This document shows positions 1 through 64,000 of a stretch of 64,000 nucleotides of DNA, one piece after another (within the stretch, counting starts at the first letter, position 1; each line of letters starts with the position of its first letter). Source of the stretch: Diospyros lotus (Eukaryota; Streptophyta; Magnoliopsida; Ericales; Ebenaceae); assembly GCF_014633365.1 (NCBI RefSeq), contig NC_068346.1:35403191-35467190 (forward strand). The letters run 5' to 3'. The notes below the pieces were generated by a model. It was not told where the DNA came from and made no database searches. It worked only from the letters and a program-made list of their open reading frames with translations. The position numbers and the translations under genes were made by a program.

Positions 1-565
1 AGTTTGTCGGGGCCTTCTCAAGAATATTAATTTTTTAATAAAAAATAAATAATACACCTTTCTATGAAAAAAATTCTATTATTTTATTAAATTAAAAAAA
101 AAAGAGTTAAGGTTTAACGATAGTGAATTTTTAACTAAAATATAATGTCTAAAAGATTAAAAAAAATCAAACAACCTATTGCAATAAATAAACAGAAGGT
201 AAAAAATGAGAAGAAAAAATTGAGAACAATGAGATCTTTTTAGAACTGCAATTGAAAGATTTATAATAAAAAATAAATTTATAATCTTAAAATCTATGAG
301 ATATTCAAGAAGAAACGGTAAACAATTGAGAACAATAGGAAGAGAGAATGTAAAAATTGAGAAGATAAAACATTGTAAATTAATTGTTGGGCCGGGTGTC
401 TTCGGAAATTTGGATTGAAAGTTAGATTTTATTTTGGTCTTAATTTTTTTAAAAAATATTTATTATTATAAAATAAAAAATATATAAATTATAAAATTTG
501 GGACCTTCGTAAATGCGGGGCTTTAGACGGCTGCTTAGATAGCTTCATGGTCGAGCCAGTTCTGC
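1..565 (+). repeat. hAT-like MITE family copy (left end cut by window)
   Basis: This AT-rich repeat recurs at about 20461, 24748, 38479 and 41792 (direct), 3368 and 48427 (inverted), and 1106 and 10293 (partial). Complete copies begin CAAAG(T/C)(T/C)GGCTC and end near GAGCCGG, so they have short imperfect inverted ends. No ORF is supported. The hAT assignment rests only on end similarity, because no clean 8-bp duplication was found. It directly abuts a HIPP exon fragment. Confidence 0.6.
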
Positions 566-570
566 CCTCA

Positions 571-744
571 ATATCCCCTTTTGTTCATCCACATATACTT
601 CTACAATACCTGTTCAGCATATGCTAATGAAAAGTATTGTCCAGAATCAAATTTGAATGAAGATGATGAAGCTGATACCTTCAAGTTTGGGATTGGTTTC
701 AGTATCTGAGTCTTGCTTTTCTGGCAGACCTTCGACTCTGTTAC
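571..744 (-). pseudogene. HIPP gene fragment, exon 3 start plus damaged exon 2
   Basis: A remnant of a heavy-metal-associated isoprenylated protein gene. The first ~40 bases of exon 3 lie at 571-609 and exon 2 at 679-744, with the intron between. Exon 2 has lost nine bases covering the second metal cysteine, and the next cysteine has become serine (reading VCQKSK), so the CxxC motif is gone. A 7-bp tandem duplication follows the acceptor. Exon 1 is missing: the copy joins directly to a copia integrase remnant near 770. It shares the cysteine deletion with the copies at 21 and 39 kb. Confidence 0.75.
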
Positions 745-1105
745 CTTGTTACCTGCAGTGATGTAAATATGAGTAGGCACCATTCACAAACACCATCAAT
801 CTCTTTTATAGTTGGTAGATGTCTCATCATATTCTTTTGTTGTAGAATTCTTAATCTGTGGAAATGGGACTGCCCAAATCTTTTGTGTCATAGCCATGTC
901 TCGTCCACATGCGCCACCTTCACCACGTTATTTACGTATCTCCATTGAATGGGAAAAGATCGATTTTACCACATTTTGACTTTTGCAATTATTAGGGATT
1001 TATCTTAATTGTTGTAGATTGTACAAAAATGCCCTTCAAAATGTAGAGAGTACCCTTTTTCCATCAATTGACCAACACTTAGCAGATTCTAGTCTATACT
1101 AGGCA

Positions 1106-1335
1106 GAGCCGGTACAACCAATTTGGGGGCTCAAGGTGAAAAAAAATTTTGTGGCCTTTTTAAGAGTATTATTTTTTTTATAAAAAAATAAATAATATAT
1201 TTTTTTATTAAAAATTTTTATCATTTCTTTAAATTAAAATCATTTCATTAAATTTTATCATTTCATTTAATTAAAGTTAAAGTTCAATTAACTATAAAAT
1301 TTGATAATTTTTTAATGATAGTGAATTTTTAATAT
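1106..1335 (+). repeat. Partial hAT-like MITE inside copia copy A
   Basis: It begins CAGAGCCGG, an end type seen in hAT elements. Its body matches the start of the MITE family at 1-565 but is much shorter. The other two copia copies, near 30120 and 46460, lack it. About a dozen bases of target appear to have been lost. Confidence 0.5.
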
Positions 1336-1495
1336 ATTTCTCGCCCCTTTTTTGTGTTAATAGCAATAGTGCCTTTTCCAGTTGCCTCCAAAAAGTCACC
1401 ATTTCCAATTTTAATTTTATTTTTGTCTTCGTTTTATCAAGGTTGCAGAAAATTCTTTCATCTTTTGTCATGTGATTACTGCAGCCACTGTCCAA
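1292..1495 (-). pseudogene. copia aspartic protease fragment
   Basis: The translation starts MDSGCSNHMTKDERIF, the aspartic protease active-site block of Ty1/copia polyproteins. It reads into MITE sequence at its C-terminus and has no flanking intact gag or integrase. It is a dead fragment within copy A. Confidence 0.7.
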
Positions 1496-1835
1496 ATACC
1501 ACGTATCTAACTTTTCTACTGTAGCAACTTTGCAGGAGGCATAGAAAAAACTTCCTTCTAGATCATTCTCTTCAGAAAAGTTAGCTCAATGACTTTGTTT
1601 TAAGTGGCAAGACTTTTCTTCGTGTCCGAACTTTTCATAATTTCGGCACTGTGGTTTTCCTTTAAACCAAGAGTCCTTCTCCAAGTGACTTTTTCTTTTA
1701 CAAATTCCACATTGAGAATTCTTGCCATTATTATCGACTTGTTTTCCTTGACTTCCTCTATTTCTAGAATTTTCTTTAAGTTTTCTCTCATTTTTTTAAA
1801 ATTTTTGAGACTGCATATTAACTTTAGGTTGAAAG

Positions 1836-2382
1836 TGACGTGGATGAGGATGAGATGGTTTTAGCATTTTATGAAATGTGTAATTTGGGTGATTTTAAAG
1901 GCTAATTTCAAGAGAATTAGACTGAGAATTCAAAGTCACCAATTTTGCTAACGAGGTCTGTGGTGTTTCTTTTTTTGGAAAATTTCTTCGTTTAGGCCTC
2001 GAAATTAGCATTTTTGCTATTTTAGGAAATAATTGATTTGAGATTAACTTCCATTAGGGAGTGAATTTTAATATACTATTTTGGGGGATTTTATTTATTT
2101 CCATTTAACTTTGATCCTGTAATGAAAACTCAATCTTGCCTTTTTGGTAAGATTTGGGTTTTAGGGTTTTGGGATTTTTTTTAATTTCCTAATCGTTGTA
2201 GCCTATAAATACTATGTTTATAGGGGTTGATTTGAAAGTTCCAATAAAATTTCTGTTGACATTTTCTCCATAATTCTCTTCAATTTTTCAGTATTCTTTA
2301 GAATCAATGAATCATTGATTGAGTCCTATAATCCGGCATTCGTTAGTGAATCAACGGGTTTTAGAATGCTTCCGCTATGTCA
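1836..2382 (+). mobile_element. Solo-LTR-like insertion in copia gag (copy A)
   Basis: A 547-bp insertion beginning TG and ending CA. It has a TATA-like tataaatac and a downstream AATAAA in plus orientation. It splits the copia gag zinc-knuckle region. Flanks are gaaag on the left and aaacg on the right; the cleaner sister copy at 30623 has gaaag and aaaag. The copia copy at 32.2 kb keeps the uninterrupted target, which proves the insertion. Confidence 0.75.
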
Positions 2383-2960
2383 AAACGGCATTATTCGTGT
2401 CAATTTCATAATGCCTTTCTAATCTTTGTTCATGAGCTTCTAGTGAACCCATTAATTTTGCAACTATTAATTTGTCTATATCTTTAGACTCCTCAATGTC
2501 TACAATAATCGGGTCATATTTTTCTGTACATGTAATTAGAACTTTTCCAAAAATTTCATCTCCATAAGTTCTGAGTTGATTTACCACTTCATCCACCCTA
2601 GAGTAATATTATTTTGCAGTCTTAGAATCTTTCAATTTTAGATTTTCAATTAAACTTCCTTCTCAAAGTTTGAAGTTTGCAAGTTCGTACCTTGTCACTG
2701 CCGTTGAACTCCTCCTGCAACTCATCCCAAGTCGCTTTTGCAGTTTCTGCTCCCATGATCCTCGAAAAGTTTTCATCGGTCAGGCTTATTTGTAGAGCTA
2801 GGAGAGATAGAGAATATTTTTGTTCATTCTTTTTTAGTTCCTTCTTTTATATTGCAGATAAAGTGAAAATATAATCTAGGTTAGTGTACCCATTATTAAC
2901 GACTTCCCACAAATTTTGGGCACAAAAGTACGTCTTCATTTTTATAGACCAAAAATCATA
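2383..2960 (-). pseudogene. copia gag N-terminal fragment
   Basis: Minus-strand coding resembles copia gag (UBN2-type), including a block starting MDEVVNQLRTYGDEIFGK. Stops and frameshifts separate the pieces, and the ORF runs into the solo LTR at 2382. The primer binding site lies just upstream at 3049-3060. Confidence 0.7.
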
Positions 2961-3048
2961 GTTGTTGCCGTTAAAAGTTGGAATTGGAATGGATGAGCGG
3001 AATTCATCAAATATTGTGTAAGCTTATGCCCAATAAATATCGAACATA

Positions 3049-3060
3049 GCTCTAATACCA
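3049..3060 (-). other. Primer binding site (tRNA-iMet type)
   Basis: The minus strand reads TGGTATTAGAGC, one base from the plant initiator tRNA-Met complement TGGTATCAGAGC. It lies next to the LTR boundary at 3062. Confidence 0.75.
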
Positions 3061-3061
3061 C

Positions 3062-3368
3062 TAATAGTATTTGATTGAATGGAATGAGTAATTTTGTGAA
3101 AGTTGCTTGGGAATGTTCTAGTGAATTTTGGAAGGACTAATTTTGACGAGCTAGAAGAGTGAGACTCGAATTGAAAGGCTATGAAAGTTGAAGAAAAAAT
3201 AAATAATTTACAAAAGATGGAGATTTGACTTTTCAATAACTTGATTTTCTTTGATTGCTTGATGCAAAATGCATACATAGTTCCCTATTTCTAAGCTTAA
3301 GTGTGGCAGTGGATTTGTTTCCATGGCCATACTACATTTGTTCCCTTTTCCCTTTATTCAATACAAAC
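3062..3368 (-). mobile_element. copia 5' LTR, truncated
   Basis: Similar to the LTRs at 32869-33294 and 48122-48427. The terminal TG seen in plus orientation at 32869 is TA here. The distal part is replaced by the inverted MITE beginning near 3368, and copy C has the same junction. Confidence 0.7.
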
Positions 3369-3955
3369 AAAGTTGGCTCGTGCATGAAGTCATTTAGGTA
3401 GGTCCTAAAATTTTTAATTTATATATATTTTTATTTTTTCTTTTCTAATAATAAATATTTTATTAAGAAAATTTGAGCCCAAAATAAAATCCAACTTTCA
3501 ATTCAAATTTTCACATACACCTAGTCCAGCAATCAATTTACAACATTTTTTCTGCCCAATTTTTACGTTCTCTCTTTCCATTGTTCTCAATTTTAACCGT
3601 TTCTTTTTGAATATCCCATAGACTTTAAGACTGTAAATTTATTTTTTATTATAAATTATTCAATTGTAGCTCTAACAAAAATCTCAGTGTTCCCAATTTT
3701 CTCTTATCAATTTTTATCGTTTCTTTGTTTATTATAGTAGGTTGTTTGCTTTATTTTGATCTCTCAGACATTATATTTTAGTTGAAAATTTACTATCGTT
3801 AAACTTTAACTTTTTTTTAATTTAATGAAATGATGGATTTTTTTCATAGAAAGGTATATTATTTATTTTTTTATAAAAAAAATTAATACCCTTGAGAAGT
3901 TTTCGACAAACTTTTTCGCCTAAGTCCCCCAAATTAGTTGAATCGGCTTTAGGAA
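3368..3955 (-). repeat. hAT-like MITE family copy, inverted
   Basis: Reverse complement of the family at 1-565. The ends read CAAAGTTGGCTC on the left and a GAATCGGC-like end on the right. The copy at 48427-49040 has the same orientation and flanks, so the two descend from one insertion by segmental duplication. Confidence 0.6.
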
Positions 3956-5368
3956 GGGGCAACACATGACTGTAATCGAACTGATCGAATACTCATTTCT
4001 AAAGACCACATTAGTCATTATGATAGATTTTTTTTTTTTTAACTTTGTCCAACAACTTTTTAATTATATTAAGAGCACCAACTCTATTCCTAATCAAAAT
4101 AATTCTACATAGTCGTAAATTTATATATGAAGAATCCGTTCACTTGTAGTTGTAAATACACTTGTATTTGCATTTGTATAATTATTTATTTGCTTGTATA
4201 AAACTAACCTTTTATATTAAAAATAAAAGACCTGAAAAATTATTTATATTTATATTATATTTAGAATTGTATAATTACTTATTTAACCCCTAGTGTACAT
4301 AAATGTTATATATATTAGAGGGATGGCGCGTATATATAAAAAATTAAAAAATTTAAATAAAAATTTATTGAGTGACGTTTGACAATTATATTTTATTTTT
4401 AATTTTTTAGACAAAACTTTAAACAAAATAACCTTTAGTGTAGAAATAAATTTGTTTAAAAAATTAGTTACTATTTAAGGGTCCAATGTTAAAATTTTGT
4501 TATTGTTTTGATGTTATGAAACCCTCTTAATAAAGTGCTTTTATAAAAACTTAATATGTACGTCCCGTCAACAATTAAAAAATATGATTTATAGTCCTTG
4601 ATGTGCAAAATGTCAAGATTCGGTATCTTAAGCATTAAAAATTATTGTTTTAAGTTTTTACTGTGATAGAAAATTAGCCCGTGTATGAAGTCACTTGTTT
4701 CCGTGAGTAACACGCCACGTGAATAATCAATTGATAGTATTTGAATAAGTTGACTGGTTTATTGTACTCTTTCAATAATTAAAAAATATACTATTCAATG
4801 CCATATGTACAAAAATGTCAAGATTCTAAATCTCAACTAATTGCCAAGAGAGCACCGTATGTATTAAGTCTTTTACGGAATAACTTTTATGTAACTTGCT
4901 TAAGAAAACAAAAATTAACTACATTAATAAAATTTAAACTAATAACCTCTAAACAATAATTAATTTTTTGAACAACTTTACTTTTACACAAACTCTCATT
5001 TTGTTTAAAACTTTACGTTAAAAAAATTAAAAATAAACTATTACTGAAACCTAATGAACTTTTATTTAATTTTTTTAATTTTTAATTTTAAACATACCCT
5101 TTTCCAAACCTACCCCCATCAGGAAACAAACAACCTCCATTCACACCTTCTTTGTGAAATTAATTGATTAATTAATCCCCATGCAGGGTTGCTAATAACA
5201 TCAAATAACATTATTAATGATCTGATTAATGAGGGAACAAAATCTACCATTTAATCTCAACTTTAGACAACCGTTTACTATTATTATATTTTACCATAAA
5301 TTGTTAACCTAGCAAGCTAAATTAAATGATATGATTGATGAAGTGAAAAAATCTACATAATTTTGATT
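3956..5368 (-). repeat. Inverted copy of AT-rich repeats R1 and R2; no gene
   Basis: Non-coding A+T-rich DNA. The first part is the reverse complement of R1 (for example 19330-20460); the end matches R2 (for example 22480-22860). It includes an inverted copy of the 320-bp TTAATACATA MITE at 4549-4869. Only short chance ORFs are present. Confidence 0.65.
4549..4869 (-). repeat. 320-bp Mutator-like MITE (TTAATACATA family)
   Basis: Inverted ends read CTTAATATGTACG and, at the right, CGTATGTATTAAG. Sister copies at 19541, 23070, 35899, 37530 and 40938 are flanked by TTTATAAAA(A), consistent with a 9-10 bp target duplication. Confidence 0.55.
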
Positions 5369-8300
5369 GACAAGTGATGTGCTAATATTACTTACATATT
5401 TTTTTATATCATTCTTACTTAATTTTATGTTTAACTCTCATATTTTTATATGTTTTATATATTTTGTAAGCACCCCCGCCTGGATATCCCAACCACCCAA
5501 TCTATCCGAACGAAAGCGCTTACATAAAGGAAGAGAAAACAGACACAAGACAAAAATATCCTGGCATGCATACATAGAAAATACGACAGCGGAAGCAAAA
5601 ACAGTAAACATGCATGCTCACAAGTACCCCGCTGGAACAACGGTCACGGAATATATAAAAATATATACAAACCTTGTGCCCATAATTAGGAGATACAAGA
5701 AACAGTCTGGCACAGTAAAAAATAAAAGATAGAAACTCTAACAAAACATCAGAGATGACGGGACAACTAACTGTACACATTACCAACACGGCTGGCTGCT
5801 AGGTGGTGCGGTCCTCGCCCTCGGCCTTCGCTTTCCCCTTACCTGGAATGATGGAAAGCAAGGTGAGTCGCAAGACTCAGCAAGTTTATAAGAAAAGAAA
5901 GGCTATAACATGAATAGAAGAGGAGATCACCCCAAATATAAACCCACATGTACACACAAGCCATGTGATGCAACAAGATAATAGTGCCGCGTAATAAAAG
6001 CACATACCGGTCCTTGGGGCTCACATAAGACACCTGGCACCCAAGTCCCATACCAACCTACCGCTGCCCTGAAGGCAACATAAGTCTCCACAAACCTGTG
6101 CGCACTGTTCCGGGTCGGTACTCCCGTCACCCGTATCCCTGTCGGTACTCTCGACAGCCAAGCCATAGGCTCCCTCGGAACGGTACTCCCGTCCGAGAAC
6201 TAAATACTACCAGTAACCATGCAATGCACATAAAATGCAATGGCGTAATGAGCATCAACGTGATACATGGCGCCCATACATCCAGGCATCAGGCCATGCT
6301 TCGCCCATATAGTAAATCACATGCGATACATATGCCCGTGCTGGATGCATCATAACCAAGCTAGGATGCTCGTGACCAAGCATAACCAAATCATGTTAAT
6401 CCCAACATGCAGCCCGTACCCATGTGCACATCAAACCATGCAACAAGAATAAAATATAAACAGGCATGCTATAATCACATAACGGCAGAGCTAGTCAGCA
6501 GTGCCTGGCACCGGTCAGCGGTCAGTGATTAGAAGAGACCATCTGACGGCCTAAGATAAATCGTACGACAGTCACACCTTCACCAAACAGCTGATCCTTG
6601 CCCCCATTGCACAACCGCTTAGTCTATAAACAACCAAAAATCCAATAATAATACCCGAATAGCTAAGACCCTAGCCCCGGGTGAGTACGACATCATTTCC
6701 ATAGGCTTGGGGGTGGTACGAACCCCCGTAGGCAACCAACGAATAAAATCCTCAAGACTAGGTTAATAAATTAAATTTTAAAAACACACCGTTTAAAATT
6801 CCATAATTTATTAACAGCCAAAACGAACGAATGGAGGTCAAATAAATTGACAATGAAAGAATCGATGAGGTGGGTATGAAGAACTTGCCTTTACGAAGAT
6901 ATCCTTAGGCTTGATTTAACCCGACGCAGTAAAAATTATACACACTGCAATATCCCAATTATTTGCCAAAATTAATAAAATTGGGCTCTAAAAGAAATTC
7001 TGATCGTACAGAATATTAATTACTAGCTTGACTACATACCTGACTAATTAAATCGCTGATTAAACTTGATTTAATCCTGATTTTTCTCTAAAATTTTCCA
7101 ATTTCATGGTCGCGCACGTTGTCTCTTTTTTCCAATTTTCGCTACTGATTCTGCTGCAAAAATAACGCCCGAATTGGGCTTAAAATAGAGGCAAAACGAG
7201 CGGCTGAGACGTGGCCACATGGCAGCGCGCGTACCAGCACTGGAGGCCACCGCCTCTAACCGAAACAACGTTGTTTCGGACGTCTGGCTGATTGAAAATC
7301 AGCCCAAAACCTCGGCCTCGCGCGCCCCCCCCCCCCCCCCCCCGCGTTTCGAACCCTCGCACACATGCCCGTGTCCACCCGCTCGCCTTAACCATATAGT
7401 GTGCGCATTTTATTTAAAGGGGTCTTCGGACCCATTTTCGGAAACGCACCAGCCACCCCAAACTTCCATTATTTACACTCTCACCCCCTATATTAATTAC
7501 ATTAACACCCGGAACTTCCAAAAATCACACAATTTGATTTATTTTAATTTTTTTCTTATTCCAGAAATTGTCTAAAATAACATAATTAATTATCCTAATT
7601 TCCTATTTCCTTAAAATCACATAATTTATTTTTATTTAATCACATCAAATTATTTTGATATTTCTTTTAAATCAAATTACCCCAAAATTAAATTAAATTG
7701 CCATTTACGGGGCGTTACATATTTATTTTAGGTAATTTATTATATTAACAAGATTTGAAGGAAAAGTAAGAAATACAAAAATTATAAATTTTCGTTGCTC
7801 AAGGGTTTGATTAAAAATAAAAACTGGATTAATTGGAATTTCTAAAAATTCTAAAAATATATATATATGTGAAAACGTTATATGCTTACTTTTCTACGCT
7901 TCAAACAGTGTGTAAATCTGAATTTTCTACGAAAAGTTATGATTATTAGAGTGACAGAAGATCAAAGTTGTAAAAAAACAGTATTACCTACGAATTTTTG
8001 ATTCCATTTTCTTCAAGTTGGATTGATTTGTAGATGAATTAATGAGGCCTTTTTAAGTTGTTTAGAGCTTCTTATCTCTTAAAGAATTAGGATCAAAGTG
8101 ACCAAAGAAGCTTAGCCCAAAAGTCTAATCAAATTAAACCCATATATATTACAAAAATCTCTAAATTGTAATTCTTGATATTTTGAGGAATTATTTTATA
8201 TTTTTTCTTGAGTGTGGGACTTAAAATTTTGAGTGGGCATGGGTATAGTTTGATCCATGTTTTAAGAAGAAAATTAAGGAAAAGAAGAAAGTGATGAGTA

Positions 8301-9089
8301 TAAAAAGAGAATGAAGGTTGAAAAATTAGAGAGTTGTAGGTGAGAAAGCTTAAAGGATATTGGAGAATTGAATCATTCTTGGTGGAAGATTTCTTGTATT
8401 TTCTTCAAGAATTGGTGACAATATTTTTGGTAAAAGAAATTCTATACATCAAAAGAATTTTATTCCCTTCTTTCATTTTCTTTAAATTCTATATTTATGT
8501 TCTTTTATTTTGTTAGGAATTTTATCATTTGTAATATGAACTAAATTATATAATTAGGGCATTTTTATGTAACTTAAATATGATAATTTGATTTTTATGG
8601 ATTGATTTTCTTTATTCATGCAAGTGGTTATTATTGTGCTTAATGCTATCAAATACTTGACCAATATTTGATTGATATGTTGATATAGATTTAAACTGAA
8701 AGGAAAAATCTATAACTTGATCTAGATAATAAACACCACGGGAATATAATTAGAACGGAAGTAAAAATTTGATTTATGAGATTAATTATCTTTAAATGAA
8801 TAATTAAAATTGGATCATTAACCATTTAAATTAAATTAGATTATTTGGATGAAAATTGAAATACCCTAATGCTTTCCAAAACTTAAACTTCTTCATATTT
8901 ATTTTCTGTATTATTATTTTATTTTATTTTCTTAAATTAATTAATTCATCAATTAATTAATTATTTAAATAAAATTTTAATTAATATAATTTTAATAATT
9001 ATCAATCGATTATTGTGAAAACGATACTATTACTCACTATTTTATTATTTGTGTAATCCGTACACTTGCGAAAAATCACTATCAACAAG
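5369..9089 (+). mobile_element. LTR-like element interrupted by a solo LTR
   Basis: A segment beginning TGACAAGTGAT and ending ATCACTATCA (imperfect inverted ends) interrupts an inverted R2 repeat. Uninterrupted relatives are near 22500 and 35215. Without the nested 5465-7719 insertion it is about 1.46 kb. It carries a TATA-like stretch near 8299. The end near 9010-9089 resembles the U5 region of LTR retrotransposons. A fragment of the same element lies at 49480-49784. No coding capacity is seen, and no clean target duplication was found. Confidence 0.5.
5465..7719 (-). mobile_element. Solo LTR with TATTT target duplication
   Basis: A 2255-bp sequence that on the minus strand starts TGTAACGCCCCG and ends GGTGCTTACA (TG...CA). 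Perfect 5-bp duplications TATTT flank it at 5460-5464 and 7720-7724. The related sequence at 49540-49560 runs through the site without the insertion. Size and ends suggest a Ty3/gypsy chromovirus-type LTR; that class is inferred. A run of C lies at about 7326-7343. Small ORFs inside are not genes. Confidence 0.85.
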
Positions 9090-9549
9090 TAACGCTCCTT
9101 GTCGTCAATTGATTGATCTAACATCTCTATAGATATAGTCTCTTAACCCTCAGTTGGCAAGTTCATATATCTTTATCGGCTGAGTCTTCAAACAGAACTT
9201 ATTCCATTAGTAATTATTATTAAATATAACAACAATAAATAATAATTTAAAACTAAAACTAAATAAAAAAAAGGGCTGAATACCCTAATCAATAAAATTA
9301 AGAATTAAGTCTGAAAATTAAAAATTAGGTGAGAATTAAGTATTTTGTAATCTTACTATTGCCAGTAAGAGCAAAAGGCCAGTCACTGAACATCTTGCTT
9401 AGAAAATTCAAAGGCCAGGTGCAAAACATGTTATTGAAGGTCCTCTTTCATTGGCTCATTTCGTACTATTGCTAACTTGAAGGCCAATAATGCCCATCCA
9501 CTAACTTGTCGGCCAATAATGGCCTTAAACAGCAAGTTATTTTGAGGTG
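9090..9549 (+). repeat. R2 repeat, upstream region of intact HIPP gene
   Basis: Reverse complement of the R2 repeat upstream of the HIPP gene at 34059-34691 (34750-35170), so the two genes share promoter regions. It contains repeated GGCCAATAATG-type motifs near 9480-9530. No ORF is supported. Confidence 0.6.
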
Positions 9550-9557
9550 TATAAATA
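9550..9557 (+). promoter_or_regulatory. TATA box of HIPP gene 1
   Basis: TATAAATA lies 58 bases before the ATG at 9615. Equivalent positions in the paralogs are mutated (TACAAATA at 34747-34754 minus strand; TAGAAATA-type near 21380), so this copy keeps the best core promoter of the family in the window. Confidence 0.6.
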
Positions 9558-9614
9558 GGAATGAAATGAGCCCGCAAGTTCAATATCCAGCTTCTCGTCC
9601 ACTAAACTACTGCC

Positions 9615-10173
9615 ATGAAGGTACGTAATACGGTACCTTTTGATGCACTCATTCAAGTTTCCTTCATCTCTTGTTCATCTGTTTCCATGCATATTTACAT
9701 TACTGCAGGTAACAGAGTTGAAGGTCTGCATCTCCTGCGAGAAATGCAAGACTCAGATACTGAAAGCAGTCACAAAACTTGAAGGTATCGGGTTTATCAT
9801 CTTCATTCAAATGTGATTCTGAACAATACACTTTTGATTATTTTAAGACAAATTTATAAGCACATGCTGAACAGGTATTGTAGAAGTATCTGTGGATGAA
9901 CAGAAGGAGATACTGAAGGTGGTTGGGGACGTTGATCCAATTCAAGTAGTAAAGCAAGTGAGGAAGACTGGGAAGACTGCAGTTTTCGGCAGTGTTAGTG
10001 AATCAAAGCCAAAGCCGGAGGCTGCAAATCCTCCCAAGAAGAATCCTCCAGAGAAGAAGCAGCCTGAGCCTGGAAATCCTCCTCCAGCTCCTCTGCCTCC
10101 TTATTGCAGTCCCTGCCACCTTGTCGAGGTGCGCTATGAGCCATATGGTGGCCCGTACTGCTCCGTTATGTGA
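9615..10173 (+). CDS. Heavy-metal-associated isoprenylated plant protein (HIPP), 3 exons
   Basis: Exons 9615-9620, 9709-9784 and 9875-10173, joined by GT/AG introns, encode 126 residues. The first exon holds only Met-Lys. Exon 2 carries the HMA metal-binding loop (VCISCEKCKTQ, with CxxC-type cysteines). Exon 3 completes the HMA fold (VDEQKEILKVVGDVDP...RKTGKTA), then a Pro/Lys-rich linker, and ends in CSVM, a CaaX prenylation box. Family members bind metals and sit at membranes or in the nucleus through the lipid anchor; the role here is inferred. The start is supported by the identical ATGAAG-intron arrangement in all paralogs. A TATA box lies upstream. The copy looks intact, but expression is unproven. 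Confidence 0.85.
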
Positions 10174-10292
10174 GAGAAAGCCATGCTAGATCTTCTGCAA
10201 ACAGTTAATTTATCATCATTCTGTAGAACTAAATAAGATGGCACCTAGCTGCTTGTGAGTTCAGTTTAGAAGAGAAAATTGGTAATTGTTGA
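10174..10292 (+). other. 3' flank of HIPP gene 1
   Basis: Matches the reverse complement of the 3' flank of the 34059 gene (33920-34030), so the duplicated gene unit includes its downstream region. No perfect AATAAA is seen, only AATAAG near 10223. Confidence 0.4.
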
Positions 10293-10672
10293 AACACTGG
10301 AATTTTTTTGGGGCTGTAATTGAAAGATTTATAATTAAAAATAAATTTATAATCTTAAAATCAATGAAATATTCAAGAAAAAATGACAAAAATTGAGAAA
10401 AGAAATTAGGAACAACGGAGAGAGAGAACGTAAAAATTGAGAAGAAAAAAATAGAGAAGACAAAACGTTGTAAATTGATTGTTGGATTGGGTGTTTGTGA
10501 AAATTTAAATGGAAAGTTGAATTTTATTTTGGACTTAATTTTTTAATAAAATATTTATTATTAAAAAGAAAATAATAAAAAATATATAAAATTATAAAAT
10601 TTTGAGGTCTTCCTAATTGCAGGGCCTTAGGTGACCGCTTATATGACTTCATGGTCGAGGTGGCTCTACTTT
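10293..10672 (+). repeat. hAT-like MITE family copy, 5'-truncated
   Basis: The right-hand two thirds of the MITE family at 1-565, beginning inside the element and ending near the GGTCGAGG-type end. It is followed by the usual HIPP fragment, as at 21, 25, 39 and 42 kb. Confidence 0.55.
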
Positions 10673-10679
10673 CGGCGTT

Positions 10680-10951
10680 CTCCTTTTGTTCATCCACATA
10701 TACTTCTACAATACCTGTTCAGCCTGTGCTAATGAAAAGTATTGTTCAAAATCAAATTTGAATGAAGATGATGAAGCTGATACCTTCAAGTTTCGTGACT
10801 GCTTTCAGTATCTGAGTCTTTCATTTCTTGCAGGAGATGCTGACCTTCAACTCTGTTATCTGCAGCAATATAATTATGCATGGAAACAGATGAACAAGAG
10901 ATGAAGGAAACTTGATGAGTGCACCAAAAGGTGAAGTATTATTACCTTCAT
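10680..10951 (-). pseudogene. HIPP gene fragment, exons 1-2 and exon 3 start
   Basis: Minus-strand exon 1 (ATGAAG) at 10946-10951, exon 2 at 10784-10859 and the first part of exon 3 ending at 10714. The HMA loop reads VSISCKKCKTQ: the first cysteine is serine, but CxxC is retained. Exon 3 stops at the truncation point shared by six copies, where MITE sequence takes over. It lies head-to-head with a NUP98 fragment starting near 10965. Confidence 0.75.
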
Positions 10952-10964
10952 GGCAGTAGTTTGA

Positions 10965-11057
10965 GGCAAGAAGCTGGTGAGGCTGAAATTCTGGAAGAAC
11001 ATGAAGCTGATATTCAGGCATTAATGCCACAGCTCCGGCGTTCTGACTACTACACAG
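10965..11057 (+). pseudogene. NUP98 autoproteolytic-domain fragment (short)
   Basis: Plus-strand coding for [17 protein letters not shown], the block preceding the autopeptidase domain of plant NUP98-type nucleoporins. It is cut off at 11057 by a copia LTR. The longer relatives at 25725 and 42787 continue into the domain. Confidence 0.7.
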
Positions 11058-11400
11058 TGTTGGAGAGACGAGAGGAGGAAGTTCTGTAAATTTCCAGAAC
11101 CCTCTAACGATTGTGATTGATTCTTAGTAATATTTATAGGACTACAAAAGTGACTCTTGGATATTCACCACATAATTAGTAGCAAACTACACATACCAAT
11201 ATAGACTACTAAATACTGATTATTAAATATAACTAATACAAGTTTATCTTCTCAACACCCCCTCTTAAACTTGTAATTTAGCCATTAACAACTCCAAGAA
11301 CAACTCTCAATTTGCAGAAATCTTCAAACTTTAGAGCTTTAGTAAATATGTCAGCAACTTGGTCTTTAGATGTTACATTCTTGAGCTGAATCTCCTTTTA
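11058..11400 (-). mobile_element. copia 3' end: LTR, PPT and RNase H tail
   Basis: On the minus strand a 200-bp LTR (11058-11257) starts TGTTGAGAAG and ends CTCTCCAACA. A polypurine tract AAGAGGGGG precedes it. Upstream coding (about 11258-11400) reads NVTSKDQVADIFTKAL, the copia RNase H C-terminus. The element is inserted into the NUP98 fragment at TACACAG. Its 5' half is missing, so the target duplication cannot be tested. Confidence 0.8.
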
Positions 11401-11456
11401 CTGCACACATTTCACACTGAATTTACACAACTTGGTATCAATTGCATGACTTTCTG

Positions 11457-11851
11457 TCACAGAATGGCACAAGAAGGACCACCATTGTGGTCGATGGCAA
11501 TGGCGACAAGCTGACATTTTGTGCAATGGCAGTAGGAAGGAAGAGGCTTTGGAGATTTGGGTTTTGGATCTGGTTTCGGTGGATCAACACTGATGATCTC
11601 TGCTGCCTTTCCAGTCTTCCTCACTTGCTTTGTCAATTTAACTGCATCAACTTTCCCCACCACTGGAAGCGTCTCCTTGTCACCATCCACCGATACTTGT
11701 TCAATACCTGCATTCAATCAAAATCTTAAACTATATTGTCTTAATAATCATTTCTAGAAGTTGTTTCTGAAATAAATCATATAAATAGTATGAGTTGAAG
11801 GTCGAAGCTGATACCTGCAAGTTCTGCCACTGCCTTCAGCACCTGAGTTTT
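11457..11851 (-). pseudogene. HIPP gene 3, exon 3 intact, exon 2 broken by copia
   Basis: Exon 3 (11457-11707) encodes the HMA second half (VSVDGDKETLPVVGKVDAVKL), a Pro/Lys linker and CaaX box CAIL. A partial exon 2 (11815-11851, KTQVLKAVAELA) follows across an intron with proper splice signals. A copia LTR begins at 11852 inside exon 2, removing the metal-binding loop and exon 1. It forms a distinct subfamily with the copy at 31650-31900. Confidence 0.8.
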
Positions 11852-12253
11852 TGTTGAGATTTGTGATATTTTTCTTTAATTAAAGTTGGTTTAATTTTCT
11901 ATTTTTCATTTAAGTCTCCACCGTTATATTTTTCATTTTTAACCGAAGTTTGACATTCAAATTTGGAATGCAAAACATCCCACATTTAAAGTTTTATTTA
12001 TAGCTTTTCAGTTTTTATTTGATGGATGTTATGTATTTAAGTTCTGTATAAATAGGACTTCATTTTTGTCTTTTGTACGTACAAGTGTGATATTTAACGT
12101 GATTTTTCAATTTAATAAGAAGAAGTTATCTTTATTCAAGTTCTTGTTTTCTTCTTCTCACATTTTCTTTTTATTTTTGTCTCCTTTTTTAAACATAACA
12201 TTGAGACTTTACTATTGGTTCTGTAATACCTTCCTTTATTATTTTTTTCAACA
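11852..12253 (+). mobile_element. copia 5' LTR
   Basis: A 402-bp LTR with short inverted ends TGTTGA/TCAACA, followed directly by the primer binding site. Confidence 0.8.
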
Positions 12254-12254
12254 G

Positions 12255-12265
12255 TGGTATCAAAG
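12255..12265 (+). other. Primer binding site (tRNA-iMet type)
   Basis: TGGTATCAAAG starts two bases after the LTR end and closely matches the complement of plant initiator tRNA-Met. Confidence 0.75.
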
Positions 12266-12331
12266 TCTTAGATTTAAAAGAGTTGTGATTTTGTTTTATA
12301 GAAAGAGAATTCCAATTTTATACTTTACAAC

Positions 12332-12790
12332 ATGTCTTCTAATTTTGGTGTTTCCACCCCCACCCCAATTTAATGGTGACAACTACCAAATTTGGGTTGT
12401 TAAAATGCAATCCTATCTCAAAACACTTGGCCTTTGGGATTTTGTTTTGAATGATGTTGATCCTCTAGCATTGGGAGCAAATCCAACCTTGAATCAAATA
12501 AGACAACATGAGGAGAAGGCTTTATCTTGTATTCATATTGTTTTATCAAATCCTATTTTTGCTAGGATTATTGAGTGTGACACGGCCAAGAAAGATTGGA
12601 ATAATTTGAAAGAGGAGCTTGAAGGAAGCACAAGAGTGAAGACTGTTAAATTCCTAACTCTCAAAAAAGAGTTTGAGATGTTGAAGATGAATGATTCAGA
12701 GTCTGGGAAAGAGTCCAAATCAAATTAGCTAGTGAAGATTTTCCAAATCAAAGGGTTGTGGAAAAAATAATGGTAAGTGTCTTTGAAGAT
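12332..12790 (+). pseudogene. copia gag N-terminal region, frameshifted
   Basis: Starts at an ATG near 12332 (MSSNFGVSTPTP). It shifts frame within a few codons into FNGDNYQIWVVKMQSYL, a UBN2/copia gag block. The frame stays open to about 12728, then is cut by the CACTA insertion. Gag packages the element RNA in active relatives. Confidence 0.75.
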
Positions 12791-13977
12791 CACTACAAAA
12801 AAATTGACATTTAGCGGTAACTTTTTTTTACTTTTTGCGACAATTTTAACCGTCACAAAGTGATTTAGCGGTAATTTTGAAAATTGTCACAAATATAACC
12901 ACCACGAATTAATAGATTTTGCGACGATTTTTAAAACATTTAGCGAAAGTATCAGAATCGTCGCTAAAAAATGCTAAAATCACTCAAATAATTGAACTTT
13001 AGCAAAACTGTCGTTGTTTCCCCTACGCATGCGTGCTCGCTTGGTTGCATATCCGCTCACCACTTGCAATGCTGAAATTTTATTCCAGTTGCCTTCTCTC
13101 TTCCTCGGTTTTGAACCCGGGACCTCCCGTACACGAGTGAGCGCACAAAGGCATCCGATCTGCGAAGCCTCCTTGTTATATACTCGTGCATATTAATTAT
13201 ATGCTAATCCAACCACTATTTTTTAGAATTATATTTTAATTTTTTTAATATAAATTAAAAAATAAATTAATTGATTAAATTAAAAACATATTTTTTAAAA
13301 GAATAATAGAATAAATTAAAAATAAATTAAATAAATTAATTGATTAAAAAATAAAAAGAAGAGTTCACATATTTTTTAAATTTTCTTTTTATAAATTATC
13401 AAAATTTTATATATTTTTAATGTGAATATTAGTTTATTTTCTAAAATTTTGCGACGGTTTTGAATAACTGGCGCAAAAATTAATTTAATTTAATTTTTTA
13501 ATTATTAAATTATTTTCTAATTTTTTGGCAATTTTACAAAAATCACCACAAAATTTAATTTTTAAATAAATTTAGCGACGGTTCTTCAAAACTACAGCAA
13601 AATTTAATTTTTATTTTTTAATTATCAAATTATTTTCTAAATTTTGAGACTATTTTTAGAAAATCACCACAAAATTTAATTTTTTAATGAATTTTGCGGC
13701 ATTTTTTTAAAATCGCTGCAAATGTTTATTTAATTGTTTTTAAAATTATTTTCTAAATTTTGACGCGATTTTTCAAAAATATCACAATATTTAATTTTTA
13801 TTTTTTAATTATTAAATTATTTTCTAAATTTAATAGCGATTTTTCAAAAATCGCAGCAAAATTTAATTTTAAAATTTAAAATTTTTAAATTTTGCGACGA
13901 TTCTTTAAAACCGTCGCAAAATACCATATTTTGCGGCGATTTTTAAACCGCCATAAAAAATCAATTTTTTTGTAGTG
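12791..13977. mobile_element. Non-autonomous CACTA (En/Spm) element
   Basis: Ends CACTACAAAAAAA and TTTTTTTGTAGTG form terminal inverted repeats. The 3-bp duplication GAT flanks it (12788-12790, 13978-13980). Many short subterminal motifs of the type TTTGCGACGGTTT occur in both orientations, as expected for CACTA transposase binding arrays. No transposase is present. It splits the copia gag. Confidence 0.9.
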
Positions 13978-15244
13978 GATCTCAACCATAAAGAAGTCTT
14001 ATGACTTGACTACTCTTCCTGTAGCTGAGCAAATTACAAGCCCAAGAGCAAAGGGATACAATCCGTGATGAGGAGCATGTTGAAGGTGTCTTTAATGCCA
14101 AATTCAAAGGCAAGAAACCTATTGCAAGGGATGATAGAAAGGTAACCAAAAATTAGGGGAGTAAGGGAAAAAGAGGAGCATCAAGGAGTGGAAAATTTTC
14201 TCCTTGCCATTTTTGCAAATTAAAAGACCAACCATGCTGAGAAAAATTGTTGATCCAAAAACAAGTCTACCATTGTGATTATTGTGAGAATGATGGTCAT
14301 ATTGAAAGGTTTTATCGTGTCAAGCAAAACCAAACATCCCAATAGCCCCCGTAGTAAGCAAATCGTGCAGATGATCAAAAGCAAAAAACAACTTTCTTGT
14401 TTATAGCTTCTCATGTTGTTGAAACAAATATAAACTCAGGGCTTATTGACAGTGGCTACACAACCCACACGGCTAAAGATCTCAGTCTTTTTAGCCAGAT
14501 TGACAAATCTATAAGGACAAAGGTGGTCTTTGGACATGAAGAAACAATACTAGCTGAAGGTAAAGGTAATGTCATCATGCATACTAAGTAAGGTGAAAAG
14601 AAAATCTTTAATGTTTTATTTGTTCCGAGATTATCTCAAAACTTGCTTAGTATTGCTTAGTTGATGCATAACAAATTTTCTGTATTTTTCAAAGATCATG
14701 TTTGTACTATTTATGACCCACAAGAAGCAAAGATTGCAATGGTCAATATGGTTGACAACGCATTCTTTTTGAATGGCAACTCTCTCTGCTATCAAGCTCT
14801 AAATGCTAAAGTTGAAGAAAACAAAAAAGTGGCATCAACGCTTTGGCCACTATAATGGAAAAGCTTTGAAAATTTTGCGTTTTTCTAACATAGTTGAAGA
14901 TTTCCTTGGTTTTGATTCCTTTGGCCAGATTTGTGAAAGTTGCCAAGAAAGAAAGATGCACAAGCTACATTTTCCAAAAGGTGGTGGTTTGAGAGACAAG
15001 GAGAAGCTTGAATTGGTGCACATTGATGTTTCTAGTCCTATACGTACCACTTCTTTTAGCAATAGTAAATATTTCATCCTTTTTATTGATGATTTGACAA
15101 GGATGACTTGGATTTATTTTTTGAATGAGAAAGCTCAAGTTTTTGAGGTCTTTAAGAAGTTTGTGAATTTACTCAAAACTCAAAGTGGCTGCAAGCTCAA
15201 AACTTTGGGATCTAATAATGGGACGAAATATATTTCCAAGCAAA
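13978..15244 (+). pseudogene. copia gag end, protease and integrase remnants
   Basis: Contains degraded zinc-knuckle blocks (CHYCENDGHIERF near 14270), a protease-like block (IDSGYTTHTAKDL, 14397-14591), a pre-integrase WHQRFGHYN and integrase core with VHIDVSSP and LGSNNGTKYIS (14803-15249). The second catalytic Asp of the usual SDNG motif is Asn. Stops and frameshifts separate the blocks. Confidence 0.75.
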
Positions 15245-15525
15245 GCTAAAGGTTATTTTGTTTAAAGTTTTGTCTAAAAAATTAAAAGTAAAATATGACT
15301 CTCAAATGTCAGTCAATAAATTTTTATTTAAATTTCTTACTTTTTTATATATATGCATGTAACACAAGCCATCCCTCTAATATATATATATAACATGTAT
15401 GTATATTTATGTACACTGGAGATTACATAAGTAATTATACAATTCTAAATATAATATAAATATAAATAATTTTTGGGGTTTTTTATTTTTAATATAAATG
15501 ATTAATTTTATACAAGTAAATAAAT
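15245..15525 (+). repeat. R1 AT-rich repeat, left part
   Basis: Matches 36345-36607 and 37940-38200. The sharp switch from copia integrase to R1 at about 15245 marks a deletion or recombination junction and the left edge of duplicated segment B. Confidence 0.65.
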
Positions 15526-15654
15526 TGTTCGGATTTTCAGCGAAAAATCCTAATTAGTCTTGAAGATTATTTCCTATTCCTAATTGGTTTCTTGTTTAGT
15601 TTGTAATCTTATTTTATAGTCAGTTGGAAATTGTTGTTAAGTAAGGAAACCTTA

Positions 15655-15886
15655 GGGTGCGTTTGATAGGCATGAAAAATGAGGGTGGAATTCGAATTCC
15701 ATCTAAATTCCAGGAAATTCTATCAAACAGTTTTTCAATTCCATGGAATTCGAATTCCATCTTAGTTCAAAAAGTACAAATTTTCCATGAAATCAAGGAA
15801 TTGAAATTCCTAGGGGTTTAGGTGAGAATTGGAATTTCATGGAATTGGAATTCTATCCTTATTTTCCACCTCTATCAAATGCACCC
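15655..15886. mobile_element. Tourist-like (PIF/Harbinger) MITE
   Basis: 232 bp with inverted ends GGGTGCGTTTGATAG and CTATCAAATGCACCC, flanked by TTA on both sides. The sister LTR at 36735 has the empty site CCTTAGTTTTG. Confidence 0.85.
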
Positions 15887-16669
15887 TTAGTTTTGATGGA
15901 TAAGGAAACTTTAACCTTGTTGAATAAGGAAACTAATCTATAAATAGGATGGTTGGCTTGTTAGTCAAGGAAAGCAAATCACTTGTGAGAGTTAGGAATT
16001 GGATGTAATTGGGACTTGGATTAAGAGAGAGAATATTGGGTTTTGTAATTGTAAACTTTATTACATAGTGATATTTTTTCTCTATCGTTCTAATGGATGT
16101 GATTTTTCCCTTTTAGGGTTTTCTACGTGTTGTTGCCAAAATACAACAGTTAAAATTTGTGATGTGGGGTCCACTCGAGCTCGGGGTTGGGTGAAGTTAG
16201 GTTGCTGTAAGAGATCGCCTCAAGGGAGATTGCCCCTAGGATGCTCGCCGCAAGGATTCGCCACTAGCTCTCGCCGCAAGCCTTCGCCACTAGCTCTGGC
16301 CACAAGCTCTTGCCACTAGCTTTTGCCACAAGACTTCGCCAAAAGGTTTTGCCACTAGCTTTGCCACAAAGTTTCGCCACTAGCTTTGCCACAAGCTTTT
16401 GTCACAAGGCTTCGCCACAAGGTTTCGCTACTAGCTTTGCCACAAGCTTTTGTCACAAGGCTTCGCCATGAGCTTCGCCACAAGCCTTTCCACAAGGTTT
16501 TACCATGAGCTTCGTCGCTAGGTTGCCCACAAGAGTTGGCCTTCGCTGCTAGGTTCGCCGTAAGACTTTACCTTCACTGCTAGGTTCGCCACAAGACTTA
16601 ACCTTCGCCGCTAGGCTCACCGCAAGACTTTACCTTCGCTGCTAGGCTCGCCGTAAGGATTCAACCCTG

Positions 16670-17287
16670 TTGATGCTGAGAAAATGGGTTAGAAGGCTCG
16701 CGGGAATCTTTCCCGCGAAGACCCTCCAATGCCAAAGTCAATCCTGAATCCCAATGACTATTCACGAAAATAATAAAAGTACATTCAAAGTGTCTAGAGT
16801 TTACTGAAGTTGGAAGTCCTCATTAATGTCCTGTAGCTGGGTATTTATAGGGCAAGGTTCTCAAGGGTAGCTGGTGTCGACACGTGGCGATCACTGAGTG
16901 GGCTGGATCTACCAAAAATAGGGGAAAAATAGCCACGAGGCCGCTCGAGGCAAGCTGCTGAGAGGCTGGCCCTAATGGCTAACCCAACTTGTGACTAACC
17001 TAGCCGCGAGGGCTCGCGGCTAGAAGCTCACGACAGGCTGCCGCGAGGTTGGCCCTTGCGGCCAGCTCGCAGCTAGCTTGGTTACGAGGCCTCGTGGCCA
17101 GCTTTACCGCGAGGCTGGCCCTAACGGTCAGCACCTGCTAGCCGCGAGACTTTGCCTTGCTGCGAGGCCATCTCACGGCCGCAAGCTTGGCCCTTTGCGG
17201 CCAGCCTTTTCTCCCAAAAAGGATTTTCTACTTTTTGCTTAAAAAAATCCCTTACTTTCTCCCATCAATTTTCCATGGCACAACAAT
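16670..17287 (-). mobile_element. Nested LTR (3' LTR of a minus-strand retrotransposon)
   Basis: On the minus strand it starts TGTTGTGCC and ends GCATCAACA. It has a TATA box (TATAAATACCC, near 16845) and is preceded by a purine tract GAGTAGGGGGCAAT at about 17288. The class is not determined. Confidence 0.65.
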
Positions 17288-18289
17288 TGCCCCCTACTCT
17301 TCTGTTTTGTCTTTAGACGAAATTGAAGAGTAAAAATATTAGCCATGGAGTCGGGTTTAGCACCTTGACTCAACCAAGTGTTTCAGAATGCCCAAAAAGA
17401 TCTTACTTCAACCAAGGGCTGGAGTACCAAATTATCTTTGGGCAACCATACCCTTGATAGATAGACTCCGCAGTGGAATTCTTGCCGGTTGTCCAAGCTT
17501 GCCGGGAGGTCTAGGCACCAGATCAGCTAAGGAGTCGGGTCTAGTTCGAGAGCATAGCACCGGACTCAGTCAATGGATCCCAACGAGCCTACGGGCACAG
17601 TTTCCGGAGCATCCGGTGATCCCATGATGGATCATATCACTCTGGCTATTGTGTTCTCATTGTCTGTCTTTCGGGGTTAGCTTACTCCAGGGAATCTGGG
17701 TTTGGCCAGTGGTTTAGCACGAGATTCCGGCCAGACATCCGAGTTTGCCGGGAGACCTAGGCGCCAGATCTACCAAGGAGTTGGGTCTAGCCAAAAAGGC
17801 ATAGCACCCAACTCAAGCGAGGGATCTGGGTGAGTCTGCGAGCATAGGCATCGGATGTTCTGGTGATCCCGGGCTAACTCATGGTCATAGGCACTAGATT
17901 GCAACTGGATGACTCAACTCCGATAAGCAGGGTCATGGCAGAGTTGTCATAGGGTTATTGTCTTTTCATGCTTTCCGTGGGCCAGTCTACCTCAAGGGAT
18001 CTGGGTTTGGCCAGTGGGCCGACGCGGGATTCCTACCAGACATCCGAGTTTGTTGGGAGACCTAGACGCCAGATCAACTAGGGAGGTGGGTCTAGCCAAA
18101 AAGGCATAGCATCGAACTCAAATGAGGGATCTGGGTAAGTCTGCGGGTATAGGCATCGGATCCTTTGGTAGGAATCCCGTGCTGGACCATTGGCCAAACC
18201 CAGATTTCCTGAGGTAAACTGGCCCTAAGAAGGTGGAAAAGAAGTGAAGTGATTACCTGATAGCTCTTGCATAAGACCGCTTCCGAAGG
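17288..18289 (-). mobile_element. Internal non-coding part of the nested retrotransposon
   Basis: G+C-richer than its surroundings, with internally repeated blocks (GGATCTGGGTTTGGCCAGTG-type, near 17690 and 18000; GACATCCGAGTTTG, near 17735 and 18040). No recognisable gag or pol remains, and no ORF is convincing. Confidence 0.45.
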
Positions 18290-19045
18290 TCAAGTCGCCT
18301 AGTGGCAATCTGGTGCCGATGATCATGAGCCTAGCGGCGAAGGTAAAGTCTTGCGGCGAGCCTAGCGGCGAAGGTAAAGTCTTGTGGCGAACCTAGCGGT
18401 GAAGGTAAAGTCTTGTGGCGAACCTAGCGGTGAAGGTAAAGTCTTGCGGCGAAGGTCAAGTCTTGTGGCGAACCTAGTGGCGAAGCTCGTGGTAAAACCT
18501 TGCGGCGAAGCTCGTGGTAAAGGTTGTGGCGAAGCCTTGTGACAAAAGCTTGTGGCGAAGCTTGTGGCAAATCTAGTGGCAAAATCTTGTGGCGAAGCTT
18601 TGTGACAAAAGCTTGTGGCGAAACTTGTGGCAAAGCTAGTGGCGAAACCTTGTGGCGAAGTCTTGTGGCAAAGCTAGTGGCAAAACCTTATGGCTAACCA
18701 TGTGGCAAAAGCTAGTGGCAAAACCTTATGGCTAAACTTGTGGCAAAAGTTAGTGGCGAGAGCTTGTAGCAAGAGCTTGTGGCCAGAGCTAGTGGCGAAG
18801 GCTTGCAGTGAGAGCTTGTGACGAGAGCTAGTGGCGAATCTTTGCGGCGAGCATCCTAGCGGCAATCTCCCTTGAGGCGACATCTCTTACGGCAACCTAA
18901 CTTTACCCGACCCTAAGCTCGAGTGGACCCCACATTACAAATTTTAATTGTTATATTTTGGAAACAACGCTACGTAAAATCTCGTGTTTGATTGTGATTG
19001 GATCGTCTTGTGTTTATTCCTCATCTTATTTTTTTTTCTTCAACA

Positions 19046-20460
19046 TAAATAATTATTCAAATGCAAATACAATTGTATGGATTCTTCATATATAAAATTA
19101 TGACTATATAGACTACAAGTGTATGGATTCTTCATATATAAAATTATGGCTATATAGACTACAAGTGTATGGATTCTTCATATATAAAATTAGGACTATA
19201 TAGAATTATTTTGATTGGGGATAGAGTTGGTGTTCTTAAAAGAATTAAAAAGTCTTGGACAAAATTAAAAAAAAAAATCTATCATAATGACTAATGTGGT
19301 CTTGGAATGAGTATTCGGTACATTTGGTTAAATGAAAGTTCATTAGGTCGCAGTTGGTAGTAACATAACAGTTTATTTTATATATTTTTTAAAATAAAAT
19401 TTTAAATAAAATGAGACTTTATGTAACAGTAAAGTTGTTTAAAAAATCAGTTACTGTTTAGAGGTTATTGGATTAAATTTTATTATCATAGTTAATTTTT
19501 ATTTTTTAAACAAGATACATAAAAGATATTTTTATAAAAAGGCTTAATACATACGTTGCTCCCACGGCAATTAATTGAGATATGGACTCTTAACGTTTTT
19601 TAACATTAGAGATCAAATATTATATTTTTTTTAATTATTGAGGGAACATAACAAATCAGTCAACCTATTCAAATATGGACAACTGATCATTCACATACTG
19701 TGTCATTCACGGAAACAAGTGCGTTTATACACACTAATTTTCTGTCACGGTAAGAGTTTAAAACAATAATTTTTAATGGTTAAGATATCGAATCTTGACG
19801 TTTTCCACATCAAGGACTACACGTCATAGTTTTTAATTGTTGATAGGACATCGTATGTATTAAGCTTTATAAAAACTATTTATTAATAGGGTTTTGTAAC
19901 ATCAAAACATTAACAAAATTTTAGTAACTAATTTTTTAAACAACTTTATTGCGACACTAATGGTTTTGTCTAAAAAATTAAAAGTAAAATATGATTTGTC
20001 AAACGTCACTCAATAAATTTTTTATTTTTTTTTACGAGCCTTCCCTTTAATATATATAACATGTACGTACACTACGGGTTAAATAAGTAATTATACAATT
20101 CTAAATATAATATAAATATAAATAATTTTTCAGCTTTTTTTTTTTTTAATATAAATGGTTAATTTTATACAAGTAAATAAATAATTATACAAATGCAAAT
20201 ACAAGTGTATTTACGACAAGTGCATGGATTCTTCATATATAAAATTATGACTATATATAGACTACAAGTGTATGGATTCTTCGTACATAAAATTATGACT
20301 ATATAGAATTATTTTGATTGGGGGATAGAGTTGGTGTTCTTAAAAGAATTAAAAAGTCGTTGGACAAAATTAAAAAAAAAAATTATCATACTGATTAATG
20401 TGGTCTTATTTAGGAATGAGTACTCAGTCCGTTCGGTTACAACCATGTGTTATCCCTTTC
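19046..20460 (+). repeat. R1 AT-rich repeat, with 53-bp tandem repeats
   Basis: Non-coding, matches 37038-38478. The start (about 19070-19210) holds three tandem copies of an ACAAGTGTATGGATTCTTC unit; the equivalent block at 37065-37190 also has three. Contains the TTAATACATA MITE at 19541-19865. Confidence 0.65.
19541..19865 (+). repeat. 320-bp Mutator-like MITE with TTTATAAAAA duplication
   Basis: Inverted ends GGCTTAATACATACG and CGTATGTATTAAGC. It is flanked by perfect TTTATAAAAA at 19531-19540 and 19866-19875, which fits a 9-10 bp Mutator-type duplication. Confidence 0.7.
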
Positions 20461-21050
20461 CAAAGTCGGCTCAACTAACTTGCGGGTTTTAGGCAAAAAA
20501 GTTTGTTGGGGTCTTCTCAAGAATATTAATTTTTTTATAAAAAATAAATAATACACCTTTCTATGAAAAAAATCTATTATTTCTGTAAATTAAAAAAGAA
20601 AAAAAAATTAAAATTTAACGATAGTGAATTTTTAACTAAAATATAATGTCTAAAAGATCAAAAGAAATCAAACAACCTATTACAAAAAATAAAGAGAAGG
20701 TGAAAAATGAGAAGAAAAAATTAAGAACAATGAGATATTTTTAGGATTGCAATTGAAAGATTTATAATAAAAAGTAAATTTATAAGATATTCAAGAAGAA
20801 ACGATAAAAATTAAGAACAATAGAAAGAGAGAACGTAAAAATTGAGAAGATAAAACATTGAAAATTGATTGTTGGGCCGGGTGTCTTCGGAAATTTGGAC
20901 TGAAAGTTAGATTTTATTTTGGTCTCAATTTTTTAAAAAAATATTTATTATTAAAAAATAAAAAATTTATAAATTATAAAATTTTGGAACCTTTGTAAAT
21001 GCGGGGCTTTAGACAGCTACCTAGATAGCTTCATGGTCGAGCCGATTTTG
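20461..21050 (+). repeat. hAT-like MITE family copy, full length
   Basis: Begins CAAAGTCGGCTC and ends near GAGCCGATTTTG. About 590 bp and non-coding. It precedes a HIPP fragment as in the sister segments. Confidence 0.6.
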
Positions 21051-21054
21051 CCCT

Positions 21055-21332
21055 CAGTATCCCCTTTTGTTCATCCACATATACTTCTACAATACCTGTT
21101 CGGCATTTGCTAATGAAAAGTATTGTCCAGAATCAAATTTGAATGAAGATGATGAAGCTGATACCTTCAAGTTTTGTGACTGCTTTCAGTATCTGAATCT
21201 TGCTTTTCTGGCAGACCTTCGACTCTGTTACCTGCAGTAATGTAAATATGCATGGAAACAGATGAAAAAGAGATGAAGGAAACTTGAATGAGTGCACCAA
21301 AAGGTGAAGTATTATTACCGTATTACCTTCAT
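21055..21332 (-). pseudogene. HIPP gene fragment, exons 1-2 and exon 3 start
   Basis: Exon 1 at 21327-21332, exon 2 at 21165-21231, exon 3 start ending at 21095. Exon 2 carries the 9-base deletion that removes the CxxC motif, shared with the copies at 0.6 and 39 kb. Confidence 0.75.
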
Positions 21333-22855
21333 GGCAGTAGCTTGAGGCAAGAAGCTGGATATTGAACTTGTGGCTTCATTTCATTCCTATTTCTACACCT
21401 CAAGATAACTTGTTTTAGGGTTTTAAGGAAGACCTTGACTACATGAAGGTGACCTCCATGTAAGCTTACACCACCCATCTCGTAAGAAATGTCAAAAAGC
21501 TAGTGGAAGGGCGTTGGCCTATCAGTTATCAAGAGTACAAAATGAGGAAGTGAAAGAGGGGGAATTGATATGTTACCCACATATGCAACCTTATGTTGTC
21601 CGATGCAGACTTTGTCTCCACCCCAACACTCTCCCTTGCTCCGTGTGTTGTCCCACCCTTTTGCAACTCCACCCCCGATGAGGTCTCCGTTGGGCAACAG
21701 ATCAGTCCTCATAAAAGAGGACCTTCAACAATATGTTTCTTTGAATGTCTAAGTAACATGTTTTGTGATTGACTTTTTGTTTTTACTTTGTTAATTTTGG
21801 TAATTATATCTCAATTGACTTAATTAAATATTATTTTATTTAACATATTAGATTAATTTAGAAGACGAGTGTCATTGCTGGTATAACAAGACACCTATCA
21901 TAAAAAAAATTTAAGTGAAACCCAAATGTATGATTTTATTTATTTATTTTCTTATGTGTACATGTAAATCCCATTATATATTTTTTTATGATGGATGGCG
22001 TGCCACATTATTACACATATCTTCTAAATTGATTTTAAGTGTTAGATAAAATTATACCTAATTAAGTCAATTGAGATACAATTGTCAAAATTGAAACGTT
22101 TGGATGAATTTATAAATTCACGAAAATGTTTGAATTTTTTTCTATTTGCCCTTATTTTTAAGGTAAAAGTAAGATTGTATATCAAAATAACTTTTCTTTT
22201 ATTCTTATATAGAGGTAGAAGTTCTGACATTGATGAATTCTAGATAAATTAAATAAAAAAAGAAAAAAAAAATTCATTTTTGCCTAATTTTTAATTTTGA
22301 GACTTAATTCTTAATTTTATTAATTAGGGTATTCAACCCTTTTTTTTATTTAGTTTCAATTTTAAATTATTGTTTATTGTTGTTATATTTAATAATAATT
22401 AATAATGTGATAAGTCATGTTTGATTACTTAGTCAATAAAGTACTATGAACTTGCCAACTATGGAATTGAGAGTATAGAGATGTTAGATCAATCGTTTGA
22501 CGACATGAACTATACTTATCAAATAAAATTATGTAGATTTTGTCACTTCATCAATCAAATCATTTAATCTAATTTGTTAGGTTAATAATTTATGGTAAAA
22601 TATAATAATAATAAACAGTTATCTAAAGTTGAGATTAAATGGTAGATTTTGTCACATCATAAATCAGATCATTAATAATGTTATTTGATGTTATTAGCTA
22701 CCCTACACTAAATGGGGATTAATTAATCAATTAATTTCACAAAGAAGTGTGAATGGAGGTTGTTTTCGTCTTGATGGGGGTAGGATTGGAAGAAGCCTTC
22801 ACTCCACACAACTTCCTACCATACAAAAGGCTTTGTTTAAAATTAAAAATTAAAA
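21333..22855 (+). repeat. R2 repeat (HIPP-promoter derived); no gene
   Basis: Begins with the HIPP upstream region in inverted order (CCTATTTCTACACCTC is the decayed TATA position) and continues as A+T-rich DNA matching 39385-40740. A roughly 200-bp G+C-richer patch at 21480-21700 is absent from the intact gene's flank at 34900. Confidence 0.55.
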
Positions 22856-23726
22856 ATTTTAAATGAAAGTTCATTAGGTCGCAGTGGATAGTAACAGTTT
22901 ATTTTTTATTTTTTTTAAAGTAAAGTTTTAAATAAAATGAGACTTTGTGTAATAGTAAAGTTGTTTGAAAAATCAATTATTGTTTAGAGGTTATTGGTTT
23001 AAATTTTATTAACGTATGTAGCTAATTTTTGTTTTTTGAGTAAGATACATAAAAAATATTTTATAAAATGCTTAATACATAGGTTGTTTTTTCGACAATT
23101 AGTTGAGATACAAAATCTTAATATTTTTTAATATTAGGGATAAAATAATATATTTTTTAATTATTGAGAGAGTACAACAAACCAATCAATTTATTCAAAT
23201 ATTGTTAATTGGTCATTCGCATGATGTGTCACTCACGGTAACAAGGACGTTCATACACGTGCTAATTTTTCGTCACGGTAAAAACTTAAAAAAATAATTT
23301 TTAATAGTTAAGATATCGAATCTTGATGTTTTACACATTAAGGACTACATGTCATATTTTTTAATTGTTAATGGAGTATCGTATGTATTAAGCTTTATAA
23401 AAACACTTTATTAATAGAGTTTCATAATATCGAATCTTTTGAAATAAATGACCGTCTTTGGGAAGGGTCATGTCGTATTTTGTATTCTATAATGAAGTGG
23501 GACATGTTCCTCCTTACATATCTTTGTGGAATGATGTTGAACCTTAATAGGGTAGGATCCAGATAATAGTCCTTGGGTGGTGCTGCACTTTGAATTGTTG
23601 TTATAATGCATTGCATCATGATGTTGGGCCATGGGTTGTATTCATTGAGGGTCATTTTTTGTATGTGTTGGGAGCGTGAACATTGACATGACACAATTGA
23701 CTTATGAGTGTTGATTTGCGTGTGAT
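22856..23726 (+). repeat. R1 repeat partial; no gene
   Basis: Matches 40745-41595 in segment C. Contains a TTAATACATA MITE at 23070-23393. After about 23410 it continues into sequence shared only with 41290-41600. Confidence 0.55.
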
Positions 23727-24546
23727 TATAGGTGTCAAAAGGGCCGGCCCGGCCCGGCCCGGTCCGGCCCGAGTCGGCCCACGGGCTTTTTAAACGGGCC
23801 GGGCCCTTTTATAATTGATAGGGCCCGGCCCGGCCCACGGCCCCCCTACAAAAGGGCCGGGCCGGGCCAGCCCGTGGGCTAGAGGGCCGGGCCGGGCCCT
23901 TAGCCCACAGGGCCTAGTGGGCCGGGCCCGGTGGGCCTGGCCCTTTTTTTTTAAATAATTTTTTTAAAAATAATACATATAATATATACATATATAAATA
24001 TCAAAATAATACATATATAAAAATTAATTTGTTTTTTTAAAATATTTTCTATCTTAATTCTTAAGTTTTAAATATTATTTCATTATTTTATATTTCAAAA
24101 TTCTATATGCCTTATAATTTTTGTTGTGAATTGATATGAAAAATAATGTACATATAAAAAGGAGAATGTTTATTTATAATTTAAATATATAAAAAATTTA
24201 ACTTAAAAATTTTAAATAAATTAATTGATGGTTATTATTTATATATATTGCGAAATTAAATTTTTTAGCATCCAATATCAATAATTACCTAAGAATAACA
24301 AAATTAAAAAAAAAATGAGTAAGGGCCTTACTGGCCCATAAGGGCCTCATGGGCCGCGCCCATAAGGGCCCAACGGGCCACGGCCGGGCCGGGCCGTGGG
24401 CCCAATTTCTTTGGCCCAACCCGGCCCCCCAATGGGGGCCGGGCTCGGCCCGGCCCGTATGAACAGTAACGGGCCGGGCCAAAGCCCGGCCCGTCACGGG
24501 CTGGGCCGGGCGGCCCGCGGGCCGCCCGGCCCTTTTGACACCTCTA
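23727..24546. mobile_element. hAT MITE with CGTGTGAT target duplication
   Basis: 820 bp with ends TATAGGTGTCAAAAGGGCC and GGCCCTTTTGACACCTCTA. A perfect 8-bp duplication CGTGTGAT flanks it (23719-23726, 24547-24554), and the sister segment at 41590 has the empty site. About 200 bp at each end are dense GGCCCGGCC palindromic motifs around an A+T-rich core. ORFs in the G+C-rich ends are compositional artefacts. Confidence 0.9.
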
Positions 24547-24747
24547 CGTGTGATAGACGAGTATATGCATTAGAGCATTCGTGTGTATGATATGCGAGTA
24601 TATGAATAAATTTTTAATAATTTTTTAGAATGCCACTAATCTAATTATCAGTTAAGGCCCCACTAACTCTTGAGCCGGTCCTATTTCCCAATCTTCCGCA
24701 CTTATTTTGCTATTAGAATTGGATCAACTTCCCCAAGAGAGCTTAGT

Positions 24748-25410
24748 CAAAGTTGGAGTTGGTCTTAGGCGAAAAAGTTTGTCAGAACCTTTTCAAGAAT
24801 ATTATTTTTTTATAAAAAAATAAATAATACACCTTTTTATGAGAAAATTATATCATTTTATTAAATAAAAAATAAAAAAATTAAGTTGAACTTCATTGAA
24901 CTACAAAATACGATAATCTCTCAATGTAGTAAATTTTCAACTAAAATATAACATTTGAGAGATCAAAAGAAGCCAAACAATTTACTATAATAAATAAAAA
25001 AATATTAAAAATTGGGAACAAAAAAATTTGAAATGCTGGGATTATTTTAGGGTTGCAATTGAAAGATTTATATTAAAAAATAAATTTACAATCTTAAAGT
25101 CAATCGGATAATCAAGAAGAAACAATAAAAATTGAGAAGAGAAAATTGGAAATAATGGGAAGAGATAACATAAAAATTGAGAAGAGAAAATGGGGAAGAT
25201 AAAACGTTGCAAATTGATTGTTGGACTGGATGTTTGTGAAAATTTGGACTGAAAGTTAAATTTTATTTCGAGCTCAATTTTTTTAAAAAATTATTTATTA
25301 TTAAAAAAAATAATAAAAAATATATAAAATTATAAAATTTTGAGGTCTTCATAAGCAGAGCCTTAGGTGGCCGCTTAGATGACTTCATGCATGGTCGAGC
25401 TAGCTCTACC
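24748..25410 (+). repeat. hAT-like MITE family copy
   Basis: Same family as 1-565, matching 41792-42470 in segment C. Begins CAAAGTTGG and ends near TGGTCGAGCTAGC. Non-coding. Confidence 0.6.
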
Positions 25411-25414
25411 CTCA

Positions 25415-25703
25415 GTGTCTCCTTTTGTTCATCCACAGATACTTCTACAATACCTGTTCAGCATATCCTAATGAAAAGTATTGTTCAGAATCAAATTTGA
25501 ATGAAGATGATAAAGCTGATACCTTCAAGTTTTGTGGCTGCTTTCAGTATCTGAGTCTTGCATTTCTTGCAGGAGATGCTGCCCTTCAACTCTGTTAGCC
25601 GCAATAATATAATTATGCATGCATGGAAACAGACGAACAAGAGATGAAGGAAACTTGAATGAGTGCACCAAAAGGTGAAATATTATTATCGTATTACCTT
25701 CAT
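25415..25703 (-). pseudogene. HIPP gene fragment, splice acceptor lost
   Basis: Exon 1 at 25698-25703, exon 2 at 25523-25598, exon 3 start ending at 25453. The intron 1 acceptor AG is now GG, and exon 2 has substitutions at the first metal cysteine. Head-to-head with the NUP98 fragment at 25725. Confidence 0.75.
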
Positions 25704-25724
25704 GGCAGTTTGAGGCAAGAAGCC

Positions 25725-26285
25725 GGTGAGGCTGCAATTCTGGAAGAACATGTAGGGTGTAGCTGATATTCAGGCATTAATGCGACAGCTCCGGCGTTCT
25801 GACTACTACACAGACATGGAATCCAGGAGCTGGCTGCCAAGGAAAGAGCTGGGCCAGGATTCTGCAGACTTGTGAAGGATCTTGTGGTTTGACGTCATGG
25901 CTATGGCAGCATCAAGTTTCTGGGAGAAACAGATGTGCAGAAGCTTGATCTGGATACCTACATGCACTTTAACGACCGTGAAGTGATTGTCTACATGGAC
26001 AAGAGCAAGAAACATCCAATCGGACAGGGTCTCAACAAGCCTGCAGTGGTCACTCTCCTTAACATCAAATGCATTGACAAAAAGACAGGCAAACAGTACG
26101 TGGATGGACCTAAGGTTGATAAGTACAGAGAGCTTCTAGTGAAGAAAGGAAACAAACAAGGTGTGGAGTTTGTGTCATATGACCCTGTGGAAGGGGAATG
26201 GAAATTCAAGGTCCAGCACTTCAGCAAATACGAGTTTGGAGATGACAGTGAATGGGCAGATGGTTTCTCAACTTTCTTTCTATGA
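25725..26285 (+). pseudogene. NUP98 autoproteolytic domain pseudogene (copy B)
   Basis: Encodes most of the C-terminal autopeptidase domain of NUP98-type nucleoporins: [58 protein letters not shown] and [13 protein letters not shown], with the HFS self-cleavage site retained. In the family the domain cleaves itself to release the pore-targeting part. Here an early insertion, a frameshift before IQELAAKE and a TGA replacing Gly of VVGRHG make it dead. About 180 codons run without an intron. Confidence 0.85.
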
Positions 26286-26489
26286 TTGCTGGTGCAAGTA
26301 GATATCTGTACCTTTTCAGTTCGATTATATTGGAAAACTCGAGTCTTTGTCGTGGCTGCATCCAGTATGGTCTTTTATTCTTTTTCTTTTCTTTGGAATT
26401 GTTTGGATTTGGAGTCCGTACTTGTGAGTACCTTGGAGTCAGTCTCAAACTGCAATTATCCGGCAATATATGGCTTTTGTGAAACCAGT
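26286..26489 (+). other. NUP98 fragment 3' flank
   Basis: Non-coding sequence shared with 43348-43557. It looks like 3' UTR continuation of the NUP98 fragment but shows no poly-A tail. Confidence 0.35.
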
Positions 26490-26859
26490 CAATTACGTAA
26501 TATGCAACAAATAATAGCCACAATAGCGTGGCGGCGGATTTGTTTCCATTGCCACGCTAGATTGTTCCCTTTCCCTTTATTTAATATAAATTCTAGAGAA
26601 TTCTATCAGTTATCTAGAGTTGGAATTTTCTAGAAATATGGAACAAATAATAGCCACAATTGCATTCTTGCTGTCCAAGTTTTTCTAATTTATCTAGAAA
26701 TTCTATTCTGGTTTTTTCTATCAGTTATCACTCCTCCTGGGTGCGCATTTCAGTAACTCCAATCATGTCTCGTAGCTTGAGAACCTAGTCTTCTTGTCCT
26801 TGAACCACAAATCCTTGTGGTTGCTCCACGTAAATTTCTTCTTCGAGATGGTCATTTAA
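26490..26859 (-). mobile_element. copia LTR debris and RT fragment (segment B)
   Basis: About 26490-26740 resembles duplicated parts of the copia LTR at 32869-33294. About 26745-26859 on the minus strand reads LNDHLEEEIYVEQPQGFVVQG, a copia reverse transcriptase block. The coding continues on the far side of the 26860-28535 insertion. Confidence 0.7.
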
Positions 26860-28535
26860 GAGGCTGTTTAACTTAGCGTTTTTTATTAGAGTTTTTAAGT
26901 TAGTTGGCGGTTAATTTAAAAATTGTGTAGTGTTTAAGTTGATAACGAGTTTGGATAAATGTACTTTTAAGCTATTTTTTAATAGTTATATGTTTGGTTT
27001 GTAAAAACTGATAAGTTGTGGAATCTGACAAAAAGACTAAAATAGACATGATGCTAAATAATATAATTAAAAAGCATAAAAATACTATTTTTGATCAAAA
27101 AATTATAAATTAATTTCTAATTAATAAAATACTTACAATTACTGTAATTTAATAAATTATACATAATTATTAAAAAATAATAATACAATACAATTAAACA
27201 TTTCTTCAAAGCCTTGAACAATCCAAGGAATTGGAAGCAAAAGGAGGCGGCAATGGAAGCAGAGGCGGTGATGGCACAATAAGGAGGAGACCCACCAGCG
27301 ACGCCAGATCTGGAGAGGAAGCCCGAAGTCTTGCGGTGGCAGATCTGGAGAAGAAGGAGGCGGCAGGTATAGGTGTCAAAAGGGCCGGCCCGGCCCGGCC
27401 CAGTCCGGCCCGAGTCGGCCCACGGGCTTTTTAAACGGGCCGGGCCGGCCCTTTTACTAAAAGGGCCGGGCCGGGCCCGGGCCCTTTTGTAATTGATAGG
27501 GCCCGGCCCGACCCACGGCCCCCCTACAAAAGGGCCGGGCCGGGCCCGGTGGGCCCGGCCCTTTTTTTTTAAAATAATTTTTTTAAAAATAATACATATA
27601 ATATATACATATATAAATATCAAAATAATACATATATAAAAATTAATTTGTTTTTTTTAAATATTTTCTATCTTAATTCTTAAGTTTTAAATATTATTTC
27701 ATTATTTTATATTTCAAAATTCTATATGCCTTATAATTTTTGTTGTGAATTGATATGAAAAATAATGTACATATAAAAAGGAGAATGTTTATTTATAATT
27801 TAAATATATAAAAAATTTAACTTAAAAATTTTAAATAAATTAACTGATGGTTGTTATTTATATATATTGCGAAATTAAATTTTTTAGCATCCAATATCAA
27901 TAATTACCTAAGAATAACAAAATTAAAAAAAAAAAATGAGTAAGGGCCTTACTGGCCCATAAGGGCCTGATGGGCCCGGCCCATAAGGGCCCAACGGGCC
28001 ACGGGCCGGGCCGTGGGCCCAATTTCTTTAGCCCAGCCCGGCCCCCCAATGGGGGCCGGGCTCGGCCCGGCCCGTATGAACAGTAACGGGCCGGGCCAAA
28101 GCCAGGCTCGTCACGAGCTGGGCCGGGCGGCCCGCGGGCCGCCCGGCCCTTTTGACACCTCTAGCGGCAGGTGATGGCGCGACCCAGATCTGGAATGAGG
28201 CTGCTTGCAGCGGCTCAGCTGGATGAAGGCGACGGTGACGGTGTATGGAAGAGAGGAGACGGTTGTGGCGGCGATTATGGCAGAGCAGAGTTTCGGAGAA
28301 AATGATAGGAGAAGAGAGCTTTGAGGGCATTTTGGTATTTTTCTTGGTCAACGCATTAGCGTTTTTTGGCAAAGCTGGGAGGTACCAGCTTTTGCTAAAC
28401 GCTGTTACAACAGCGTATAAGCGAGGTAACTTTTATGCTTATGATTGATCCCAAACACTTAAGCATCAAATGCTATATAGTTTATCAGCTACAAAATAAC
28501 TTATACGCGGTCAAATCGCTAAGCCAAACAGCCTC
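26860..28535. mobile_element. PIF/Harbinger-like element with nested hAT
   Basis: Inverted ends GAGGCTGTTTAACTTAGCG and CGCTAAGCCAAACAGCCTC, flanked by TAA on both sides (26857-26859, 28536-28538). Segment C has the empty site at about 43910. It interrupts a copia RT reading frame. Without the nested hAT it is about 870 bp. The interior has a G+C-rich patch (27230-27365, 28165-28300) but no transposase. Confidence 0.85.
27368..28163. mobile_element. hAT MITE with GCGGCAGG target duplication
   Basis: Second copy of the 23727-24546 family, 796 bp, same ends (TATAGGTGTCAAAAGG and CCTTTTGACACCTCTA). A perfect 8-bp duplication GCGGCAGG lies at 27360-27367 and 28164-28171. It is nested in the PIF/Harbinger-like element. 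Confidence 0.9.
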
Positions 28536-29153
28536 TAAGAATGCTAACTTCACATCTTGTTGATAGATACGTCACTTTTTATGTGCGACGAGGGCTATCA
28601 ATGCCCTTATAGTGTCAAGTTCTGCTACTAGAGCAAATGTCTTATTGCAATCAGACTCTAAATTATAGCGAGTATCCTTTCGCTACTACCATTGCCTTGT
28701 CCTTTTAAATTGTGCCGTTAGGGTTAAGTTTTATTTTATAGACCTACTTAACTCCTATGACTTCTTTACCTTGAGGAAGATTCGTAGCTCTCATGTGTCA
28801 TTCTCTTTTATCATCTTTATTTCATCTTCCATAGCCTTTATCCATTCTGGTTGTCTTGAAGTTGCTTCGAAGATTTTTGGTTCTATAATCATCAGGTTAC
28901 ATGATTCTTAAATTTCTGCTAGTCTTCTTGTTTTTCTTAGTGATGATTCTAGTGATGAATCAAGGGTTTCCTCTGTTGTTGCTCGATGTGGTGAATTTGC
29001 TTGGTCACCATTGTCCGCTTCTTCATGAGGCTAATCTCATAGTGTTGGAATGCTGGGATTTTTTCTTTCAATTTGCCCAGTCTCCTAATTGTAGTTGGCA
29101 CTTTCGTCAAACTTTACGTCTCGACTGATAATTAGCTTTTTTGTTCTCAAGTT

Positions 29154-29920
29154 TTAGACTCGATAGCCTTTTGATTGAGTGTTATAGTCTAAGAAGATTC
29201 CTTTCTCGATTTTCTCATCAAGTTTATCCATTTTTCCCGTGGAATATGGACGTAGCAAATGCAGCCAAATACTCTTAGGTGCTTTGCTAATGGCTTTTGT
29301 CTGCTCCATGCTTTGACTGTAGTGCTTATGGCTTCTACCCAAAAGGATTTTGAAAGACCTTTCTCCATTAGCATAGATCTTCCCGCCTTCATTACAATTC
29401 TATTTTTTCTTTCTAATACACCATTTTTCTCAATGCATATTCCACTATAATTAAGCTGATGCTCCATTCATTTGTCTTCATAGAACTTGTTGAACTCATT
29501 AGAGGTATACTCTTTTCCTCTACCACTCCTTAGTGTCTTTATGTAGTGAACGCTTTGTTTTTCGACGCGAGCTTTAAATTTCTTGAAAATTTATAGAACT
29601 TGTGATCTTTCTCATAAAATATAGACCCACGTCATTCAAGTGTAGTTATCAATAAATAGAATGAAATGCATGTTTTGTTCATGTGATGGAGTGCACATTG
29701 GACTGCAGACATTTGTATGGACTAGCTCTAGTGGCTCATTAGGTCTCCAAGATTTACCTGATGGAAATGGTTGCCAATGTTCTTTTTCAATTAGGCACCA
29801 TTCACAAACACCATCAATCTCTTTTATAATTGGTAGATGTCTCGTCATATTCTTTTGTTGTTGAATCCTTAATCCATGAAAATGGAAGTGCCCAAATCTT
29901 GTGACATAGTCATGACTCAT
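29154..29920 (-). pseudogene. copia integrase remnant
   Basis: Pre-integrase block (SHDYVTRFGHFHFHGL), zinc-binding CEWC, ELVHTNVCSPM (first catalytic Asp of the usual DVCGP type is Asn) and a C-terminal block GVLERKNRIVMKAGRSML through RVFGCICYVH. Spread over at least three frames and not functional. Confidence 0.75.
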
Positions 29921-30622
29921 CCACTTGCGTTGCCTTCACCACGCTATTTGCATATCTCCATTGAATGGAAAAACTTGATTTTCCCACATTTTGACTTTTG
30001 CAATTATTAGGGATTTATCTTGATTGTTGTAGATTGTACAAAAATTCCCTTCAAAATGTAGAGAGTACCTTTTTTTCATAAATTGACCTACACTTAGTAG
30101 ATTCTAGTCTATACTAGGAACCAAGAGTACTTAATATATTTCTCGCCCTTTTTTGTGTTAGTGCCTTTTTCCAGTTGCCTCCAAAAAATCACCATTTCCA
30201 ATTTTTATTTTTGTCTTCGTTTTATCAAGGTTGCAGAAAATTCTTTCATCTTTTGTCATGTGATTACTGCGGCCACTGTCCAAATACCAAGTATCTAACT
30301 TTTCTTCTATAGCAACTTTGCAAGAGGCATAGAAAAAACTTCCTTCTAGATCATTCTCTTCAGAAAAATTAGCTCAATGACTTTGTTTTAAATGGCAAGA
30401 CTTTTCTTCGTGTCCTAACTTTTCATAATTTCGGCACTGTGGTTTTCCTTTAAACCAAGAGTCCTTCTCCAAGTGACTTTTTCTTTTACAAATTCCACAT
30501 TGAGATTCTTGCCATTATTATCAACTTGTTTTCCTTGACTTCCTCTATTTCTAGAATTTCCTTTAAGTTTTCTCCCATTTTTTTTAAATTTTTGAGACTG
30601 CATATTAACTTTAGATTGAAAG

Positions 30623-31164
30623 TGATGTGGATGAGATGGTTTTAACATTTTATGAAAGATGCAATTTGAGTGATTTTAAAGGCTAATTTCAAGGGAATCA
30701 GGCTGAGGATTCAAAGTCACTAGTTTTGCTAACGAGGTCTGTGGTTTTTCTTTTTTTGGAAAATTTCTTCGTTTAGACCTCGAAATTAGCGTTTTTGTTA
30801 TTTCAGGAAATAATTGATTTGAGAATAACTTCCATTAGGGAGTGAATTTTAATATGCTTTTTGGGGGGATTTTATTTATTTCCATTTAACTTTGATCCCG
30901 TAATGAAAACTCAATCTTGCCTTCTTGGTAAGATTTGGGTTTTAGGGTTTTGGGATGTTTTTTCAATTTCCTAATCGTTGTAGCCTATAAATACTATGTT
31001 TATAGGGGTTGATTTGAAAATTCCAATAAAATTTCTGTTGACATTTTCTCCATAATTCTCTTCAATTTTTTATTATTATTTAGAATCAACGAATCATTGA
31101 TTGAGTCCTATAATCTGGCATTTGTGAGTGAATCAACGGATTTTAGAAGGCTTCCACTACGTCA
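30623..31164 (+). mobile_element. Solo-LTR-like insertion in copia gag (copy B)
   Basis: 542 bp, TGATGTGG...TACGTCA, flanks GAAAG and AAAAG. Same site as 1836-2382 and 46902-47436; the uninterrupted target is at about 32225. Confidence 0.8.
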
Positions 31165-31510
31165 AAAAGGCATTATTCGTGTCAATTTCATAATGTCTTT
31201 CTAATCTTTGTTCATGAGCTTCTAGTGAACCCATTAATTTTGCAACCATTAATTTGTCTATATCTTTAGACTCCTCAATGTCTACAATAACCGGGTCATA
31301 TTTTTCTGTACATGTAATTAGAACTTTTCCAAAAATTTCATCCCCATAAGTTCTGAGTTGATTTACCACTTCATCCACCCTACAGTAATATTATTTTGCA
31401 GTCTCAGAATCTTTCATTTTTAGATTTTCAATTAAACTTCCTTCTCAAAGTTTGAACTTTGCAAGTTCGTACCTTGTCGCTGCCTTTGAACTCCTCCTGC
31501 AACTCATCCC
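31165..31510 (-). pseudogene. copia gag fragment (copy B)
   Basis: Reads MDEVVNQLRTYGDEIFGKVL and on to EAHEQRLERHYEIDTN, then runs into the solo LTR. Nearly identical to 2375-2596 and 47429-47704. Confidence 0.7.
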
Positions 31511-31649
31511 AAGCCGTTTTTGCAGTTTCCTTTTACCTAATTGCATGGTTTTCTTTGTGAATCACAGGGAGATTAGGTAAGGAGTCTTATTTACTGCACA
31601 CATTTCACACTGAATTTACACAACTTGGTATCAATTGCATGACTTTCTG

Positions 31650-32252
31650 TCACAGAATGGCACAAGAAGGACCACCATCGTGGTCGATGGCAATGGCGAC
31701 AAGCTGACATTCTGTGCAATGGCAGTAGGAAGGAAGAGGCTTTGGAGATTTGGGTTTTGGATCTGGTTTCGATGGACCAACACTGATGATCTCTGCTGCC
31801 TTTCCAGTCTTCCTCACTTGCTTTGTCAATTTAACTGCATCAACTTTCCCCGCCACTGTAAGTGTCTCCTTGTCACCATCCACCGATACCTGTTCAATAC
31901 CACGTGGACGAGTCGTGCTACAAATTTTGCAGGAGGCATAGAAAAGACTTCTTTCTAGATCATCCTCTACAGAAAAATTAGCTTGATGACTTTGTTTTAA
32001 ATGGCAAGACTTTTCTTCGTGTCCTAAACTTTTACAATTTTGACACTGATTTTCCTTTAAACCAAGAGTCCTTCTCCAAGTGACTATTTCTTTTACAAAT
32101 TCCACATTGAGAATTCTTTCTGTTATTATCGATTTGTTTTCTTTGACTTCCTCTATTTTTAGAATTTTCTTTAAATTTTCTTCCACTTTCTTTAAATTTC
32201 TGAGACTGCATATTAATTTTAGATTGAAAAGCATTATCTGTGTTAATTTCAT
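31650..32252 (-). pseudogene. Chimeric ORF: copia gag zinc knuckle fused to HIPP exon 3
   Basis: A 200-codon open frame. The first ~115 residues are copia gag, with a zinc knuckle CQNCKSLGHEEKSC and LKQSHQANFSVEDDLE. The rest is complete HIPP exon 3 (31650-31900): VSVDGDKETLTVAGKVDAVKL, Pro/Lys linker and CaaX box CAIL. The join at 31900/31901 coincides with the intron 2/exon 3 boundary of the HIPP gene. The HMA loop with CxxC is absent. Only the N-terminus is out of the usual gag frame. Whether it is translated is unknown; it could simply be two pseudogenes that happen to be in frame. Confidence 0.65.
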
Positions 32253-32859
32253 AACGTATTTCTAATCTTTGTTCATGAGCTTCTAGTAAATCCATTAATT
32301 CTGCAACTGTTAATTTGTCTATATCTTTAGATTCCTCAATGTCTGCATTAATTAGGTCATATTTTTCTGTACAAGTAATTAGAATTTTTTCAAAAATTTT
32401 CTTTTCAGAAGTTTCATCCCCCTAAGTTCTGAGTTGATTTACCACTTCATCAACAGCAGAGTAATATTGTTTTGTTGTTTCAGAATCTTTCATTTTTAGA
32501 TTTTCAAACTTCCCTCTCAAAGTTCGAAGTTTCCCAAGCTGCTTTTGCAGTTTCTACTCCCATGATCCTTGGAAAGTATTCGTCCGTCAAGCTCATTTGT
32601 AAAGCTAGGAAAGCTAGAGAATATTTTTGTTGATTCTCTTTTTGTTCCTTCTTTTGTGTCACAGATAAAGTGGAAATATCATCTAAGTTAGTGTATCCAT
32701 TATTAACGACATTCCACAAATTTTAGGCACAAAAGTATGTTTTCATTTTGATAGATCAAAAATCATAGTTGTCGTCGTTAAAAGTTGAAATTAGAATGGT
32801 TGAACGAAATGCATCGACCATAGTGTAAGCTTATGCCTGATAAATATCAAACGTAATTT
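32253..32859 (-). pseudogene. copia gag N-terminal region (uninterrupted copy)
   Basis: Includes SVTQKKEQKENQQKYSLAFLALQMSL and FPRIMGVETAKAAWET, a UBN2-type gag signature, then RLEIRYEINTDNAF crossing the site where the other copies carry the solo LTR. Frames are broken. Confidence 0.7.
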
Positions 32860-32867
32860 TGATACCA
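32860..32867 (-). other. Primer binding site (tRNA-iMet type)
   Basis: The minus strand reads TGGTATCA directly after the LTR boundary at 32869. Confidence 0.65.
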
Positions 32868-32868
32868 C

Positions 32869-33294
32869 TGATAGTATTTGGTTGAATGGAATGAGTTAAT
32901 TTTGTTAAAGTTGGTTGGAAATGATTTAGTGAATTTTGGAAGGAATAATTTTGAGGAGCTAAAAGAGTGGGACTTAAATGGAAAGACTATGAAAGTTGGG
33001 GGAGGAAAAAACAATTTACAAAAGATGAAGGTTTGACTTTTCAATAACTTGATTTTCTTTAATTGCTTGATACAAAATGCATACACATATAGTTCCTTAC
33101 GCCGTAGTAGATTGTTCCCTTTCCCCTTATTTAATACAAATTTTAGATAATTCTATTGCTTATCTAGAGTTGGAACTTTCTAGAAATATGCAACATATAA
33201 TGGCCACAGTTGCTTTCTTGCTGTCCAAGTTTTTCTAATTTCATCTAGAAATTCTATTCTAGTTTTTTCTAGAAATGTGCAGCATATTTTATCA
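32869..33294 (-). mobile_element. copia 5' LTR, most complete copy
   Basis: About 426 bp with inverted ends TGATA/TATCA, next to a primer binding site. It is the reference for the truncated LTRs at 3062 and 48122 and for LTR debris at 26490 and 43560. Confidence 0.7.
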
Positions 33295-34058
33295 CAACTA
33301 TATAGTCCCATTATCGATGTTAGCTAACTGTGTTTTTAGTGAAGCCGATTTCCTTTTCTGGGTTGGAGCATGGAGGCCAGATTTTAGGACTCACGTACAG
33401 TGAAATTCCTTTGCAAGCTAAATTCTTTTGTGCAAAATATGCTTTGACATAAGGAAAATGTTATTGGTATCCTTTGATCTATAGCTTGGACTATATAATG
33501 TATAAAAAATGATAAAAATATCTCTCATCTAAAGTAATGAAGTGCATGACTAAATTACCCTTCACCCAAAATGGTGAGGCGGCGAGGCGAGGTGCAAGGC
33601 GATGGGGTGTAAGAGGTATTTTTGATATTTTACATATATTATGTAGTTCAAGATATAACTTTTGATATACCAATAACATGGTGCTTGCTGTAAATAAATA
33701 AAAGGAGTATTCTTCACCTTTCAAAATTACGCCGACTACCCTTACTGTTCAAAGGCTGTACTGGATTACCCTTGCTGTTAGATTTTCATTATATATACCC
33801 ATTTGAATTTCTTAACGGCCCATCTAGTGGATGGCAGGTCAGTGTAATTTTCAAAATGTGAATATTATGCTGTAATTTCGTGAAACCCAGGTCACCGGTC
33901 AACTTTTGAAGCCTGCAGACATCTCAACCGAACTCACAAGCGGCTAGGTGCCATCTTATTTAGCTCTACAGAATGATGATAAACTGTTTGCAGAAGATCT
34001 AGCATGGAATCCCTTGGCCGAATCAACAGATCCTGCTAGCAGTTGCATGGCTTTTCTC
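33295..34058. other. Intergenic; holds a small MITE and HIPP 3' flank
   Basis: No gene seen. A 222-bp MITE lies at 33458-33679. About 33900-34058 is the 3' flank of the HIPP gene on the minus strand and matches 10174-10292 in inverse. Confidence 0.5.
33458..33679. repeat. 222-bp MITE with ATGTTATTGGTAT ends
   Basis: Inverted ends of about 30 bp start ATGTTATTGGTAT on both strands. No convincing target duplication and no other copy in the window. Confidence 0.5.
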
Positions 34059-34691
34059 TCATATAATGGAGCAGTTGGTGCCACCATAAGGCTCATAGCG
34101 CACCTCGACAAGGCGGCAGCAGGCACTGCAGCAAGAAGGCAGAGGAGCTGGAGGAGGATTTGCAGGCTTAGGCTTCTCTGGAGGAGGATTTGCAGGTTTA
34201 GGCTTCTCTGGAGGAGGATTTGCAGGCTTAGGCTTCTCTGGAGGAGGATTTGCAGGCTTAGGCTTCTCTGGAGGAGGATTTGCAGGCTTTGGTTCGCTAA
34301 CACTGCCGAAAACTGCGGTCTTCCCAGTCTTCCTCACTTGCTTTGCTACTTGAATTGGATCAACGTCCCCAACCACCTTCAGTATCCCCTTCTGTTCATC
34401 CACAGATATTTCTGCAATACCTGTTCAGCAAGCATATGCTAATAAATCTGTCTTAAAGTAACGAAAGCATTATTGTTCAGAATCAAATTTGAATGAAGAT
34501 GATGAAGCTGATACCTTTAAGTTTTGCGACTGCTTTCAGTATCTGAGTCTTGCATTTCTGGCAGGCGATGCAGACCTTCAATTCTATTATCTGGAGTAAT
34601 GTAAATATGCATGGAAACAGATGAACAAGAGATGAAGGAGACTTGAATGAGTGCACCAAAAGGTAAAGTATTATTACCGTATTACCTTCAT
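34059..34691 (-). CDS. HIPP metal-binding isoprenylated protein with Pro-rich decapeptide repeats, 3 exons
   Basis: Minus-strand exons 34686-34691, 34515-34590 and 34059-34420 encode 147 residues. Exon 1 is Met-Lys, exon 2 has the HMA loop VCIACQKCKTQ, and exon 3 completes the fold (VDEQKGILKVVGDVDPIQVAKQVRKTGKTA). It then carries about four copies of a ten-residue PKPANPPPEK repeat, a cysteine cluster (CCSACC) and ends CSII (CaaX). Splice signals are conserved with the 9615 gene. The repeat array is absent from that paralog and explains the extra length. The TATA position reads TACAAATA, so expression may be weaker. Confidence 0.85.
34152..34290 (-). repeat. 30-bp coding minisatellite in HIPP exon 3
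   Basis: About four and a half near-identical 30-bp units (GGAGGAGGATTTGCAGG core in plus orientation) encode the Pro/Lys decapeptide repeat. Unit length is a multiple of three, so copy changes keep the frame. Confidence 0.85.
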
Positions 34692-35696
34692 GGCAGTAGT
34701 TTGAGGCAAGAATCTGGATATTGAACTTGTGGGTTCATTTCATTCCTATTTGTACACCTCAAGATAACTTGCTCTTTAATTAAGGGTTATTGGAAGACCT
34801 TGACTATGTGAAAGGTGACTCCATGTGAGCTTAGACCCCATATGGTAAGAAATGTCAGAAAAGCTAGGCTATGTGAAGGTGACTCCATGTGAGCTTAGAC
34901 CCCATATGGTAAGAAATGTCAGAAAAGCTAGTGAAAGGGCATTATTATTGGCCCACAAGTTAGCAATAGTACCTGGCCTGCGCCAATGAAAGAGACCTTC
35001 AATAACACGTTTTGCACCTGGCCTTTTGTTCTTACTAGCAATAGTAAGATTACAAAATACTTAATTCTCACCTAATTTTTAATTTTGAGACTTAATTCTT
35101 AATTTTATTGATTAGGGTATTCAACCCTTTTTTTTTTATTTAGTTTCAATTTTAAATTATTAATTATTATTGGTATATCTATAGATCTATTAGATGGATC
35201 GACGAGAAAAATTTTACTTATCAATCAAAATCATATAAATTTTGTTATTTCATCAATCAAATCATTTAGTCTAGCTAAGTGTCATGTTAATAATTTATGA
35301 TAAAATATAATAAGGCACTGTTATGTTGCTCATTGTTGGGTAACCGACTGAGAGAGAGGGGGTGGGCTTCATGCATATGACATACGCCACATGCATGGCC
35401 CACTCCTCTCTCTCAGTTGCCTGATGGTGGACAACATAACAGTTGCCTATAATAATAAACAATTGTCTAAAATTGAGATTAAGTGGTAAATTTTTCACCT
35501 CATCAGTCAGATCATTAATAATTTAATGTTATTAGCTACCCTACATGGGGAGATTAATTAATCAATTAATTTCATAATGAAGACGTGAATGGACGTTGTT
35601 GAAGACGTGAATGGGGGTTTGGCAGAGGCCATCATTCCACACAACTTCCTACCATACAAAAGGCCTTTGTTTAAAATTAAAAATTAAAAATTTTAA
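34692..35696 (+). repeat. R2 repeat, HIPP upstream region; no gene
   Basis: Shared promoter-side sequence of the HIPP family. Contains a 62-bp tandem duplication at about 34804-34930 (GGTGACTCCATGTGAGC unit, twice) and a small MITE at 35313-35448. Confidence 0.55.
35313..35448. repeat. 136-bp MITE
   Basis: Inverted ends AGGCACTGTTATGTTG and CAACATAACAGTTGCCT. Relatives at 22600 and 40490 lack it, reading straight through an ATAATAATA stretch. The duplication is obscured by the AT repeat. Confidence 0.65.
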
Positions 35697-36607
35697 ATGA
35701 AAGTTCTTAGGTGGCAGTTGGGAGTAACAGTTTATTTTTTTATTTTTTTAAAGTAAAGTTTTAAATAAAATGAGACTTTGTGTAACAGTAAAATTGTTTA
35801 AAAAATCAATTACTGTTTAGAGGTTATTGGATTAAATTTTATTAACGTAGTTAATTTTTATTTTTTAAGCAAAGTACATAAAAGATAATTAAAAAAAAGC
35901 TTAATACATATGGTGCTACCTCGACAACTAGTTGAGATACAAAATCTTGATATTTTTGTATATTAGGTATCAAATATTATATTTTTTTAATTATTGATGA
36001 GAGAGCATAACAAATCAGTCAACTTATTCAAATATTGTCAATTAGTCATTCACATAGTGTGTCATCCACGAAAACAAGCGCATTTATATACGCACTAACT
36101 TTCCCTCCAGGAAAGAACTTAAAACAATAATTTTTAATACTTAAAGTATCAAATCTTGACGTTTTATACATCAAGAACTACGCGTCATATTCTTTTATTA
36201 TTGACAGTACATCATATGTATTAAGCTTTATAAAAACACTTTATTAACAGGGTTTCATAACATCAAAACATTAACAAAATTTTAACATTTGACCTCAAAA
36301 TAGTAACTCATTTTTTAAACAACTTTATTGCAACGCTAAAGGTTATTTTGTTTAAAGTTTTGTCTAAAAAATTAAAAGTAAAATATGACTCTCAAACGTC
36401 AGTCAATAAATTTTTATTTAATTTTTTTACTTTTTTATATATATGTAACACGAGCCATCCCTCTAATATATATAACATGTATGTATATTTATGTACACTA
36501 GGGATTAAATAAGTAATTATACAATTCTAAATATAATATAAATATAAATAATTTTTTGGGTTTTTTATTTTTAATATAAATGGTTAATTTTATACAAGTA
36601 AATAAAT
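35697..36607 (+). repeat. R1 AT-rich repeat; no gene
   Basis: Matches other R1 copies. Includes a TTAATACATA MITE at 35899-36226. The end lines up with 15245-15525, marking the left edge of duplicated segment C. Confidence 0.6.
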
Positions 36608-37037
36608 TATTTGGATTTTCAGCGAGAAATCCTAATTAGTCTCGAAAATTATTTCCTATTCCTAATTGGTTTCTTGTTTAGTTTGTAATCTTATTTTATA
36701 GTCAATTAGAAGTTGTTGTTAGGTAAGGAAACCTTAGTTTTGATGAATAAGGAAACCTTAACCTTGTTGAACATGAAAACTAGTCTATAAATAGGATGGT
36801 TGGCTTGTTAGTCAAGGAGAGCAAATCACTTGTGAGAGATCACTGAGAGTTAGGAATTGGATATAATTGGCACTTGAGTTTTGTAGTTGTAAACTTTATT
36901 ACATAGTGATATTTTTTCTCTGTCGTCCTAACGGACGTGATTTTTCCCTTTTAGGGTTTTCTACGTAAAATCTCGTGTTTGATTGTGATTGGATCATATT
37001 GTGTTTATTTCTCATCTTATTTTTTTTTTCTTCAACA
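36608..37037 (+). mobile_element. copia-type solo LTR with TAAAT duplication
   Basis: 430 bp, sister of 15526-19045 without its nested insertions. The first base pair TG has become TA; it ends CTTCAACA. 5-bp TAAAT duplications at 36603-36607 and 37038-37042. TATAAATAGG near 36786. Confidence 0.85.
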
Positions 37038-38478
37038 TAAATAATTATTCAAATGCAAATACAAGTGTATGGATTCTTCATATATAAAATTATGACTATA
37101 GACTCCAAGTGTATGGATTCTTCATAGACAAAATTATGACTATATAGACTACAAGTGTATGGATTCTTCATATATAAAATTATGACTATATAGAATTATT
37201 TTGATTGGGGATAGAGTTGGTGTTCTTAAAAGAATTAAAAAGTCATTGGACAAAATTAAAAAAAAAAATCTATCATAATGACTAATGTGGTCTTGGAATG
37301 AGTATTCGGTTCATTTGGTTAAATGAAAGTTCATTAGGTCGCAGTTGGTAGTAACATAACAGTTTATTTTATATATTTTTTAAAATAAAATTTTAAATAA
37401 AATGAGACTTTGTGTAACACTAAAGTTGTTTAAAAGATCAATTACTGTTTAGAGGTTATTGGATTAAATTTTATTATTGTAGTTATTTTTTATTTTTTAA
37501 GCAAGATACAAAAAGATATTTTATAAAAAGGCTTAATACATACGTTGCTCCCTCGGCAATTAATTGAGATTTGGAATCTTAACATTTTTTAACATTAGAG
37601 ATCAAATATTATATTTTTTAATTATTGAGGGAGCATAATAAACCAATCAACCTATTCAAATATCGTCAACAAATCATTCGCGTGGTGTGCCACTCACGGA
37701 AACAAGTGTGTTTATACACACTAATTTTTTGTCACGGTAAGAACTTAAAGTAATAATTTTTAATGGTTAAGATACTGAATTTTGACGTTTTCACATCAAG
37801 GACTATACGTCATATTTTTTAATTATTGATAGGACATCGTATGTATTAAGCTTTATAAAAACAATTTATTGATAGGGTTTTGTAACATCAAAACATTAGC
37901 AAAATTTTAGTAACTAATTTTTTAAACAACTTTATTGCAACACTAATGGTTTTGTCTAAAAAATTAAAAGTAAAATATGATTTGTCAAACGTCACTCAAT
38001 AAAGTTTTATTTAATTTTTTTTTACATATATGTAACATGAGCCTTCCCTCTAATATATATAACATGTATGTACATTTATGTACACTACGAGTTAAATAAG
38101 TAATTATACAATTCTAAATATAATATAAATATAAATAATTTTTCAGCTTTTTTATTTTTAATTTAAATGGTTAATTTTATACAAGTAAATAAATAATTAT
38201 ACAAATGCAAATACAAGTGTATTTACGACGACAAGTGCATGCATGGATTTTTCATATATAAAATTATGACTATATATAGACTACAAGTGTATGGATTCTT
38301 CGTACATAAAATTATGACTATATAGAATTATTTTGATTGGGGGATAGAGTTGGTGTTCTTAAAAGAATTAAAAAGTCGTTGGACAAAGTTAAAAAAAAAT
38401 TTATCATACTGATTAATGTGGTCTTATTTAGGAATGAGTACTCAGTCCGTTCGGTTACAACCATGTGTTATCCCTTCT
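37038..38478 (+). repeat. R1 AT-rich repeat; no gene
   Basis: Second R1 copy in tandem, matching 19046-20460. TTAATACATA MITE at 37530-37851. Three tandem TGTATGGATTCTTC units at 37065-37180. Confidence 0.6.
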
Positions 38479-39080
38479 CAAAGTCGGCTCAACCAACTTG
38501 TGGGTTTTAGGCGAAAAAGTTTGTTGGGACCTTCTCAAGAATATTAATTTTTTTTATAAAAAATAAATAATACACATTTCTATGAAAAATTCTATTATTT
38601 CATTAAATTAAAAAAGAAAAAAAAGTTGAGATTTAATGATAGTGAATTTTTAACTAAAATATAATATCTAAAAGATCAAAAGAAATCAAACAACCTATTA
38701 CAATAAATAAAGAGAAGGTAAAAATTGAGAAGAAAAAATTAAGAACAATGAGATCTTTTTAGGACTGTAATTGAAAGATTTATAATAAAAGGTAAATTTA
38801 TAATCTTAAAATCTATGAAATATTCAAGAAGAAATGGTAAAAATTGAGAACAATAGGAAGAGAAAACGTAAAAATTGAGAAGATAAAACATTGTAAATTG
38901 ATTGTTGGGTCGGGTGTCTTCGAAAATTTGGATTGAAAGTAAGATTTTATTTTGGTCTCAATTTTTTTAAAAAATGTTTATTATTAAAAAATAAAAATAT
39001 ATAAATTACAAAATTTTGAGACCTTTGTAAATGCGGGCCTTAGACGGTTGCCTAGATGGCTTTATGGTAGAGCCGGTTCT
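38479..39080 (+). repeat. hAT-like MITE family copy
   Basis: Full-length copy starting CAAAGTCGGCTC and ending near GAGCCGGTTC. Sister of 20461-21050. Confidence 0.6.
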
Positions 39081-39084
39081 TCCC

Positions 39085-39365
39085 TCATATCCCCTTTTTG
39101 TTCATCCACAGATCGATACTTCTACAATACATGTTCAGCATATGCTAATGAAAAGTATTGTCCAAAATCAAATTTGAATGAAGATGATGAAGCTGATACC
39201 TTCAAGTTTGGGACTGCTTTCAGTATCTGAGTCTTGCTTTTCTGGCAGACCTTCGGCTCTGTTACCTGCAGTAATGTAAATATGCATGGAAACAGATGAA
39301 CAAGAGATGAAGGAAACTTGAATGAGTGCACCTAAAGGTGACGTATTATTATTGTATACCTTCAT
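39085..39365 (-). pseudogene. HIPP gene fragment, CxxC deleted
   Basis: Exon 1 at 39360-39365, exon 2 at 39200-39265, exon 3 start ending at 39130. Reads VCQKSKTQILKAVPNL, with the same cysteine-removing deletion as the copies at 0.6 and 21 kb. Confidence 0.75.
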
Positions 39366-40450
39366 GGCAGTAGCTTGAGGCAAGAAGCTGGATATTGTAC
39401 TTGTGGGTTCATTTTATTCCTATTTGTACACCTCATCAAGATAACTTGTTTAAGGGTTTTAAAGAAGACCTTGACTACGTGAAGGTGACCTCCATGTAAG
39501 CTTACACCACCCATCTCGTAAGAAATGTCAAAAAGCTAGTGGAAGGGCGTTGGCCTATCAGTTATCAGGAGTACAAAATGAGGAAGTGAAAGAGGGGGAA
39601 TTGATATGTTACCCACATATGCAATCTTATGCTGTCTGATGCGGGCTTTATCTCCACCCCACCCCCAATGGGGCCCGCGTTAGACAACAGCCCTCATGAA
39701 AGAGGACCTTCAATAATATGACCTCCAACATATGAGATCAATTTAGAAGACATGTCATTGCTGATATGACTCGACATTTGTCATAAAAAAAAAATATAAA
39801 TTAGACCCACATGTATAATTTTATTTATTTATTTTTTTATGTGTATACATGGATCCCATTATATATATTTTTTTTATGATGGATGACTTGCCACATTAGT
39901 AATGACACAAATTTCTCAAATTGATTTCAAGTGATAGATAAAATTATATCTAATTAAGCCAATTGGGATATAATTATCAAAATTGAAATGTTTGGATGAA
40001 TTTATAAATTTACAAAAAGGTTTGAATTTATTTTCTATTTGCCCTTATTTTTAAGGTAGAAGTAAGATTGTTTGTCAAAATAACTTTTCTTTTGCACTTA
40101 TATGGAGGTAGAAGCTCTGACATTGATGAATTCCAGACAAATTAAATAAAAAAAGAAAAAAAAATCATTTTTGCCTAATTTTTAATTTTATTGATTAGGG
40201 TATTCAACCTTTTTTTAATTTAGTTTCAATTTTAAATTATTGTTTATTGTTGTTATATTTAATAATAATTAATAATGTGATAAGTCATGTTTGATTACTT
40301 AGTCAATAAAGTACTATGAACTTGCCAACTATGGAATTGAGAGTATAGAGATGTTAGATCAATCGGTTGACGACATGAACTATACTTATGAATTAAAATT
40401 ATGTAGATTTTGTCACTTCATCAATCAAATCATTTAATCTAATTTGTTAG

Positions 40451-40498
<48 letters not shown>

Positions 40499-41791
40499 CA
40501 GTTATCTAAAGTTGAGGCTGAGATTAAATGGTAGATTTTGTCACCTCATAAATCAGATCATTAATAATGTTACTTGATGTTATTAGCTACCCTACACTAC
40601 ATGGGGATTAATTAATCAATTAATTTCACAAAGAAGTGTGAATGGAGGTTGTTTTCGTCCTGATGGGGATAGGATTGGAAGAAGCCTTCATTCCACACAA
40701 CTTCCTACCATACAAAAGGCTTTGTTTAAAATTAAAAATTAAAAATTTTAAATGAAAGTAACAGTTTATTTTTTTAATTTTTTTAAAGTAAAGTTTTAAA
40801 TAAAATGAGACTTTGTGTAATAGTAAAGTTGTTTGAAAAATCAATTATTATTTAGAGGTTATTGGTTTAAATTTTATTAACGTACATAGTTAATTTTTGT
40901 TTTTTGAGTAAGATACATAAAAAATATTTTATAAAATGCTTAATACATACGTTGTTTTTTCGACAATTAGTTGAGATACAAAATCTTAATATTTTTTAAT
41001 ATTAGGGATAAAATAATATATTTTTTTATTATTAAGAGAGTACAACAAATCAATCAATTTATTCAAATATTGTTAATTGGTCATTCGCATGATTTGTCAC
41101 TCACGGTAGCAAGGACGTTCATATACGTGCTAATTAACTTTTCATCACGGTAAAAACTTAAATAAATAATTTTTAATAGTTAAGATATAGAATCTTGACG
41201 TTTTACACATCAAGGACTACATGCCATATTTTTTAATTGTTAATGGAGTATCGTATGTATTAAGCTTTATAAAAACACTTTATTAATAGAGTTTCATAAT
41301 ATCGAATCTGTTGAAATAAATAACTGTCTTTGGAAAAGGTCATGTTGCATTTTGTATTCTATAGCCAAGTGGGACATGTTCCTCTCTACATTTCTCTGTG
41401 GAATGATGTTAAACCTTAATTGGGTAGGATCCAGATGATAGTCCTTGGGTGGTGTTGTACTTTGAATTGTTGTTATAATTTATTGCATCATAATGTTGGG
41501 CCATGGGTTGCATTCATTGGGGGTCATGTTTTGTATGTGTTGGGAACGTGAGCATTGACATGACACAATTGACTTGTGAGTGTTGACTTGTGTATGATAG
41601 ACGAGTATATGCATTAGAGCATTCGTGTGTATGATAGGCGAGTATATGAATAAATTTTTAATAATTTTTTAGAACGCCATTAATCTAATTATCAGTTAGG
41701 GCCCCACCAACTCTTGAGTCGGTCCTATTTCCCAATCTTCCGTGCTTATTTTGCTACTAGAATTGGATCAACTTCCCCAATAGCCCTTAGT
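39366..41791 (+). repeat. R2 and R1 repeats of segment C; no gene
   Basis: Matches 21333-23718 and 24555-24747 of segment B and carries the empty site of the hAT element at about 41590. An (AAT)n microsatellite lies at 40454-40497, and a TTAATACATA MITE at 40938-41265. Small ORFs are not conserved between copies. Confidence 0.55.
40454..40497. repeat. (AAT)n microsatellite
   Basis: About 14 AAT units. The sister site near 22600 has only about three, so this expanded after duplication. Confidence 0.9.
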
Positions 41792-42470
41792 CAAAGTTGG
41801 CTCAACTAACTTGGACGTCTTAGGCGAAAAAGTTTGTTAGAACCTTTTCAAGAATATTATTTTTTTTATAAAAAAATAAATAATACACTTTTTTATTGGA
41901 AAATTATATCATTTTATTAAATAAAAAAATAAAAAAATTAAGTTAAACTTCAATAAACTACAAAATACGATAATCTCTCAATGTAGTGAATTTTCAACTA
42001 AAATATAACATATGAGAGATCAAAAGAAGCCAAACAATTTACTATAATAAATAAAAAAATATTTAAAATTGGGAACAAAAAAAATTGAAATGCTGGGATT
42101 ATTTTAGGGTTGCAATTGAAAGATTTATAATCAAAAATAAATTTACAATCTTAAAGTCAATGGGATAATTAAGAAGAAACGATAAAAATTGAGAAGAGAA
42201 AATTGGAAATAATGGGAAGAGATAACATAAAAATTGAGAAGAGAAAATGGGGAAGATAAAACGTTGCAAATTGATTGTTGGACTAGATGTTTGTGAAAAT
42301 TTGGACTGAAAGTTAAATTTTATTTTGAGCTCAATTTTTTTTTTAAATTATTTATTATTAAAAAGAAAATAATAAAAAATATATAAAATTGTAAAATTTT
42401 GAGGTCTTCATAAGCAGTGCGGCCTTAGGTGGCCGCTTAGATGACTTCATGCATGGTGGAGCTAGCTCTA
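41792..42470 (+). repeat. hAT-like MITE family copy
   Basis: Sister of 24748-25410; begins CAAAGTTGGCTC. Non-coding. Confidence 0.6.
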
Positions 42471-42474
42471 CCCT

Positions 42475-42765
42475 CAGTGTCCCCTTTTGTTCATCTACAG
42501 ATACTTCTACAATACCTGTTCAGCATATCCTAATGAAAAGTATTGTTCAGAATCAAATTTGAATGAAGATGACAAAGCTGATACCTTCAAGTTTTGTGGC
42601 TGCTTTCAGTATCTGAGTCTTGCATTTCTTGCAGGAGATGCTGACCTTCAACTCTGTTAGCTGCAGTAATATAATTATGCATGCATGGAAACAGACGAAC
42701 AAGAGATGAAGGAAACTTGAATGAGTGCACCAAAAGGTGAAGTATTATTATCGTATTACCTTCAT
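42475..42765 (-). pseudogene. HIPP gene fragment, exons 1-2 and exon 3 start
   Basis: Exon 1 at 42760-42765, exon 2 at 42585-42660, exon 3 start ending at 42515. The acceptor is intact, unlike the sister at 25.5 kb. The loop reads VSISCKKC. Truncated in exon 3 at the common point. Confidence 0.75.
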
Positions 42766-42786
42766 GGCAGTTTGAGGCAAGAAGCC

Positions 42787-43347
42787 GGTGAGGCTGCAAT
42801 TCTGGAAGAACATGTAGGCTGTAGCTGATATTCAGGCATTAATGCGACAGCTCCGGCGTTCTGACTACTACACAGACATGGAATCCAGGAGCTGGCTGCC
42901 AAGGAAAGAGCTGGGCCAGGATTCTGCAGACTTGTGAAGGATCTTGTGGTTGGACGTCATGGCTATGGCTGCATCAAGTTTCTGGGAGAAACAGATGTGC
43001 AGAAGCTTGATCTGGATACCTACATCCACTTTAACGACCGTGAAGTGATTGTCTACATGGACGAGAGCAAGAAACATCCAATCGGACAGGGTCTCAACAA
43101 GCCTGCAGTGGTCACTCTCCTTAACATCAAATGCATTGAAAAAAAGACAGGCAAACAGTACGTCGATGGACCTAAGGTTGAAAAGTACAGAGAGCTTCTA
43201 GTGAAGAAAGGAAACAAACAAGGTGTGGAGTTTGTGTCATATGACCCTGCGGAAGGGGAACGGAAATTCAAGGTCCAGCACTTCAGCAAATACGAGTTTG
43301 GAGATGACAGTGAATGGGCAGATGGTTTCTCAACTTTCTTTCTATGA
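42787..43347 (+). pseudogene. NUP98 autoproteolytic domain fragment (copy C)
   Basis: Better preserved sister of 25725-26285. The frame is open from [12 protein letters not shown] to the stop, a 137-residue ORF from 42934, with [25 protein letters not shown] and the HFS cleavage site. It lacks the TGA of copy B. A frameshift before IQELAAKE and loss of the FG-repeat and RNA-binding parts make it a fragment, not a nucleoporin gene. Confidence 0.85.
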
Positions 43348-43559
43348 TTGCTGGTGCAAGTAGATATCTGTACCTTTTCAGTTCGATTATATTGGAAAAC
43401 TCGAGTCTTTGTCGTGGCTGCATCCAGTATGGTCTTTTATTCTTGTTCTTTTCTTTGGAATTGTTTGGATTTGGAGTCCGTATACTTGTGAGTACCTTGG
43501 AGTCAGTCTCAAACTGCAATTATCCGGCAATATATGGCTTTTGTGAAACCAGTCAATTA

Positions 43560-44545
43560 CGTAATATGCAACAAATAATAGCCACAATAGCGTGGCGGCG
43601 GATTTGTTTCCACTGCCACGCTAGATTGTTCCCTTTCCTTTATTTAATATAAATTCTAGAGAATTCTATCAAGAGTTGGAATTTTCTAGAAATATGCAAC
43701 AAATAATAGCCACAATTGCATTCTTGCTGTCCAAGTTTTTCTAATTTATCTAGAAATTCTATTCTAGTTTTTTTCTATCAGTTATCACTCCTCCTGGGTG
43801 CGCATTTCAGTAACTCCAATCATGTCTTGTAGCTTGAGAACCTAGTCTTCTTGTCCTTGAACCACAAATCTTTGAGGTTGCTCCACGTAGATTTCTTCTT
43901 TGAGATAGTCATTTAAGAATGCCAACTACATCTTGTTGATAGATGTCACTTTTTCTGTGCCACGAGGGCTATCAATGCCCTTGTAGTGTCAAGTCATGCT
44001 ACTGGAGTGTTATAGTCTAAGAACATTCCTTTCTCGGTCTTCTCATCGAGTTTAATTACCCCATTTTTCCTTTGGAATATGGACGTAGCAGATGCAGCTG
44101 AATACTCTTAGGTGCTTTGCTAATGGCTTTTGTCCGCTCCATGCTTTGATTGGTGTCTTATCTTGCACGACTTTTGTTGGACATCTTTTCAGTAGGTAGA
44201 TTGCAGTGCTTACGGCTTATGCCCAAAAGGTTTTTGAAAGACCTTTCTCCATTAGCATAGATCTTCCTGCCTTCATTACAATTCTATTCTTTCTTTCTAA
44301 TACACCATTTTTCTCAGTGCATATCCCATTATAATTAAGCTGATGCTCCATTCATTCATCTTCATATAACTTGTTGAACTCATTAGAGGTATACTCTTTT
44401 CCTTTACCACTCCTTGGTGTCTTTACGTAGTGACCACTTTGTTTTTTGACGTGAACTTTAAATTTCTTGAAAATTTCTAAAACTTGTGATATTTCTCATA
44501 AAAAATAGACCCACATCATTCAAGTGTAGTCATCAATAAATAGAA
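43560..44545 (-). mobile_element. Ty1/copia remnant, copy C, left part
   Basis: LTR debris (43560-43780), then on the minus strand RT block (about 43790-43960) and, after a deletion near 44000, integrase pieces to 44545. Parallel to 26490-26859 plus 28539-29650. Interrupted by the MULE. Confidence 0.7.
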
Positions 44546-45995
44546 GGTCGAATAGACAAATATATCCTAAATTTTAGGTCAATTTTCAATTTTATCCTCT
44601 TTTAACCTTTACTTCAATTTGGTCATCAAACTTTCACGTTTGTTTCAATTTTATCCTCGATCTAACAAATGTGTACACATTCTTATGTGGCTGCTGATGT
44701 GGCGGTTGATGTGTCAAATAACTAACAAGTCATCATTTTCTTCCTCAAATCACTATGGTTTCTCCCATTCACCTTGTGCAGCAATTGTCTTTGCCTTTTC
44801 ATGATGCTAGCCATCTCCTTCTTTCTCACTCTTCATCGTCGGCGGCTAGGGAGTCGTTGGCGAGCTTTCATTAACGGTGGCCACATAAGCATTCGATAAG
44901 TGGGGAAAAGACTAGAGGTCGAGGGGAAAAAACGGCTATGGTGAGACCGACGTCGAGAAGACGGCAAAGCCCATGGATTTGTTGCCACCAATCAATTAGC
45001 CTTTGCGTTGCTTCTGCCATCGTCAACGTGACTGCTATGGCTGATGATTCATGTCCCCTTTTGGCCGATGGATCTTTATCTCTTTTTTATTGATGGCTAA
45101 CTGATGTGGGTCATCGTTTTGCCAACTGATTTAGGTGAGTCTTCACGGCCACGAGTCGAATCTCTACATTACAATAGGCGTGATCGATGACCTCTGGTCA
45201 CTACCATGGCCGAAGAGCTTCATTCTCGACATGGCTGATGTGACCAGAGGGTTGAGGCCTCAAGTGACCGGCAATGAGAGAAGAAAGTGGCAACCTCACC
45301 ACTTCTACAAGGCCTGTCGCCGCTATTGGACCCGAGGTGGTGCCCTAAGGAACGTCCCAGCGGGCAGAGGTTGCTGGAGAAACAAGAGAAGCAAGAACAA
45401 CACCTCAAAATCAAATATCATGGTAGTTGAGCAGTAGACCAAACCTGGACCTAAATCAACAAATGATAGTCCTTCCAGCTGCAGGACCGATATTTTCAGC
45501 CATTTTCCCCAACCATCGCTGACGTTGTCATTCCTGGTCAGTTTTCAGAGTCTGGCTCATTATGGCGGAGAGAACATTGGCTCGAACGTCGGTGGATTTG
45601 ATACCCAGATGGCTGCTGCAGGTGGCGGAGGGAAAGTCAATTTGGAGTTTCAATTGGGAAGTAACTCGGATGGAAAGGATGGCATTTTGTCAGGTGGAGC
45701 AGATTAATGGCGATTTGCCCCTGCAACCCGGGGGGTGCTATGCAAGCCAAAACGACATCGTTTTGGCCATGGTCAATGATAAAAAAAGACATAAACGATG
45801 CTGTTTTAGCTGACTTGTTAGTTATTTGACACATCAACTGCCACATCAGTAGCCACGTAAGATTGGGAATGCTTGTTAGATCGGGGATAAAATTGAAACA
45901 AAAATGAAAGTTCGATGACCAAATTGAAGTAAAGGTCAAAACATGATAAAATTGAAAATTGACCTAAAGTTAAGGATATATTTGTCTATTCGGCC
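44546..45995. mobile_element. Pack-MULE carrying a Dof gene fragment
   Basis: 1450 bp with long inverted ends of about 190 bp starting GG(T/C)CGAATAGACAAATATATCC. A perfect 9-bp duplication TAAATAGAA flanks it (44537-44545, 45996-46004). The sister copia at about 29660 is the empty site. No transposase. The G+C-richer interior contains part of a Dof transcription factor gene, so this is a captured-gene Mutator-like element. Confidence 0.9.
45135..45707 (+). pseudogene. Captured Dof zinc-finger transcription factor fragment
   Basis: In frame with 45135, the translation includes [20 protein letters not shown] followed by [15 protein letters not shown], the second half of the plant Dof DNA-binding domain. 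One conserved zinc cysteine is Tyr (HFYKAC for HFCKAC). The first CxxC half is missing. After a TAG at 45435 the same frame continues as Dof-like C-terminal sequence (IFSHFPQPSLTLSFLVSFQ) to 45707. A transduplicated fragment, not a working factor. Confidence 0.8.
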
Positions 45996-46901
45996 TAAAT
46001 AGAATGAAGTACATGTTTTGTTCATGTGATGGAGTGCACATTTGGACCGTAGACATTTGTATGAACTAGCTCTAGTGGCTCCTTAGGTCTCCAAGATTTA
46101 CTTGATGGAAATGGTTACTGATGTTCTTTTTCGAGTAGGCACCATTCACAAACACCATCAATCTCTTTTATAGTTGGTAGAAGTCTCATCATATTCTTTT
46201 GTTGTAGAATCCTTAATCCGTGGAAATGGAACTGCTCAAATCTTTGGTGTCATAGCCATGACTCGTCCACTTGCGCCGCCTTCACCATGCTATTTGCGTA
46301 TCTCCATTGAATGGGAAAACATCGATTTTCCCACATTTTGACTTTTGCAATTGTTAGGGATTTATCTTGATTGTTGTAGATTGTACAAGAATGCCCTTCA
46401 AAATGTAGAGAGTACTCTTTTTCCATCAATTGACCAACACTTAGTAGATTCTAGTCTATATTAGGAACCAAGAGTACTTAATATATTTCTCGCCCCTTTT
46501 TGTGTTAATAGCAATAGTGCTTTTTCCAGTTGCTCCAAAAAATCACCATTTCCAATTTTTATTTTTGTCTTCGTTTTATCAAGGTTGCAGAAAATTCTTT
46601 CATCTTTTGTCATGTGATTACTACAGCCACTGTCGAATATCTAACTTTTCTTATGTAGCAACTTTGCAAGAGGCATAGAAAAAACTTCCTTCCAGATCAT
46701 TCTCTTTAGAAAAATTAGCTCAATGACTTTGTTTTCATACTTTCTCCAAGCGACTTTTTTCTTTTACAAATTCCACATTGAGAATTCTTGCTGTTATTAT
46801 CGACTTGTTTTCCTTGACCTCCTCTATTTCTAGAATTTTCTTTAAGTTTTCTCCCATTTTCTTTAAATTTTTGAGACTGCATATTAACTTTAGATTGAAA
46901 G

Positions 46902-47436
46902 TGATGTGGATGAGATGATTTTACCATTTTATGAAATGTGCGATTTGGGTGATTTTAAAGGCTAATTTCAAGAGAATCAGGCTGAGGATTCAAAGTCACC
47001 AATTTTGCTGGTGAGATCCGTGCTTTTTCGAGCAAATTCCCTCGTTTAGGCCTCGAAATTAGCATTTTTGCTATTTTAGGAAATAATTGATTTGGGAATA
47101 ACTTCCATTAGGAAGTTAATTTTAATATGCTATTTTGGGGGATTTTATTTATTTCCATCTAACTTTGATTCTGTAATGAAAACTCAATCTTGCCTTTTTG
47201 GTAAGATTTCGGTTTTAGGGTTTTGGGATATTTTTTCAATTTCCTAATCGTTGTAGCCTATAAATACTATGTTTACAGGGGTTGATTTGAAAATTCCAAT
47301 AAATTTCTGTTGACATTTTCTCCGTAATTCTCTTCAATTTTTCAGTATTCTTTAGAATCAACGAATCATTAATTGAGTCCTATAATCCGACATTCGTGAG
47401 TGAATCAACGGATTTTAGAAGGCTTTCGCTACGTCA
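46902..47436 (+). mobile_element. Solo-LTR-like insertion in copia gag (copy C)
   Basis: 535 bp, third copy of the insertion seen at 1836 and 30623, at the identical gag position. Confidence 0.75.
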
Positions 47437-48108
47437 TAAAGGCATTATTCGTGTCAATTTCATTATGCCTTTCTAATCTTTGTTCATGAGCTTCTAGTGA
47501 ACCCATTAATTTTGCAGCTATTAATTTGTCTATATCTTTAGACTCCTCAATGTCTACAATAATCGGGTCATATTTTTCTGTACATGTAATTAGAATTTTT
47601 CCAAAAAAATTATTTTCAAAAATTTCATCCCCATAAGTTTTGAGTTGATTTACCACTTCATCCACCCTAGAGTAATATTGTTTTGCAGTCTCAGAATCTT
47701 TCATTTTTAGATTTTCAATTAAACTTCCTTCTCAAAATTTGACGTTTGAAAGTTCATACCTTGTCGCTACCTTTGAACTCCTCCTGCAACTCATCCCAAG
47801 TTGCTTTTGTAGTTTTTGCTCCCATGATCCTCGAAAAGTATTCATCGGTCAAGCTCATTTGTAGAGCTAATTAAGAGAGGTAGAGAATATTTTGGTTCAT
47901 TCTTTTTTAGTTCCTTCTTTTATATCGTTGATAAAGTGGAAATATCATCTATGTTAATGTACCCATTATTAACGACTTCCCACAAATTTTGGGCATAAAA
48001 GTACGTCTTCATTTTGATAGACCAAAAATCATAGTTGTTGCCATTAAAAGTTAGAATTGGAATGCATCGACCATTGTGTAAACTTATGCCCAATAAATAT
48101 CGAACATA

Positions 48109-48120
48109 GCTCTAATACCA
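48109..48120 (-). other. Primer binding site (tRNA-iMet type)
   Basis: The minus strand reads TGGTATTAGAGC next to the truncated LTR at 48122. Confidence 0.7.
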
Positions 48121-48426
48121 CTAGTATTTAGTTGAATGGAATGAGTTAATTTTGTGAAAGTTGGTTGGGAATGGTTAAGTGAATTTTGGAAGGACTAATT
48201 TTGAGGAGCTAGAAGGCTATGAAATTAAAAGGCTATGAAAGTTGAAAAAGAAATAAACAATTTACAAAAGATGGAGATTTGACTTTTCAATAACTTACTT
48301 GATTTTCTTTGATTACTTGATGCAAAATGCATACATAGTTCCCTATTTATAAGCTTAAGTGTGGCGGTGGATTTGTTTCCATGGCCATACTACAATTTTT
48401 CCCTTTTCCCTTTATTCAATTCAAAC

Positions 48427-49040
48427 AAAGTTGGCTCGTGCATGAAGTCATTTAGGTGGCCACCTAAGGCCCTGCATTTATGAAGATCCTAAAATTTTAT
48501 AATTTATATATATATTTTTATTTTTTCTTTCTAATAATAAATATTTTATTAAGAAAAATTTGAGCCCAAAATAAAATCTAATTTTCAGTTCAAATTTTTA
48601 AAGACACCCAATCCAACAATTAATTTACAACGTTTTTTCTTCCCAATTTTTACATTCGCTCTTCCCATTGTTATCAATTTTTACCGTTTCTTCTTGAATA
48701 TCCCATAGACTTTAAGAATGTCAATTTCTTTTTTATTATAAATCATTCAATTGCAGTCCTAAAAAATCTCAGTGTTCCCAATTTTCTCTTCTCAATTTTT
48801 ACCGTTTCTTTGTTTATTATAGTAGGTTGTTTGTTTTATTTTGATCTCTTAGACATTATATTTTAGATGAAAATATACTATCGTTAAACTTTAACTTTTT
48901 TTTTTAATTTAATGAAATGATGAAATTTTTTAGTAGAAAGGTGTACTATTTATTTTTTTATAAGAAAAATTAATACTCTTGAGAAGTTCTCGACAAACTT
49001 TTTTACCTAAGTTTCCCAAATTGGTTGAGCCGACTCTAGG
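48427..49040 (-). repeat. hAT-like MITE family copy, inverted
   Basis: Sister of 3368-3955 with better ends: CAAAGTTGGCTC on the left and GAGCCGACTCTAG on the right. Confidence 0.6.
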
Positions 49041-49479
49041 AAGGGGCAACACATGATTGTAGCCGAACCGACCGAATACTCATTCCTAAAGACCACATTA
49101 GTCATTATGATAGAATTTTTTTTTTTTTAACTTTGTCCAACAACTTTTTAATTATATTAACAACACTGACTCTATCCCTAATCAAAATAATTCTACATAG
49201 TCGTAAATTTATATATGAAGAATCCGTACGCTTGTAGTTGTAAATACACTTGAATTTGCATTTGTATAATTATTTATTTGCTTGTATAAAATTAACCATT
49301 TATATTAAAAAAAAAAGACCTGAAAAATTATTTACATTTATATTTATATTATATTTAGAATTGTATAATTACTTATTTAAACCCTAGTGTACATAAATGT
49401 ACATACATGTTATATATATTAGAGGGATGGCTCGTATATATAAAAAAAATTTAAAAAATTAAATAAAAGTTTATTTGAC
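49041..49479 (-). repeat. R1 repeat, inverted, truncated
   Basis: Matches 3956-4372. At about 49480 it jumps to the sequence equivalent to 5369, so roughly 1 kb present in copy A is missing here. Confidence 0.6.
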
Positions 49480-49784
49480 AAGTGATGCGCTAATATTTCT
49501 TATTTAATTTTATGTTTAATTCTCATATTTTTATATGTTTTATATATTAATTTTAGGTAATTTATTATGTTGACAGGATTTGAAGAAAAAGTAAGAACAA
49601 CAAAAATTATAAAATTTCGCTGCTCAAGGGTTTGATTAAAAATAAAAATTGGATTAATTGAAATTTCTAAAAATTCTAAATATATATATATATATATGTG
49701 TGTGTGTGAAAACCCTATATGCCTACTTTTCTATACTTCAAACAATGTGTAAATCTGAATTTCTTATAGAAAGTTATGGCTGTT
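49480..49784 (+). mobile_element. Fragment of the TGACAAG LTR-like element (empty-site copy)
   Basis: Matches 5369-5464 joined directly to 7725-7940, thereby showing the site before the 5465-7719 solo LTR inserted. A (TA)n(TG)n microsatellite lies near 49680-49708. Cut off by the LTR starting at 49785. Confidence 0.65.
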
Positions 49785-50794
49785 TGTAATACTCCATATT
49801 CGTATGAGGTTGCCACATAATTTCGATAAGTTTAGAATACCGAAAAATTGGTTTGATAGCAGTTATACGTACCGAACCAATTGCATGGAATGCCTTGGAG
49901 TGAAATTATCTAAAGAAAATGATATGGTCTCGATAGGCGTTCCAAGTTAGGATTTATGGTGGCAAAAGAAATCAGATCGGGAATGATTTTCGATACAGCT
50001 AAAATACAACTGCCATTTAGGCTGAAAAACCGAATCATTGTAGGAGGCTCCCGAAAAATCAACGAAACCCTAGGGGGGCTCTGGTTTTGTGTAATGAGCA
50101 ACCCTTCGGTGGTCTCGAGATGAAATGACAGCCCGGTAAGGACATTGGAGTAAAATCATCATATCGAGTAAAATTTAAGCTATTAATTATGAATTCTCAG
50201 TATTAAAATGCAAGTTTAATCGGTGTTTGAGGGCATAGTTGCAATAAGAAAATTACCCAAGTGATATTATGATAAAATTGGAGTTTAATGTATAATTTCT
50301 CTTAATTAAAAGTGTAATTTTCCTTTTGTTGGTGTATTATATAATAGCCATATATACGCATGTGCGTGGCCAGCTTTTGAGAAGCATTAATGGCCGCGAT
50401 TTTGGGCTGCAATTGGATGATCATGGCAGCAGGATTTGAGGAAAATGGTTGCAGCGGGATTTAAGGAGGTTGGAAGCAAGATTTAAGGGATTATGTTATT
50501 AATGTAATGTATAATATATGTGTGTGTGTGTGTGCGCGCGCGCTCGTTGGGAAGCAAGCATGGCTGCCTATAAATAGGCAGCAGTTTGGGCATGGAGAAG
50601 CACCAAGAGGGAGCTCGAGAAAGAAGGCGAGAGAGAGAGAGAGAGAGCATTGAAGCAAGGCCGAGTTTCGGCCATGGCAGCCACGGCCAGAGGAAGTGGG
50701 CAGCGAGCGGGTGGTTCGCGGTAAGAGGCAGCTTGCTGGTGGCGACTCGAGCGGGTGCCAGTGGTCGTTGAAGCGATCGGAGAGGCCAGCGAAG
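49785..50794 (+). mobile_element. LTR fragment, probably Ty3/gypsy, with promoter
   Basis: Starts TGTAATACTCCATATTCG exactly where homology to 7940 ends, an LTR-like start. Near its end it has a TATA box (TATAAATAGG, about 50570), preceded by a TG/CG alternating tract (about 50517-50542) and followed by a GA-rich leader (50630-50648). It is interrupted at 50794 by the Athila-like element, so the rest lies outside the window. Overlapping minus-strand ORFs here are compositional. Confidence 0.55.
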
Positions 50795-52829
50795 TGACTG
50801 CACTCCCACCCTGCAATTAAAACACAAAACAAAACACAATAAAAATTTTATATTTTTTTCTTTGTTTAGGTGAGAGGTTTATACTCGTCAGTGTACGAGT
50901 GCAGTTGTAGTCCAAATTTAAATTTATATTTTCTGAATGAGTCCAGGTCGTCCACTGAGAGATTTATTTATGGCAAAATAAAAAGAATGTCACACAAGCA
51001 CACACGCATTTGGATAAATTGGCAACAAGATTTTTTATGGTTTTTTAAACAACAGATACTAGGAAATAAATTAAGGCAGTAATTGAAATAAATACTTTAA
51101 GTGAGAATATAAAATTGGATAGTACTTGAGTTAAGACAATTTCAGTGCCAACCCGTTGATTCCCAAATTTTAGCATAAAAGATTAGCAACATTAATTTAA
51201 TTTCAGATATGAGGGTTTGTTATTAAATGCAATTAAAGATGATGATAGTTCTAGGTTAAGCAATCCCCATACATGATATGCGGGATTCTAATTTAAGCAA
51301 CCACCATAAATTCAATTGCAATTAATACACAAAACAACTAAATTAATCATTCGGGTTTGGGTATGATAGCGTTTCCAGTTCTAGTAACTCTCATACATGG
51401 CATGAAAGCTCTAAGTTAGGCTTACGCTCCAATCCAAACCTAGTGATTTCTCAATAATTAAGATACACTCATATTGAAATTTAAATTAATGTTACTTATT
51501 TAAAGCGCAGCTTTCTTTGGGAATCATTGGCGTTGGACACTGTCCTTGCCTTAACCCAAGATTAGATTTAGCTACTCATTTCCATTTAAAAGTTAATTGA
51601 CATGAATTTAAACGACGTAATTTAAATAACAGAATTTAAATGACAAGAAATTTTAAAGGCATAAACTAACCGGCCATTTAGGCGGTGGATAATTAAATAA
51701 CAAGAATTAAAATTGCAGAAATTTAAAGGCATAAACTAACCGTCCATTTAGGCGGTGAATAATTAAATGACAAGAATTAAAATTACAGAAATTTAAAGGC
51801 ACAAATTAACCGGTCATTTAGGCGGTGAATAATAAAGTAATAATAAATGATATAAGAATTTAAAAGAAGAAAGGAAGGAAGTAAGATCACAAGAGAGAAT
51901 ACTAAAGAAAAGGGGAAAGAACAAGAACAATTCTCAAAGAGAGAATTATAAGGAAACAACTAAACTTTGATTCAAGAATAATAATCACACTTACAAATGC
52001 AATCAAGTGATCTATTTATAGGCCACAAGATGCAATACAAACCACACAATTTCAATTATTCAACTAGACATAATTATATCTAATGGGCACTCACACACTT
52101 AAAGTTAAATAGATTTTAGCTATAATACACACCTAATATTAAATGGATTTTAGCTAAAATACATACCTAATAAAGCATTCATAAAGTTAAATGGATTTTA
52201 GCTATAATATCCACCTAATAGTTAAATGGATTTTAGCTAAAAAACACACCTAATAAAGCTCTCACATAAAAAATAAAAATAGATTTCTATAAATTGGTTT
52301 TTAATCTTCATTAGGATTAAAAATAATCCTTGGGCCTTCTCCAAATAATATCTTCCATGGGTTGCTCAAATTGGGCCTTAATTCTTCATGGGCTTGAATT
52401 CTTCATGTACTTGAATTCTTCATGGGTTTGATTTCTCCATGGATTTGATTTCTTCATGGACTTGAATTCTTCATGGACTTTAAGTCTTCATGGGCTTTAA
52501 TTCTTCATGCCTAAAAAAACATAAAAATAATTTAATGTTAATAATAAATTATATATTATATATATGTATTACACATGGCACATATATATATTATATTATA
52601 TTGTATATATATTACATGAATGCATATAATGATGTATATGTATTATATATAATTTTATATATTATTATTATTATTATTAAATTTTACTTTAAAATTTCAT
52701 TTCATTCATTTTTCAATTTAAACTTGCATATAACCATAAAATATATATTAATATCTAATTTAAACTATTTTTAAGATCAAAAGAAGGGTATAATTATAAC
52801 AAAATTTTTATAAAATTAACCACTAATCA
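50795..52829 (-). mobile_element. 3' LTR of the Athila-like element
   Basis: 2035 bp; on the minus strand it starts TGATTAGTGG and ends GAGTGCAGTCA (TG...CA). It contains three tandem repeat blocks: ~66-70-bp units around CCATTTAGGCGGTG (51655-51835), units around TGGATTTTAGCTA (52103-52264) and 15-bp CTTGAATTCTTCATGG-like units (52386-52510). Confidence 0.9.
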
Positions 52830-52842
52830 TACCCCCCAACTT
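52830..52842 (-). other. Polypurine tract
   Basis: The minus strand reads AAGTTGGGGGGTA immediately before the 3' LTR, the expected second-strand primer. A second very similar motif (CAAGTTGGGGGGTG) lies at about 54261-54273. Confidence 0.75.
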
Positions 52843-54648
52843 AAACATTGCTAGTCCCTTAGCAATTAGATTATACACCTGCTAAACTTTATTCACAATA
52901 ACTGTATGAATGTAAAATTTTCAAATTCGAAATCGAAATGCATAAAATTAAATAAATAATTTAGCATTCTAAATCAGATTTTTGGTTAAAGGTCATACAA
53001 TCTCAGGAATGAAAATTAGGATAACCAACACACAGACTTACTCCCTCGAAGTTTTGACTTCAAATCTTACTATGGATTTTCTCTCCAATAAAAAGGATTC
53101 CTCAAGTGTACACACAAGGGGGTGCACCGTTATAAGAGTAAATGCAGAACAAATTCAAAACTCGGTGCCATCCCAAATACAAGGAATGTATTTTCATGAA
53201 AGAACAGGGAAATTGACATAGCTTCATAATTGGAATAATGCTCTAGATGAGTAACTTCTGAATTTAAACATGATTCCCTACTCCAAACTCGAATTCTGAG
53301 ATCACATGATTTATAGCATCAAAAGGGACCAGACTGGGTTGTAATGGGGCTATAAGGTTAATACGGGTTGTCAAAGAAAAGGTAGAGTGTGCAAAGGGTG
53401 TGTCGGTATTTTTTTTTTTTTTTTTTAGCATTCATTTTGAAACAGTTATGCTGAATAACTAAGAGAATTTGCCCCCCTTTTTTTTCACTTTTTTTTTCTT
53501 TTTTTTCTCTTTTTTTTTTCTTTTTCTTTTTAAATATGAAAATAGATAAACAGACTAATTCCCAAAATCACACCAGGTTGGATAAAATTCATATGGTTAT
53601 GGGTTAAATGAGGGTAACGAAAGAAGTTGTACTACAAATGGCTCAAATGGGCTAACAAGAGGTTGATTTAAAGAAAAAAAATAGGCTCAAAATGAAAGAA
53701 ATTGATCCCCCTATCATGCTTCTCAGTCATCTAATTCATAGTTTGAAACCAGTCAAATTCATCTGCTATCATACTAGACATTCAAAGCGAATTAATATTT
53801 TGAAGCCATTGAAAAGATAAGATAAACAAGAGAGCATATTTAGAGTAAGTGTTATTTCACTCAGAATTAACGGTTATTAGGCTCAAACACTCACTTGGGT
53901 AATAGTCTCCACTTCTGTTGAGGGATCATACAGTGTACTAATCAGCTAATTACTGTTACCTTTGACTTTATGACCGATAACCAATTTCTAAATTTTGAAT
54001 CCCTGATGAATGTAAATTACTTATTCTCATGCATAAACGTTTTCAAATGAGAAATCAATGCATTCATGTTTCGTATTGCAAACTTAACCGGCTATCAGTG
54101 CATAACTTTAAAGCTTTAGGAATAGCATTATTTAAAACACATAATAATTTTTTTTTTTTTTATAAGAGCAGATAAAGACAATCAATTCCCACAAGACTAC
54201 AAACTAGTAATTACAAACTCACAGTTAAATATAAACCAGATGATTCATGACTAGACCTTACACCCCCCAACTTGAATTGCAGTAATAAATCAGGGTTGTT
54301 AGGAATACCTGTAACTCCACAAGTCCATAGATTTGCTGTGAACTGCTAAAACTTAAACAACAAATGAGCACACCATATATATATATTTATATTTTCACAC
54401 CAAAATAAAAATTTCATGCAAGTCATAAGATAAGCAAAATGCGTCTCAAGAGTACAAAAAGTACTCCTTACTCAGCCATCTTATCAAAGACTTTGCTAAC
54501 AACATTCCACAGTTTTGTTTTTTTTGTTTTTTTTGTTTTTTTTTAAAGAACACAACCAAGAAAAATTTTGCAAGTTGTACAATAACTAGATGCGTCTCAA
54601 GAGTACAAAAAGTACTCCTTACTCAGCCATCTTAATAAAGAGCATTTC
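52843..54648 (-). other. Non-coding 3' region of the Athila-like element
   Basis: No gene seen. Contains a poly-T tract (53407-53530), a PPT-like motif at about 54265, and two 50-bp direct repeats (54441-54490, 54589-54640) that echo a stretch of the 181-residue ORF at 55622-55680. Confidence 0.6.
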
Positions 54649-55308
54649 TCACAGTGATAAATCTAAATTAATCGGACCTCTTTGGCGCTTGTTACTAATT
54701 GCCTTAGACCAGTCTATCCGAGGCTCACGAGGATCGTACTGTGGAACATAAGCATGTAATTTCTCTAGCAGCTTATCAATGGTGGATGCAGAAATGAGAA
54801 TCTTTCTTGCTGAACGAGAAATGAACTGTTGGTCCACAGCCTGATCAAGAAAAGAGAGTAACCCATCGAAAAAATGGTTAACATTTAAAAGTCCAATAGG
54901 TTTGGTATGGAGATTACTCTTGGCCCAGGAGATTATACAAAAGATTTCTTCAAGTGTTCCAAAACCTCCCGGTAAAGCAATGAAGGCATCTGACTGATAA
55001 ATCTTACAAGCCATGCGCTCAGACATAGAAGTCGTTTCTATAAGTTGACCGCGTGTAATCCCGGAAATATGTGGTTCAGCTAAAGGGATTGGCATTATAC
55101 CTACCACAGATGAATTTTCAAGATGTACAGCTTGTGAAACATAACCATTCAATCCACGACTTCCCCCTCCATATACCAAATTAATTTTTTTCTCTCCTAA
55201 TTTTTTACCAAATTCGCTCGCTGCAAGTGCGTAACAAATATCGCTCCCAAGTTGAGAACCACAAAGTACACATATGGTATTGATTCGACGAACTAACTGG
55301 CCTTCCAT
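54649..55308 (-). CDS. LOG-type cytokinin riboside 5'-monophosphate phosphoribohydrolase
   Basis: 219 residues, close to the usual plant LOG length. A Rossmann-like lysine-decarboxylase-family fold is indicated by ICVLCGS (12-18), INLVYGGGSRGLNG (42-55) and the signature PGGFGTLEE (113-121), with the conserved Arg at 98. LOG enzymes release active cytokinin bases from their nucleotide precursors in cytosol and nucleus. The frame is uninterrupted, whereas plant LOG genes normally have several introns, so it was probably acquired as cDNA. It lies 167 bases after the 181-codon ORF, inside the retrotransposon between integrase and 3' LTR. Activity and expression are not shown by sequence. Divergence from typical plant LOGs looks considerable by eye. 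Confidence 0.85.
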   Translation of the reverse strand: MEGQLVRRINTICVLCGSQLGSDICYALAASEFGKKLGEKKINLVYGGGSRGLNGYVSQAVHLENSSVVGIMPIPLAEPHISGITRGQLIETTSMSERMACKIYQSDAFIALPGGFGTLEEIFCIISWAKSNLHTKPIGLLNVNHFFDGLLSFLDQAVDQQFISRSARKILISASTIDKLLEKLHAYVPQYDPREPRIDWSKAISNKRQRGPINLDLSL

Positions 55309-55475
55309 GTTTGTTCCTTTTGTATGTCCTGAAAAGAAGTTTGGCGATCAAAAGTAGCTATACAACAATTCAACAAGAAATAAATACAAACAAAAATTAT
55401 GCGTATATATAAGTAGTTGTGATTGTGGCTCACATCTTCCTCTGGTTTTACGTCCAGAAACGGCTTAAACACTTT
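55309..55475 (-). other. Spacer between the two cargo ORFs
   Basis: 167 bases, no recognisable signal. The LOG ATG is preceded by GGAACAAAC, an acceptable plant start context. Confidence 0.4.
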
Positions 55476-56021
55476 CTATGAAGCGGGGATAAGCTTCCCA
55501 TCCAATTTTCTTATAGATTGGCAAACAGGGTCGTTTTTAGTCAGATTCCCAAGACTATAGCGTTGGTGGTCACTTCTGAACTGGGTCCATAAAGCAAGAA
55601 GTTCTCTTTGCACTATTCCACATGGATGCGTCTCAAGAGTCAATCGGATATCATCCAGAGACTCCTTACTCAATCCATCCTTTATGAAACTAATTTTATC
55701 TTCTCGATTTATGGACGTAAACCCCACAGATTTGCATCGTGTGTTACAGGTCCATCGAGCACATTTGTAACAACCATTCACTCTTTTCGCTCTTCTTTTC
55801 TTCGCAAAACTACTCTTCCCTAAGCCTGGAAAATGCTTAAAACTAGGTGAAGTTTCACCAGCTAATCGAACTTTTGCTTCGATCAGCCAACGAATATCTT
55901 CAGGGATGTTATTAAGCATCAACAACCTAAGTCTTTCACACCTAGCAACATAAATTTTTTTCAAATCATTCTGCGGGAGAGATGGATAGTACTTGTGAAT
56001 TTTTGAGAGATAAAGATCCAT
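55476..56021 (-). CDS. 181-residue basic Cys-containing ORF, viral NABP-like core
   Basis: Uninterrupted, not a standard retrotransposon protein. The N-terminus is helical-looking and rich in Leu/Arg (residues 18-55). The core is GKSSFAKKRRAKRVNGCYKC (68-87) continuing to Cys92 and Cys96 (C-x2-C-x4-C-x3-C), then FIKDGLSKE (112-120). The order GxSxxAKKRRA, basic patch, zinc-like cysteines and FIxxG recalls the nucleic-acid-binding (cysteine-rich) proteins of carlaviruses and relatives. The cysteine spacing is shorter than theirs, so homology is only suggested. No membrane segment or signal peptide is evident. It sits between pol and LOG. It could instead be an unrecognised host-derived or env-region ORF. 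Confidence 0.6.
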   Translation of the reverse strand: MDLYLSKIHKYYPSLPQNDLKKIYVARCERLRLLMLNNIPEDIRWLIEAKVRLAGETSPSFKHFPGLGKSSFAKKRRAKRVNGCYKCARWTCNTRCKSVGFTSINREDKISFIKDGLSKESLDDIRLTLETHPCGIVQRELLALWTQFRSDHQRYSLGNLTKNDPVCQSIRKLDGKLIPAS

Positions 56022-56925
56022 TTTTTTTTTTTTTAACTATACTAAGAAGAAAGTAAAGAACTATAAACTTTACAAAAGGGATGAGAGTACCTGATCGGAG
56101 AATAACACAAAGGAGAGAAGACTGAGCTCAAGAAGGGTGGCTTGCCTTATACAGATATGGAGTCTCTTATAGAGCAATGACCATAACTATTTTACACTCG
56201 GCTCGAGGCATGCCATAATTATAGGGTCAGGCTTAGCGTCTCTTTTTCAACGTTTGGTGCCTCATTTTTCAACATTTGGCAGTGTGCCTTATCCTTTATA
56301 GGGCAGTGTGATTGCACTGCCCAAGAAAAGATAGCTACCACCAGCGTCAATTCTGTCTCTCTCAATTCAAATTTTTTTTTATATTATTATTTTATTGTTT
56401 TTTTTTAATTTTTTTATTCTTATTCTTATTATTATTATTAATTATTTTATTTATTTATTTTTTTTTAATAAATGTTTTGTTTTAGGGGCCCAATAAAATC
56501 ATACATACCACACAAGACAATATTATCGAGTCTAACAAAATTATTTGCACAATGGATCAGTTTCAAACACCAATAAAATCAAGTACACCTTACATTGTCC
56601 TCAATCGACAATAAAAGGATAGAAGATAGGCATACCTGGTGGTCTTCAATGCATGAACTCGTATGCAAAAAAAAATTATTTAGACTGCACACAGAGAAAC
56701 ACTATTTGAATCAAAGTTAATTAAGTAATGCAAAAAATGAACAACTTATATATATAATTCTTTATTATTTTATTTTTATTTTATTTTATTTTATTTTATT
56801 TTTTTCTTTTTTTATTTAATTTTTTTATTTTTTTATTATTTTTTTTCAGATCTATAAACATCCATTTAACCTAAATGGAAAGGTGGTCTTTTAACGTCAG
56901 ATTCCCAAACGATAGGAAACTTTCC
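56022..56925 (-). other. Non-coding spacer between pol and cargo ORFs
   Basis: About 900 bases with long T-rich tracts (56370-56470, 56757-56850). No ORF. A polypyrimidine-rich stretch may be a leftover of the region where an env-like ORF would begin. Confidence 0.5.
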
Positions 56926-58013
56926 CTACTCATCAGATGATGATGGATCATCCAAATCCACAACTCCTTCATTCTCCTCAACACTACCCTGGTATGGTTT
57001 CAACCTATGACCATTGACTGTTAGAAGCTGTCCTGACTCCGGATTTTCTATCTCAAATGCCCCATATCCTGAGATGGACTTGATTACAAAGGGGCCAACC
57101 CATCGAGACTTCAATTTTCCTGGGAATAGATGCAATCGAGAATCATACAAGAGTACCCGTTGCCCTACCTGAAAGCTTTTTCGAATGATGTGCCGATCAT
57201 GTAACTCTTTCATCCGACCTTGGCCAATCGTGCATTTTCAAATGCTTCATTTCGAATTTCCTCAAGTTCATTCAATTGGAGCTTCCTAGATAAGCCTGCT
57301 TCAGTTAGACTCTTGTTGATCTTATGAATTGCCCAATATTCTTTATGCTCAATTTCCACCGACAGATGACAAGATTTACCGTATACTAGCCTATAGGGAG
57401 ACATTCCCAAAATTGTTTTGTAAGCTGTCTTGTACGCCCAAAGAGCGTCTACTAGTCTTAAGGACTAATCCTTACGATTAGCAGCAACAGTCTTTTCCAA
57501 TATGCGCTTAATCTCCCTATTGGCTAGCTCAGCTTGACCATTGGTTTGGGGATGGTATGGTGTTGCAACCTTATGCAGTACACCATATTTCTTCATTAAT
57601 CCTGCCACAACTTTATTACAAAAATGGGAACCCCCATCACTGATGATTGCTCGTGGCATCCCAAATCAACTGAATATGTTTTCTTTCAAAAATTTCACGA
57701 CAGTCCTATGGTCATTTGTTCTGGCCGGGATTGCTTCTACCCATTTAGACACATAGTCAACAGCAAGTAAGATATATTCATGACCAAATGAATTGACAAA
57801 TGGGCCCATAAAATCCATACCCCAACAGTCAAAAACTTCTAACACTTGGATCAGATGTAATGGCATCATGTTTCTCCTTGACAGACTTCCTAACCTTTGA
57901 CATCGATCGCAATTTGAACAGAACTTGTACACATCCTTGAACAGTGTCGGCCAATAAAATCCACTCTGAAAAATTTTGCAACTGTTTTCTTGACAGAAAA
58001 ATGGCCTCCACAT
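56926..58013 (-). pseudogene. Integrase of the Athila-like element, decayed
   Basis: Continues pol in a shifted frame after about 58010. Contains the zinc-binding CSNCDRCQ, catalytic Asp in WGMDFMGPF, Asp in SDGGSHF and Glu in [15 protein letters not shown], and a C-terminal GKLKSRWVGPF block ending at 56926. Two in-frame stops (57666-57668 TGA, 57465-57467 TAG) and two frameshifts (near 58010 and 57212) break it. Catalytic residues are still recognisable, so decay is recent. Any mobility would need proteins in trans. Confidence 0.85.
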
Positions 58014-61000
58014 GCAAGAGTATGACTGAAATTGATGACACTTTGTTGCTCATGATCGGGTATGCATCTACGGATGATTTGGTCAGGACAATACTTGAAG
58101 AGGTAGGGCTCATCCCAAAAGAAGGTTCTGACTTTTCTGAAGAATTTATGCCTATCTTGCTTACTCCAATGGTCTGGGATCAGACCAGTTGCCAGGTAGT
58201 TCGCAATGTCGGCATACCAAGGGACAACAGATGATGCACGAATAACATTTACTTTAAACAGTTGCTCATCAGGGAAATTGTCATGAATTGGTTCATCAAA
58301 TTGTGTGAGATCTTGACTTGGAATCCTTAACAAATGGTCAGCCACCACATTTTCTACTCCCTTCTTGTCTCTGATTTCAATGTTGAACTCTTGCAGGAGT
58401 AAGATCCATCGGAGCAGACGGGGTTTTGCATCTTGCTTTGTGAACAAATACTTCAGAGCAGCGTGATCAGTAAAAATGATCACTAGTGACCCTACGAGGT
58501 AAGATCGAAACTTGTCCAGGGCAAAGACAACTGCTAGTAACTCTTTCTCTGTAGTGGTGTAATTCTTTTGTGCCTCATTAAGAGTTTTGCTAGCATAATA
58601 TATCACATGAGGTTTCTTATCCTTCCTCTGCCCTAACACAGCTCCTACCGCGTAATCACTAGCATCGCACATAAGTTCAAATGGGAGGGACCAATCAGGG
58701 GACTGAATGATAGGTGCTGAAATGAGTGCATCTTTCAATTTATCAAAAGCATTTTGACAGGTAGGACTCCATTCAAACGGAACATCTTGAGACAACAAAT
58801 GGCACAAGGGTCTTGTTATGGTGCTAAAGGAAGCAATGAATCTCCTATAAAACCCTGCATGTCCCAAAAAACTTTTGATGTCTTTCACATTCCTAGGGAT
58901 GGGGAGTTTTTGAATTGTTTCAATTTTTGACCTGTCTACCTCCATCCCCCTAGATGAAACGATGTGCCCCAAGACTATGCCCTGTTTCACCATGAAGTGA
59001 CATTTTTCCCAATTGAGTATCAGATTTGTTTCCTCACATCTTGCTAAAACCTTTTTCAGATTCTCCAAACAGGCCTCAAAGTTACTTCCATAAACAGAAA
59101 AGTCATCCATAAATACTTCAACAATCTGCTCAACCATTTCACTGAAAATGCTCATCATACACCTTTGAAAGGTGGCTGGAGCATTGCATAACCCAAATGG
59201 CATGCGCCTGTATGCAAATGTCCCAAATGGACATGTGAAAGTTGTCTTCTCTTGATCTTTTAGTGTAATTTCTATCTGATTGTACCCTGAGTAGCCATCT
59301 AAGAAACAATAGTAGGCTTGGCCTGCTATTCTCTCCAGAACTTGATCCAAGAAAGGCAAAGGAAAATGATCTTTCCTTGTCACAGAATTGAGCTTTCTAT
59401 AATCAATGCACATACGCCATCTTGTCTGGATGCGCGTGGGAATCAGTTCATTGTTCTCATTTTTTACAACAGTGACTCCAGACTTTTTGGGTACTACCTG
59501 TGTTGGACTTACCCACTTAGAATCAGAGATTGGGTAAATTATTTCAGCATCCAATAGCTTAAGCACTTCTTTTCTGACAACTTCTTTCATGTTGGGATTT
59601 AATCTCCTTTGCATTTGCCTAACTGGTTTTGCTCCTTCTTCCAAGAATATCTTATGAGTACAGATCAAAGGGCTAATACCTTGCAAATCTGAAATGGTCC
59701 ATCCTAATGACTTCCTGTGTGCTTTTAGAACTTCTATCAGTTGTTGCTCTTGCTGAGGTGTCAAACTTGAAGAGATCACCACTGGGAATGCTTCCTCTTC
59801 TCCTAGAAAGACATACTTCAAATCACTGGGCAATGGCTTTCTCTCAGGCGTGGACTGATGGCTATCAGGAGCCATGAGCTTACTGTCCAAGTTCCTTAAT
59901 GGCTCTAAACCAGGCATCCGTGTAGGCTTCTCACTTTCTTTGCTTATGACTTCCACTTCTTTTATTTCTTCAAGATCTTGATTTCCTTCTTTGGGTCTTC
60001 TCATGAACTCTTCAAAACAGTCATTGGTCAGTGTTTGGATCAAGTTTACCTCCTCCACTTCACTCTCAGTGTCCTGATGTTTGGCTACCCTGAAGATATT
60101 CATTTCTACAGTCATGTTCCCAAAAGATAGCTTTAACACACCATTCCTACAGTTGATGATGGCATTTGATGTGGCAAGGAATGGTCGACCTAAGATGACT
60201 GGCACAGGAGGTTGAGGCCCCTGATGCGGCTGGGTGTCCAAAACGATGAAGTCCACTGGAAAGTAGAACTTATCGATTTGTACCAGAACATCCTCCACAA
60301 TTCCTCGTGGAACTTTGACTGATCGATCAGCCAGCTGAAGGGTCACTCTAGTGGGTTTAAGCTCACCTAACCCCAACTGTTGATACACACTGTATGGCAA
60401 CAAATTGACACTAGCTTCTAAATCCAAGAGTGCCCGATCAACCTTTTGACTTCCTATGATGCATGTAATGGTTGGACAGCCTGGATCTTTGTATTTGGGA
60501 GGAGTTTTCAATTGGAGAATGGCGCTGACTTGTTCAGTCAAGAATGTCTTTTCATGCACATTTGTTTTCCTTTTGACAGTGCACAGATCTTTCAAAAACT
60601 TTGCATATGAAGGTGTTTGTTTGATTGCATCCAACAGCGGGATGTTGATTCTCACTTGCTTAAACACTTCATATATATCTGCATTTTGTTGCTCTTTTTT
60701 CAAATGATTCAACATTTGTGGAAAAGGTGGTTTGGGCCTGTATTGAATTTCTTTCTCATCTTCTTTTTGTTTTTCATTTTTCTCATTTTTTTCATTTTTT
60801 TCATTTTTTTCATTTTTTTCCACGGTGGATTCATGATCTTTTGGTTCTTTTTCTTCATCAACATGTTGGTTTATCCTAGGATCAGTTGGTTTCTCAATTA
60901 TTCTTCCACTTCTTATGGCAGTCACTGCTTGCACTTGTTCATGAGTGTTGGTTTCACTATTTGAAGCTTCTACCTGGTTGGTTTGCCTAATTGGGTTAGG

Positions 61001-61774
61001 ATTAGTTTGGGATGGAAACCTCCTGGGTTCTCTCACACTCAATGTTTGTGTTATCTTGGTCAACTGGCTCCTAATGTCTTCTATGGCTCTGTTTGTTTGG
61101 TCTTGATTTTTGACAAGCTGAGCAACCTGATTATTGATAACTGTTTGACTTTGGATGAACTGGTGCAAGGTATCTTCCAAAGATCTCCTATGAGGAGGTT
61201 GGTAAGTATTGGATGAAGAACCTTGATTTTGTTGGAAGGTATGTTGTTGTGTAGGGAAGGGAGGTTGAGAATGATTTCCAGAATCATTTCTCCAAGAAAA
61301 ATTGGGGTGATTTCTATTATTGGGATGGTATGAATTGTAGTTTTGATTATTCCCATAATAGGCTCCACTTTGATTTTGATTTTGTCTCCCCTCAAAGTTG
61401 TGTGAATGATTGTTATTAGTCTGCCCATACAATACCTCCTTGAAAGCAGGTAGGGTAGGACATTCTTCAGTTGAATGATCTGTTGCATCACACACAGCAC
61501 ACTTTACTTCCACTTGATTAACAGATTGCACCTTTTTGGGTTGCATGTTTTCAACTTTCTTTGTTAAAGCAGTTAGTCTTGCATTTAAATCGTCACTCTC
61601 ACTCAGTTGGTATCTCCCTCTAGGTTGTGGATTTTCTCTTGAATCAAGAGCAGATGTTGGACCAACTTCCCAGTTCCTTGTATTCTCAGCCAATGTGTCA
61701 AAGAAGTGGAAAGCTTCTTCTGGAGTCTTCTCATAGAATTCTCCATTGCACATTGTAGAAACTAGCATTTTCAA
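57890..61774 (-). pseudogene. gag-pol polyprotein, main part (gag C-term, PR, RT, RNase H)
   Basis: About 1294 codons in frame with the upstream gag ORF but separated from it by one TAA (61775-61777). Order: zinc knuckle CAVCDATDHSTEEC (residues 92-105), acidic/Lys-rich linker with EKNEKN repeats, retropepsin-like region (ALLDLEASVNLLPY), RT (CIDYRKLNSVTRKDHFPLPF; EVFMDDFSVYG), RNase H (FELMCDASDYAVGAVLGQ; FTDHAALKYL) and the start of integrase. The protease motif is DLE rather than the usual D-L/S/T-G. It leaves frame in the integrase N-terminus at about 58010. Confidence 0.9.
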
Positions 61775-62422
61775 TTAGGGAGTGAGTGAATCATGAAAGA
61801 AACTGACCACTCTCCATTGCTCAAAAGCATGGTGCGGACAAGTGTGAAGAAGGTCTTTAAACCTTTCCCACGCTTGCGCAAAATTCTCATTTGGTTTACA
61901 GGCAAAGTTCATGATTTGTCTTTGAAGAGTAGCAGTTCTGTTGGCAGGGAAGTATTTTTTTAAGAAAGTTGTTTGCATTTCTCTCCAAGTTCCTATAGAT
62001 CTAGGTGGGAGAGTGCTTAACCATATTTTTGCCTTATCTTTCAGTGAGAATGGAAAGAGTTTTAATCTTATGACATCCTCATTTGTTGTATGGTCCATGC
62101 AAGTGCTACATACTTCCTCAAATTCTTTCATATGAGTATATGGATTTTCAGAATCCATGCCATGAAAAGTTGGCAACAATTGGATTGTGCCAGGTTTGAA
62201 GTTAAACCTATGATGATTGATGGGAAGAATAATGCATGAGGGGGTTGTCTGCCTAGGAGGATGAAGATACTCCCTAAGGGGTCTGATCATCTCCTGATCA
62301 ATGGGATCAGGGTCACCGTGGTCACTACCACGTGCAGACATGTTCTGTGGAAGTGGCATGTTCTCATTGTGTTGAGACATGAGTGACTGATTTTCTACAG
62401 TTTTACCTGACCTAAGTATCAT
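61775..62422 (-). CDS. gag N-terminal ORF (capsid region)
   Basis: 215 codons beginning MILRSGKTVENQ. It contains the retrotransposon gag capsid block (RLKLFPFSLKDKAKIWLSTL, FLKKYFPANRTATLQRQI, ENFAQAWERFKDLLHTCPHH). It ends at a TAA after HDSLTP; the next codon continues the same polyprotein frame (about 61774 onward). The stop may be a disabling mutation or a readthrough site. Confidence 0.85.
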   Translation of the reverse strand: MILRSGKTVENQSLMSQHNENMPLPQNMSARGSDHGDPDPIDQEMIRPLREYLHPPRQTTPSCIILPINHHRFNFKPGTIQLLPTFHGMDSENPYTHMKEFEEVCSTCMDHTTNEDVIRLKLFPFSLKDKAKIWLSTLPPRSIGTWREMQTTFLKKYFPANRTATLQRQIMNFACKPNENFAQAWERFKDLLHTCPHHAFEQWRVVSFFHDSLTP

Positions 62423-62538
62423 ACACTATGCACAAATAAAAATAAAGTAAAAAGAAACAGAGTTACCGAATTTATCAGGAGATGCTTCTTCTTATATATA
62501 TATATATATATTTTTCCTTTTTTGTTTTTGCCTCAATC

Positions 62539-62556
62539 TCCCCGACAACGGCGCCA
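62539..62556 (-). other. Primer binding site (tRNA-Asp type)
   Basis: The minus strand reads TGGCGCCGTTGTCGGGGA, 18 bases that match the tRNA-Asp-type site known from Athila elements except for one T/C difference. It lies five bases from the 5' LTR. Confidence 0.85.
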
Positions 62557-62561
62557 AAATT

Positions 62562-64000
62562 TGACTGCACTCCCACCCTGCAATTAAAACACAAAACAAA
62601 ACACAATAAAAATTTTATATTTTTTTCTTTGTTTAGGTGAGAGGTTTATACTCGTCAGTGTACGAGTGCAGTTGTAGTCCAAATTTAAATTTATATTTTC
62701 TGAATGAGTCCAGGTCGTCCACTGAGAGATTTATTTATGGCAAAATAAAAAGAATGTCACACAAGCACACACGCATTTGATAAATTGGCAACAAGGTTTT
62801 TTATGGTTTTTTAAACAACAGATACTAGGAAATAAATTAAGGCAGTAATTGAAATAAATACTTTAAGTGAGAATATAAAATTGGATAGTACTTGAGTTAA
62901 GACAATTTCAGTGCCAACCCGTTGATTCCCAAATTTTAGCATAAAAGATTAGCAACATTAATTTAATTTCAGATATGAGGGTTTGTTATTAAATGCAATT
63001 AGAGATGATGATAGTTCTAGGTTAAGCAATCCCTATACATGATATGCGAGATTCTAATTTAAGCAACCACCATAAATTCAATTGCAATTAATACACAAAA
63101 CAACTAAATTAATCATCCGGATTTGGGTATGATAGCGTTTCCAGTTCTAGTAACTCTCATACATGGCATGAAAGCTCTAAGTTAGGCTTACGCTCCAATC
63201 CAAACATAGTGATTTCTCAATAATTAATACACACTCATACTGAAATTTAAATTAATGTTACTTATTTAAAGCGCAGCTTTCTTTGGGAATCATTGGCGTT
63301 GGACACTGTCCTTGCCTTAACCCAAGATTAGATTTAGCTACTCATTTCCATTTAAAAGTTAATTGACATGAATTTAAACGACGTAATTTAAATAACAGAA
63401 TTTAAATGACAAGAAATTTTAAAGGCATAAACTAACCGGCCATTTAGGCGGTGGATAATTAAATAACAAGAATTAAAATTGCAGAAATTTAAAGACATAA
63501 ACTAACCATCCATTTAGGCGGTGAATAATTAAATGACAAGAATTAAAATTACAGAAATTTAAAGGCACAAATTAACCGGCCATTTAGGCGGTGAATAATA
63601 AAGTAATAATAAATGACATAAGAATTTAAAAGAAGAAAGGAAGGAAGTAAGATCACAAAAGAGAATACTAAAGAAAAGGGGAAAGAACAAGAACAATTCT
63701 CAAAAAGAGAATTATAAGGAAACAACTAAACTTTGATTCAAGAATAATAATCACACTTACAAATGCAATCAAGTGATCTATTTATAGGCCACAAGATGCA
63801 ATACAAACCACACAATTTCAATTATTCAACTAGACATAATTATATCTAATGGGCACTCACACACTTAAAGTTAAATGGATTTTAGCTATAATACACACCT
63901 AATATTAAATGGATTTTAGCTAAAATACATACCTAATAAAGCATTCATAAAGTTAAATGGATTTTAGCTATAATATCCACCTAATAGTTAAATGGATTTT
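62562..64000 (-). mobile_element. 5' LTR of the Athila-like element (cut by window end)
   Basis: 1439 bp visible, aligned with 50795-52235. About 18 differences by eye, mostly transitions plus one 1-bp indel. The remaining ~600 bp should lie beyond the window. Confidence 0.9.

Follow-up and report, generated by a model that had tools for sequence, protein, structure and literature searches.

The extra open reading frames (ORFs) of plant LTR elements are mostly without a known role. The abstract of Steinbauerova 2011 reportedly mentions 'two Athila-like elements ... LOGL4'. Gypsy elements with LOG-like (LOG/YgdH) domains have already been published for Citrus and Populus, in the account given by PMC9289625 (citing Steinbauerova et al. 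2011); an earlier note on the present locus knew of no described LOG-carrying family. The same account, which reports an AlkB RNA demethylase ORF in Phalaenopsis Gypsy elements, states that AlkB also occurs in Betaflexiviridae (PMC9289625). On the viral side, PMC12172455 ascribes silencing suppression to the cysteine-rich proteins (CRPs), and describes CVB p12 as acting as a transcription factor and causing hyperplasia.

Here, a cassette of two ORFs, NABP and LOG, is described between the integrase and the 3' LTR of a high-copy Athila-like group in Diospyros lotus. The window, meaning the whole stretch of 64,000 nucleotides that was analyzed, holds most of one such element.

Structure and classification of the element

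The element is a complete Ty3/gypsy (Athila-like) retrotransposon of 13.8 kb on the minus strand (64594..50795). Its features, in window coordinates, are as follows.

50790..50794, no strand: target-site duplication CTTCG (second copy at 64595-64599, beyond the window)
50795..52829, minus: 3' LTR, 2035 bp, TG...CA
52830..52841, minus: polypurine tract-like stretch adjoining the 3' LTR, read from the sequence
52842..54648, minus: non-coding stretch from LOG to the 3' LTR, within the block common to classes A and B
54649-55308, minus: LOG-family ORF, 219 aa, ATG to stop, PF03641
55329..55330, minus: AG, 3'-splice-site-like, 20 nt before the LOG ATG, putatively used
55476-56021, minus: NABP ORF, 181 aa, PF05515 Viral_NABP and PF01623 Carla_C4
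56022..56944, minus: AT-rich spacer from integrase to NABP, containing the edge of the exchanged block
56945..58013, minus: integrase region, with stops and frame changes in the window copy
57890..61774, minus: pol frame (NC-like part, aspartic protease, RT, RNase H, integrase start)
61775..62422, minus: gag (PF03732), cut short by an in-frame stop in the window copy
62405..62406, minus: GT of a putative donor-like CAG/GTAAAA at gag codon 6
62539..62556, minus: primer binding site, read from the sequence
62562..64594, minus: 5' LTR, 2033 bp in total, the last 594 bp past the window end

The two LTRs, about 2.03 kb each, start with TG and end with CA, and are 98.3% identical (K 0.0124); CTTCG flanks the element on either side. 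Gag, RT-RNase H, integrase and LOG lie on the same strand; in the window copy gag and integrase are interrupted, and the LOG and NABP ORFs are open. The Pfam matches follow the Gypsy order of Asp_protease_2 (below cut-off), RVT_1, RT_RNaseH, Integrase_H2C2 and rve (below cut-off). A second RNase H was not found with Pfam at E up to 1, the interrupted integrase being scanned in its first frame alone, and the ATHILA ORF-1 domain PF03078 was not found among the Pfam matches of the five frames scanned. The primer binding site, which we take to pair with the 3' terminus of tRNA-Asp, is of the non-Met type expected for Athila-like placement. In the part of PMC6317226 that deals with these features, an additional RNase H marks Tat, tRNA-Asp is among the primers of non-chromoviruses, and PF03078 is present in 16% of Athila elements and is no required feature. 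Domain order, the single RNase H and the primer type point to an Athila-like Ty3/gypsy element (OTA clade). With the LTR identity, the target-site duplication and this domain order, the reading of the earlier note, a minus-strand Athila-like element with matching LTRs, was borne out. An assembly join was also considered and rejected; the matching LTRs and the target-site duplication argue against it.

The LOG ORF

The uninterrupted LOG ORF that had been reported between the integrase and the 3' LTR was confirmed. Its 219-aa product matches PF03641 above the curated cut-off (E 2.9e-33 over 130 residues), contains the PGGxGTxxE motif and has At2g37210 (2a33, E 3.9e-51) as its closest solved structure, and its top protein match is a Diospyros lotus protein annotated as LOGL10. 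The ORF is intronless at full LOG length; host LOG genes normally contain introns.

Pocket and catalytic residues were compared in CgLOG numbering across 107 element-type and 8 host-type rows, using the adenine/prenyl pocket as defined in the CgLOG description of PMC4979012. Catalytic Arg99 and Glu122 are each kept in 104/107 element-type LOGs and also in the window copy, and so are pocket residues Met96 (100/107) and Trp129 (104/107) in the element-type set. Lys100 is replaced by I, L or M in 97/107 and Glu125 by H or Q in 88/107, and the host-type rows have both Lys100 and Glu125 in 8/8. The window LOG reads M, S, M, C and W at Met96, His97, Lys100, Glu125 and Trp129, a set that departs from the CgLOG pocket. 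Judged by its sequence, the window ORF is a member of the LOG family despite these changes. Since the pocket Lys and Glu are mostly replaced, less weight is given to a cytokinin monophosphate as the substrate, and cytokinin may not be the product of the element LOG.

The NABP ORF

The NABP ORF beside LOG was overlooked in the earlier note. In the window copy, two Pfam matches clear their cut-offs, one with 35.4 bits against 23 and the other with 21.1 bits against 20.9, and a Viral_NABP match was obtained for 29 of 32 aligned NABPs, the window NABP among them. In the element protein a Cys cluster comes after a basic stretch, and by its profile matches the protein resembles the cysteine-rich nucleic-acid-binding proteins of carla-/vitivirus-type viruses. 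Structure prediction was poor (pLDDT 63.8, pTM 0.29), so the proposed viral kinship draws on profile matches and not on fold. Viral contigs were scanned with NABP, giving 7 pattern matches, among which no relative was found.

Copies, pol-less elements and exchange between lineages

A first look at the same genome gave 926 PF03641 candidates, of which the best 150 all cover profile positions 2-131, and 149 of these have no internal stop. This profile search upheld the view of LOG as a gene carried along in many element copies: at least 150 domain-spanning matches were found, and a single LOG-bearing copy is ruled out. The best 40 genomic NABP matches cover 545 or 546 of 546 bases. Forty-five copies were picked from the PF03641 ranking and are therefore a LOG-chosen sample, and 20 further copies were picked by NABP similarity to counter LOG ascertainment. 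LOG and NABP occur together in 45/45 LOG-chosen and 20/20 NABP-chosen copies, one of the latter with LOG over 480 of 660 bases. Both ORFs are open with an ATG in 31/45 LOG-chosen copies; LOG is open with an ATG in 37/45 of these compared with 12/20 NABP-chosen copies, and broken in the other 8/20. When start codons are ignored, the 45 copies give counts of 38 for LOG, 40 for NABP and 34 for both.

The pair is also found in elements without protease, RT and integrase (class A), and both ORFs are open with an ATG in 9/16 of these pol-less elements. The block common to classes A and B is 81-93% identical in 300-base windows. Between two pol lineages, 91/131 fourfold sites differ in RT, 14/89 in LOG and 9/62 in NABP. 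The cassette has been exchanged between two old pol lineages.

Selection on LOG and NABP

LOG and NABP both show purifying selection. The codon model covered the rows that were free of in-frame stops once projected, 41 for LOG and 40 for NABP, and gave an omega over all branches of 0.40-0.45 for LOG and 0.55 for NABP. On internal branches of the 45 LOG-chosen copies, omega was 0.32 for LOG and 0.38 for NABP (p 9e-6 and 0.003 against neutrality, kappa 6). The 20 NABP-chosen copies, analyzed with the window copy, gave a LOG omega of 0.28 on internal versus 0.76 on terminal branches. Terminal-branch values were 0.60-0.76 for LOG over both samples and 0.73 for NABP, the latter indistinguishable from neutral (p 0.21), and the contrast between internal and terminal branches is weak (p 0.04 and 0.08). 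Comparison of class C with A and B, at dS 0.24-0.49, gave dN/dS of 0.22-0.30 for LOG and 0.14-0.16 for NABP; within class B, LOG omega was 0.78 at a dS of only 0.015. The dN/dS comparison among copies suggested in the earlier note thus gave values below 1 on internal branches and between classes. That note would have been abandoned had LOG proved single-copy or neutral, and in this respect it stands, given the many copies and the purifying selection.

Origin of the element LOG

The LOG tree contained 107 element-type and 9 host-type rows, the latter drawn from other genomes, with two bacterial chains as outgroup. All 107 element-type rows form one clade (support 100/95) apart from the host-type LOGs, and in the sample examined this clade unites rosids and asterids, so the capture of LOG looks old. 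The NABP partner is also present in Orobanche gene models. With LOG3 as query, no host LOG exons of this genome were found among the best 150 scored places; each of these covers almost the whole query in a single frame at 46-49% identity, and 9 carry one stop. The earlier note had proposed capture of a spliced host LOG mRNA and a phylogeny to check it. An intronless ORF that travels with the element agrees with this. A recent capture is not supported, because the element-type LOGs of the sample examined lie in one clade outside the host LOGs, here represented by nine rows from elsewhere.

Proposed mechanism

The AG before the LOG ATG is present in 45/45 copies, and is kept in 4/4 copies of class C although an insertion lies close by. 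An in-frame gag-LOG splice fusion is possible in class A, but was dismissed for the group in general, since in class C a stop precedes the LOG ATG. By analogy with env-like ORFs, NABP and LOG may be expressed from spliced RNAs through acceptor-like signals before each ATG. NABP would bind element RNA or small RNA and blunt silencing, or would have a nuclear role akin to that of viral CRPs. LOG would free a base, either active cytokinin or a relative, and push cells toward division. Together, the two effects would enlarge the pool of permissive, dividing cells available for copying of the element, and selection would then act on the element lineage and not for the host. We prefer to read LOG and NABP as a host-manipulation cassette to the element's advantage, a functional prediction to which we give about an even chance. 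Counting against it are the mostly replaced pocket Lys and Glu, the poor NABP structure model, the stop that closes the gag-LOG join in class C, the near-neutral terminal branches of NABP, the weak internal-terminal contrast, the high LOG omega within class B and the broken LOG of some NABP-chosen copies.

Alternative explanations

The two ORFs could be passengers with no function, multiplied from recent copies that were still intact. Low LTR divergence marks the window copy as young, terminal branches are relaxed in both genes, LOG omega is high within class B, and LOG is broken in two fifths of the NABP-chosen copies. Against this stand internal-branch omega values of 0.28-0.38, obtained also in the sample picked without LOG, values of 0.14-0.30 when class C is compared with the other two classes, the retention of both ORFs in pol-less elements and a single LOG clade across plant orders; a neutral passenger is disfavored and seems improbable. 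Host LOG mRNAs might also have been captured recently and separately in several plants, the mechanism of the earlier note repeated. This would explain an intronless ORF of full LOG length, and the tree holds few host-type rows with which to recognize such captures, but the well-supported single clade, the common pocket changes and the NABP partner shared with Orobanche make this account more improbable still.

The cassette might also serve the host, with the element as the vehicle of domesticated genes for cytokinin or for antiviral defense. A host-type enzyme that is maintained would suit this, but the many near-identical dispersed copies, pol-less carriers, relaxed terminal branches and broken copies fit selection at the level of the element, and hardly any credence is left for a host benefit. 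A substrate other than cytokinin deserves more weight, though we consider it unlikely: LOG would hydrolyze another nucleotide, for example in salvage or in removal of an immune signal, with a metabolic or anti-immune benefit. The frequent loss of Lys100 and Glu125, both universal in the host-type rows, speaks for it, while the retained Met96 and Trp129 speak against it, as does the fact that the closest solved structures are plant LOGs, with no alternative substrate indicated.

The reading as a host-manipulation cassette can be carried further, to a virulence-type module in plant Athila-like elements that couples a viral silencing suppressor or nuclear factor with a hormone-activating enzyme. 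It would have been present since before the rosid/asterid split or been passed between the two groups, would move between element lineages and be mobilized in pol-less elements, and would let a resident element manipulate host proliferation and silencing as tumor-inducing microbes and DNA viruses do. This broader picture is tentative, and we hold it somewhat less probable than its contrary. If the functions hold, the cassette offers a direct handle on the question whether retrotransposons turn the hormone and silencing pathways of the host to their own spread, and it points to genes passing between plant LTR retrotransposons and positive-strand RNA viruses. Some plant 'LOG' gene models, such as the LOGL10 annotation in Diospyros lotus, may be transposon genes.

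Comparison with known systems

The Citrus and Populus LOG elements are likewise Gypsy-type LTR retrotransposons with an extra LOG-family domain; the passages of PMC9289625 that describe them speak of no NABP partner, no selection, no transfer between pol lineages, no derivatives lacking pol and no changes in the pocket. No published report of the NABP partner was found in literature searches, and no Citrus names appear among the 120 of 557 NABP matches listed. The carla-/vitivirus NABP/CRP proteins belong to the same Pfam families (PF05515, PF01623) and likewise have a basic stretch and a Cys cluster, but the element NABP is encoded by a retrotransposon. Its Cys spacing is presumably shorter than that of the viral proteins. 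The plant LOGs AtLOG3 and At5g11950 share the full domain, PGGxGTxxE and the catalytic Arg and Glu with the element LOG, which differs in its separate clade, intronless ORF, altered adenine/prenyl pocket, multiple copies and mobility. The Phalaenopsis Gypsy elements with an AlkB ORF likewise retain an extra enzyme ORF; as presented in PMC9289625, the enzyme is a different one, found in that study in Phalaenopsis only, and it is a single gene, whereas a virus-type and a hormone-type gene are paired here. The two extra ORFs of the present element have testable predicted activities, are linked and selected, and persist without pol.

Structure and age of the element

The LOG gene lies in a minus-strand Athila-like Ty3/gypsy element, between integrase and the 3' LTR, next to a second ORF, with which it forms a cassette.

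64594 to 50795, minus strand: complete element, 13.8 kb, TG..CA ends, TSD CTTCG on both sides (start 594 bases past the window end)
55476 to 56021, minus strand: ORF of a nucleic-acid-binding protein (NABP) of carla/vitivirus type, 181 aa
54649 to 55308, minus strand: LOG ORF, 219 aa

The LTRs, of 2035 and 2033 bp, differ by 19 transitions and 6 transversions over 2029 compared sites (K2P 0.0124). Substitution rates used for LTR dating are 1.3e-8 and 7e-9, which place the age of the window copy at about 0.5-0.9 Myr. The primer binding site is presumably the complement of tRNA-Asp. The gag frame contains a stop codon, and integrase too is interrupted; LOG and NABP are both open.

Several repeats were also observed. 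The LTR contains a 17-base unit repeated in tandem (AATTCTTCATGGACTTG, 7.6 copies) at 52380-52509, its counterpart in the 5' LTR falling past 64000, and a 70-base unit (3.1 copies) is repeated in both LTRs (51622-51840 and 63388-63606). Just downstream of LOG, at 54439-54633, two short near-identical stretches (AAGATGGCTGAGTAAGGAGTACTTTTTGTACTCTTGAGACGCAT) share an inverted core, AGTACTTTTTGTACT. Elsewhere in the window, a copia-type gag remnant occupies 12066-12728 on the plus strand (Retrotran_gag_2, E 1e-12). A 200-aa ORF at 31650-32252 on the minus strand joins a zinc-knuckle part, copia-gag-like by eye, to a heavy-metal-associated (HMA) stretch (E 7e-4, below cut-off). Its CAIL end resembles a prenylation box, and the ORF is possibly a retroelement piece beside or inside a HIPP-type gene.

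Copies in the genome

The genome searched comprises 630 Mb in 43 contigs, 15 of which are 33-54 Mb long, with one more of 7.4 Mb. First-look candidates numbered 926 with PF03641, 864 with NABP DNA and 1030 with LOG3 protein, and in the scored best 150, 40 and 150 of these, respectively, the query was spanned fully or nearly. A single internal stop was present in 1 of the 150 best PF03641 places and in 9 of the 150 best LOG3-protein places. In total 48 LOG loci were fetched (8 plus 40, the latter drawn from 122 of the 150 best PF03641 matches); in three cases two loci proved to be one place (L001=L010, L004=L011, L007=L012), leaving 45 distinct copies including the window's own. An ATG-initiated ORF with no stop or frame change was found for LOG in 37/45, for NABP in 37/45 and for both in 31/45, against the case of a single LOG-bearing copy, which an earlier note had set as a refutation. 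Because this set was ranked on the LOG domain, a second set of 20 copies was picked by NABP, from the top of the 40 best NABP DNA places minus those already in hand. LOG was found in all 20 (in one over just 480 of 660 bases) and was intact in 12.

Three classes were distinguished. Class A, that of the window, includes 16 of the 45 copies with pol or pol parts (RT fragment in 14) and 16 without pol. Fifteen of the pol-less copies consist of the 5' LTR plus 158 bp, then ~1.27 kb, spacer, NABP and LOG, without protease, RT or integrase; the remaining one, L044, is a distinct deletion form in which the LOG ATG is absent. In the four pol-less copies read (L019, L036, L041, L047), the 1.27 kb contains a shortened gag/NC-like frame at ~1740-3020 (LOG oriented forward). 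Of the four, L047 has it open, over 431 codons from stop to stop, and L019, L036 and L041 have it interrupted. This frame may encode a packaging protein for the non-autonomous element. Class B (13/45) has DNA identities to the window of 90-92% for LOG and 92-95% for NABP; RT, ~77% identical to the window's, was detected in five copies, was absent from the fetched stretch in three, and lay beyond judgement in five whose stretch is too short. Class C (open frame 219 of the LOG3-protein search, four copies read) has protein identities of 86-87% for LOG and 88-89% for NABP, both open in 4/4.

The NABP partner

The earlier note had described a LOG gene carried by the element; the open LOG ORF stands, but the adjoining NABP ORF was overlooked. 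Against Pfam, the latter scores 35.4 bits for Viral_NABP (cut-off 23) and 21.1 bits for Carla_C4 (cut-off 20.9). It is matched by 527 proteins at E <= 0.001, and the named species among the 120 matches listed belong to Populus, Orobanche, Xanthoceras, Acer and Rhamnella. Among 32 aligned NABP proteins, the window's included, 29 match Viral_NABP and 28 Carla_C4. Three Orobanche gene models (P0044, P0071, P0105) each hold NABP and LOG domains within a single predicted protein, so the two genes are neighbours there also. Record lengths of 8723, 4511 and 2128 bases (>2 kb) recur across the listed NABP and LOG matches, and the row of length 4511 adjoins Populus rows in both trees. This recurrence is only a hint, since lengths too short for both genes (734, 873, 905) likewise recur and chance coincidences thus occur.

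Selection on LOG and NABP

Pairwise dN/dS (NG86) between classes A and B was 0.26-0.28 for LOG and 0.26-0.27 for NABP, and between class C and the other two 0.22-0.30 and 0.14-0.16. Within classes, values for A with pol, A without pol and B were 0.38, 0.22 and 0.78 (dS 0.015) for LOG and 0.30, 0.41 and 0.46 for NABP.

Changes were also counted on branches by parsimony over the 45 copies, with neutral N/S at kappa 3 and RT on 19 copies. For LOG the internal-branch dN/dS was 0.32 (p 9e-6 against neutrality at kappa 6, the tests counting parsimony changes as if independent), away from the neutral value that the earlier note had named as refuting. Internal NABP gave 0.38 (p 0.003) and RT 0.09. Terminal values were 0.60 for LOG (p 0.025), 0.73 for NABP, which in these 45 copies is not distinguishable from neutral (p 0.21, kappa 6), and 0.38 for RT; internal and terminal branches contrast weakly (Fisher p 0.04 and 0.08). 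The NABP-picked set plus the window gave 0.28 internal and 0.76 terminal for LOG. For pol-less copies alone, internal counts were 3 N / 7 S for LOG and 3 N / 5 S for NABP, numbers so small that selection there is indicated, not established.

Origin and active site of LOG

A LOG tree was built from the best 120 of 7844 homologues, of which 113 were in the length range (7 dropped), plus the window and four PDB chains (118 rows); it is drawn with a midpoint root and was read with two bacterial chains as outgroup. An element-type clade, defined by clade membership rather than by row-by-row location inside an element, takes 107/118 rows (support 100/95), with window, Populus, Malvaceae, Xanthoceras, Orobanche and Rehmannia rows among them. 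The host group (9 rows, 100/96) contains AtLOG3, At5g11950, Forsythia LOG7, two Apium, Heracleum, Nyssa, Papaver and one further row. The earlier note had proposed capture of a spliced LOG mRNA; within the limits of a sample biased to the window's relatives, and of long branches that call for care, the tree speaks against a recent capture and for one old acquisition. The closest protein to the LOG ORF is P0121 of Diospyros lotus (96% identical), a transposon-type LOG annotated 'LOGL10'; like labels are found on Populus proteins. Plant LOG gene-family counts may therefore be inflated by elements.

The catalytic pair proposed for CgLOG is Arg99 with Glu122, and its adenine/prenyl site is lined by Met96, His97, Lys100, Glu121, Glu125 and Trp129 (passages of PMC4979012). 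Among the 107 element-type rows, Arg99, Glu122, Glu121 and Trp129 are each kept in 104 and Met96 in 100. At position 100, 97 rows have I, L or M and 8 have K; at position 125, 88 have H or Q and 7 have E; host-type rows have K and E there in 8/8. In the window copy, positions 97, 100 and 125 are Ser, Met and Cys. From these residues the hydrolase machinery of element LOG looks alive, but its substrate may not be a cytokinin monophosphate.

Exchange of the cassette between pol lineages

The window copy and class B copy L011 differ at 91/131 fourfold-degenerate sites in RT-RNase H, at 14/89 in LOG and at 9/62 in NABP, and the remaining four RT-bearing B copies give nearly the same figures. By 300-base windows, compared for the window copy against only L011 and L050, L011's neighbour downstream, identity is 70-81% in pol, 85-86% in the spacer, 89-96% in NABP-LOG, 81-93% in the non-coding stretch up to the 3' LTR and 41-76% in the LTR. 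These contrasts indicate that a ~3.9 kb block, non-coding sequence included, has a much more recent common ancestor than the surrounding pol and LTRs. Recombination between co-packaged RNAs would be the ordinary explanation of such an exchange.

Proposed expression and role

In classes A, B and C, a pyrimidine-rich run closes with AG shortly before the LOG ATG, and a class C insertion upstream of LOG still leaves a CTTTCAG/G-type sequence. Such a run also lies before the NABP ATG in the window copy and the four class C copies. The donor-like sequences are CAG/GTAAAA in the window copy, where it sits at gag codon 6, and CAG/GTAGAA in the 15 pol-less class A copies. Spliced expression of env-like ORFs is described in PMC7264820. 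Given these acceptor- and donor-like sequences, spliced expression of NABP and LOG in env-like manner is plausible.

Cell division is promoted by cytokinin. Viral cysteine-rich proteins (CRPs) are RNA silencing suppressors, and CVB p12 is a transcription factor inducing hyperplasia (excerpts of PMC12172455). If they had such activities, NABP and LOG could converge on permissive, dividing cells.

Comparison with known elements

Among the titles and abstract openings searched, at most 20 papers per search and with most subscription journals outside the scope, no NABP/CRP gene in an LTR retrotransposon was found. No mention of carlavirus or nucleic acid binding was found in portions of the plant LTR-element papers PMC11963269 and PMC11728184, portions of PMC6317226, on such elements as well, being covered too; nor was 'retrotransposon' found in portions of the LOG evolution paper PMC11593424. 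Passages of a survey published in 2011, on RNA-virus sequences of plant genomes, give one plus-strand case, a cucumber betaflexivirus replicase (PMC3136472). In the literature searched, no record was found of the linked viral-type NABP, inter-lineage exchange, pol-less carriers or widespread pocket change.

The earlier note knew of no described LOG-carrying family, and this is corrected by print. Sections of PMC9289625 report YgdH/LOG domains among the Gypsy consensuses from two Citrus species, and from Populus too with a looser filter, and cite Steinbauerova 2011; a LOG domain in a Gypsy element is therefore already known. The LOG-bearing element of Diospyros lotus is real, high-copy, selected and partly known.
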